Assembly (NCBI GenBank): GCA_033002965.1
Contig: JAURVB010006379.1
Span: 1 to 64,000 of the forward strand
DNA: 64,000 nucleotides
Direction of reading: 5' to 3'
Origin: Piper betle
Lineage: Eukaryota > Streptophyta > Magnoliopsida > Piperales > Piperaceae
Part shown: positions 1 to 64,000 of the stretch, piece after piece
How positions within the stretch are numbered: position 1 is the stretch's first letter
Layout: each line of letters begins with the position of its first letter
Notes under the pieces: generated by a model
Told to the model about the DNA's origin: nothing
Databases searched by the model: none
What the model saw: only the letters and a program-made list of their open reading frames with translations
Position numbers and translations under genes: made by a program

Positions 1-1265
1 TATAATTACTTAGTTGTCTTTCGGATGCGTTGCAGAGTCCCTACAGACGTACGTTAACCCCGGGTAGTGTTGTATGGAATGGAGCTATTGCCTGTTCATG
101 CCCTTATATGGAGTACAGAGCCCACTTCATCAACTGCTTCTGGGTCAAGTGACCCAGTTGCTTCTCCATCATCTTCTAATGCCAGAGGCGGCACCTTTGC
201 CTGGAAGGGAGTACCTAACTTATAAGGATCAGATGTTGGTCGGTTACTCCTCCCTCCCTCTGGATCAACTAATTAGACTTGCCCTCCCCATTAACAAAAT
301 ATATAATTTGTCATGATATCATTTCCAAATTTTAAACTGTTCACTGAACAATCAATGATGGAGAATACCAACGAATCATTAAACAACACACAATTTAACA
401 ATCAATTAACTATGCATACTAATAGTATTTTATTTCATTTAAACTAATTTTAAAAAAATTTTGACCGCATTTCTTCTAAAAAAATTGGGTTTTATTCCAT
501 CTGGAAAATTCAAATATGAAAAGTCAAAATCATTCATATTTTCCATGCAATCAATAATATTGGCGTTCACGTATTTAACGGAAGCAGTCAACGCATCCAC
601 ATTAAAACGTATATATTCAATAACTTCAACGCATTTAAATTTCAGTCTACCTTATTAAATAATCATACTTGTATATTGATTCCAAAATTAACATCATAAA
701 AACAATTATAATATTTATCTAAGATAATAAAAAAAAAAACTAACTTCTTACCTTCGTCCACGATCAGCATCAATATGGACACAGTCCGGCGTGGCAGTGT
801 AGAACGACTGATACGGGCACCGGCGGGAACTTGCCGACAATGAGGAAGATGACCGCTGTGGGGTCCGCAGTCGACATGGTCAGTGGTCGATCCGAGAGGG
901 GATCGGTGACCTCACACTACCCTTGTCTCATTGGGAGGGAGTCGGTCCGAGAGGGGATTGGTTCTAGGGGGGTCATCGGGAAATGGGGAAGTTCTCGCCG
1001 GCGTCAGGGATGGTAGTTTCCGTTGACAATGGGGCACGATCGACGATCGATAAGGGATGTAGCCTGCTTCCTCAGGCGGCCAGTGTCTCACTGACCCGGT
1101 CGGGACAGTGGCCAAGGACTTGCTGACCACAGCGCATACGACCGGTGACTCCTCGGCCACTGCTGAACGCGACCCCTCCTCTACCGACTCACTCACGGCG
1201 CCTGTGGTTCCTGATCGGCCGGAACTGACTTAGACACAATCGACGCCGACGGCGGCTGTAGGGCA
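1..1265. other. Stretch without a recognisable gene
   Basis: The first 780 bases are AT-rich with only short open frames. From about 780 to 1265 the base composition rises in GC and short frames open on both strands, but none shows a domain, a convincing splice pattern or a recognisable protein. I see nothing that supports a gene here. Confidence 0.5.
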
Positions 1266-1379
1266 ACTTCTCCGGTGGTGGGGACGGCGGAGGACAACGC
1301 CGGCGGCAATGATGACAACCAGTATGGCAGCGCTAGCGTTGGAAAAATTTTGGTTCTTTTTTTCACCAATTCCAAGGTT

Positions 1380-1600
1380 TGACACGGCTAACACCGTGGC
1401 ACTTACCGTGGCATGAGTAGTGCCCAGTCTTAGCCACGGGGTTGCCACCAAAACGGCCATGACGTAATCAAAAAAATTGCCTCATCTATTAAAATTGGCC
1501 ACGGAGTGGCGGTGATAGTCCCGTGGCTATTTTGCCATTACATTTGTCATGGCAATTGTAGCTGTGGCGATTTTTTTACTGTGTTCGACTCTTCACAAAC
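1380..1600. repeat. Cluster of CCGTGGC / GCCACGG motifs
   Basis: The heptamer CCGTGGC or its complement GCCACGG occurs at least five times within about 170 bases, in both orientations. Reiterated short subterminal motifs of this kind are known from the ends of CACTA (En/Spm) transposons, where they bind transposase. No CACTA terminus was found beside them, so assignment to that superfamily is only an inference. Confidence 0.4.
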
Positions 1601-2866
1601 GTTTTTTCTAAAAAAAAATTAAAGAAAGTGAATAGCCTAATGTTAACGAGTAAATTTTTTTTATGTATCCAAACATGCAATAAAATTTTATAAAAAGTGA
1701 TTTCTTTTATTTTTTTCAAGAATCAATTATTTATTTTCTCTCTTTTTCTTGCTTTCTAAACAAATCCTAAATTACTTTGATGATAATCATCTAATGACAA
1801 ATGCGTTGGGCCTCTGTGGCCAATCTGGCCCAATATTTGACCGCGATGGGCCCACCATATAAATTTCAAGCCAGGCCAGGCCCGCCTCAAAAGGTGCCCA
1901 ACCTGGCCCGCGTATAAAGGTAGCCACGCTGGCGCCAGCCGATAGGCCAACCCATCAAACCAGCTCACCCCAGCCTAACGAACCCAAATATAATATATAA
2001 ATATAAATAATACATATATATATATATATATATTAAACATATATATATCTCCGGAAACAAAAGCAAAAATATTTTTTCAATTTTTTCCAGAAAAGGAAAG
2101 TCAAAAAGGGGTAGCAGCTCAACTTACCCTTTCAAGGTCCAAGAGGTACCTATCCGACCAATCGAGTTTGGTGGGATATTGCTAAATCAAACCCACCAAT
2201 CATTTTAAGTCTTTGTATCAAATTCAATTATTTATTATTTAAATTTTTAATACACTTAAGTCCCAACCTGACTATGACAATCAACGGTTTAGTAAATTTA
2301 AACCCGACCATTTAAATCTGATTATAATATTAAAAAATTATATTTATATAATAAATAAACACAATTAAAAATAATTATTTAAAATTATAAGGAGATTAAT
2401 TAGGCTAATATAAAAATAAATAAATTTGAATAGATATTAATTATATATATAAATAAACATGTTTTTATGACAAATTATAATAAAAATATAATTTTTTAAA
2501 ATTTTATATTATTAATTTTGGGTACCTGATATCTAATACCCAAAGCCTAACCTGACCAATATAAAACTGAAACCTAATTATTTAAAACCACTATTATATA
2601 AATATTAAATTCAAATCATTAAGATTTGGTCGACTTGCAAGTACTTGCAGAATCCTGGTCCAACCAAAATGGGACACAATTCGCCTTCTTTCCTTTTCCA
2701 AAAGATTTTTTTCCTAACAAAATAATGAAAATTTTTGCCTTCTTTTCAACAGACAACAAGCCTCTCAGCCTCATGGGCCCCTCCTGGCCTAGCCTCCTCT
2801 ATGGTGGCTCCTAGGCTTGGCTGGGCCAGGTCAAAGAACGTGGTCATCTGCTAGGGTAAAACATAA
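1601..2866. other. AT-rich stretch without a gene
   Basis: This is AT-rich DNA with a (TA)n tract near 2013-2033 and a GC-richer patch at 1795-1980 in which GGCC-type words recur (TGGCCCA, GGCCAGGC, CTGGCCC), which looks like a degraded repeat. No coding signal is visible. Confidence 0.5.
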
Positions 2867-3338
2867 GGGTGAGGATTAAGTTAGTTTGATTCCCAACGGT
2901 TTAAGTTGAATTACATTAACCCGGTATTGTAATAAGAATTAAACTAAAATTTTTTAAAATTGAACCCGAATCAAAATATTTTGGTTAATTTAGTTTTAAT
3001 TGAATAATATCAAGATTTCTAAAAATAGACTTGTTTAATTATTTGAAGAAAATTATATCTTCATTTAGTTAAGATAATCATTTAATAAATAATTCTAAAT
3101 ATATATATCATTTTAAACAAATAAAAATTTATCATAGAAATTTTTGAATATTTTTTATAGTTTGATTATTTCATTTTTTTCGGTTAATTCAGATTCAATT
3201 TGGGTGCCGAATGAAAATATCAATATACATTTTAATTTGTCTGCATTCTAAAAATCAAACCGAATTAATTCAAAACCAAAATAAATTAATATTTTATTCA
3301 ATTCGATTTTCATTTTCTCCAAATGATACTCAACCCCA
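2867..3338. mobile_element. MITE-like element with imperfect inverted ends
   Basis: The left end reads GGGTGAGGATTAAG and the right end, read on the other strand, begins GGGGTTGAGTATCA, an imperfect inverted repeat. The interior is AT-rich and repeats words such as AACCGAATTAA and TTCGGTTAATT in both orientations, as small non-autonomous DNA transposons of plants do. I could not settle a target-site duplication, so the limits are approximate. Confidence 0.45.
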
Positions 3339-4168
3339 ACGAGGCGAGCTTGATTACATTTACTTTTAAGTCTGACACGCGTGAACCTGCAGGAGCATAT
3401 AAAAAATGTTTTGGCCTTAGGTGGAACCGAAAAATTGTCAAATGAACAGCATCCAGTTGGCGATCAAGTCCAGAAAAATCATCCTCTCATCAGTAAATTT
3501 ATGGCCCTTCAATAATTTCGTAATTGTTAACAATATTAATCTCAATGTTTTGTAAAATCCTACCACCTAAAAAACAGCCTTTAGTAAGTACTTTAGAATG
3601 ACACCAAAATAGGCGTAACCAGCAAAAACATCGGATTTACGTCGATTAAAATAAGAACTCAAATCTAGATAAGATTTTCGAGTTCGTTTGATTGTCATAG
3701 GAGATCTTGGTCCAACAAGTATGCCCAGCAAAAAAATTCGGACTCGCAAGGCAAACATAACATTCACACAGCAGAACTCAAATCTTGACAAGTTTACGAG
3801 TTCATCTGTTGGCCCCAATCATAACACATTTTGAAGCCGCTTATGAAGCATAACTGGCTGGCAATTAATGACCAATAAACAACATTAAGGCACAATAAGA
3901 TACGAGGCCAGGATGTGCTCTCACTATGAGGTCATAACTTAACCCCCTTTATAGGAAACTTTAACAGTAGCCATTTATGTAATCATTCATGTAATCATGG
4001 ACGGCTAAGAGCCCTCATACTACCTTTTTGTCATAAGATAATAGAAGATACGCCATACATATAGTTAGGGAACTGTTAAAAAATAACATATAGCTAGAAA
4101 AGCATATAAGTTCAACGGGTGATTTCTCAAACCATCATAGATCCAGCATATGTAAACTCAAAAAGCAG

Positions 4169-4673
4169 CGGGGTGTAAACGAGCCGAGCCAAGTAAGGAT
4201 ATTTTTGAATTCGACGTAATTTTTATTAAACATATTTAAACTTATTTGAGTATTTGACGAGCTTTGATATATTATAGGTCGAGCTAAACTCGTTTAAAAT
4301 TCATAGTATTTAAATTTGACTCATGTTTGACCTGGTATATTCAAATCGAATTTGAATCGAACAAATACTTATATTTAGCTCGTGCTCAACTTATATAAAA
4401 TCAATTTTTTTTTAACACCATGTAAATTCAATATGACCTCAATAGTATTGACGAGCCGAGTCGAGCAGAATATTTTTTCAAGTTTAAACACATCAAGCTC
4501 GAATTTTGAGTCAAACAAAGTCGAACACTCTTTAGCTCAAGTTTTGTTTATTATTAAACGAACTATTTATTTCGAGCCAAGTATTTTTTTGAACACAAAA
4601 TTAAAGAGCACGAGTTGCCGAATCGAACCAAACATAAAATATTTGCGAGTAGGTTTGACTTATTTACATCCTT
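4169..4673. mobile_element. Non-autonomous hAT-like element
   Basis: The ends are imperfect inverted repeats: CGGGGTGTAAACGAGCC on the left and AAGGATGTAAATAAGTC read inward from the right. The flanks AAAAGCAG (4161-4168) and AACAGCAG (4674-4681) match at 7 of 8 positions, consistent with an old 8-bp target-site duplication, the hAT signature. The interior repeats GAGCCGAG, GAGCTAAACTCG and similar words in both orientations and has no ORF. This sequence type (GAGCCGAGC.. CTCG) is a common small repeat of plant genomes. A decayed relative may lie at 41740-41960. Confidence 0.6.
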
Positions 4674-4901
4674 AACAGCAGTTAACCAACCTAAAAAAAT
4701 CAACCAAAGCTCAAAGCACCCGACGTCCCGCATTTTCTCCGAGCACCCTAACCTGTCCAGGAGATAATCTAGTATAACTATGCCACAGCACATAGCTAAG
4801 TTACCAACAATAAGCACACGGCAATAACAAGCTCCTCAAAATATGCTGTTGTACTATTACTTACTTACAGAGGTGATAATTTGTAAGCGAGTTCATGGCA
4901 G

Positions 4902-7900
4902 CTACCATCGCGGAAACAAGGGTCCTGTGCCGCCAGGCTTTTCTGCATCGAGTAGGCTCGAGTAGCAACATAACTGATTGACAATGGTGGCCAGCGATTG
5001 ATCCTGACGTAGTGCTGCCTGATCCCATTTACCAACCACAACGCTGGTTACAATTGAGTATGAGCACTCATGACCTCCCCATACATTGTCATCAGGATCT
5101 GCAGTCACGCACCCATCTTTGTGAAAGTAACGTCGCATTGGAGGACCACTGCCGTTTCCGCCAATATTCTGGGGCTGTCTGCGCGCATGCGTTAAGAACA
5201 AGCCATTGAGTTTACAGAATATCTTTGTAAAGGCGACTTACCCCACAAGATGTTCATTTAAAAAAACAATTTGATTGCATGTTTCCATACGTCATTCAAT
5301 ACTTCCTAATCGCCTTGTTAATGTATATAAGAAGAGATGTGGAGAACAGATTACTCAAATTTCAAAACCTTATAAATATTCCACTAGCTTTCTTCTACAA
5401 CAGCCTTACTTAACTAAAGTAAACCCCCTAGATGTATTCATGATGGACACACAGCATAAGGAGAGGTCTCATCATAAGGGAAATTCAGAGAACTCATTTT
5501 CTATTTACGCATTTCTTTTCCTTTTCCTTTTCTAAAATGCCACCCATTTCCCATACATATTTCAGATAAAAAGCTCTCTGCATTAAAAGATAAAACATGC
5601 AGTAGCAATAATACTACTTTCTTAAAAGTAAAGTCAAGCCCCTAGATGATGTGGCACATAATAATAAGAAGGCTTAAGAGGTTAGTCAAGCTTGGAATTA
5701 CTAATGCTCTTGTGATTGTAGCCTTAACCTATAAATATATAGAAAACGAACGAATATTGGCAATTCAAATCCAATATGAGTCTCTTAGTTTTATCTTACT
5801 TCTTCTATCTCTATCTACTCTCTCCCTTTCAACCCTACTATTTTCGTCTCTTCAAAAATATTCTCACTACATCAAATTAGTATCAGAGCATCGATCCCAT
5901 GGCCTCCTCTTCAAAGCAAACTACTTCCCAAAACAACACTGACGATCATATGAAAAGGATGATGAAAAAAATGAAGTTTCTTTTCCTACCTCAATTTTAA
6001 GCCTTGAAGAACGCCTGTCTCGGAGCCCCTCAATTGCAGAGCGTTAATTTGCACACGGGGCATGGATCATCTTCTAGCGGCGATAAAGGAAAGGGAATTC
6101 AGCAGTTTGGCAGCCAACCCATCACCAATCAACCTTTTGGCATCCAAGTGCAGACCATCCAATCTCAAGGCAACATCCTAGCTCTCTCACATGGGCGACA
6201 CGACTCTGTCACTCAATTGCCACTCAAAGATTTTTATGTGTGTGAGCAAACCCTTTTATTCCTCTCATTGTTATTGATCATTCCAAGTTTTTCAATCAAA
6301 ATTTACATCTTCAGGTTTGGATTGAATGCCACTGGAGTGATTGGATGAATCAACTTCTGCCCATTGTCATTATGTTAATATCTGTTTCTTTTGGACTTTA
6401 TTGGTATATATGAAGGCTCCGTAGACCTGGATACTTTGTTACAACTGTTCAGGTTTTAATTAAAGACCTTATCTTGACGTTTCTTCAGATTTCACTAATG
6501 CAGAACTCAAGGGCCAGTTCTTGTTCACCAGGGAGTTTGGCGCAGCACAAAATACTAAGAAGACTTATAACCTACGGCCTAAGAAGGCAAAAGGTTAGGA
6601 GGTTGGTCAAGCTTGGAAAAACTAATGGTCTTCTTAGAAAACTAATGTTCTTGGGGAACCCATAGTTTCTTGTCACCATTATATGGTTGTAGTCTTTACC
6701 TATGTTTATGTAGAGAAGGATCAAACATCGACAATTCAAATCCAATATGAATGAAATATCTTAATTGTATCTTACGTCTACTATCTCTTTCTACCCTTTC
6801 TTTCTCAACCCTCCAACCTCTTCTTAGCCCTCCTATTTTCGTCCATCTTCCCCCAACAATAATCTTACACATCACTAAATGAATTCATACATGAACAGGC
6901 AGAATTATGAGGTCACATCGGGAAAATCCAGGTAATTCAATTTTCTAATCATACATTTCTTTCTTTTCCTTTTCTAAAGAACCAACAATTTCTCATCCGC
7001 ATTTCAAATTAAAAAGCTCAGTTGAATTAAAAGAACAGAATACAACCTTTGCAAAGTGAAACTGCCAAACATGATCACAGAGGTCTTCATTATGCGGCTC
7101 TAAAAAAGACAGGCTCCAACATATAAGATTAACTTCATGGCAACATAATGTACAAGACTTAAAAAATCTCATCAAACAAAATTTATGCCCAGCTGAGAGG
7201 ACTGTGATACTCACGGGCGGTAGCACTGCACAGTATGAGTAAAGAAACAAAAAGTTCAACAGCAAATATTCAGCCTTCAAGTATGAATATGAAAACCAAA
7301 CCCACCAAAGACAAAACAATTATCAACCAGGTAATAACAATTGAACCAAAATAAATTCACATTATACTCGTAGTTTAGGACCCACAAATGTTAACCACAC
7401 AAGTGGCCGCCATTAATAAGGCTTTGTTTTTTAAAGATTTGCCCCATGAAAGCCCAATCTGCTTCCTTCAATTATCAAAACAATCTAACCAGAAGAAAGG
7501 GAGGCAACTTCCAAAACCATCCTATTCAGAGGTTATATGAATGAACAAGACTGATTTGGCAATTGATAAGAAAGAAAATGTTCAAAAGAAATATGTCGTA
7601 GATATATGCCCATGAGAACCTAACTTGACTTTAAAACCGTCTAAATAATTTCACCCAGAAGAAGAGGAAACCAACAAAATAATCTTAAATTTTCAAATTG
7701 AAAGATGATTTAGAGTTTTGAAGTGAAAATTGATTTGCACCCACTCGAACAAACGCCAAACTTGATTGAACAACTCAAAGATGAATTTGAAGAACTGTCA
7801 ACTGATACAAGGCATTTCTTTTCCTTAACTTATAGATAATATGGTCGTTTATATATGATGATTCATCAAAGTAATTTACTGCAAACATCAGCCAGTACTT

Positions 7901-8719
7901 ACACGTTTTCCATCACGGAAGGAGAAAGAGTACGCCTGTAACTTTTTTATCCCTGGAGTCATAGATAAACGAGGAAGGTGTGCCTTGCCCTCCCACAATT
8001 CATCTACCTGAAAATGAAAATACAGCTCTCATTTCGACACGATATTTCATCAAGCAAATACAGTCTATCAACAAAGTAATGATCTGAAAGAAACAGATTT
8101 TGTCAGATGTTCTGATCAAACTATTGGGCATAAGCAGAGAAAACACAAACGATAGCCCCAGAAAACAAGGCATCAGACATGATATTTTTATAAAAGACAA
8201 AAGAAAGAGTCATCAACAGACCATGCAAGCGAAACAATATAAATTCTGCTATAATTGTTATCCAAAGTGACTTGGACAAGCGTCACAAATTATTCTCTGC
8301 TATAAATGAAACACAAAATTTTCAATCTATTGTAAGCACTCAAAAATGCTTGTAATAGAACCAACATCTAGACTTGTATTTCTTTTCACAGAAAGCTTGC
8401 ACCATAAACACCAAAGTTAGTGTAGCAGCAATCATCATTTAAGGAAAGTTCTTTTTCCGGCTAATGGAAGATAGACTATGAACGTGTCAGAGAACTTTTA
8501 CACTAACCATGGGACGCCAAAGCAAGTCGCTGGAAGAAAACGAGAGACAAGGAGAGTACGTGCCTCGCTGAATGCGTCAAGATGACTCCGAACCTTCGAT
8601 AAGATGTCTGGACCAAGCACTATAAGTGCGTCTTTGGCCTGACTCCCCATCCCTTCGACTACATCTTTGTCTGTTTCCCTCAGCCGTTTCTTTCCCTTCC
8701 CTTTCTCTCGATCCACCAT
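4902..8719 (-). pseudogene. F-box protein gene resembling SKIP31, degraded
   Basis: Recognisable pieces on the minus strand, in order: an F-box-like start (ATG at 8719; LGPDILSKVRSHLDAFSEAR), an exon 8007-7903 (VDELWEGKAHLPRL..FRDGKR, 35 codons, good splice sites), a short exon 7099-7047 (HNEDLCDHVWQFHFAK) and a last exon 5178-4902 ending TGPLFPRW-stop. The order and motifs match the plant F-box family of SKIP31, which recruits targets to SCF ubiquitin ligases through SKP1. The frame is broken repeatedly. Part of the F-box helix after LLVSR is missing with a frame change. In the last exon APEYWR, GPPMRRYF..VWGGHE, HYVRINRWP and CYSSLLDAEK lie in alternating frames, with segments expected between them absent. 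An LTR element sits between the third and last exons. I call it a pseudogene. The SKIP31 name rests on remembered family motifs. Confidence 0.72.
5650..6885 (+). mobile_element. Short degraded LTR retroelement
   Basis: Two related direct repeats, about 5660-5870 and 6575-6880, share blocks such as GTTAGTCAAGCTTGGA / GTTGGTCAAGCTTGGA, GGCAATTCAAATCCAATATGA / GACAATTCAAATCCAATATGA and CCTATTTTCGTC. Directly after the left copy comes TTAGTATCAGAGC (5876-5888), close to the TGGTATCAGAGC primer-binding site complementary to initiator Met-tRNA used by plant LTR elements. The interior is only about 0.7 kb and holds a broken gag-like frame starting near 5899 with stops and shifts; no reverse transcriptase is left. 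It is either a terminal-repeat element in miniature or a deletion remnant of a larger copia/gypsy element. It lies inside the F-box pseudogene. Confidence 0.6.
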
Positions 8720-11700
8720 CTCCCTTCCCTTTCCTCTTCCATGGTACCCCCATCTTCATCCACCAGATCCTTTTCTGATCAAGGTGGCGACCAGCCATCG
8801 TCAGGCTCCTTTCCTGGTCGAGGTGGTGGCCAGCCATCCTTAACGGGGTCTGATTCATCCATGAGATGAAACAGATAGAAGTATTTGGGACTGGTTCTTG
8901 TGAATCTAGTGAGAGTTTAGGCAAAAAGGTTGGCGTTTTACTGCAAGCGGTGAAACAAGAGAAGTGTGAAAGGGCCAGAGTCAGCCAGGGGTAGAAAAGA
9001 GGTCTAAATGCTGCCAAGAATCCCTGTTTTGAAGCTGGAGTGCATGCAAAAGATCAGCGTGGGCCTTGCAACTGTCAAAGTCTCCTTCTCTGGCACGCAT
9101 TTGTTTCTTGATCTGGAAACGAGCTGTGAGATTGCATGCCGCCGTTTGATTGGGAAAAGCACGTGTGGAGCATTACTACTTTGGGTTAAAGCCGGCGCAA
9201 TTGACCGGCAGTAAGCAGCTGTACTATCCACACCGCCGCAATGCTAGTCTGTTCCTTCGGCGATCTTCTTGGAAGTTTGCCAAAAGAAAATACAAACTCT
9301 TCGTTAGCTTGAACTCCGCCTCTTTAAGCCAGCACCCTGCGAAAGAGGCATTTCATCGTTTTCGGCCATATTAATCCTCCCTTGGTCAGACACAACGGCA
9401 TATTCCAAGAATTTACATTCATTGTTCTTACAATAAAGCTCAAATGTGCACCTTGAAATCTGTATTTGCAGAAACTGGCAGTCATGAGTGTGGGGCCTTG
9501 GCTGAGCCAAATGGCAATACTGGTAAAGACAATATATGTAGAAACTATTTTTATTTTGTACATTAACATACAAGCATCATCTTTGATCAACAATATCTAC
9601 CATTGCCATCGGTTAGTGCGGAGAACGTAGTAGTAATCTTCAGGGTGGTGGCCTAGCAGGATAAAAAGGAACCTTCATGGTGGTGAGCTCAGGTAACCTT
9701 TTACCTTCTACTGCAGCGAGTACATGTCAGATCTTCTACGACACGGTTGAACAGTGTGCGGATAGAAAAACGAATAGTACAACTGCACAAGATTTTCTTC
9801 TAAACAAAGAAGGATAAAACGATACCAAAACGGAACTAACGGCTCCTCAAGCACAGCCAGTACCACTGCAATCCCGAAAATGCTTCCCAACTGAAATTTG
9901 ATAACGTTCACACATTGAGAAACTGGAAACGATTATATATATGCTTATTTATTCAAAAGTTACTTATACAATGAGACCCGATAATAGCGAGATTCGTCGT
10001 GAAAAAAATGTAGCAGCATTGACGGCGAGACCTTCAAAAAAATGGCACTGTTCACTTATCTGCCGTAAAGGCACATGAATATCAAAATAAAAATCACGAA
10101 ATTTTGATGCAAATTTTTTTTTTATAAAAAGCACAGGAATCGCGTGAAAATCATCAAGAGAAACCATCACTGGGAAAACTATTAAAAAGTTTTAGTGCAC
10201 CTTGTATTTTTACGCAGTTCAGCCCAACAAGGTGCGCGCAGGAAGCTCATATATCTTCACAAATGTGGCTGAAAGCCTCAAACAAAACCTCAAGAGAAGG
10301 GAAGCTAAAGCAGCTGGTCGAGCTGCCTACCCAGCCACCGCCTCAATCAAAGCCTCACGAAAAGGGAAGCTAAGGGTTGCTCCAGCTGCCGACTACCACC
10401 ATCAGAAAAATGCATGGTTCCATGGCCAAAGCCTAATGTAACATCCTTCAAAAAAACAAGCCTAATCTAATAGTTTAATTATGAGGCCATATTCAATTTC
10501 AGGCGCCACGGCTATTGAATAATTAGAAAATCATATCTGCGGGCTGCACACTCCCATGCTCCTAGAAGATGTATTTTGATATGTGCAAAACTGGAAAAGG
10601 TCGCCTATGAAAATATCAGAAAGCGAGGACGATAATAATCATCCGACCATGACAAATAACTTCTATAAGATCCACCGAAGATTTTAAAAAATCAAAGATT
10701 AGGAAGCGTACGTTCCAGCGATATTACATCCAAGATGTTCTTACACGTTAAATCTATTCACAAGATTGGAGAACAATACATCGAGGATGTTCTCACATGT
10801 TAATTCTGACACACAAGATTGGAGGAATAGGATAACCTAAATCTCCAAAGCTTCAGCACCACAAACCCTTCTTTCCAATGGTGCTCTAAAAAATAAAATA
10901 ATTCAACGTGTTTCTATCAGGGGGAGTTTTATTTATAGTTAAACCCAATAAAACTCCTCCGTGAATATGTATCCCTTAATACTCGTACTACAAATAGAAG
11001 AAGTATTTAATAATAATTAGAATTTAATTAAATTAATTTTCTTAAATAGGAAAATCTTAATAAATTTAAAATCTCCCAAAATATTGGACATAATTAACTA
11101 CCTCCAACAGCCACAATATAGTAAAGCCGGGACAATCAATTTGATAAGCACTTCGATAGTAGTACATCGCTCCCGTTGTCATACAGTTTTAAACTATATG
11201 TACGAGTCACAAGCATGCTGCACTGTATGCTTGAAACATCCAAACGAAAACCTCAGTTCCAAGGGTTCGCCGCCCTACACATCATACATACAATACATAC
11301 TAGGAGGAAAATAGATGCTTCAAAAAAAGCCCAAAAAAACGGAATATTTAAGCTGTTTTCCGCTGGCAACGATCCACCTATGTATCTTGTCAAATAAAAT
11401 TATAAATTTTAAATCTGCACCAAAAATAATAATAAAGTAATAATAACAACAATAACGGCTTGGTCAAGTAATAAAAAAATAAAGTTCTTCAAAACTTCCA
11501 AAATGTTACGCGAAGACCTGGCGATATGACTGAAATCAAATAGCACAACCCTTGAAGCTTAAAAAAGCTATCTCAATGTTGCCAAAGCGTTGGCAATGGG
11601 AAGGCTGTATGGCAAGCAATACTCCACGGGAACATATGACATCGATTACAAAACAATCTGGCATGAGACATGAACGCGATAAATTAAAATCAGAGGCACC

Positions 11701-11976
11701 AATGCACGGAAGAGTTCAACAGATAACCATAGACGTGACAATCAACAGCACGTCAATACTCCCCAATGTTGTATAAATCAAAGCATCCCACAAAGTCATC
11801 CCGCACTATTTTCCATACCATATCCCTCCATCATAGTAAATAATATACAACAGATCAATACGAAAAAGGCATATCATCACTCAGCAATTTGTATACGAAT
11901 CGATACACCAGACAAAAAACCCCTACATTTCACAACAAAAACTTCTACTTGCAAATAACAAAGCTATCCCTTATTT
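8720..11976. other. Stretch without a recognisable gene
   Basis: Short open frames occur on both strands (for example 9008-9374 and 10202-10441), but none shows a domain or a consistent splice pattern. At 10726-10830 a unit of about 52 bases is present twice (ACATCCAAGATGTTCTTACA and ACATCGAGGATGTTCTCACA, each followed by a CACAAGATTGGAG block). Near 10920-10960 an inverted pair GGGGGAGTTTTATT / AATAAAACTCCTCC flanks a CTATAAATA on the minus strand, which resembles an LTR promoter, but no element border was found. Confidence 0.45.
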
Positions 11977-12753
11977 CATAGTTGAAAAAATTGGAATCGG
12001 AATTAATTTTTGAGGGAGTCACTTAATCGGATCGAATCGGTTTAAATCGGTTTATTTGAATTGGTCTAAATCGGTCATATACAAAAATTTTAACTTAATC
12101 AAAATTGGTGGGTTATTAATTAAAGAACATATTATTTTAATATTATGATATGTATTATCTTTTATGGTATTTTTTATATTTTTTTGGATTTTTTAAAAAT
12201 TATTTAGAATTAGTTATTATTTTTTACTTGAGTCGAATTCGAATCAAGTTTTAATTACGAGAATGCCACGACTATTTCTTTATTTTTTTCCACTGTTCTC
12301 TCCCACACCTGTTGCCCTCCTTACCCCGCCACCGCCGCTGCCGCACCCCGCTAGCCCCGCCCCGTCCCTCCCCATCGTTGCCGCCTTGCTCCCCGCTCCC
12401 CTGCTGCCCCTGCTCTCCCCCCCCCAACCCCGCCCCGCCCCGCACTGCACTATCACCCCCTTCCACACCGACTTGGTTGTCCACCGCACACGTCCTGGTC
12501 GTCCTCCTACCGCCATGCACTGCCACCTCTTTCTGCCCCTCCAAAACCTCTCCCCCCCCCGCCGCCGCCCCCCCCCTTCGTTGCCCAGTTGCCACCCTCG
12601 CCACTCGCTGCTCACCACTTGCCGTTGCCATCCCGTCTATCACCATTGTTTGGAATTAGCTGATTTGGGCCGATTCACGGACTGATTCGTATGAAGACTA
12701 ATTTAGCTGGTTTTTTGAATTGGAAACCCTTCGATCCGATTTTTGTAACTCAG
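11977..12753 (-). mobile_element. hAT-like element, old copy of the CATAGTTG family
   Basis: It begins CATAGTTGAAAAAATTGG and follows, base block by base block, the reverse complement of the right half of the element at 35540-36428: TCGGTCATATA, a long AT stretch with TTATTTAGAATTA, then a TTGA..TCAA inverted motif and TTTTAATTACGAGAATGCCAC, then a C-rich island (12290-12650). The right end near TGTAACTCAG is too diverged for a clear inverted repeat, and the flanks CCTTATTT / CCCTCATC match only partly. Frames open through the C-rich island on both strands are compositional and not genes. Confidence 0.6.
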
Positions 12754-14218
12754 CCCTCATCATTACCATTTTCATAAACGTAAAAAAGTACAAATTAATG
12801 AATTCAACTAAATTTGTTTTTTTTCCCATGCTTTTCTTATTTGAAAAAAAGAAAAAAAAATCAAATTCAACTCAATTTCCCACCTCTTTGGCAAAATCAA
12901 ACTCAACCGACACAAAGTTCATGCGGTCCATCGCCCCAGCATTGGCTCGGAACTCAGTCGAGATGACGGCTTCGATTTGGCCGCGATAATGTGACAATTC
13001 GACTTCGATTTGGCGACAATGTTATCATGTTCAGCCGGTTATATGTTGAAAAAAATGAAATTGAGCCATTTTTTTTCAAACTCAAATGCACCGCTCTTGA
13101 CATTTGGACTGCATGTTTTGATCCCTGGACTATAGGAGCCTCATAAATCCAAAATTTTAAATTTTGGCAAAAGTCCACAATTACCTTGTCCATTTTCACT
13201 CAGGGTCACTTCTCTTATGTCTTCGCCTTTAAGAGTAGGCAACCGCTTTCAAAAAATGTCAAATCTCTCCGACTCAAATAAAACCTTAAGTAATGGTATA
13301 AAGTTGTAATTACACATAAAACAAATAAATATTGGGTGAAAAATTAAACTAGGACAATACATTCTGTTGAACTCAAATATACCAAATCAAGTGTCAACCT
13401 TATCAGTCTCTCATACTCTTTTTACTCTTCAACGAATCAATTTCAAACCAAGTTATTAGTAAACTCAAATAACCACTAATTCCAGCTAAATATAATTTAT
13501 AAAAGAAAATTTTAATATGTACTAGTCTGGATATTTTTATGTCAGTTTAAATTAATATTAACTATTGAATTACAAAGACGATATAGTAATTATTTTTCAA
13601 TTCAAAAAAATAATTAACCGTATAAAATATTAATGGATGGCTATATCTCCTTGAGTTAATATAACTATATAAGAACATTCGTACTAATTAAAATTAAGCA
13701 ATCTCATTTACAAAACCAGTAAAAATAACTTATTATGTAAATAAGAACTTTAATATAATTAAAAAGGAAAAAAATTATATGAGTTATATTTCATACAGCT
13801 TATATGAGCTGCACATTTAATTTAATTATTTTTTAGTGAATCCTATAAAATAATATTTATGTAGATTAACAGTAAAATACATAAATAAGAAGTTGATAAA
13901 ATGTTATTTTTTTAATATCATGAAACCCTTTTTTGGATTTTCAAAAGAACTACTAATTAATAGATATTTTAAAATTATTTTTTATTATAATTATTTTGAT
14001 AATTAAGATGAAAGAGTTAGAAATATCAATTTGAGTTCAAATTTTATAATTATGCTTATTACTTATTTACGTAGATTTTGAGTAGTAAGACTCGTTAAAT
14101 TAGTATAAATAAATAGTGTAGTTTATATAAGTTATATATAAAGTGTAGCTTATGTATATAAAATATATAATTCACACGAGCCCATCAACGGCAAGAATTT
14201 ACCCACAATCGGAGGCCC
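12754..14218. other. AT-rich stretch, upstream of PTAC3
   Basis: No gene, RNA or repeat border is evident. The last 60 bases before 14219 become GC-rich and are probably the 5' leader of the PTAC3 gene. Confidence 0.5.
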
Positions 14219-14334
14219 GTGACCCGGAATTCAAAACCAGACCCGCTTCCCGGTCACCTTATCCACTTCCGCCGCCCGTCGCCTATCTTCGTCTCCGTCC
14301 CCATCGCCGGCGGCGGCGCAACAACTCCCCGAAA

Positions 14335-17300
14335 ATGCCGCTGCTCCAAACCCTCACTCCCCCTGCCTTCTTCCCAACCTTTCCCCGCCGCCGAACTCCG
14401 GTCTCTGCCTCCGCCGGCCCGGCGCCGGAGAAGAAGACTCGCCGGCGGAGGCGGCAGCAGCCTCCGTCCGCTGACGACGAAGCCCGACGACCCCGAACCG
14501 TCCTCCTCCTCCGCCGCCGCGGTTTCGGCGATGGAGAAGGGGCTGCGTCTCACCTTCATGGAGGAGCTCATGGAGCGTGCCCGCGCGGGCGACTCCGCCG
14601 GCGTGGCTGACGTCCTCTACGACATGATCGCCGCCGGGTTCAGCCCCGGACCCCGCTCCTTCCACGGGCTCATCGTCTCCCAATCCCTCGCCGGCGACGT
14701 CGGGGGCGCGGTAAGCGTGTGTTCCTCCCTATCTGCTTGCTGTTTGTTCGATTCGGGCATGATTGACGTCTCTTGATGGCGAGCAGATGCAATCGCTGCG
14801 GCGGGAGTTGAGCGCTGGGCTGCGACCTCTGCACGAGACGTTCATCGCGCTGGTGCGCCTGCTCGGCGCCAAAGGCCGATCGGCCCAGGGTTTGGAGATT
14901 TTGGCGGCCATGGAAGAGTTGAACTTTGACATCCGCCGAGCTTGGATTGTCCTCGTTGGTATGAGATTGTGATGGTAGTTCTTTTTAGTTGGGTTTCTTT
15001 TGGTGTCGACTATGGAGTTTGTTGATTTACTGCACTGTACTATACTATGCTATGTATTTGATTTAAACTAGAGGAATTGGTGAGAAATTTTCATTTGAGC
15101 GACGCGAATGAGGTGTTCATGAGGGGGTCGAAAGCGGGGATGAGGGCCACTGATGAGCTCTATGACCTCTTGATTGAAGAAGACTGTAAAGCAGGAGATC
15201 ACTCGAATGCCTTGACTATTGCTTATGAGATGGAAGATGCTGGAAGAATGGCCACAACCTTCCATTTTAACTGCCTCCTCAGTGTACAAGTACGTTCTTG
15301 TACTTTGAAATTGATATCACACAAGCAACATGTAATTTTGTGATAACGGTTCTATTAATGAACCGTAAGCTAGATAGCATGCTTAATGTCTGCAATCCAA
15401 AATATTGTTGAACATATTGCATCGGGAAGAACTATCAGTGTTTGTCTTGTATCAATTTTCTTGTTATATAGAGTATCAAAGTACATACGCCAACTCTGAA
15501 ACTGCAGCGACTGCCGACAATTTTGACTTGCGCGCTTGTTTGAAGTGCGTTGTTTGTTGCAATTCAGTTTTTAATAAGCTTTGGTGGCATGATTTCAAGA
15601 GTTTTGTTTCTTATGTAGGCTAATTGTGGAATTCCGGAAATAGCTTTTGCAACATTTGAGAACATGGAGTATGGTGAAGGTATAGATTTCTTTGCTTTTG
15701 TAGTACCGTCTACTGTTTTGTTATCTACTGTGCAATGATTCGGTGGGAAAATTGGATTGAGTAGAAAGAATGACACAATAATCTACTTACTTGACACCTT
15801 ATTTGTCCCTTTTTTGCCACCATCTCATAGTGAGTTATCATCTGGAAGAAACAACTTCCATTCGGTTTGCCTTCTTTTTTACACGTCTTTCTTCTCTGGT
15901 TTTGTATTACCATGGACTTCAATGTAATATGTTGGCAGACAATAATCAACAATTTTGTTAAATAATGTTTTTTATATATTTTAGATTACATGAAACCCGA
16001 TGCCAACTCATACAACTGGGTGATCCAAGCATACACGAGGGCTGAATCTTATGACCGGTAAAGTTCTCGCTGCCCTTGTCCTGATCATAGTATGATACTT
16101 TATCGCCCAGTTTGTTTCTGACTAACTATAAAATTTAGTATTCGTTAGTGCCTATGAGAAAGCTCCATTCGTTTATGGAATACTTGTTTTTGTTGTGAAT
16201 GGTCAATTTTCCCTGTTGCCATAGTCCGCAGAATGTAATTTGGAGACACAATTTCAACTACTTCAAAAAAATCTAAGTCACTCAGTCGCTAATTACATGT
16301 TGAAATGTTGGTAAACTTTTAATGTATTGCCTTTCTTTTTTACAGGGTGCAAGATGTTGCAGAACTCCTTGGTATGATGGTTGAAGATCACAAGCGTATA
16401 CAGCCTAATGTGAAGACTTATGCGTAAGAGCACACCTCCCTCTCATGTGAGCAAAATGTTTTCCTTATGTTAGGTATTTTATCACTCCCATGCAAAGTTA
16501 TCCTCATCTTCTATCACTTGAAGTTAATTGAGTGTAAGTAGCCCTAGGTTCTTGAACTTCTCTATCATGATCTCTAGCATTTGAAGTTGTGCTTTTCTTT
16601 CAATCGAAAATGAAATCTGAATTGTGAAGAAACTATATAAATCAAGACAAGATTTCCGAGAATGCTTAGACGAATAGTGCTTCAACAAAAGTGGTAGCTT
16701 TGGTCAGTTAATCAATTTAATAATGGGACAGACATCACTTATGCTTTCTATGTCTTAGTAGAAAATTTTGAAACTAAAACTGCTCCTCGTATCATTTTTC
16801 TATTGTTGTCTTTCCAATAATACCACATATCCTTATGCAGACTCTTGGTGGAGTGCTTCACGAAGTATTGTCTTATTGGGGAAGCCATTCGGCATTTTCG
16901 TGCTTTAAGAAACCACCCAGGCGGGATGAAAGTCTTATATAATGAGGAAATTTTGGTGATCCGCTTTCTCTTTTTCTTCGAGCTTTATGTAGAGACGGTA
17001 TGCATATAAAAAATATTGCCTCGTCTGTCTACTTTAACACTCTGCACATATGAATTATTACAGCCAACTTACCCCAACACTTTGCTACTATGAGACATGG
17101 TATCTACCACAATTTAAGCGTGCAATAAGGACTTTTGGTTAAAAGATTGACCCTTCTGTAGCAGTTATGTGCTGTAAATGGTGACCATTATGTGGAAATC
17201 ACGAGTTTGGCCTTTTTAATTGGGTATACAATTAAATGTAAGCCATAATGTGATAAAAGGTTAGGTTAGCTCGTCTTTTAGCTTCAGACAAGATAAGTAG

Positions 17301-19696
17301 TTGACGTTCACAACTTCACATTGTCATGGGCCCATGGCCTTAAACTGTTAGAAGGGCCATGTCCTTGTGTCTTAAACACTTTCTTGAGCAGGTGTATTTG
17401 TGCTTTGAACCAGGAAGAATTGTTGAGCTGCTCGAAGCTTTGGAGGCAATGGCCAATGATAATCAGACTATTGCTCCAAGGGCTATGATACATAGCAGGA
17501 AATACCGAACACTAGTGAGCTCTTGGATTGAACCACTAGATGAGGAAGCTGAGCATGGATTTGAGATTGACTACATTGCAAGGTCGTCTTCTCATCAACA
17601 CTAAAGCATATATTTTGAAATATTTACATAAAGTTGCATGAGCAATGCTCTAGATATGTTTACACCATTTCCATTTCCTCTTAGTTATGTGTTTGCTTCT
17701 CACAGGTATATAGCAGAGGGAGGATTAACAGGTGAACGGAAACGGTGGGTTCCACGCCGAGGTAAAGCTCCCCTTGATCCTGATGCGGAAGGTTTTGCTT
17801 ATTCAAATCCAATGGAAACATCTTTCAAACAACGGTGTCTTGAAAACTGGAAGATACATCACCGAAAGCTTTTAAAGGTTTTGCAAAATGAGGGAATAGG
17901 AATATTAGGTAATGTTTCTCAAGCAGACCATATACGAGTAGAGGAGAGGTTGAAAAAAATCATTAAGGGTCCTGATCAGAATGCTCTCAAGCCAAAAGCT
18001 GCCAGTAAGATGCTAGTCTCTGAACTCAAGGAGGAACTAGAAGCTCAAGAGCTGCCGACAGATGGTACAAGACAAGTGCTTTACCAACGTGTACAAAAAG
18101 CCAGGAGGATAAATCGTTCTCGTGGTCGACCACTTTGGGTTCCTCCCGTTGAAGAGGAGGAGGAGGAGGTACGTTGGCTGATGATATATTGTTATAATTT
18201 TTTATAATAGCAAATGACTAAAATGATGACACAGGCTGTAGATAAAATGTTATGTTGTACCATTAGTTCCCAAACCAATGTAGGCATTTCAAAGTCATTC
18301 CCGATGTTGAGCTCTCTCATATATATGGCCGAGGAATGCTTAATTTCTGTTTTTCTGGAATTTGATTTTTTACTTAGGTTAGACAAATGATTACTGATGT
18401 TTTCATGGAAATTTTCTAGGATAAATCCCACCATTTTATACACGTTATCTTGGCTATATTTGTAAAAAATTTATGAACTCGGATGGTATCAGCATTAGTA
18501 ATTGATCCATTGAATGTTAGGAGTGTCTCTTCAGAGAGGGAACTATTCTAAAAAAAGGATACGATGATTGTTGTGTACTTGGTTCTCCTTTAAACACGTT
18601 TTGATTGATGATAAATGTTTGCGTTTTTTGTCAGATTGATGAAGAATTGGATGAACTTATTTCACGAATCAAGCTTGAAGAAGGAAATACTGAATTCTGG
18701 AAAAAAGATTTCTTGGAGAAGGGTTGATTGATGTGCCAGCTAAGCATGTTGCAGTAGAAGACAGTGTCAATTCAGAATTGCTGGACGATATTGGTGCAGA
18801 TGCATCAGAAGATTTGAAAGAAGGAGAAGATGACGAGGTTGATGAAGAGGAAGAGGAAGTTGAAGCTGAGCCAGAAGTTGAGGTTGAACAGAGTGATGGT
18901 CCAGTTGGAGAAAGGGCGGTCAAGGCCAAGGAAGTGGAATCCAAAAGCCTGTCCAAATGATAGGAGTACAGTTGCTCAAGGATACAGACCAAACAACCTC
19001 CACCTCAAGAAAATCAAGAAGAAGAGCTCGGGCATCAGTCGAGGTTGCACATTTATTTTCTTTGTCCTTTGGCACTGTAGAATAGATCTGATTTCTTGCT
19101 AATGGACCTTCAGGACGATGCTGATGATGACTGGTTTCCGGAGGATATACACGAGGCTTTAAAGGAGATGAGAAATAGAAAGATATTTGAAGTGTCAGAT
19201 ATGTACACTATTGCAGATGCATGGGGATGGACATGGGAGAGAGAAATCAAGAAGAGAGTGCCTCGAAAATGGTCTCAAGAATGGGAAGTTGACCTAGCTG
19301 TGAAAATAATGCAGAAGGTAACTCTTTGTTTTTCATCCTTATTTTTTAGTTCCCAAAATATTTTTTCATCATGATGTGTCTTTGTTTCTTTAATTTTCAT
19401 TAGCGTTCATTGTTGTCTTTTTTCTCATATATTGAATTGAAATGAGAGTAAATATGCAATCGCTGTAGGTGATTGAGTTGGGTGGAACTCCTACAATTGG
19501 AGACTGTGCCATGATACTACGTGCAGCTATACGGGCTCCATTGCCCTCAGCCTTTTTGAAGATTTTACAAACAACTCACAGTCTAGGTTATGTGTTTGGA
19601 AGGTAAAATCTGTTCGATTGGCAATCTGCTTTAAGGTTTTCCAGCCAATAATGCTGGAAAACCTATCAGCAAATTATTATCTTATTTTATTATCAG

Positions 19697-19727
<31 letters not shown>

Positions 19728-20245
19728 GACCTTACAGCTAATTAAATAATGAGGACATAGTCTTAGAGAGTTCAAACTGTTGCGGCTGCAAGAATGCAAG
19801 TTTGCTTATCTATTAGATTCTTGTGATGTTATTCCCCTTTTAACTCTTTTAGGGTCCATCCTGAAAACAACTTTCCCGTTCTTCAAAAGGAAAAAGATGT
19901 TGGAAGCATCATATAACAATGACCGACAACCTATTACATATTCTTCATCTTGATCCATTTTTTGCACTCAGGATAATGAGATTTGTTAACTGCCCAGCAT
20001 CTCTAGTTGCAAGTTTTGGCATAGTCGCATGCATTAGTGATTCATTTCTTGATTTATGCAGCCCTGTATATGATGAAGTTATCTCCCTCTGCATTGATCT
20101 TAGAGAAACAGATGCAGCCATTGCCATAGTTGCTGACATGGAGACTAGTGGAATTAAAGTTTCAGATCAAACTCTGGATAAAGTGCTTGCTTCTAGGCAA
20201 GGCAGTGAAGGAAGCGACCCTCATCGTTCCGAACACTACACCTAA
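14335..20245 (+). CDS. PTAC3: PTAC3/PAP1, SAP-domain plastid transcription protein (frame-damaged)
   Basis: PTAC3 is part of the plastid-encoded RNA polymerase complex in chloroplast nucleoids. Exons: 14335-14710, 14787-14958, 15072-15289, 15619-15679, 15985-16057, 16346-16423, 16841-16997, 17414-17582, 17706-18168, 18635-19043, 19114-19317, 19469-19602, 20062-20245, about 899 codons, the usual family length. Visible parts are a Ser/Arg/Pro-rich transit-peptide-like start, PPR-like helices (HSNALTIAYEMEDAGRM, YNWVIQAYTRAESYDR), a SAP DNA-binding motif near residues 530-575 (SKMLVSELKEELEAQ..LYQRVQKARR) and an acidic Glu-rich stretch near 18820-18890. Splice phases agree at most junctions, but four single-step frame changes are needed: near 14480, near 16945, near 18705 and near 18955. 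The ATG at 14335 gives the family-like N-terminus; an ATG at 14219 is already in the downstream frame and is the alternative start. Identity is secure; whether it is functional is open. Confidence 0.85.
19699..19728. repeat. (TA)n microsatellite
   Basis: An uninterrupted TA run of about 28 bases lies inside the last but one intron region of the PTAC3 gene. Confidence 0.9.
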
Positions 20246-21898
20246 GAGTTTCATTTAAAGAACAGAGTTTTGATTCGAGCTACGTATCCTGAGATAGTTA
20301 CAGGTTTTGGCACGGTGTGAACTGGTGCAACCATCTCAATTCGGGCGTCCGAAACTATACAGCTCTTCCCCAGTTCTCAATACTGAACACTAAACTTGAG
20401 CTTATACTGCAACGAAGAAAGAAAAGAAGTTAATTTATTCCAGACCTAAAGTCATTGCGAGTTGGGTGTACTCGGTATCTACAGTAATTTAGTGTACCGC
20501 GCAAAAAGTTTTGTGGCGCTAATGTCAGGCTTCCTAATTGTCGTTAGAGAACAAGAAAAAATAAGGATCGTTGAGGTCAGTTGTACCAAACTGAAATGTT
20601 TTTGCTATGGTCAAAAACAGTTTTAACTTTATAATTTATTAAACCCCTTGGAAGACAGATTATAAAATAAGATGATAATTTTAATTATATGCAGGCAAAA
20701 TTGAAGTCGGAGATAAGTGTTCTATCACGTGCCCTCCCAACATGCTTACAGTTTGACCTTACCCCTGCCGCCCCCCTTATGATTTGAAACTTCTATACCT
20801 GTCACCTAAATTGCACATTAATAACATAACACACCAAGCCTCTTGCCACCACATCACTATAGTTTTAAATACCGCCTGGTCTTACACAATATATATGACA
20901 TTCCCTTTTCAAAATCTAATACAATTTAGTCCTCCGGAATATTTTAATTCATACTCAATTTTTTAATTTAATTTTTTCTCCAAATCTACATTTTTTGTTG
21001 AAAATTACTTTATTTAACAAGCATTTTAATAAATATTAATGACAATATGTTATTAATGTCTAATAAAATATTTTATTTATAATTTTAAAATTTAATTAAA
21101 CCCAGTTTGACCTAATTGAACTAGATATACCCCTGTACTAGACAATTGAACTAGATATACCCCTGTACTAGACATAAATCTGGTAATGGTAATCGCCACA
21201 TTATTTTGAACTACAACTTCACCACTTTGATAAGGCCTAAGAACTAGGGAAAGTGGGAAACTGACATAATCCTGAGACAAAACCTCTACTCTAAAAATAT
21301 TTACTCAAAAAAATGATAAAATCTCAAAATACTTGTTTGCCCAAGGAGTTTTTTTAGTAACTATGCAAGCAAAAAATCAAATCCTACAAAAGGTAGCTCT
21401 ACAAATGATCATCCAGTTATGGAGTGACAAGTTCATCATCAAAACAAAAGATAATTGAAGAGAACCACTGACACAATGGATTTTACACGAGCAATAAGTT
21501 GACGAGCAAGATCAATTCTGTGCAAAAAAAAAATGTTAACTAAAAAAATTGCTGCACCTTCTTGACTATGATTTTACTTAGAGTGTGGATTAGTATTCTA
21601 GTAATATCTCAGGATCCAACCTGCAAGATGTAAGATACAAATGATCACACTGCAAATATTACTCCATATTTAATGTAAATTCTATGATCCAGTTGCATTT
21701 ACTGACTACTGTCATATGCTTTAGAACACTCAAAATCTACTCACGAAAGTCAGTACATGAAGCCTAAGTCTCATCATGACAAGGAAAATGCAGAAATAAG
21801 AACTAGAATAAAAGCTTACCAATTAAGTACTTCCTTGATACCACTGTGAAAATGGATGCTAATTGATCTGCCACAAGAGTACAGTTTGCAAGCTAATG
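20246..21898. other. Intergenic, between the 3' ends of PTAC3 and ING1
   Basis: The convergent genes PTAC3 (plus) and ING1 (minus) leave this AT-rich gap, which must hold both 3' untranslated regions. No further gene is visible. It contains the 30-bp tandem repeat listed at 21114. Confidence 0.55.
21114..21173. repeat. Perfect 30-bp tandem duplication
   Basis: The unit that begins AATTGAACTAGATATACC and ends TGTACTAGAC occurs at 21114-21143 and again at 21144-21173 without a mismatch, so the duplication is recent. Confidence 0.95.
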
Positions 21899-24239
21899 TC
21901 ATTTGCCTTTCCCACGTTTCTTTGTGCTAGCACAATCAGAACAAAACCACTTTCCTTTGGGATGCTCTTCTAAACCAACACACCCGAAGTGGAACCATTC
22001 AATTTTGCACTACAATAAGGCATGTGGCAAAATCAATTATTTAATAACCAGATTGATATTTGTCCATCAGGTCTGAAAAAAATCTAGTAAAAAACAATGA
22101 CCAAAAATGCATAAATTGGTACAAAAAATATAAACATAATTACAAACAGTAATACTTACAGCAGGATTGTCACAGGCTACCATCTCCCCATAACTAACTT
22201 GATTGCAAAAACAGTAAATTGGTTCATTTGGATCCACAGGAAGATCTAATTGCAGGCCTAAGGAATGTATTTTAGCGGCGTCAGCTGCCTCAGCCATACG
22301 TGTTCTGCTAAATGCAAAGGATTTGATAAGGGAACTTGCAAAAAGGCAAAAAGTAGTACAACAATTCATCAGATTAGAACACCCAAATTATAAGAGACAG
22401 GAGAATTGGTAGTGGATTTCAACATAAAAAACTTCAATACTCAAATGCAGGACCAACCGAATTCACACATCCAAATATGAATTGAAGCTCAAAGCCATTC
22501 CCCACTCAACATTTCCCCTAAACTAATATCAAGTAAATTAGACCACAAAATTGGACTTACACTGAACTGACCAACTGACCATATCACAAATGACAAGTAT
22601 TCAAACTTTGACTAAGGAATCTCAATGAAAAGACATAAGTAGAATCCAACACGTTTCAGACTAAAATTTGAACATTGCCCATGACTTAAGAAAGATGACA
22701 GCCCTACTTTCAGGACAATAACAATACAAAAAGTTTTCTAGTATGGTGGGAAAGTAAACTAAATTTATCGGATAAATAGATGTCAAATGCCATGAACTGT
22801 AAAATTGACTATCCAAAAATTTGACAAAGTTCATTTTTACTCAGACAGAGAATACATACTTGTACTTCTTTCTGAGACCTCTACCGGTTTTTGAATTGGT
22901 GTTATTGGCCTCAGCATTTAAAGAAGCATCCCCAGTAGCAGCTGCAATCTCTCCTGTAGAGACCAAAGGAAGAAAGAATGTACCAACCATGATTTCAAAA
23001 ATTTTATAAAAGCAATAGTATTTTGGAACTTGTATAAGCAAGTCTAGACTGCTGACTAAAACAAGTATGTAACTTTACTAAGCAACCACCTCTCCGAAGG
23101 ACTTCACATTTTGTCAAGTACTCATCAAGCTGTTGAATTTGTCGATCCACCTATGCAACAGAAACAGTTTGTTTTCGCGACAATTTCAGAAAATAGTTCC
23201 CAAAAATCTTAAGATGATAACAACGATTACATATAGGTCCTAATTAATGTGAAAATCAATTGGTGTACATCATCGCAAGTTGCTTACCACATCGTAAGCA
23301 GTTAAAGCCAAAGCCACTTTCTCATCAGAAATCTGTATGCAGTGTTTCAGCTCATCAAGGGCTTCATCGGAAAACCTGGTGCATGGGCTATCAGATTTAA
23401 TACTGCCACACTGAATTCCCTTCTCTATTTCCTCTATTTCTTGTTCACATCGTTGTTCATTCTGTCTATGGAGAACTGTCAACAGCATAAAAAATGTAAA
23501 AAAAACCAATTTCTACTTTTAAGCATTACATTATTAGCTCATATGTAGCAACACATGCCAAGTGTACTAAAGCATCCTAGACGCAAGTTATTAACTTCAA
23601 ACTCAAAGAGGCATAATGTCGAGTGAATCAGCCCAAATAACCAAAAAACAAAAAACAAAAATTTTGCACTCAATGCTTCAACCTACATTGAACAGAGCCA
23701 TTGCCTATCATGAACATCCTAGTTCGCCCAATATATATCCGAGTACAACATTTAAGGAAAAGTTCACAAGAAAAGAATTAATATATATATACATATATAT
23801 ACATATATATATATTCCTTGGCATATAACTACTTCGCCTGATATATGTATATATATATAAAACGTACTATACAACATCAACTAGGAAAGAACCAACATAA
23901 GCCTCACAGTATACATATACTTCTAATAAAAATCTTACCTAGCAAACTGTCGTCTAGATCCCTCATGACAGAATAGTGACGTTGCAGCAATACAGGCAAT
24001 GATTCCAGACCTAACCAGGCAATGCGATAAAAGAATAGCATGATAAAAAATATGACCACTCAACTTTTTTTTTTCAAAAAAAACAACCAATCAATCAAAC
24101 AAAAATAGTAACTACAACAACAATTAGTTCAGGACCTCAAGTAGGAGCATCAAGACTACAAATTTTTGTTCCATAAGAAGAACCAGAAAGACGCATTTGG
24201 AGAAAACTTACTGGATTGAAAATCTTCCAGAAAAGTCAT
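21899..24239 (-). CDS. ING1: ING1-like PHD-finger protein
   Basis: Seven exons keep frame throughout: 24239-24212, 24010-23939, 23475-23288, 23150-23090, 22953-22866, 22304-22160, 22009-21899; 693 nt, 230 aa, close to Arabidopsis ING1. Residues 1 to about 115 form the N-terminal ING helical domain ([50 protein letters not shown]). A variable Ala/Asn linker follows, then at about residues 177-221 a PHD finger with the full Cys4-His-Cys3 set ([34 protein letters not shown]). The DLPVDPNEP lead-in and VSYGEM are typical of ING proteins, whose finger binds histone H3 trimethylated at Lys4. The C-terminus KKRGKGK is a short polybasic tail. The protein should act in the nucleus, as a subunit of histone acetyltransferase complexes by analogy. 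ING1 fits better than ING2, which has a longer linker and a different N-terminus. Confidence 0.92.
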
Positions 24240-24371
24240 CTTGTTGGGAGGTTAAAATCGTGTCACCCCTCGATAATTCGTCTCCGGTCACTGTGCAGCT
24301 GCAAATCAAACCCTCCCGCGCTTTCTTTTATCGACGTAACCCTCCCGCGTTTTTTGTGGGCAATGCAACAG

Positions 24372-24388
24372 AAACCCTAACAGGGCCC
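24372..24388. promoter_or_regulatory. Telo-box plus GGGCCC upstream of ING1
   Basis: AAACCCTA (24372-24379) and GGGCCC (24383-24388) lie about 135-150 bases upstream of the ING1 start codon. The telo-box next to a GGGCC (site II-like) element is a known arrangement in promoters of plant housekeeping genes active in dividing cells. This is a motif match only. Confidence 0.45.
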
Positions 24389-24399
24389 GTTTTGGAGAT

Positions 24400-25470
24400 C
24401 GTGGACTTTATGATCTAATTTCATTAATAAAAGTCAGTTTGTCTGGTTGACAAAAAATAATAATTTTATAAGAAATAAAATAGAATGAGATAAAATGATA
24501 CGAAAATTTTAAATATTTTTTAATTTATATTTTTAATTATTAAAAAATAAGATAAAAATAAAATATTTTCTTCTTGCGCGTGTCTCCTAAAATTTTCTTT
24601 ACTTTTTTTTATTTTTCACAAAAAATTACTTTGTAAACTTTTTAAATAAACTTACTTTGACTGAAAATTTTTAATCTTTAAATTTTACGTTTTTTTTGTG
24701 TGATTTCAAGACATCCAAACCCTTAAATCAAAAATAAGTAGGAAAGACTAAATTCAAATTTATAATAATATTAGTTGGCATGATAACCCACGTATGGCTC
24801 GAATTTCATGTCTAATTTATTTTGACTATATTTAATTAATTTTAAAAAATTAAATTTTTTAATGAAATTTAAATATGATAACTCATGGCAATAATATTAA
24901 CCAATTATCCATTTTTAAAACACAAGCTATAACACCGTGCAACGTGGGGCTACATTGAAACTTATTAATGATATTTATTAAGAATACATAAAATTAATTT
25001 CAAAATATATGATCATATTATTGTTAAATAAAAATAATGAATATTTATATGATTTTAATAAAAAAATATAGTTGTTTACAAATATTCAAAGTAAATTTAA
25101 TTTTAATAAGTAAAATATTTTAATAATTAAATGGAATTTTTTAGATTTTAAATTTAGATAAAATTATGCTATAAGTTTTTCTAATAATAAATAATAATAA
25201 ATAAATAAATAAAAATATAAATTAAGTAGTGTATTTATAAATATATTAAAATTTTTAATTTTCCTAATTTAAGTATAGTTACTCCAATTTTTTTCTTAAA
25301 AATAATAATAATGCTAATTTTAAATTAAATAATTATTAATAAACCCATAAAACTATTGTAGAGGCAAGAATTATCACACAAGAAAGGCTGAAATGTAATG
25401 AGAATGAAAATTGCTACTGTTTTAATGTAAGGGGTTAATAATAATAATTACATTATGTAACTATGGGTAA
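24400..25470. other. AT-rich intergenic stretch
   Basis: Very AT-rich DNA with runs such as AATAATAATAA and AATAAATAAATAA. No gene, RNA or element border was seen. Confidence 0.55.
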
Positions 25471-26187
25471 TGTAAAACTCGTAAACCAATCAGTTCGAAT
25501 CAAGTTAGTTTCATAACACATATGCTGAGTAGAGGCCAGCCGTGTGTTATAAGTCATGAAGGTCATGCATATCTGAACATATAATGATAATGTTAATAAT
25601 ATAATAAAAAAGAGTTATCATAATAAATTTATTTTTTTTATTTATAGTAGATAATAGAATTAGATTGAAGTTGTTTATCGTGTTAGGATACATTATTTAT
25701 TATTTTTGGGTCGGTTAGTAAGATTAAAGCATGTCATTCGAGTTAGGATTCGATTATTTTATTTTATAATATTTTATTTTTTTAAAAAATTATTTAATAT
25801 TATTTACTTGCAACTCTCCCAAGTTTTAATTAAAAAACTGCACCCTTTGTTCTCCCCTTGCCGCAACCCATGTACCCTCCCCCGATCACCACCGCCACCC
25901 TGCCCGACCACCCTCCACCCCATATCCCGCCCCATCACTGCCATGTTGCCCTGTTGCCCCCCTCCTCACCTCCCACCCCGCCCAGCCCCCTGAAGCCACC
26001 CTCACAAGGGGCTGGGCGGGGGTAGATGCGGCACCAAGTGAGGGCAAGGGGGCCGTGTTTGCTGGCGGGTAAATGCCGAGCTGGCAGGGGTGGGGGCCGG
26101 GGGAGCCGCGGACCCAGGTGAGGGCTGGGTGGTGGGGCAACAGCTGGCAGGGGGTGGAATGAATCCGAGCCGGCGGCTAAGATCACA

Positions 26188-26190
<3 letters not shown>
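25471..26190 (+). mobile_element. Decayed LTR, same family as the solo LTR at 29415
   Basis: It begins TGTAAAACTCG and follows the first 450 or so bases of the solo LTR at 29415 with many C-to-T type differences: GTCATGAAGGTCATGCATATCTGAACATATAATGATAA against ATGAGGGTCATGCGTACCCAAGTATATGATGATAA, then GTAGATAATAGAATTAG against GTGGATCGTAGAATTAG. The following GC-rich part (25850-26190) corresponds to the C-rich part of that LTR. The right end is cut by the (TA)n tract and the element at 26223. Excess transitions at CG sites suggest long-term methylation. Confidence 0.6.

Positions 26191-26222
<32 letters not shown>
26191..26222. repeat. (TA)n tract, left border of the inverted-end element
   Basis: Thirty-two bases of uninterrupted TA directly abut the left inverted repeat at 26223. 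A matching tract abuts the right end at 28832. Confidence 0.9.
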
Positions 26223-26225
<3 letters not shown>

Positions 26226-26864
26226 TCTCACTATGCTGCGCTGCCGTGTTTTGGCAGCGCAGGCAGCGTTTTTGTTTTTGGGCCGTTGGATCGAAATCCA
26301 ACGGCCCAAAATAAAATTCCGTTTTCCCCCTCCCCTCCCTGTTTCTCTTCCGGATTCCGCCCCTCGCCGGATTCCGCCGCGTCCTGCCGGATTCCGCTGC
26401 TGCCCGGCCCAGCCCGGCACCCCCAACCCCGTCCCGCCCTCGGCCCCGGCCCTGCCCGCAGCCACCCACCGCCCTCGCCTGCCGCCGCATGATTCGATCT
26501 CGGTTCCGCTTTGTTCCCCCCGGCCGCCACCATCCGCCCCAGCCCCCGCCCGCAGCCGCGGCCCCCCGCCCACCGCGTTTCCCCCTCACCACTCCCCCTG
26601 CCCGGGCCAGCCGCGGCCCCCTCCCTCGCCCGGCGCCGCGGCGCACCCCCCGCCCCTGCCAGCAGAAGCATCGCCCCCATCCCCACCCGCAGACGCGTCG
26701 CCCCCGTCCCCGCCCGCAGGCGCGGCCCTCCCCCACGCCGCGGCCCCCAGCCCCCGCGGGCGACGCGACGACAGTGTTGCCAGCGAACGGCCGGCGGCGA
26801 GGTGGCCGGAGGCGACGTCGCCGGCGGTGGGGTGGCGCGGCGAGAGAGAGCGGGGGGAACACGG

Positions 26865-27235
26865 GAGGGTAAAATCGTAATAAAAACTTTACTCGGTCCT
26901 GACTCGTGTTAATATTACGAAATAAATTTAAAAAATAAATTTTTTTATAATAAATACTTGATTCGATCTCGCACGAGATCGAGTCAATATTATGAAATAA
27001 ATAAAAAAAATAAATTTTTTTATAATAAATACTTGATTCGATCTCGCACGAGATCGATTCAATATTACGAAATAAATTTAAAAAATTAAAATAATTTTGT
27101 AATAAAAACTTTATTCCGTCCCACACGAGACCGGCGCCGTACATTTCCCACCAGGCCCATCCAGCCCCGAGGCGGTGACATTGTTGGCCAGCGGGCTGCC
27201 TGCCGCAAGGTCGCCGGCAGGGGGTGGCGCGCCAA
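26865..27235. repeat. Internal direct repeat, copy 1
   Basis: This block, containing ACTTGATTCGATCTCGCACG, GAGATCGAGTCAATATTA, CCCATCCAGCCCCGAGGCGG, TGACATTGTTGGCC and GCAAGGTCGCCGGCAGGGGG, recurs at 27560-27890 with few differences. Within each copy the palindromic word GATTCGATCTCGCACGAGAT is itself present twice, about 80 bases apart. Confidence 0.8.
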
Positions 27236-27559
27236 AAAAATGAGGAAGAAATAGGGGAGAGTATTTTGGTAATAAAAATTTTACTTAATCGGACTCGAGT
27301 TAAAATAATTTATTACGGAATTATTTTATTTTTTAAAATTTATTTTGTAATAAAAATTTATTCAGTAATAAAGTTATTTTGTAATAAAAACTTGACTCGG
27401 TCCCGCACATGATTCGATCTCGCACCCAATCCCTATTGTGGACCGTTGGATCTAATCCAACGGTCCACAATCAACCCACCCCATCCCTCCCCCTCCCCCC
27501 CCACTTTCAGCCTCCCGTCACCGCCCCTGCCAGCCGCCGTCGGCCCCTGCCCGCCGCCA

Positions 27560-27890
27560 TTACGAAATAAATAAATAAATAAAAAAATTTTATAATAAAT
27601 ACTTGATTCGATCTCGCACGAGATCGAGTCAATATTACGAAATAAATAAAAAAATAAAATTTTTTATAATAAATATTTGATTCGATCTCGCACGAGATCG
27701 ATTCAATATTATGAAATAAATTTAAAAAATAAAATAATTTTGTAATAAAAACTTTATTCGGTCCCACACGAAACTGGGGCCGCACATTTCCCAACAAGCC
27801 CATCCAGCCCCGAGGCGGCGACATTGTTGGCCAACGCGCTGCTGGCGGCAAGGTCGCCGGCAGGGGGTGGCACGAACTCGCCGGCAGGGG
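27560..27890. repeat. Internal direct repeat, copy 2
   Basis: Second copy of the block at 26865-27235, same orientation, about 650 bases away. It continues into GGGGGTGGCGCGGCGAGAGA and GGGGGGAACACGGGAGGGTA, words also found at 26826-26870 just before copy 1. Confidence 0.8.
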
Positions 27891-28319
27891 GTGGCGCGGC
27901 GAGAGAGAGCGGGGGGAACACGGGAGGGTAAAATTGTAATAAAAATTTTACTTAATCGGAAATAGGGGAGAGTATTTTGGTAATAGAAATAGGGGCAGGG
28001 TGTGGGTGGCGGCAGGGAGGTGGTCGGCAAGCAGCGGCGTCAGCGGGGAGCGAATCAAATTTTTATTTTAGATTATTTTATTTTAAAATTTTATTTTATA
28101 AAATTAACTTGAGAGTCAGGAGCAAGTCAAGTTTTTATTTTATTATATTTTATTTTTAAAATTTATTTCGTAAATTTGACTCGAGTTAGGAGCGAGTCAA
28201 ATTTTTATTACGAAAATGCCATTGCTCCTTCTTTCCCGGTGTTTTGTGGCGCCACCGCCGGCGGTGAAGCAGGTGACACCGGCGAGGAGGTGGCCAGTGC
28301 AGCAGACGGCGGGGAGGAG

Positions 28320-28720
28320 CTTGGTCGACGGGCGGGGCGGCGGCGAGGGTGGGGGCGAAACGGGCGGCCGGGGAGGGTGGCGAAAACAGGGCAGGGGCGG
28401 GCGGGGCCGCGGCGGGGGTGGGGCGAAACAGGCGGCGGGGGGGGCGGGGAACCGGGCAGGGGGCGGGCGGGGGCGAGGCGGCGGAGGGGGCAGGGGAAAC
28501 AGGGGCGGTGGGGGGGACGGCTACGGGCAGGGGGTGGGCGGGGGCGAGGCGGCGGAGGGGGCAGGGGAAACAGGGGGGAAGGCTGCGGGCGGGGGACGCG
28601 GCGGCGGACGGGGCGGGGGGTGGGGGCAGGGCTGCGGGCGGGGGCGCGGCGGCAGACGGGGCGGCGGTGGCGGGCGGGGCGGCGGAATCCGGCAACGCCC
28701 TGGGCAGGAGAAAACGTGGG
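28320..28720. repeat. G-rich tandem repeat with G-quadruplex potential
   Basis: The plus strand is strongly G-rich with dense runs of three to eight G. A unit containing GGGCGGGGGCGAGGCGGCGG and GGGGCAGGGGAAACAGGGG is repeated with a period of about 73 bases near 28456 and 28529. The opposite arm of the same element (26330-26760) is C-rich on the plus strand. Confidence 0.75.
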
Positions 28721-28826
28721 GAGGGGGGAAAAACAAAGGATGGATTTGGACCGTTGGATTTTGATCCAACGGTCCAAATCCAAAACGCTGCCTGCGCTAC
28801 CAAAACACGGCAGCGCAGCACAGTGG

Positions 28827-28831
<5 letters not shown>

Positions 28832-28880
<49 letters not shown>
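28832..28880. repeat. (TA)n tract, right border of the inverted-end element
   Basis: Forty-eight bases of uninterrupted TA begin directly after the right inverted repeat. Confidence 0.9.
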
Positions 28881-28883
<3 letters not shown>

Positions 28884-29414
28884 CCAGAAATATCAATGAA
28901 ATTATCCAGCCTGATTGAATAATTGGTACTCAAAAAGTAATAATGAAAGTTTAACATACGGAGGTGAGTACCATATCTCGCATTATATTATATATACACC
29001 CGAGTTGCACGACTCGGCTGATTCCGAGTGGAATTGGCCGATTTAAATCGGATCGGCGTCGTGCCGATCCGATTTCGGCCGAATCGACCTCGAAATCGGG
29101 CGATTTCGCCCGATTCCTACCCATTTAACTCGGAATCAGAATCGGCCGATTTAAATTGGAATCGGTTTTTTAGTAAATTACTAAAATACCATAGGTATGA
29201 TTTTTATTAAATTATTTAAGCATGGGTAAAATTGTAATTTAGATTTTAAAAACCTAAAATCATACCCCTCGCCCCGCTTCCGCCGTCGCTCGCACCGCCG
29301 CCCTCCGCCGGCTTCCGCCGTCCGACCTCAGCTCTGCTCGACCTCGCTGTGGAGCGCAAAGGCGAGGAGTTCGGGTGGAATCGGTGGCCACCCTCCGCCG
29401 CGTTCCGCCGTCCG

Positions 29415-32369
29415 TGTAAAACCCATGATTCGAGTTAGGGTTTTATATTCAGAACCGGTCGGGTCGACCGTTATTTTTCGAGTTGAGTCAGTTTCAGGAC
29501 ACGTGTACCGAGCCGACGCCGGTCGCGTGTATGAGCTATGAGGGTCATGCGTACCCAAGTATATGATGATAACGTCATGAACACAGCAGAACAGAATGAG
29601 TTATCAGAATATATGAGAGTATGCCAGTGATTTTTTTATTTATTTTTATATACAGTGGATCGTAGAATTAGTTTTAGGCCGTTTACCGCATTAGGACGCG
29701 TTACGGGCATTTTGGGTGGGTTGATAGTTTTAGAGCATATAATTATGATGTTTCGGTGTTATTGATTTTACAGGATTTTTCCCGATTTTTAGGGATTTTT
29801 TTAGGATTTAATACGACCTGGTTATTATACTTGACTCGAGCCGGAGACGAGTCAAGTATTATTTACGAAATTGCCACCCAACCCTTCTTCTCCACCCCCG
29901 ACCTTTCTCCCCCACGCCCAAACCGTCACCATCGCGCCGCCCCTGTTCGCGCGCCACCGCCGCCACGGCCGACGCCGCCTGGCCGCCGTTCGACGCCGCC
30001 CAGCCCAGCCACGGCGTCGCCATGCTGCCCCGACCAGGTCCGGCCCCAATCGGGCCGCCGTGACGCCGGATTTGCCGTGCATAGCGCCGCGGCTAACTTT
30101 TGGGCGCGTCGTTGATTTCGCCGCCGGCGACCGTCGCCGCCACGATCAGGTGGCCGCCTCAGCACCAGCGACCACCCAGTGACCCTCCCCGACCGGAACG
30201 GAGGCCAACGCCGCCCATCCCGGCCGGATCTAGCCACCGATTGCGCCGCGGCTCTGTTTTGCCGTTTTCCGGCGAGCCGCCGCCTCCATTGGTCACGCTG
30301 ATGTCATAGATGAGTCGGGCTCGCCGAGCCGGTTCCAATGGTACCCTACATGACCCCTATCCAGCTAGTAGATACCACCGGCAATTTTCGCCGGAAAACC
30401 GCCGGAAGTCGCCGGAAAACCGCCGGAAAATCGAAAATTCTGGAATTCGCCGGAATTCACCGGATCTTCCGCAAGGCTCACCCAGTGGAGCCCGATCGAG
30501 CTTCGGACGCCGATGAGCGCCGAATTTGAGCTCCGAGACGCGCGACGGAACCCTAGCCGTCGCCGATTGCCGACTACGTGAGGTATAATTACCTCCGATT
30601 GAGTTATTTAAAATTGATTATGATTGTTAGTATACCATGCTAGAATTGAATAATTGTCATGATAAATATATGAGTATGAGTGTAGTGATGATTGCATGAT
30701 GCAATTAATTGAGAATGAATAGTGAATGATCTAATGAGGTAGATCGAGTTGAGCATGCTAATCGAGTAATGTAGCTTAGGAAAATATAATAAAATTGGTA
30801 GGAATAGGATGAGTTAGAATTATTTTCATATTTATGATTATTGATTGTGATTGATATTTATTGAGTTTGATGCATCATGTAGTTAGCGGGCGTTAGTATT
30901 TAGTTTTGATGTGTAGGTACGGAATAGGAGCTCGCCGCCTAGGCGCGATGCCACGCTTGGAGCTTCTACCAGGTCCGTTTAGGACTCGTCTTGTTTTACG
31001 CTCTTCCATTGTATGTTTATTTTATTATTGCAGGGCGGGTTAAGTGGCGTTTTATTGGATCCCACTTAACTCGGGCCATTTAATCGAATATTTTCCGGAT
31101 TAATAACCCCTCGAGGATGAGATCCCTCGAGGATGATTTCGAAAACAAGATCCACCACAAGTTGCCTTCGGGCCTATTATATGAATCCCTTCCCAGGCCT
31201 ATATATATAGTTTTATCGAGTTTTCAGTGAGACGAGAGATGGAGAAACCGACTGCACGTACCATGCAGAGGATGCCGTGACAGTCAAAGCGGGCTCTGGA
31301 TTAGTGCCAGCGGACTGTTCCATTCCCGAGGGATCCTGACAACTCCGCGTTTGAGTTCCTCACACCCGGAGAACGTGGAGGTTTACGGGTACTGTTTAGT
31401 ACAGCGCATGTCCGGACTTGTGGTTCAAAGGGTACTAAAGGCGACTGCCTGAGAGTACTCGGCCTTCGTGCTCAAGGCCAGGAGAAATATGGAGGTACGG
31501 AGAGGGCTTAGGATAAAGTTTCACGAGAAGTACTGAAAAAGAAGTGCTGAGAGTAGCACAGTACCAGCAGCAGAATAAGTTCGGGATGCTACCGGGTCTG
31601 CAGCCCAGTGGCTCCTCAGTAGTGCCCTTCAGAGTGTTCTCGAGGAAGTATGATGATTTTCTTTCAGATGAGAGTTTGCTCTCATAGCCAGTTTGTTATA
31701 GTTATTTTATTTTCCGGACCAGTAACGCTTGTTACTGACGTTTTTCTTATATATATGTAGGTGATAAGCACGAGATGGATGGAGCCAGCTTGGACGGAGG
31801 AGCAATGAGGTCTTCTGCACACACACATGTTAGGTTTTTGAATGTTTAATTTTGTGTTATTATGTTATTATATTGTGAATGACTATGATTAAATGTTTGA
31901 GCATGATGATATGATATGAATGAAATGTTAAGACACGATAACGAATGAGAATATGATCAGAGTGCGCAGCGAATGTGTGGGTTGAAACCCCAGCTTCAGA
32001 ATGAATTCATAATATATTAGATTTTGTGTGAATGAAATCATGGATGCATGTGTATATATTTATACATGTATATATATTATTTTGACAGGGTGGACCCTAA
32101 TTGCACTTTTAGGGGAAACTCTGTCCGTTATATTTCAAAATTTTTATTAATTTTTATCGTGATTGTGTTGGTGTGAAATTTGATTTGCATGTCATTCATG
32201 TAGTACCATGTTAGGGTTTTGTGTATTCATCCATGCATTGCGAGTTGTATCTTCATCTTAAGACGCCGAGATTGGATCCGCATGAGTTAGGTTCGGGTTA
32301 GCCGACCTAACCGGGGCCTGTAACATGCCGGTTCGGTTCACGAGCGTGAACCGGATTTGGGGTGTTACA
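29415..32369 (+). mobile_element. Solo LTR, gypsy-type, with perfect 5-bp target duplication
   Basis: It starts TGTAAAACCC and ends GGGTGTTACA, and GTCCG flanks it on both sides (29410-29414 and 32370-32374). TG..CA ends with a 5-bp duplication define an LTR. At 2,955 bp with no primer-binding site, polypurine tract or pol genes, it is a solo LTR left by recombination between two LTRs. The length and the long GC-rich part at 29880-30560 suggest a Tekay/Del-type chromovirus LTR; this family guess is not proven. The perfect duplication implies a younger insertion than the decayed relative at 25471. Frames open at 29756-30529 are not genes. Confidence 0.88.
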
Positions 32370-32559
32370 GTCCGACCTCAGCTCCACCCGACCTTCCGAC
32401 CACGCCACCGCCCTCGCAACTCCGCCTCCGACAGGTGGCCGGCCGACAGCACTGCGGAGTGTGCTGTGGAGCGCAAAGGCGAGGAGTTCGGGTGGAATCG
32501 GCGGCCGAACGAAAATTTGGGTAAATTTGGATTTTTTTATTGAAATTGAATGTTGTGAT

Positions 32560-32970
32560 GTGCGAATTGTTATCTATGATGTGCTAATTGATTAATATGA
32601 TGTGCAAATTGTGATGTCCAAATTGAAATTTTGTGCGGATTTGGGATTTTTTTATTGCTGATTTGGGATTTCGTTGACTTAATTGTGTGTGCTGCAAATT
32701 GTGATGTGCGAATATGTGCTATGTGTAAATTGTGATGTGCAAATTGTGATGTGCGAATATAGCTTGGAAGTCTTGAAAATTTGCTTGGTAGTGGTCCGAT
32801 TGATGATGAATTTTTTGGTGTGCTACTGTTGATATGCTAGGGTTTTTAGGAACTGTAATTGACAGTTTTTGCAGTTAATTGTCTTTGCCTTGGTGTTCAG
32901 TTTGTTGTCTTTGTGAATGGGATACCATTTGATTGAAAATTTGCTTGGTAGTGGTCGGATTGATGGTAGT
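32560..32970. repeat. Short direct repeats inside the hAT-like element
   Basis: The word AATTGTGATGTGC recurs several times between 32620 and 32760, and GAAAATTTGCTTGGTAGTGG occurs near 32775 and again near 32936, both followed by TC.GATTGATG. Confidence 0.75.
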
Positions 32971-33058
32971 TGTAGATTCCGGAGTTCTCTTTGGCTGCAA
33001 ATTTAACTACAGAGTCATTTGAAGTTATCAAAATTTCGAGATATCAGTCACAGGGAAG

Positions 33059-33565
33059 ATGGATTTTGGATGGGAATATGGCACACCACTTGATGCATCT
33101 AAGAAGCAAGTCATCTGTAACTTTTACGGAAAAACCATAAGTGGAGGGGTATATCGCTTCAAGCAACATATTGCTGGACTCAAAGGAAATGTTGCTGCTT
33201 GTAAGAAAGTTCCTGAAGCAGATGCACAAAAAATAAAAGATTATTTCAAAGGTGTGGAAAAGGCCAAGAAAGAAAAACAAAGGATTAGAGAAGAAATAAG
33301 GTCATATGGTTTGAATGACTCAGATATGGAAGAGATGGAAGTTCGGGAGCAAAGTGTTGGGTGCTCTAAGTCAACTACGTCTGATGGTTTGTCTTTGCCT
33401 CCTGAACCTGAGGGACTTCATATGAGTGGGAGTTCTATGCCTCCTTTTACACAGGGGTCTCGTGTTGATGCAGATGATAGTTCTACTCTTCCCATTGGTG
33501 ATAATAATTCAGACTCCGAAGATGCTTTAGATGATGAATTAGATGATTTAGTAATCACTATGTAA
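33059..33565 (+). CDS. BED-type zinc-finger ORF, remnant of a hAT transposase
   Basis: The 168-aa frame begins MDFGWEYGTPLDASKKQVIC and continues CNFYGKTISGGVYRFKQHIAG and NVAACKKVP, the N-terminal BED-like DNA-binding region found in plant hAT transposases, where it recognises the element ends. The usual second zinc ligand of CNFC is Tyr here. After about residue 60 come a Lys/Glu-rich stretch, then a Ser/Pro-rich part, then an acidic tail (SDSEDALDDELDDLV). The catalytic core and the hATC dimerisation domain are absent. It is a 5' coding remnant of an internally deleted element, or a small protein that could still bind the ends. Its place inside matching terminal repeats supports the transposon origin. 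Confidence 0.7.
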   Translation: MDFGWEYGTPLDASKKQVICNFYGKTISGGVYRFKQHIAGLKGNVAACKKVPEADAQKIKDYFKGVEKAKKEKQRIREEIRSYGLNDSDMEEMEVREQSVGCSKSTTSDGLSLPPEPEGLHMSGSSMPPFTQGSRVDADDSSTLPIGDNNSDSEDALDDELDDLVITM

Positions 33566-34124
33566 AATTGTGCTGAAGATTCATTTTTTGGACTTGTATT
33601 AATGTCTTGTTGTTATTATTTGATAGAACATAGATGATGATATATGAACATTGTGTATATACTTATGACATTGTGGTATTCTGATGATAAATTGTGATGC
33701 TCTTTTAGGTATGTAATTATATGAAATTGTGTTCATTACATAAAGAGTATGTTCTTCAGGTTTGCTCTTATTTGAATTACATAAAGAGTATGTTCTTTCA
33801 GGTATGTTCTTATTTGTTCTTTCAGGTATGACTCTACCGTTGTATTGTCATAATTACATACCTTTATGATTGTTGTATAAATACTTGAATTTGTGTATTT
33901 ATGTTGAGAAATTATATAATTATGTATTTCAGGTATTTCTGTTATGAGTTGGCAAATTTTTGTATATGACCGATTTGGACCGATTCAGGCCGATTCAACT
34001 GAACCGATTCCTGGCCGATTCAGACCGATTCCGATTCCAACTCCTTGGAAAACCAATTCCGATTCCGATTCCAACTCCTTGGAAAACCAATTCCGATTCC
34101 GATTCATGCAACCATGATACACAC

Positions 34125-35531
34125 GCAAAGGACTATATCATAATAACTGGTAGAGAGATCAGAGAATCGCTAAGAAGACTAAATCAGAGGGAATAAATAT
34201 AAAGACTAGTATAAAACATCTCTTCAAGAGGATCAAGAGTTTGAATCCCATTAATATCAATTTCTAAAAAGAAAATAATAGTAAAATTATCTTTTATGGT
34301 ATTACGTCACAAGTTTAAACCCTACTAACTTTAATTTCTAATTTCCTATTAATAAGAGTTTATCTCATTGTCTTAAAAAAGTATAATTTAAAAAATTAAA
34401 TAATTATAATTCATCTTTTCTTTCAAATAAAATATATCTTTAAAGTCAATCACATTTTATATTTAATATATTAAATTATTTCAATCTATTTTATTATTCA
34501 ATAAAATTTATATATTAAATTTAAATTTATCATGCATAAGTTGTGCATGACGCAACATCTATATGTATATATAGAAGAGTAGATGTTGTCTAAGCTCTAC
34601 AATTAAAAGGAACATATTAGACTAATCTAACAATTTTATGATTGAAGTGATTCTAAATATAAATAATTAATAAAGAAGGATTGATGTATAAGGATTTCTA
34701 ATTCATATTAGTACGTGTTCTTCCATAGATATATACATATTAAACCACATACCGAGATTTCAATGTAATAATAATAATATATAGACCACCCTTAGATTGT
34801 TTAGAAAATTTTAGAGGTAAAGCAATATTCAATGGTAGAGATTGCATCGACAAATGAACGTTGCTTTAATATTTTTTAAATGAGAAAGAGTAAAATAATA
34901 AAAATACTTGAGTTTTTATTAAATATGTAAATTTTAAAATAAATATTTAATGAGTATATTCCTAAGATGTCATTATTATACTATAACAAAGGAAAACAAT
35001 CAAATTTATTTGTCAAGTGTCTTTCATTACTTTATTGTCTTTTATTAATTCATCTAAATTTCTAAGTATCTCTTATTATTATTTTACAAATTCACCCTCT
35101 CTTTTTAGAATGCCTATATACCTGATTTCAGTTGTTGATGTAATTTAATAGTCTATATTGTTTTTCCTAAAAAAATTACCTAAATTCATTAAAAAATTAA
35201 AATAATCGTGAGTCCTTACATGTATATATATATATATTTTAATTTAGGTTTTTATTCTTTTTAGTTATTTGAAGGAGGTTAAATGTTGTTTGAGTTGAAT
35301 TAGATAACTTATTTACTTTAAGATCTTTATTATTGTTAATAGTTATTTATAAACACATGATGAGTTAAATAAAACTTTTATACATTTTTGTGTTCATTAT
35401 AAAAATAAAATTTACCAAATCTAGTTACAGTTGAATTAGATTTTTCAATATATATCACAATTAATTAATATATTCATGATAAGAATGGATAAAAATTACA
35501 AAATTATACTAATAAATATAATGACTTCCTA
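34125..35531. other. AT-rich stretch between two hAT-like elements
   Basis: No gene or element border was found. Microsatellite-like TATATG and TATATA runs occur near 34560 and 35223. Confidence 0.5.
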
Positions 35532-35539
35532 GGTTGTAT

Positions 35540-36428
35540 CATAGTTGAAAAAATTGGCCGATTCCGTGCGGAATCGGCCGATTTAAATCGGATCGGCGTC
35601 GCGCCGATCCGATTTCGGGCCGACTCGGTCGGCCCCGAATCGGGTCGTGAATCGGCCCGTTTCGGCCGATTCCGACCGATTTAAATCGGAATCGGAATCG
35701 GCCGATTTAAATCGGAATCGGTTTTTTAGGAAATTACCAAAATACCCTAGGTATAATTTTTATTAAATTATTTAAGCATGGGCAAAATGGTAATTTGGAT
35801 TTAAAAACCCCGATTCCGCCGCCGCGTTCGCTCCGCCGCCCTCCGCCGCGCTTCCGCCCGATTCCGCCGCGATTCCGCCCGATTCCGCCGCGATTCGGCC
35901 GCCCGACGCTCCGCCCGACCTTCCGACCACCCCACCGCCGTCCGACGCTGCGCCCGTTCCGAACTCACCTTCCGCCGTCCGACGCTTCCGCCGCGATTCC
36001 CCGCGCTTCCGCCGGCCGACGGTTCGTCCGACCGGGCTGCCGACATCGCCGCCGCGAGGCTCGCCGCCGACCGGGCCGCCGGCGGCGGCGGGGGGTAGAG
36101 AGGGGAGGGTGGCATTCTCGTAATTAAAAGTTGACTCGAGTCTAACCCGAGTCAAAAATAATAATTAATTCTAAATAATTTTAAAAAATCTTAAAAAATA
36201 TTTAAAAAATATCATAAACTATAATACATAGAATAATATAAAAATAACATCAATACCCAATTTTAATATATTTATATTGTAAATTGTCAAATTATTATAT
36301 ATGACCGATTAAATTAATTTGGACCGATTCAACTGAACCGATTCTTGGCCGATTCAGACCGATTCCGATTCCGATTCCGATTCCATGGAAAACCGATTCC
36401 GATTCCGATTCCGATTTATGCAACCATG
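35540..36428 (+). mobile_element. 889-bp non-autonomous hAT-like element with perfect 8-bp target duplication
   Basis: The ends are CATAGTTG and, inverted, CATGGTTG. The octamer GGTTGTAT flanks the element on both sides (35532-35539 and 36429-36436). Short CA-starting inverted ends plus an 8-bp duplication define hAT transposons. Subterminal regions are packed with the word CCGATT / AATCGG, more than twenty times in all, probably the transposase-binding sites. The middle is an AT-rich arm, a GC-rich island (35810-36100) and the TTGACTCGAG..CGAGTCAA motif. There is no ORF for a transposase; frames in the island are compositional. The perfect duplication marks a fairly recent insertion. Confidence 0.88.
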
Positions 36429-36436
36429 GGTTGTAT

Positions 36437-37466
36437 GGATTGACGAATAGAAATATACATAAATATTACTTTACAATGAAAATTGCATATACATGAGTTA
36501 CAAAATCATATAGATAATATACATTACAACGTCTATTTGGAGCATTTAGCAGACCCACCATTCAAAATCTATACGAATAACTGTAAAAATAAATAATTAT
36601 GGTACCGATAAATTTTCAAATCAGTCCATTACTTTTAACCCTTTTATTTTAATTATCACAATGATTTTAATAGAAATTAATTTCAAAATATTGTTAAACT
36701 AATATATTTTTTAGAAAAACTAAAAATAAATCATATTAATATCAAATAAAAATAAAATTCATCAACATGTTACATATACACTCGACTATTCATACATATA
36801 AACCTAAAAATAAATGCTAATAAAATTATAACTCATAAACTACGTACGTATAGCAAACCTTAATTTTTCCTACAATGAATTAGTTTTGTTCCATCTCCAA
36901 ACATTTAATTACACTAACAATTTAACAAACATGAGTTCTAAATATCCATCGTCCCCCAGTGCATACTCAAATCAATTGCTTGGTTGAGAAGCGCCACCAA
37001 ATACTGCTTTTAAAACTATATTGCTTGGAAACCATATACGGTCTATCGACAAGTGCTTATATTACGTGCTTATATATCACCATGATGGCGATATTAATAG
37101 TTTTACTAACTAGATAAATGACACCATTCCAAGAAAACAACAATTCGAGTCCCATCAAACAAAACAATTTGCTTCCAGTTGAATGGAAAGAGAAATCAAT
37201 GGTCTGTCACATTCTGTAAGCCGATGTTGAAACTAAAAAGATGCAACAAAACTTTTTTCAGTCAACCAAAGAGTAGAGTTCTATCGGTAGCTTCTTACAA
37301 CAAAGCCAAATTAATGACACTACAACCGGGAAGTACGAATCGAAGTAGCGAAGAAAGTTACCTTCCCATATTTATGCAACAGCAGAAATCATGCCTGCCT
37401 TCTATTCTTGCTATGCTAGAACGAATGCACTCTGCGAAAAATGAGTTAAATCCGAGACGCATGGCC
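36437..37466. other. Intergenic stretch downstream of HSP60
   Basis: AT-rich sequence; the part next to 37466 will hold the 3' untranslated region of HSP60. A short plus-strand frame at 37179-37589 overlaps the last HSP60 exon antisense and is not supported as a gene. Confidence 0.5.
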
Positions 37467-41390
<3,924 letters not shown>

Positions 41391-41480
41391 AGTTGGGAGA
41401 AGAAGAAGAAGAAGACGGTAAACAACAACAACTACAACTACAACAATAGAGGTAGGGATTGAGGAATGAGCGGGAGTCGG

Positions 41481-41612
41481 TTATAAATATCGAGGAGGAA
41501 GAGTCTGGAATCTGGGGGGTTTTAAGAGAGTTGTGTAGGGTTTTAGGCTTTTAGCAACGACTTCGTTTTCCGACGGCCGCTCCTTTGGAGCCGTGGCTGT
41601 TAACCCTGGGCC
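41481..41612 (-). promoter_or_regulatory. HSP60 promoter: TATA box, telo-box, site II
   Basis: On the minus strand a TATTTATA-type box lies at about 41482-41490, some 95 bases before the ATG, followed by a CTT-rich leader (41401-41415). Further upstream are a telo-box (TAGGGTTT at 41536-41543, AAACCCTA on the other strand) and a site II-type TGGGCC at 41607-41612. Telo-box plus site II is known from genes for mitochondrial and ribosomal proteins. No clear heat-shock element (GAAnnTTC array) was found. Confidence 0.5.
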
Positions 41613-42677
41613 TATCTTATTTTAGCTCCCCAAAACTCTTCAAAAATGGCTTCTTTTTTTACCTTTGGAAAGTAGTGAGATAATAAAATACCAACGTTTT
41701 ATTACGCTCACATGATTCAAAATCGATCGATCTTATTTCTCAAGTTTTTTGTTGATACTTCATTCGACTGATAATTTTAAAGTTTCGAACCAAGTTGAGC
41801 CGAACATAATTTTGCTTGGGAGCTAGTTTGGGTTTGATTACGTTTATTGCCGAGCCAAGTTGACATTTACTTGGCATAATTATCGCCTCTTTATTTTAGT
41901 TAAGCCTTGTCGGAATTCAAGTTCAAACCAGCTTGGTTTGATATAAGTGTGAAGAGTTAAAATACTTGCCGTCTGCATTCTGAGTGAGCAATGCCTAAAT
42001 TGAAGAGTTCCAAGGAGTAACAGAACAATGTTCATATGCATCGCTTGTTGCGTAGTACCCACACATTTTTCATAATCTTATAAACTTGGAAAAAGGTGAA
42101 CAATAAAATGAACGTGACAAATGAGGGAGAGTCACAATATTTTCACTCCAAAACTCTCAGGGTTGGCGAGTAACTAGTAAAAAATAGCGGGTAAGTTTTT
42201 TTCCTTTCGAGCATTGAACTTAAACCTCTCACTCTGTTCCACAAATTTCATACTTTTCATCAACTAATTCACGGGGGAAAAAACCACTATCATAAACAAA
42301 CATTAATTTGAGATTTTTCATAAACAATACAAAGTTCTATAATATGAGCATAAGACCCATCAATTGCGAAAGAAATCCACAACTGGAAATTTGCAATGTG
42401 AATTCCACTAAGTTCAGAATTTTCATCAACCGTACAAGTCGCGTATAGTCTTATAAATATATGAGAAAAAGATACATCATGATAAAAAAACCCACCACTG
42501 GAAAATTGCATTGCGATGCATTCAAGGATACATGGACAACACATCGCAAACTCCCAACTCAATCTAAATTACAAATAAATATCGATATAACCCACAAAGC
42601 AAAGACATTACACATTTACATATGCACAATGGGTTCATCGCAGCAGAAAAACGAAAGAAATAATAACTACCATTTCT
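41613..42677. other. Intergenic, between HSP60 and the CLASP 3' end
   Basis: AT-rich DNA without a gene. At about 41740-41960 words such as GAACCAAGTTGAGCCGAAC and CGAGCCAAGTTGAC resemble the small GAGCCGAG repeat at 4169 and may be a decayed relative. Confidence 0.45.
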
Positions 42678-44139
42678 TTAACCATCAGTATCATCAATCT
42701 TGGTACCAGATCTGGCCTGTGATATTCGATTGGCATAGATGGTTACCAGCCGCAGCTGAGTACTGCTCAGACGCTCCAAATATGGTTGGAAAGCCTTACC
42801 AAGCAAAATATATATGTCTACCAAGCAGAATACAACAGTCTGCAACAAGGCCATGAGTTTAAATAAAGGTTAAGCAAACAATGCCATATAATGTAAACAT
42901 AAAAGCAACACACAAAAAAACAATTAAAAATACAAACTCGAACCTTGCGTACATCAGCACTCTGGCTCCCAAATGCATCAAAAAGTGCAGGCAAAAATGA
43001 AGGCAACTTAGACATCAATTCTTCGTGTGAAAGCCGACCAACAAGCTGAGGTGCAACAGAAGGCTCAACCAGGATTACAAAAAATATACTTTAAAGATAA
43101 TGTGCTACAGAAATGGCCACTGCATGAATCCATTCATGTGCAGCAGGCAAGGATTAACCTAATAAGAATGTAGTTTTGTTTATGAGGGCATTTTCAAAAG
43201 AAATGTCCAGATGAAATCCTCAACCATTAATGAGTTGAAGCATAACAATTATATCGTGATATTATATCCGCCAAAAATTGTGGCCCTTGCGATATCATAA
43301 ATCTCCTAAATGAAACAGCTTTAATTTTTGCAAAGCAAATATTGGTATCATTGGCAGTGAGGGAGCAGATAATACAAGAGATATGTTGGAGATATCCAAA
43401 ATTTTTTTGGAAGTGTTAAAACTACCTTGTATATGATAATATTAGTAGTAGCATATTATGTAAAATTAAAAAAAATATAGTTAAAACAAAGATAATATCA
43501 CAACATAATATGAATATGGATCATCCAAATAATAGATTATACTACAATATGAATGATATAATATCAATTGCAATAAAGAAATGTAGTTACTAATGTGGAA
43601 CATACAATACAAAAACAAAGGAGGGGTGTGAACATATACTTAAAAATCATCCGAGTTGTATGTATTTTACAAAGAATTTATCTATTTTCATCTTTCTTGT
43701 CGAGAGAGAACTTTGATACAAGCAGCTTTCACAATATAAGCTAGAATCACATTTTTGAACTGGTGAGATTTCATAAATTAGTAAGACTTCAAATACCTAC
43801 TAGGATAAGATCCAATATATAACTAGGGTGCATGTTAGGATACTATTAGGATACATTAAATTTAGTAGATTTTAATACTTAGTTGAGTCTGTCAATATAA
43901 CTCTTAAACGAGGGCTTATGGTTTATTAATGGTTGAAGTTACTTAATTACATAGACGATGTCCTCCTTAAGTGGGCTTATGGTCTAACCCCACTTGAATT
44001 CTCTCTTTTGAAGGAATCAATAAAAAAAATAGTGTTTACTTTCATTGAGACTGGAGATCTCCAACTCACCTAAATTGAGACTAGCACCTTCAACCTTTGT
44101 TTGTTCTGACAAGAGTTCTGCACAATTTCACCATAAAAT

Positions 44140-47100
44140 CATACCCAACCAGCACGCCTAGCCCCCTCCCGGCCTCCACCAGCACGCCTAGCCCCCTCCC
44201 CGCCCTCCTCACCACTCCCGCTCCGCCCCCCACCCCCACCCCCACCCCCACCCCCACTCCACCCTCCCAGCCCCCAACTCCCTCCCCACCCCATGCGCCC
44301 ATGGCTTTTCCCCAAAATAAATCCTCATAGGCCAACCTTTTCTCCTACCAACACACATCTTCCTCTTTTCCAACCATTGTTATTCCCAAAACCATTCTTG
44401 ACAAAGAGAACGAACGATGGAAAAATACTCTTTGGCTACGTGAAGCGAAAACGCCTCTACTTTGTATGCTTTAAAACTATGTTGAAAAAGTTATTGAAGC
44501 TTTCTGGAACCTTTGAAATGTAATCTCTAGCAGATGGTTTCTTCTTATTCAAGTTCTCTTCTAAGGATTGTGAAAATATTCTTCACCCATCATGGTCAGT
44601 GGGGGACCGACCCTTTATTCTTCAAAAATGGCATTCGGGTACTTAGCCAACTCGAGAGTTACTAAAGTCAATTCAAATATGGATCAAATTTTCTGAGCTT
44701 CTAATCCAATATTTTTGAGATGAAAGTCTATCAATGTTGGCTAGTATTTTGGGGATCCCATTATTTATTGATAGAGCACCCGTGAATAGAACTCAGCTTA
44801 TTTTTGCTCGAGTATATGTCGAAATTGACTATACTTTCATATTTCCTACATCCATTATGTTAATAAGGGATGATGGCTCTTCTTTTAACCAAAAGGTAGA
44901 ATATAAATAGAAACCTAAGATTTGCTCTAAATGTAACTCTTTTAATCATGCGGACTCGTGTTGCCCCACACGACAAGAATGACAAGCTATTCAGGCTTCA
45001 AATGTTCCTCAAAATAATCTCCTTTCATTGTATACTTCTTTGTATACTGGCTGTTACACTTCAAACAGTGCACAAAACAAAGACAAACAGGTTCCTTAAT
45101 GCTCCCTCTCAGGCCGATCCCCCACTTGCTTGAGTTCAGACTGTCTCTCCAAACCCACAATGTGACGTTTAGATTTTCATTAAACTAAGTATCCCCTGCA
45201 AGAAACTGCAGCTCCACTCTTTGGTCACAAAAGTCAATATAGGTGGAATATAGTGGCACATAGCAAATCAGGCCGAAATCATAAAATTTCTCAAGCGTTG
45301 AAAGTCTATTAAAAACTCTTAGAAAGTCGACTAGAGTTTCAAAATCCAAGGTGGTTGCTAAAAACAAAGGGGAGCTTGAAAACTCCCCCATTCTTCATGA
45401 CTAGTTTGGCAGCTTAGAATGTTCACGATCTCTCCTGTTGAGCAAAGAAGTTGGATGTCTTCAATCTAACAATTCAAGAAAATATTTCCCTCTTTGGTTT
45501 ATATGAGACAAAAATTAAAAGCAAAAATTTTCGTAAGGTCCAAAATCGGTTTTATTAGAGGATGGCAATTTGAACATAATTATTTTTCAAACCCCTCCGG
45601 TCTCATTCTAGTCTTATGGAACCGCCCCTACTTTGTGTGGTTTCAAGCCATTTTACAAAGTTAAGGAAACTTCATGGAACCTTTGAAATGCAATATTAGC
45701 TGATGGTTTCTTCTTATTCAATTTCTCTTTTGAGGAAGATTGTGAGAATATTCTTCACTCGTCATGGTCAATGGGGGGCCGACCTTATTCTTCGAAAATG
45801 GCATCCGGGTACTCGGCCAACTCGAGAGTTACTTACTAAAGTCAGTTCCAATATAGGTCAAATTTCATAAGCTTCCCATTCAATATTTTGGAGATAAAAG
45901 TCTATCAATGCTGGCTAGTACTTTGAGGATACCACAATTTGCCGATAAAGCAATCGTGAAAAGAACTGAGCTTGCTTTCGCCGAAGTATATGTGGAAATT
46001 AACTATACTTTCATATTTCGTACATCCATTATGTTGATGAGGGATGATGACTCCTCTTTCAACCAAAAGGTAGATTACAAATGGAAGTCTAAGATTTGCT
46101 TTAAATGTAACTGTTTTGATCATGCGAACTCGTCTTGCCCTACACGACAAGAATAAAAAGTTGTTCAGACTTCAAATATTCCTCAAAATAATCTCCCTTC
46201 ATTACATACTTCTGTTAATCGGCTGTTACACTTCAAACAGTGAGCAAATTAAAAACAGCACGTTCCTACATTAGCTCCTGCATAGGCCAACACCCCACTT
46301 GTTTGAGTTCAAACTGTCCCTCCAAACCTACAATGTGACACGCAAATTTTCATTAAACCAAGTATCCCGCACAAGGGATTGCGGCTCCTCTCTTTGATCA
46401 CAAAAGTCAAAATGGGTGGAATATGGTGGCACATAGTAAATCAGCCTGAAACCATAAAATTTTTCAAATGTTGAAAGTTTACTCAAAAACCCCTAAAAAA
46501 GTCAACTCGAGTTTCAAAATCCAAGGTGGTTGATGAAAACAAGGAGGAGCTTGGGAACTCCCCCTTTCTTTATGATTAGTTTAGGAGCTTGAAAAACTCG
46601 CGGTCTCTCCCGTCGAGCAAAGAGGTTGGATGTCTATAATCTAGCAATTCAAGAAAATATTTCTATCTTTGCTTTATGTGAGACAAAAATTAAAGCCAAA
46701 AATTTTAAAAAGCTCTAAAGAGGTTTTATTAGAGGATGGCAAATTGAGCATAACTATTCTTTAGACCCCTCTGGTCGCATTCTAGTCTTATGGAACCCTG
46801 ATATTTTTAAAGTCTCAAAGCTACAAGAGAGTGATTTGTCGAGTGTTGAACCTTGGGGATGGCTTTGAATTTTGCTTCATTATGATTTATGCTTCACACT
46901 TATACCAACAGAAACAATAGTTATGGAAAAATCTTTCATGTGTCAAACTCTCTATTTAGCTTCCTTGGATCCTCATGGGTGACTTCAACTGTATTAGAAG
47001 TAATAATGAGCGTTTGGGTGGTGTTGATATTCCTTATTGGCATTTTAAATAATTTAATAATTTCATCTTTTCAATGGATCTCATTGATATTCCTTGTAAT

Positions 47101-50100
47101 TCTACTTTTACGTTGACTAACAAAAATATTGATAGCACTATTGTTTACAGGAAACTTAACAGAGGCCTTTGCAATGATCTTTAGATGATAAAGTTTTCCA
47201 ACGGGTATATCAATTGTCTACTTCCAGCATCTTCCAATCATTCTCCTATTCTCTTTAAGCTCTTGGATCATCCGCCCTTTGGTCCAAAACTATTTCGCTT
47301 CTTTATTATGTAGCTCCAAGATGACTAAATCGAGGCTATCATTCAACATGCATGGTCTACCACATTATTGAAAATCCTCAATTTATTCTTTTTAAAAAAC
47401 TCCATCGTATTAAAGCGGCCTAAAAATTTAAAATATTGAGGTTTTTTGACAAAATTAATGTGAGATTGCGCAACGCTCAATTGTTCTTTCAAGATGCCCA
47501 ACAAATACTCTCTACAGATCCTACAAATACTTCATTGCTTGAAAACGAAAAATTAGCCCATCTAAGTTTGCTTCAAAAAGAAGGCATTGAAGAACAATTT
47601 ACAGACAAAAATCTAGAGTAAATTGGCTGAAAGAAAGGGATAGAAATTCTCGAATTTTCAACTCCACAGTTGCCTCTCACATCCTAAGAAATCATATTCA
47701 TGAGATTGTGTATCCACATGGTAATAAACTTTTTGATCATTGTGCCATAGCAATTTAAGCCAAGAGGTTCTTCGAAGATTTGTTTACCCCTTCATCTTTC
47801 GATCTTCTTTCATCTATTCCTTTCCGACACAAGTTGACTTGTGAACAATCTTTTATATTGACTCATGGGGTTAGCAATGAAGAAATTGAAGCTATTATCT
47901 TTAGTACTCCAAATAATAAAGCTCCTAGCCTAGATGGTTTCATCAAAGAATTTTTGTTTTCTTCTGGGATATTGTTGGTAATGACTCAAACACTTCTTCA
48001 AACAAGTTAAACTACTCCGAACATTAAATCACTATTTCTTTTCCCTCATTTTGAAAACTCTAGATGCCAGATCTTTTGAGCATTTTAGGCCTATTTCTCT
48101 ATGTAGCTTCGTCTATAAATGCATCTCAAAAATTATATCTTCTCGGCTTGCTCTCATTTTGCTTTTTTGATAAGCTTAAACCAGTCAGCATTTTTGAAAG
48201 ATAGGTTGATAAATGAAAATATCTTATTGGCCCCAAACTAATAAGGAATTTCCACCACTCTAAAGAGGCCAAAAAGGTTTTGCATCAAGGTTGATTTGAG
48301 AAAGGCCTTTGATAAAGTTCGATGGGGTTTCTTATTTTTGGTCCTTCCAAATTTGAGGTTCAACAATGTTTAGATTGATTGGATTTTTGAATGTATCACT
48401 ATTCCATCCTTTAGTGTAATGATAAATAGATCCAATTTTTGTTTTTTCAAAAGTAAAAGTAGTCTTCGAAAAAGTTGTCCTCTTTTGTCGCTCCTCTTCA
48501 TTTTTTGTATGGAAGCGCTCTCGATTGTGCTTGAATCTAGGTTATCAGAAAGCCTTATTGTTCCTCTTAAGATAAGGAATGCTCCAAATATCTCTCACTT
48601 AATGTTTGTCGATGATTTTTTTCTCTGAAGACTCTCCTCTCTATCAACACAACATATAAAATCTTCTTTGCATGACTTTGGTACTTTCTCAAGGTTAAAA
48701 GCAAATATTATGAAGAGTATCATATTCTTCTTTCATGCTTGCATTCATAAAGAGGACATTCATCGTTTGTTTAGATATCACATTAGAGTGCTCCCTATTC
48801 GTTATTTGGGTTTGCCTCTTAGTTCAAATAGTGAAAATGCCATTAAGGTCAGAGAGTTGGAGGCGGCCAACATAAGATAGTGGATATGATTTCCATCCTT
48901 GAATAGGGAGCACTCCACCTTCACACTTCCAGAGCGCATTCTAATGCTCATTACTAAATTATTCTCTTCATTCTGGTGGAGAGGGAACATTGTTAACAAG
49001 GGTTTCCACAATGTCAGTTGGATGCAGATTTGCAAGCCCATTTCAGAAAGCGATCTTGGTATCCAAGATATTTCTGAGGTTAACAAAGCTGGACTGGCAA
49101 TATTATTTTGGTGTGTTAACAAATAAAAATAGTCTGCAAGTAAAGTGGATTCATGGAGTTTATTTACATGGTTGATCTATATAAACTGTGCAAACAAATT
49201 ATGGGTCTTACGCGTGAAACAACATTATTTCCTTACGAGAAAAAATAGCCCATGGTTGTTTTTATAGAATTGGCAATGGCATGAACACGTTCACTTAGTT
49301 TGACCCTAAGCTTAATCATTGCCCCCTCATCCAAATACTCAGTCATTAGACTATTATAAATCATTGGGGGAACACCTCCCACATTATATCCCAATCCATC
49401 ATTCAGGGTTCTTGGGCCCTCACCTTTGACACTACAAGTACAGAAGAAGCTATAAACTTTTTAAATGAGAATATATCTTTCTTATCCTTTACTGGAAAAT
49501 TTTCTTTTAAGAGTTGTTAAAACTTCTTAAGACTTCCTTCTCGAAGAGTGTCATGACACCCTCTTATTTGGTCTAAATACTGAACAAACTGGCATGCGTT
49601 CACTGCTTAATTGGTCATGTCAAATGGGATCTTAACTCTAGACAATCTTCAAAAGAAAGGACGTCATCTCACTAAAAGATGCTCTCTTTGTGAGTTACTA
49701 GAGACTATTTATTCTTTGAGTGCCCTTATAGTAAACAAGTTTAAAAGTTGGTCCTTCAATGATGTCACTTGCTCCATCAAATCAACTCCTTTAGTGAAGA
49801 GATAAATTGGCTTCTTACCTTTTGTTTGCAAAACAAGCATGCAAGTCTCCTTCGGAAACCCTTTTTGCTGCTTACATCTCTTTTATTTGATACAACCTAA
49901 ATAAAAAAATATTTGAAGATCTCAAAATGCAACATGGTTCATTGGCTATATCTATTATTTCTCAAATAGAGCTTGCTTCGGAATAGAAAATTATCGATCA
50001 TTTTGATTTCCTTCTGGACTTTTGGATGTAACTCTGTAAGGACTCTTTAAAGCTCCCCTTTGTATTTCTTTGTCCCTTTGGGGGTTCTTGAATTGAAATG

Positions 50101-50125
50101 AAATTTTACTTTATCAAAAAACCTA
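44140..50125 (+). mobile_element. L1-type LINE retrotransposon, degraded, inside the CLASP pseudogene
   Basis: It lies opposite in strand to CLASP. The ORF1 part shows DUF4283-like sequence and a CCHC knuckle (KICFKCNCFDHANSSCPTRQE type, 46090-46153). Endonuclease and reverse transcriptase remnants follow: KAPSLDGF (47930), FRPISLCSFVYK (48085), KVDLRKAFDKV (48290), SPLLSLLFIFCMEALS (48478), FVDDFFL (48607, the catalytic F.DD box) and a zf-RVT-like end (LTLDNLQKKG..CSLCELLE, 49630-49700). The 3' end is AT-rich with a short A run near 50120. Many stops and shifts are present, so it is dead. A proline-rich CCCC/ACC tract (44155-44300) may be its 5' part. No target duplication was identified. 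Confidence 0.82.
44440..46797 (+). repeat. Tandem duplication of about 1.17 kb inside the LINE
   Basis: The segment from about 44440 to 45608 is repeated from about 45609 to 46797. Markers recur 1,169 bases apart: AGCAGATGGTTTCTTCTTAT (44529) and AGCTGATGGTTTCTTCTTAT (45698); both copies include the zinc knuckle and the block ATTCTAGTCTTATGGAAC at the unit end. The copies differ at many sites, so the duplication is old. Copy 1 has the knuckle in a frame with extra stops. Confidence 0.85.
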
Positions 50126-53100
50126 GTGTAGTAAGAGTGTAAAATTGTAATGAGAAACTTGTGCAGCACATGAGCAAAGATGCACCAACTTATGTCAAAG
50201 ACAAAGCTTATTTGCTTATCTTTTGCTTGCTAAGGAAACAAACATCCAGCACTTGTACATGTCAGGGAAAAGGGGCACCTTTATTTTATTTCTAAGTTCT
50301 AACCACCAGCAGATACATAATTTAGTCACAACTCACAAGCCAATAAACAATGTGAAGATAGACAATGACCTACAGGTCAACACAAATGAAATTATCACTA
50401 ACCTCCAGGAAAGGATATCTGGAGGGAAGAACGGGATGACTTTGGCTGATTATCTTTATGGTTATGGGAGGACAAATTGCTAGACTTCAAATCAAGCGGC
50501 ACCAACTGACCACCAAAACCACCAGCTGACCCAACCTTTGGTTCGATTTTCTCCAATCTCGAATTTATTTCTCTCATCTAATCCAACAACAATGATCAAA
50601 GTTATAAACAAAACTATAAAATAAAAACAACAACAATTAAGAGTAAGTTGTGAATGCACTATAAATCAGACACTGGAAAACCAAGACGCGAATACAACCA
50701 CTGTACAAAACCTAACAGTTAAAGAGAATAACGAAGGTCTATATCAACATATTTAAATACTAACCAAAATATTCGAAAGTTGATACCGTTGCAACTCATC
50801 GCAAAATTGAGATCCAATATGTGCATACATTTCCTGCAGTAAACAAAGATAACAGTTTATTGAAAAGGAATATCTAGAAGCATGAATAGAATAACAATTG
50901 ATGGCAACTACTTTAGAGTGAGTTCCAATAATAGCATTCTGACACCATAATTTAAATGTGACATGTAAGTATAATCTAATAATGGGTTTGGGTTATATAA
51001 AAAGAAGTAAAACAGGGAGGGGGAAATGCTATTGCAAAGCACACAGCACACAAACACACGCACAAATTGCAGATGGCATCCAGTGATTGAGATCCACTCA
51101 AATGAGACAAAGACTTGACATTTGATATGGTACATGACAGGATTGGTGCAAAGCATCTGCCAAACAAATACTACTCCAACTTTGTCCCCAACCACAAATA
51201 ATAATCAAGGTGTAGCAGCCAAGCATTAGGAGAGAATTACTTTGGAAAAGTTGAATATTCAAAGTATGAAAAAGCTTATAAGAGGAGGAAGAAGAAAGGA
51301 GGAAGTGCTGGCAGTGTTTGATATTTTATTTTCTTTCACATTACATGTTATTCGTTGTTGTGTCAAGTGTAACCGTTGTATCATGTTAGTTGCCATGTTT
51401 TTATTTCTGTTTAAGTTAGAACTAATGTTAGATTCAGTTACCAATTGTGAGTCAGTTACTAGGAGTTGGTTATTTCTGTAATGTCATGTAGGCTGATTGC
51501 CAAGGGGGAATACAGATCTTTAAAAATGAACGAAAAAGTCCCTTTCTTCTCCCTCTCCTTTCTCTTCTCCCGATTTTCAGTTTCTACTTCACAAATTACA
51601 GAAATTCATTACAGCAAGGACCCTACCTGTGTTGTTGATTGAATTTTCTGTTTTGCAACATATTGTTACATTAAGGATGAAGTAGAAAAGGATATTTATT
51701 CCCTGAACCCAATTAACTGGATCAGGTGGATGGAAAGAAAAAGAAGAAGACAAAGGCTTTCTTGTTTTATGGAAAGTGATGCAGCGACTTTATCGCTTGC
51801 ATGAAACAATGCATCAAAATTGCCACAAATAGATCCAGGAATTCAACTAGCCTGCTTAAGTGTTATATTTTCAACTTGAACGCTAGTGATGCTTACACAA
51901 AGGTTGGTGAGGTTTAGAATAATTTTGGTCAAAAGTTCAAGGAACAGACATACTGATTGGATTAAATAAAAGCAAGTGGTCATTTGAAGGTGTAGGAATC
52001 AATGACTGTATAAATTTTAGAAGATCAACTACTTGTCCCAAATGCTCAAACTGTTAAAAAAGGGGACCATTCAATATTTACTTCAACATCCGCCCTCACA
52101 TGCAAACAAATTTACATTGACAAACCCAAGTCAGATAGTCTATTGGGCACAATGTGGGCCTAGTTAATTTATCTCCGGGCATATTCTGCCAAAAGGATTT
52201 GAAACCCGCTCTTTGGCTAATACCATGTAAATTTTTTATGGTTTACCAAACTGTTCAAATGTTTAAATAATACATATTTGTTACTGGATAGAAAGAAAAA
52301 AGTCCCTGAAAGGTGCTCATAAAAGGGCAGTTTATATTACTCACCTCCATGCAGAGCATAGCTGCTTCTCTAACGCCATGATTTGAGTCATTTAAAAGTT
52401 GTAAAAGCTGGCAATGCACCAAATAGCTACATGTAACAGAAAAATCCACCAACAAAATGAGGAAGAATAGTCAAAGAAGGAATATATACATACTGGCGGA
52501 AGCAATACACGCTGAAGAGGAAGCTCTGTCGATACAAAAAGGCCAATGGCTGAAGTCATAGTCCTCACAAACTCCTCACGAACTCTCCAGCTCTTGTGCG
52601 ACCATGCATAACTACCAGATCTTTCGACTATTATAGTCGGTGAAGAAACCTAGTCCGTAAATGACATAAACTTCACAGTCAATTAAAAGCATAGAAAAGA
52701 AAATTCATGTTTAAGCTGGTTCCATTCTTGATAAGTGTTTTCACTAAAAGATGCATTCTTGATAGTGAATTAACTTAAAAAGAAAAAAGAAAAACATCAA
52801 ATTCTTCACCATTCTATAACCAAGAATCGCGAGACGCCAATAACAAACCAGCACAGGAGAGGAAAACAGAGATCAGCACCTCCATGAGCGTCAGCAACAA
52901 TCTCCTCGCCGCGTCACGGACTGGCTGCTTGGAATCTCCGAGCCGCTCGACGGCGGCCGGCACCAACGCGTTGAAGTGCAGCTTGAAGTGCTCGCTGGCC
53001 TGCACGGCGGCCGCGGAGAGCGCCTGGAGCGCGCCCTGGGAGACCCGGAAGTTGGAGTTGTCCTTGAGGAGATCCAAGCAGCAGTCGACGAGGGCGGTGG

Positions 53101-53214
53101 TCTCGGCGGGGAGAGCCCCTTGTTGGAGGCCTCAAGGAGGTGGTGGAGCCGCTCCACGCCGGCCATCCGCTGCTTGGTTTCCTTGGCCCGGGCCATCTCC
53201 AGAGCTTCCTCCAT

Positions 53215-53791
53215 CGCTGGCTATGATAGCGACGGGTTGGGGATCGCCGACGATCGGCGCTACCGCAGGCGAAGGATTCCGGCGAGGGTCGGAAGAGTTG
53301 GGGACGTCCGAATGAAGAAAAGAGATCGACGTGTGAAAGTTGATGCAAGATTGGGCTTCTCTTTGGGGGAATTTACTGTTTTATGCCACTGTGTTTTTTT
53401 TTTGTTTAATAAAAATAATAAAATAAAGTATTGCGGGTATTTGATACAATAAAAGCTCGATTGACTTGAATTCGAAAGAAGCAAATTCGAGTTTGTGCTG
53501 ATTTAATTTGAGTGGCCTCGTAAATATTTTATATAGAAAACAAGATTTTATATATTTATTTGATTTTGTATATTAAACTTAGCTAAAATAAATAACATGT
53601 CATAATAATAATTAAATATAAATATGTAAAGTTCTAACACATGATCATAATATTTAATATGCAAAACTGTGTTATTATTACAAGAAATGGACATTTTCTA
53701 CCAAAGAATCATTATAGAATTGGCAAAAAGGATTTAGTGTTTGAAGTAGCAAAAAATTTTGTGTTTGAAAAGAATTTTTTTAATGATAATG

Positions 53792-53830
<39 letters not shown>

Positions 53831-54882
53831 TCCTGTAATAAGGGGCAAAAGGGTAAAATATTTCCCCTTTCTGCACCTTTTTTATGTTTTTATTAATTAT
53901 GTTTTGTTTTTTCTGCATTTTGAATTGAAGAAAAACATAAAATTGGCATATTTTTTTAGGAGTTTGTGTTCCTTGGCCTAATTAATTGTGCAACAACATG
54001 ATTAAACTGGCCACCAACAAGCCAAGAAATGGGGCTTATCTTAACGAGAAAAAGGTAAAAGATGACCTCAATTGCCTGGTTTGTTGGGAACATCTATCAT
54101 TTTTCTTGAGTAATACACAAATTTCGATCAGCAAGTTTGACTAATAGGAACTTTACGTCAATTAAAGCAGGAACTACCAACGTAACACAATGCTTTAATA
54201 CTCACCTATATTCCTGTTCACAGCTTATAAAAGCTATATTTAAAAAACCTGTAATTCAAGCACCTAACTCGGAGTAAATGTATTAAACTAAAAATGTAAC
54301 ATTTTCTCACTAAACATGAAACATGACTGATGGTGTCAAATGTAGCCAATTATAAAGTCTTCATTTATTTAATATGTAATTTCATTAGTGGAATTCAAGA
54401 TCTATAAAGTAAATTCCAATGGAGTTTCTCTGGGGTCATGCACGTATTGAAACAAGCAACACGAGGAAAGTGACATTAACCAAAAACATTATCAATCTAA
54501 TTTTCAATCCCTGTTTCACATCCACAATTTGTCTATTACCATTTTACATGCTGATGAGTTGCCTATACCAACGAAACACGATAATATACTGTAGAAAAGG
54601 GCAACTGAAAACTTTGAGACTGCCATACATATAAATATAAATCATAATACACTACCACACACGTCCTTGAAGACCACCGTTCCAACAAGCTGGAAGTGTA
54701 CAATTCGATAGATCAAGTACCCAAACTAAAAATAAGGAGTAACAAGTTACAGATAGCATTTAAATGTTCCATAAAAAAATTGGTCTAGGTATTAAATTAC
54801 CTTACGAGATATCCTCCACTATTAAATTGTTGTTGAGATATCATGACTCAGTATTAAACAATACTGAAGATATCCTTCTCAA
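53215..54882. other. Intergenic, between CLASP 5' end and LRR gene 3' end
   Basis: AT-rich DNA; the part next to 53215 should contain the CLASP promoter. An (AAT)n tract lies at 53782-53830. No other gene was seen. Confidence 0.55.
53782..53830. repeat. (AAT)n microsatellite
   Basis: About 16 consecutive triplets, starting with three GAT/AAT variants and then pure ATA/AAT. Confidence 0.9.
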
Positions 54883-57800
54883 TTATGGGTCGTCATCGTA
54901 CGATGTACCTACTGGAGGCAAGGACTGGAAGACAACAACTGAATTTCCATTTTCACAGAAATCCTTGAACAGGGATGTGTGGAAGGGTATGCATTGGTCA
55001 TTTCCAGTCAAATCTAACCTTTTTAGTGTACCTGTTTTAAAAAAATACATAAAGAAGAGAGCAGAATTTTAGATGCCAATTTTTTTTGGCAATGTATTCG
55101 GATATGTCAAGATAAAAATTGAGAAAATATAAACCTTTGGACAATCTCATTGCATCAGCAATGGTATACAACGACTCTTTGGGGATGAAATTGTAACTTG
55201 CATTAACTGAGATGTTTTCTGTTGCCTGTAGAATGAGCCTTGCAACAAACTTTGCTGCTTCGCTACCACCACGATTCTTGCTGCTGGGCCAAATGGGAAG
55301 ATCGTTAACATATTCACAAAGTTTGAAAACTAGTTGACAGGTCTGGGTTCAAACCTAACGTTGATATCAACAAGTCTCACTTCCTTTGGCATTTCTTTCT
55401 CCAATTCAACAAATCCAGATGGACCAAGCCCAATTTCTTCAATGTTCAGCACTTTAATGTGCGAAGCTCCCCAGAACTTAGCCATTGGTTTCACTACATC
55501 ACTGAGGAAGGATAAACAGAAATGACAATATACCCTTAGATGGGATCCAATGAGATTTAAGTATTGAATCCTGACAAGAAAACTTTGGCAACGAACATAA
55601 TCATCTGGGAACACCAAATAAATTCACAAACATTACACAGCAATTACTACTGACTATATTGCTGATATGTGGCCACAATCAAATAATTAAGCATAAGCTA
55701 GTAGTCTAAATTGTTGGGCTGACGGCTATCATTTTGTCCATTAATACTCAATGTAAATGAGTTACCATTAGCAAAGTTCTTGGAAATGCTTCAATAGACA
55801 GCTACATTAGAGCATAACAAGTTTGAAGACTTACCAGCCAAGGTCATTATCAGCTAGAGAGAGGGTATCTAAGGGGCAGGAAATGGCATCCAGTCTGCTT
55901 AAAAGAGCACTTACACCAACACATGTAAGGTTGCAATTTTCAAGTATTAGTTCCACCAGAGATCTACCAGAAGCTTCAGTAAAATACGATGTAAGAAACC
56001 TGCAATGTAATATAAAAGAAGTTGAGATAAAAATTTTAGATCACCGTAGCGAAAAAACAATTTTATGCAGCCGCCTAACCTTATTCCATCATCTCCAACT
56101 GGATTATCACTAACATCCAATCTCTGTAACATTGGAAGAAGAGCCAAAACGCATTTGAGATCTTCTACATCTTTAGCATGGAAGTTATTTCCCCTGTCAT
56201 GATATCATAAAATAAGCAAATTAAAGCTCATGTCTCACTTCAAGCAAATCTAAATAGAATGGTAAAAAGCCTCTAATTATACCTCAAATTAAGACATCTT
56301 AATGATTTTATGGATTTATCAGAAGATGAGGGCAAGCAAGAATTTAATCTATATCCATCCACAGATAGACAACCCGCAATCTGCTGTCAAAAAGTACCAG
56401 AAAACATTTGTGACAAAATAACTCTCGTACAAAAGGACAGAAAAATTAGCATTTACAGATCACACACATAGTTATCTGATAATTCGAGAGTAACCAAATC
56501 AGGAAGAGATCCAAGAAGGACATCAAAGATCATCCTTGCAAAAAGAGGCCCCAATTGACTTTCACAGAAAACCAGCGTGTGCAGTGACCTACAAATGTCA
56601 TTCATAAAACAGGTTGTTTCTCAATGATGAAATTATAAGCCATTCAAATAAAGGAAGCTCCAATGAGGAAAGAAGTAACTATGAGGATAACCTTGCAGGA
56701 CAAGAGGAAAGATGAGAATCCTCTTAGCACGACATCCGTGTTGCATCCAAAAATTCTTGAATACTTGATTGAGAAGTACTGAATGTTGTGCTTACAGAGG
56801 TTGTTCATACACAGTGAATTAAATAGTTCAGAAATAAAAAAGGATGGCAAATTACAATGAATAAACTCAAGCGACAGTAAAGTTCTTCTATTTTGGTTCA
56901 AAAATATCCGCACTCCATCAACCTGTGAGACAACATTCAAGCACACAAGTACCATTCATGAGTTAAACAAATGCATTTCTAAAATTTAATCATGCAACTA
57001 CATTGCAAACAAACATCTTATCCAACTATATTCACTGTAGTGTGTAGTCGTATCACAGTATCACCACAGTCCATTCTTCAACATGCTTTAGAGAAAGTCT
57101 GAACAAGCAGTGGTACCTTGTGATATGAATAGGAGATTGATAATGCAAATATTCAAGCTTTCTTAGAATGATTAGTGTATTTATAATCCAACTGTATACT
57201 GGTCTATAATTTGACTAGAAAGAAGAAAAATCTTCCACTTATAGCCACCATATTTTCAATTTTTATCAAGATTGTAGTATATAAATCTAATGGAACCATG
57301 ATGGGTGACAACAATGTTATCTACAGCCCAAGCAGATGTGCCTTTATTGTGTATCAGAAGGCAGAAATTGTACATGGATTTTTGATTTTATGCTTCGGAA
57401 CACCAGCCCTTGCAGATTGCTATCCTTTAGAAGCTCCTGAAAGTTCAGAAGAGAACCCAAATAATGAAAGAAATGGATGATTCACCATATTTACTAAATT
57501 TGTGAATAATATGCCGTCAGTTTAAGTATATATCAGGAGTGTGCCGATCTTATAAGTCACTTACACACATCTCTGGAACACAAAGAACATTTTGCAGTCG
57601 CAGCCACCTGAAGCAACAAGAAAGAGGAATTAAAACAACAGAACAACATACTCCCGTAAAATAAATACTATCTAGACATATAGTTAAAATTCTTTATCAG
57701 CAGAAACCTTCTATACAATCATATAAACCTTAAATACCGATGAACAACATGCCAAAGATTAGGAAAATGGTTCTAAAAAGCATATTGCCTACCTCTGTAC

Positions 57801-60800
57801 GTGAAGAAAAGCTAGTAAAGGATGCTGCAAATTTTTCATAAAAGAGAATAATCATTTGCGTCACAACCTGTGATTTTTGAGACAACTCTTTAGGAGATGG
57901 ACTTACACCCCTTTTATTGTGCTCGGCGAAATAACTGCTAAGCATGAGGAAATTTTAGGTGCATGGCATAGGCTACTTCGTCCACTGGGCATGTTGAACT
58001 AGTCACTCAGCTCAACTTTGGTTAGGTGAAAAGTGATATAAGCAAGAGACCAATGCCTGGAGAACTTCTCTCGTTCTATGAGGCCAGCCTTGAAGTCATG
58101 AAAACCATAAGTTCTCCCATCCATCCCCACTCTGCAGTGCAGTTATCAAAGTAGCCCTTTTCTTCCCCTAGCTTAGTAGTTAAATTACACAAGCTATTTG
58201 CTTTTTTTTCAAGAAATGAACATAGCGTATTGCTTTGACTTCAGAAAAGCCAAGTAGAAAATAGAGTTAAAACCTCCCATTTTTTCTCTACAAGTGGATG
58301 GCACAACGACCTATATGTGCTGTTTATAGATGTTCCCAAAATAGCGTTCCCAATCATGCTCAAGTCAAGTACTATGTACTCTTTATAGATGATTACAGCC
58401 AAATGTCTTGGATCTATTTAATGAAAGAAAGAAGTGAAGTTTTCTCTAAATTCATGTCTTTTATTAATGAAATACAAGTTTAGTATTTAGCTCATCTCAA
58501 AGTGTTTCAATCTGATAATGCCCTAGAATACACTTCTTCACAATTCAAACACTATTTTAGATCTCAAGGCATTTTACGTGAGACTTCACGTGCTTATACC
58601 CCTCAACAAAATGGAATTGCTGAAAGGAAATGTAGACATCTTTGAGAAGTAACTTTAAGTCTTATGATACAAATGTCAATTCCCAAACATCACTGGCCTG
58701 AGGGACTCCTCACACCTTGCTATCTAATTAATTGCAAGACTAGTGGATCTTTAAAAAACAAAATACCCATCCAAGTATTGTTTCCTGATAAAGCACTATT
58801 CCCATTCAAACCTAAAATCTTTGGTTGTGTTTGTTTTATCCATATTCTTCCATTTCGAAAAGTTAAAATTTCAGCTAAATCCCTCTAGTGTGTTTTTATA
58901 GGATATTTAAGACTTAAGAAAGGTTATCTATGTTATAATCCTTCTCTTAAGAAAACATTTATCACAATGGATGTAACATCTTTGAGGATGTTCCTCTTTA
59001 TTCTCCGTCTAATGCTCCCATGTTAGCTGTTCCTAAGCCTTCCTCTCACACTCTTTCCATTTCTATTGTTGATCTTCCATCCACCACTAGTCCTCCTAAG
59101 TATGCTGCTCCACCAATTGTGTATACTAGGAGACCTAAGGAAGTTCCTTCCACTCATTTACCTGCAGCCCCCACAACCATATTTGCTGATCCTCCTTTAG
59201 TGTATATCCTCAGGAACAAAGAAGACTTCATCACTCCCATAAACCAATCTCCTTCTACACTTCCTGACATAGATACGGAACCTAGTTCTTCATCAGCTCT
59301 TATACAAAACTTGACAGGTGTTACTGTTCCTAAGGATCACAATGAGGCAATGACTGATGATAGATGGGTGCAGGCAATGAATGATGAAACTCTTGCTTCA
59401 CAACGAAATCGCACATGGACCTTGGTTGATTTACCTACAGGTAAAAAGGTGGTTGGATGTCGATGGTATTTACAGTCAAGGTTAAAGCAGATGGATCAAT
59501 TGACAGGTTTAAGGCACGTCTAGTACCTAAAGGGTATAGTCAAACTCTGGGCCTTGATTACCATGATACCTTCTCATCAGTGGCTAAAATGAATTCTGTT
59601 AAGAGTTTATTCTCTTTAGCTGCTAACTTCAACTGGACTCTTCATCAACTTGATGTCACTAATGCTTTTCTTTATGGAGATTTACAGGAAGCAATTTACG
59701 TGCAGCAATTGCTGAGGGGGAGTCTAATAAGGGTTACCTTCTTAAAATATCAATCTACGGACTCAAACAGTCTCCTAAAGTATCGTTTGAAAAGTTCAGT
59801 AATACGCTTGTTGATTTTGGATTCACAAGGTGTGTTTCAGATTAGTCTGTCTTTGTTAAACATTCGGGAAGGGGTTGTGTCATTCTCGTGGTTTATGTTG
59901 ATGATATGGTCATCTCAGGTAGTGACATCATTGGTATCCAAGAAACCAAGGACTAGTTAAAATCCAGACTGCACATTAAGGATTTGGATCAGCTACACTA
60001 CTTTCTTGGAATTGAAGTTATGAGGACACAACTGGGTATTTATCTAACTCACAAGAAATATGTAACTGATCTGCTACAGGAGACAGGGATTATTCATGCA
60101 AAAGCTGTAGAATCCCCTCTCGAGTCTGGACTCAAATTTATGCCAGATGAAGGAGAAGTGTTTGAGGATGCTAGTAGATATAGACGCCTGGTTGGTAAAC
60201 TGATGCAGAGCATCCTCATGAGTCATTGCCTTTGTCTTCCAATGATAGAGATGAAGATCTTTTCACCAAATATGATTATCCTCAATTTGATATTGGGAGT
60301 AAGGAGAAGAACAAGGGAAAAGGGAAGGCGTAGATCAAATCTTTGTGGGACTTTCAGTGCTGGAATTCTTTATTTAGAGCCGCTATTTTATCAGTCATGT
60401 GTTTGCTTATTAGTCGTGTCTATTAGTCATGTGTTAGTTTAGTTGGTTTGCTAGTTGTTCTATTATTATTGGTGGTTTGGTCTAGTTAGTTATTGTTTAG
60501 ATCTGATTTGATATTATTTGTTAGGGATGAACTTGTCTATATTAGTTTTCATATTCTGGGAGTATTGCAGATTATGGACAGATGAATAAAAATCCAGTTT
60601 TTTTTTAAATTTTTGCTATAGTTTTCTATATTTTCTTGTATCTATTAGATGAACTAGGCCAACAGCAGATTTGATCAAGGAACAAGGAAGGCTAGGATTG
60701 GCGTAAGTCCTATTGTTTGCAGGTTTATCTTGTTTGATTATCCTCCCAAGACATTAACTTGCACCATAAACTAATTTATTTGATAGTGACAAGACCTGAT

Positions 60801-61164
60801 GTTTCTTTTGCGGTGGGACTAGTCAGCTAATGCAACAACCTAGACTTCCACACTGGAACACAGAGCTAAGAATTCTAAAGTATCTAAAACTGTCCTGAGC
60901 AAGGACTGTTCTATACTGAGCAAAGCATGGAGAAATCATTGAAAATTGAAGGATTTGTCGATGCTGATTGGGCTGGTCCTCCATTTGATAGAAGATCTAC
61001 ATCTGGCTAGTGTATTAAGTTAGGTGGCAACCTAGTTGTATGGAAAAGCAAAGAGTAAAATGTAGCAGCAAGGTCTTCGGCAGAAGCTGAATATAGAGCT
61101 GTAGCTAAAGCCACAACAGAGAATCTGGATGAAATTATTATTGGAAGAACTATGGATTCTAACA

Positions 61165-61210
<46 letters not shown>

Positions 61211-63268
61211 GTATAAAAAATTAAAATTAAAAAGCAAGGCCATACAACCATACTACCTAGCATACAAGCCAAAATGCTGGCAATGACCGGCAAGTTTTGA
61301 GAATCTATGAGCACTACCCGTCCATCCATGGAAAACTATGAATTTACAAATATTTTCTGCATAAAAAAATCAGGCCATTAATCGATTTCTTCTCTCGTGT
61401 ATGTTGGCACAAAGTCCAAAAACAACAAGGTTTGATAAATATGCATGACAATGTAAATTAAAAAGGATATATCATGGATTTAGAGCATCAAAAGTTTAAA
61501 AACGAAATGATGTGAAGATTGAGAGAGAATGATTTGATGTCAAATAAGAAAACAATAATAGTCATTTTTTACATGAGCTGTATTTAGACTTCAACATCCC
61601 AAAAAGGCTCTGTCAGTAAAATAAGAGGGAAACAAGATTTGCTTCTAGTAAATTGAAAGCCCATCAAAACATAACTCAGAGCTGAATTAGAAGGCGGGTG
61701 TGAGTTATTTTTCACCTGAAATTTGTATCTCACTGATACACCCATTAAACAAAGGCAGGAATGCTGTCTCGGCTGCCTCGTCTAGACAACTAGCTTTTTG
61801 AATTAAGAAGAGTAACCATATCAAGATCAACACTTTGAATCATTTACCTACATGATACCGAAATTTGTGTAACAGATAGCCAGAAGGTTCTACATACTCT
61901 TGTATATGATGCTCCCAGTACTTTTGCCTCCAGTGAAACCCATGAACTGAAGCCATCTCACATCTGATATCCAATTCATTTCCCCCTGAACATCTAACGC
62001 AAAGCTGAGAGGCATCCTTGGGCCATCGAGATTCAAACAACACTTTCCACGCTTCATCAAAATCACCATCTCTGCAGGAAAAGTTAAATAAGAACAGTGC
62101 GGAAAAATATTGGAGAATAACTTCTAACCATGAAAGAACCAGAAATACTCATTAAACCTTGCACGCTTTCTCTTAAACTTAGTGCAATTTGCCTCACAAG
62201 GTTCATCAGAAGATGAATTCATTGACCTGCCAGAAAGAACAAAAGATTTAAGAATGTGTTAAAATTTGCCCACTTGGCTTTAAATGAATCCAGTGTAGAT
62301 ACAGGTAACTGAAACTTCCCATGTAGGCATGCCATTCCAATTCACCCAACCAATAGACGATCCAAGTGTGTGAATTAATCGGGAATTGCACTTGGGGCAC
62401 CCATTCATGCTTAAGCAGCATTTACGTTACAGTGTCCTGGACATCAGTAGAATGGGCATAGGATGGTTTTTAATTCATTAGTTTTAAGTACGCCATTAAG
62501 GGTGGTCAACCGAATCCTGTAGTTCAGATTTGAGAAAGATATATTATTTCAGTTATCTTTATACTTGACTTAGATAACTATTAAGACAGTGATCTGTCTT
62601 ATTATGAAATCCATATATAGATAACGGGCCTGCCACATTTACGAACAACACAACACAACAAAATAAATTTTCTAGAACATAGGTTGTCGACTGTAATTCC
62701 TTCAGAGCTCGTGAAATCCAACACAGGGATAAATTCAACATCAGATTACAAATTAGCAAAAAAAAAGGCGCTCAGATATGAATTTTTTTAAGAAAAAAAC
62801 TAATTTCTAATATTAAATCAACAATATAACTTGAGCAACATACATCGCCAACAATTTCAAATAAGAGTAGAGAGTAGCAAGCAAACACTCACAAGCCCCC
62901 TTGCAAAGTATGCAAAGCGAGTGGGGGTAGGTGCATAAGCAGGTGTTGAAACAAGTCCGACGGCAGGTCGTATAAGGCCTCCAAATCATGGTCACCTGAC
63001 AATGGAGCAACAGCAAAACCTCCATCATCATCCAATTCAAGTCCAAAAGCCATCCCACGCGCAGATAAATGGTGAAGGCGATGCTTAACTCACCGCTGGC
63101 AATAAGCTCGGAGGCGATGGTATTGGTGCAGAGCGACAAGAGGGAGGGGACGTCGGCCATGTCTATCGGGAAGTCGGGGCTTCCGAGCTCCCGAAGGGGG
63201 CGGCGGAAGTTCTGCACTCGCGTTCGTGGCCAATTCGCATCTGCTTCTCGGCCTAACGAACGACTCAT
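54883..63268 (-). CDS. RNI-like leucine-rich-repeat protein
   Basis: Exons recognised: 63268-63094, 62995-62893, 62226-62158, 62071-61898, 61789-61716, 57606-57564, 56922-56692, 56588-56468, 56383-56283, 56193-56080, 55999-55835, 55501-55355, 55280-55135, 55031-54883. The N-terminal part ([40 protein letters not shown]) looks like an F-box/VHL-box-type adaptor motif, followed by [11 protein letters not shown] and [12 protein letters not shown]. The rest is ribonuclease-inhibitor-type [69 protein letters not shown], ending SYDDDP-stop. A substrate-adaptor role is an inference. I do not know a gene symbol. At least one exon is unplaced in the 4-kb intron 61715-57607, which holds a copia element, and the junction 56692/56588 does not keep frame with the sites seen. 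The ATG for MADVPSLL (about 63160) is an alternative start. Function therefore remains uncertain. Confidence 0.72.
58290..61150 (+). mobile_element. Degraded copia (Ty1-type) retrotransposon in an LRR-gene intron
   Basis: Order on the plus strand: integrase ([20 protein letters not shown], 58370; [11 protein letters not shown], 58600), reverse transcriptase ([17 protein letters not shown], 59415; [22 protein letters not shown], 59508; [19 protein letters not shown], 59648; [12 protein letters not shown], 59896), then RNase H (RRSTSG, 60990; [16 protein letters not shown], 61075). Integrase before reverse transcriptase is the copia order. Gag, protease and both LTRs were not found, and frames are broken many times, so it is dead. 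It runs opposite to the host LRR gene. Confidence 0.88.
60199..60775. other. Insertion of about 577 bp within the copia element
   Basis: The copia frame runs to [10 protein letters not shown] at 60198 and resumes as [14 protein letters not shown] at about 60787; the sequence between is foreign to copia. It includes a Lys/Gly-rich short frame ([10 protein letters not shown]) and, further on, AATAAAAATCC followed by a T run near 60600. It may be a retroposed transcript fragment or part of another element; I do not recognise it. Confidence 0.5.
61166..61215. repeat. (TA)n / (TATG)n microsatellite
   Basis: TA runs with a few C interruptions followed by four TATG units, close to the right end of the copia remnant. 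Confidence 0.85.
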
Positions 63269-64000
63269 TGGACTAAAACGGACCGGACCTTACATGGGGC
63301 GTTTGTTTACTTACCCTACTAAACATGTGATTTTCATCCTAATTGTCCGTTTACGCCTGTATTTGACACATTGACGTGTATCTAAGATAGTTTTTTTTCG
63401 GCTGCCGTCGCATTTCGCCTAACATGCGGTTAATCCCCGTTGTCTCTCCTAACTTTATAATTAATCCCTCATTTTTCGATTCTCTAGGTCACCTCTTAAT
63501 AATTTCGCTAATTAATCCGCTCACCTCTTCAACTCTCTCTGACTCGCTTGCTGATATGATAATTCATCGTATCTCAAACTCTTGAATTCACCTCCTAATT
63601 AAGCAAAATTCTTTATTTTCGTTTCTAATCGCCCAAAACTCTTCTTTTTATACCTAGTATTTACTTTTAATTATTTAAAACAAGTATTTTTTTACTAATC
63701 ATGTGTTAATATTTAAGGTTTAATTTTAAATTTTCTTTTTATAATTTTTACTTACTGTTGATGATTTCATATTGATTTCAACAAGCAAGATATTTTTAAA
63801 TATATTTATAAAATTATGTTTAAAATTAAATATTTACTGATATTTGCATTTAAAATTACTTTATATTTATTCATATATTATTAATTAAATTAAAATATAT
63901 TGTATATTGAAAATAAAAAAATAATGTACAACTTTAATTGATTACATAACATTTATGTATAATTTTGGTCATTAAAAATTAAAGGTCATTTAGAAGTTTG
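63269..64000. other. Upstream region of the LRR gene
   Basis: The first 100 bases should hold the LRR promoter; no clear TATA box was seen. The remainder is AT-rich and contains no gene that I can support. Confidence 0.5.

What the first reader, a model, noticed from the sequence alone, without database searches (positions are those of the whole stretch)
25806..36156. One short module shared by an LTR, a hAT family and a TA-flanked element
An inverted word pair of the TTGACTCG..CGAGTCAA type followed by about 10 bases and ATTACGAAAATGCCA (or close variants), leading into a C-rich island, occurs at 12227-12270, 26867-26911 (minus), 28176-28221, 29830-29879 (LTR), 36109-36156 (minus) and, decayed, 25806-25845. 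These elements belong to different transposition classes. Possible explanations are capture of one host fragment, exchange of regulatory sequence between elements, or convergence on a promoter-like module.
Basis: seen in the sequence. Interest (0 to 1): 0.75.

Follow-up and report, generated by a model that had tools for sequence, protein, structure and literature searches.

The report
Retrotransposon fragment inside DNA transposons
A short palindrome-plus-phrase sequence really does recur in three unrelated kinds of plant jumping gene; in two of them it belongs to a longer piece that most likely passed from a retrotransposon end into a DNA transposon, and whether it works as a promoter is untested.

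Summary
The module is real and far beyond chance: a 25-nt inverted pair TTGACTCG-N9-CGAGTCAA, six bases, then ATTACGARAWTGCC. Four copies match 26-30 of 30 fixed positions and a fifth 23; 200 simulated windows reached at most 22.

LTR and hAT share more than the module: about 115 nt upstream is colinear and homologous (29715-29877 = 12107-12269, 115/165 columns). A larger hAT copy, itself deleted inside, lacks the piece and has a solo LTR nested in it. The hAT copies most likely carry an inverted LTR fragment left by nesting plus deletion, or by capture. The TA element shares the 46-bp core (39/46 with hAT36); upstream it resembles only the decayed LTR copy.

Promoter function is conceivable (AT-to-GC boundary, W-box-like arms) but untested, and the pyrimidine stretch is not distinctive. 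The host genome could not be searched (11 requests unanswered). A good example of sequence sharing between transposon classes, not a new kind of system.

The parts
29415..32369 (+). solo LTR (2955 bp, TGTAAAACCC...GGGTGTTACA) nested in a hAT element, 5-bp TSD GTCCG on both sides
   Evidence: termini and TSD; sequence
29831..29876 (+). module core in the LTR: perfect palindrome arms (12 bp with flanks), 9-nt loop, spacer, TTTACGAAATTGCC
29715..29877 (+). LTR stretch homologous to the inner part of the hAT derivatives
   Evidence: (115/165 columns with hAT12)
25494..25899 (+). decayed copy of the same LTR family; module remnant at 25808-25841 without the palindrome
35540..36428 (+). 889-bp hAT deletion derivative, 8-bp TSD GGTTGTAT on both sides
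   Evidence: similarity to the larger hAT
36091..36260 (-). LTR-like piece inside the hAT derivative, inverted relative to the hAT; core 36110-36155
   Evidence: 122/189 columns with LTR29; 29/30
11977..12756 (-). second hAT-derived element, reversed, right end approximate, TSD not recognisable
12107..12269 (+). LTR-like piece in the second hAT-derived element; core 12228-12268 (palindrome span 5 nt shorter)
29000..34116 (+). larger hAT copy, interrupted by the solo LTR, apparently without catalytic region; imperfect 8-bp TSD (ATATACAC / ATACACAC, 7 of 8); its own sequence does not hold the module
   Evidence: ORF 33059-33562
26222..28831 (.). TA-flanked long-TIR element between (TA)16 and (TA)24.5, with GC-rich arms and an AT-rich centre of hairpin repeats
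28176..28221 (+). module core, right arm of the TA element (30/30, equals the template)
26867..26912 (-). module core, left arm of the TA element, degraded palindrome (23/30)
26904..27130 (.). 75-bp tandem units with 30-nt palindromes related to the module palindrome, in the centre of the TA element; a second array lies at 27559-27771

Best explanation
The module is an old component of one long-LTR retrotransposon family, about 415 bp inside the LTR where AT-rich DNA gives way to a GC-rich stretch. A fragment of that LTR (at least about 163 bp: AT-rich part, palindrome and phrase) became part of a non-autonomous hAT lineage in inverted orientation, most likely because an LTR nested in a hAT was trimmed by internal deletion, or because the hAT acquired it during repair or re-mobilisation; the hAT then carried it to new sites. 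A Mutator-like (TA)n-targeting element carries the same 46-bp core, probably from a relative of the decayed LTR copy, and has multiplied related hairpins internally. The core may act, or have acted, as a proximal promoter element with W-box-like arms. Shown: module, geometry, LTR-hAT homology beyond the core, absence from the larger hAT, an LTR of this family nested in this hAT family. Inferred: direction of transfer, route, source for the TA element, promoter role.
For: Core similarity: 15 of 15 pairs of copies have z 3.0-17.3 against dinucleotide shuffles; 0-2 of 800 shuffles reach the score in 14 pairs, 12 of 800 in LTR25-TA26. LTR-hAT upstream zone, core excluded, against real AT-rich segments from elsewhere in the window: LTR29-hAT12 72 (background max 38, and 51 in the reverse test, 1500 each), LTR25-hAT12 80 (max 64), LTR29-hAT36 45 (max 38), LTR25-hAT36 62 (max 59; 1000 each). 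Colinear 165-column alignment ending with the phrase. The larger hAT matches the derivative at its 5' region (29003-29341 and, past the LTR, 32372-32447) and 3' end (33934-34072); its sequence just inside the 3' end is no more like the LTR-like zone than background (652-1000 of 1000 as high). Solo LTR with a perfect TSD inside that hAT. TA element: upstream of the left arm resembles the decayed LTR copy (65, background max 56, 0 of 1000), of the right arm 5 of 1000 and 1 of 1000 in an earlier draw. TTGAC(T/C) is the W-box core according to PMC6671987 (passages).
Against: The larger hAT seems to be a deletion derivative too, so its lack of the piece does not prove that the hAT ancestor lacked it. 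TA upstream is not similar to hAT or LTR29 (85-347 of 1000 as high over six pairs; 156-360 over three pairs). The decayed LTR copy has AT-rich short repeats there, which could inflate its match to the TA element. LTR29-hAT36 and LTR25-hAT36 upstream were not clear against shuffles (38 and 65 of 800). Islands downstream align poorly: of 15 pairs only hAT36 with the two TA arms reach 0-1 of 800, the two LTR copies 7 of 800. LTR29-hAT12 identity is flat, with no peak on the core (0.56-0.80). Compensatory change in the palindrome is weak (3 pairs, 38 of 500 shuffles). LTR25 has lost the palindrome. TATA-like sites in the LTR lie 1.4 kb and more downstream of the module (31200, 31748, 32069). A pyrimidine-rich stretch of 0.77 or more follows 5 of 5 AT-to-GC steps at module copies but also 8 of 17 other steps.
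Confidence: 0.6

Rival explanations
1. Each element took the module from a fourth source, such as a host promoter or an unseen repeat family, and the LTR is a recipient like the others.
For: The phrase half (TTAC.AWWWTRCC) also occurs without the palindrome in the hAT family's own 5' region: 8 sites in all against 0.21 expected, 4 of them there. The TA element shares little beyond the core with hAT and LTR29.
Against: Two LTR copies that are 64% identical over 221 columns just upstream hold the piece in the same place, so it is old in the LTR. No site outside these elements scores above 18/30. Host-gene signal: 0 of 5 island ORFs match Pfam, a light test.
Confidence: 0.2
2. Convergence: the three families independently evolved the same promoter-like module under selection for one transcription factor.
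For: The same AT-to-GC context in all six copies; the palindrome is formed by partly different letters in LTR29 and TA28.
Against: 28-30 of 30 positions with identical 9-nt loop length and 6-nt spacer in LTR29, hAT36 and TA28; LTR-hAT homology goes about 115 nt beyond the module; covariation weak.
Confidence: 0.05
3. The shared piece is a small MITE of its own, about 170 bp, with GGGTGG-type ends, that inserted separately into the LTR and hAT ancestors.
For: The LTR-hAT shared stretch begins near GGGTGGGTT and ends at GCCACCC, a 6-bp inverted match (read by eye); similarity between the two hAT copies stops at the phrase.
Against: No target-site duplication seen at the edges (by eye). The islands also align poorly between two copies of one LTR family (7 of 800), so the sharp right edge may only reflect fast turnover of islands. 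The TA copy lacks such ends.
Confidence: 0.05
4. Ordinary nesting with no functional meaning: LTR remnants sit in hAT and TA elements because all cluster in repeat-rich DNA, and the module is a passive passenger.
For: A solo LTR of this family is nested in a hAT of this family in this window; the decayed LTR copy ends about 300 bases left of the TA element; pyrimidine stretch and covariation are not distinctive.
Against: Two hAT copies 24 kb apart carry the same piece in the same internal place, so it moved with the hAT; identity is 0.72-0.96 over the module in the hAT pair and the TA arms. It does not contradict the transfer reading, only the functional part.
Confidence: 0.45

Closest known systems
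Nested LTR retrotransposons and internally deleted non-autonomous hAT elements
   Same: TSD-flanked solo LTR inside a hAT; short hAT copies that keep the ends
   Different: The short copies hold a piece of LTR-like sequence, inverted, which seems to have been carried along with them
Pack-TYPE elements, including Pack-hAT (PMC8903248, passages seen)
   Same: Non-autonomous DNA transposons of hAT and other superfamilies that pick up foreign DNA
   Different: The cargo here is retrotransposon DNA of regulatory type, not coding DNA; capture of a gene was not seen
MuTAnT / SaTar / Micron / Ac-mMITE elements: Mutator-like elements in (TA)n microsatellites (PMC4486113, part 1 of 4 read; PMC5907723 and PMC8449440, passages)
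   Same: (TA)n on both sides, inverted-repeat ends, foldback-type structure
   Different: About 2.6 kb with GC-rich arms; no related transposase or 9-10-bp TSD could be tested, so membership is not shown
EPCOT3, a LINE-derived WRKY33 enhancer (PMC6671987, passages)
   Same: A transposon carrying a W-box that can act as regulatory DNA
   Different: There binding was shown by ChIP; here there is only a sequence match, and three element classes are involved

Membership tests
LTR retrotransposon (solo LTR) | TG...CA ends and a 5-bp target-site duplication | tested here: met
   TGTAAAACCC...GGGTGTTACA, GTCCG on both sides
LTR retrotransposon (solo LTR) | internal domain, primer-binding site, lineage | not testable with these tools
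   only a solo LTR and a decayed copy are in the window; the genome search did not complete
hAT superfamily | 8-bp target-site duplication | tested here: met
   35540-36428: GGTTGTAT twice; larger copy 7 of 8; none recognisable for the 12-kb copy
hAT superfamily | short terminal inverted repeats shared by copies | tested here: met
   CATAGTTG/CATGGTTG in hAT36; one end alike and the other degraded in the other two
hAT superfamily | BED-type transposase with hAT catalytic and dimerisation domain | tested here: inconclusive
   ORF 33059-33562 has a relative, P0001 (95% identity over 64% of the query), listed with PF02892, PF04937 and PF26664 (the names BED and DUF659 are recalled); the window ORF gave no Pfam match
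Mutator-like (TA)n-targeting element | (TA)n microsatellite on both sides | tested here: met
   (TA)16 at 26191-26222 and (TA)24.5 at 28832-28880
Mutator-like (TA)n-targeting element | long terminal inverted repeats | tested here: met
   91-nt outer arms 90% complementary, partly (TA)n; 871-column arms at 66%
Mutator-like (TA)n-targeting element | related MULE transposase, or copies with 9-10-bp TSD | not testable with these tools
   the genome search did not complete
Promoter with WRKY-bound W-boxes | W-box core TTGAC(T/C) | tested here: met
   both arms read TTGACT in three perfect copies; definition from PMC6671987
Promoter with WRKY-bound W-boxes | factor binding and transcription start | not testable with these tools
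   needs ChIP or DAP-seq and CAGE or RNA-seq

The most novel reading that the evidence does not exclude
The module is a portable promoter cassette: a 46-bp palindrome-plus-phrase unit that transposons of three superfamilies pass to one another and keep under selection because it lets each of them be transcribed by the same host factor, so that unrelated transposons share one expression programme.
Probability: 0.13. Interest if true: 0.75.

Novelty: new member of a known kind. Interest (0 to 1): 0.4.

Why it matters
It offers a worked case of retrotransposon DNA moving into a cut-and-paste DNA transposon, with the presumed first step (an LTR nested in a hAT) and the end product (short hAT copies with an LTR piece) in one 64-kb window. 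If the core proves to drive transcription in more than one class, it would show that unrelated transposons can come under one host control by sharing sequence rather than by convergence.

Tried and rejected
Nested insertion as a full explanation: rejected for the copies as they stand. The LTR in the hAT at 29415-32369 is opposite in orientation to the LTR-like piece in 35540-36428, and no LTR ends were seen around that piece; nesting followed by deletion remains the favoured route.

The LTR-like zone as the hAT's own sequence: a lax alignment of the larger hAT's 3' end runs on into that zone (186/285 columns), but the inner part alone scores no better than background, so this was rejected.

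A separate MITE: considered because of GGGTGG-like edges; no TSD seen.

Pyrimidine patch as a mark of transcription start: not distinctive in the control; I lowered the promoter odds from 0.35 to 0.3 for this, and the odds of the novel case from 0.15 to 0.13.

RNA family: 0 matches to Rfam at gathering thresholds in the whole window. Hairpin: strand folding beats shuffles in 7 of 8 tested copies or units (z -2.25 to -5.34) but not in the 26867 copy (z -0.66); covariation is weak on six aligned copies or units (LTR25 was not in that alignment).

Host-gene origin of the islands: 0 of 5 ORFs match Pfam at E 0.01; ORFs of the LTR29 and hAT36 islands were listed but not searched.

Literature: six full-text searches by words and two for the letters of the phrase and relatives. 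One search found 0 papers. One search found 47, of which 30 were listed; judged by titles and abstract starts, none concerns this module, and I opened none. Passages of PMC13317346 were read too; it has no occurrence of 'gap repair', 'nested' or 'hAT'. This is a small open-access search and does not show that the module is unpublished.

Background controls: the palindrome alone occurs in 19 viral-contig stretches, and in 38 strand readings the phrase is never nearer than 5 mismatches; arm plus phrase has 0 exact matches in viral contigs and in prokaryote genomes.

Recalled, from no call: that phrases like TTACCAAAATACCC are common in plant genomes; pyrimidine patches at plant transcription starts; gap repair as a source of deleted and chimeric DNA transposons.
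Full report
What the window is. It is nuclear DNA of a land plant: an exon at 17632-18207 matches PAP1/pTAC3 of solved plastid RNA polymerase structures (E 8.4e-87), two HSP60-type stretches lie at 38667-39197, and an RVT_2 reverse transcriptase fragment lies at 59445-59960. The species is not identified. The host genome could not be searched: the same request did not complete 11 times.

The observation. The module is a palindrome TTGACTCG-N9-CGAGTCAA, a 6-nt spacer and ATTACGARAWTGCC. On a fixed 30-position template the sites score 30 (template source), 29, 28, 26 and 23. The best score in 200 simulated windows is 22, reached once, and the best site outside the named elements scores 18. Three copies have exact 8-bp arms with exactly 9 nt between them; the 12228 copy is 5 nt shorter. 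With flanks, LTR29 and TA28 have perfect 12-bp arms, two of only three such structures with a 9-nt loop in the window. The sixth site (25806) has no palindrome left.

The elements. (a) A 2955-bp solo LTR, 29415-32369, with TSD GTCCG, and a decayed relative at 25494-25899 (282 of 469 columns), whose module remnant lies in the homologous place. (b) A hAT family: a larger copy 29000-34116 that holds the solo LTR and an ORF with a 95%-identical relative (over 64% of the query) listed with PF02892 and PF04937; an 889-bp derivative 35540-36428 with TSD GGTTGTAT; and a reversed relative at about 11977-12756. (c) A TA-flanked element, 26222-28831, whose two halves form one long inverted repeat (871 columns at 66%) with GC-rich arms and an AT-rich centre holding 75-bp tandem units with 30-nt palindromes. 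The copies at 26867 and 28176 are the two arms of this one element.

How they are related. The core is shared: 15 of 15 pairs exceed shuffles (z 3.0-17.3; weakest pair 12 of 800 shuffles). Identities over 46 nt are 39 for hAT36-TA28, 35 for hAT36-LTR29 and 35 for LTR29-TA28. Upstream, LTR and hAT stay colinear for about 115 nt: 29715-29877 against 12107-12269 gives 115 of 165 columns. The upstream part alone scores above all 1000-1500 real AT-rich segments drawn from elsewhere in the window in each of the four LTR-hAT pairs; against shuffles the two pairs with hAT36 were not clear (38 and 65 of 800). The TA element shows no upstream similarity to hAT or LTR29 (85-347 of 1000 as high over six pairs), but its arms resemble the decayed LTR copy (0 and 5 of 1000), with the caveat that this stretch of the decayed copy has AT-rich short repeats. 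Downstream islands align poorly: of 15 pairs only hAT36 with the two TA arms reach 0-1 of 800 shuffles, and the two LTR copies, which must share ancestry there, only 7 of 800.

Direction and route. The LTR family holds the piece in place in two old copies. The larger hAT matches the 889-bp derivative in its 5' region (29003-29341 and, past the LTR, 32372-32447) and at its 3' end (33934-34072); the sequence just inside that 3' end is not like the LTR-like zone (652-1000 of 1000 background segments as high). In the derivatives the LTR-like piece lies there, inverted. This makes LTR to hAT the simpler direction, with the reservation that the larger hAT seems to be a deletion derivative as well and could have lost the piece. 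The window also shows an LTR of this family nested in a hAT of this family, so nesting followed by internal deletion is a ready route; acquisition by neighbouring insertions and re-mobilisation, as proposed for Pack-TYPE elements (PMC8903248, passages), is an alternative. The nested LTR seen here has the opposite orientation and cannot be the direct source. These are inferences.

Possible function. All six copies sit where AT-rich DNA (8-29% GC over 100 nt) gives way to 61-82% GC, with 73-83% pyrimidine in the 30 nt after the phrase. A control weakens the last point: the best 30-nt pyrimidine fraction within 60 nt is 0.77-0.90 at the 5 listed steps that belong to module copies, but also 0.77 or more at 8 of 17 other steps. 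The arms contain TTGACT, a W-box core by the definition in PMC6671987. Between the two TA arms, identity is 0.76-0.96 over the module, mostly 0.36-0.76 in the GC-rich arms and 0.80-0.96 again at the ends; between the two hAT copies a plateau of 0.72-0.96 runs from about -86 to +41, so the module is not a separate peak there, against 0.44-0.84 farther out. This may mean constraint, but gene conversion among repeats or faster decay of CpG-rich arms would give the same picture. Against it: identity is flat in LTR29-hAT12 (0.56-0.80), compensatory change is weak (38 of 500 shuffles), and TATA-like sites in the LTR lie at 31200 and beyond. I put a promoter role at about 0.3.

The phrase on its own. 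TTAC.AWWWTRCC occurs 8 times against 0.21 expected, and 4 of the 8 are in the hAT family's own 5' region without the palindrome. So the phrase can occur apart from the palindrome, which leaves room for a source other than the LTR.

Verdict. The sharing is real, and for LTR and hAT it is best read as transfer of one fragment (about 0.9 for common descent). For the TA element a common source is likely (about 0.7; raised from 0.65) but rests mainly on 46 bp. Overall this is a new example of a known kind: transposons picking up pieces of other transposons.

Noticed in passing
window 26276-26311, 27435-27471, 28741-28782: A second palindrome, of the type GGACCGTTGGAT..ATCCAACGGTCC, occurs three times in the TA element, twice at the inner edge of its terminal repeats and once in the centre.
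   Followed up: no
window 29178, 29224, 35734, 35780: The hAT family's 5' region holds an inward-facing pair of the phrase (in the 35-kb copy AAATTACCAAAATACCC ... GGGCAAAATGGTAATTT) without the palindrome.
   Followed up: partly
window 44659-45623 and 45833-46797: Tandem duplication of about 1 kb at a spacing of 1174-1175 bases; three matching blocks are 81-84% identical.
   Followed up: no
window 33059-33562: The ORF in the larger hAT seems to lack a catalytic region; relatives P0001 and P0003 match different parts of it, so it looks like an internal deletion that fused the ends of a transposase gene (by eye).
   Followed up: partly
window 30570-30915: The LTR's GC-rich stretch ends in a donor-like GTGAGGTATAA followed by an AT-rich tract and an acceptor-like TGTGTAG; this may be an intron in the LTR transcript (read by eye).
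   Followed up: no
window 17632-18207: Exon of a pTAC3/PAP1 gene, a plastid RNA polymerase-associated protein.
   Followed up: no
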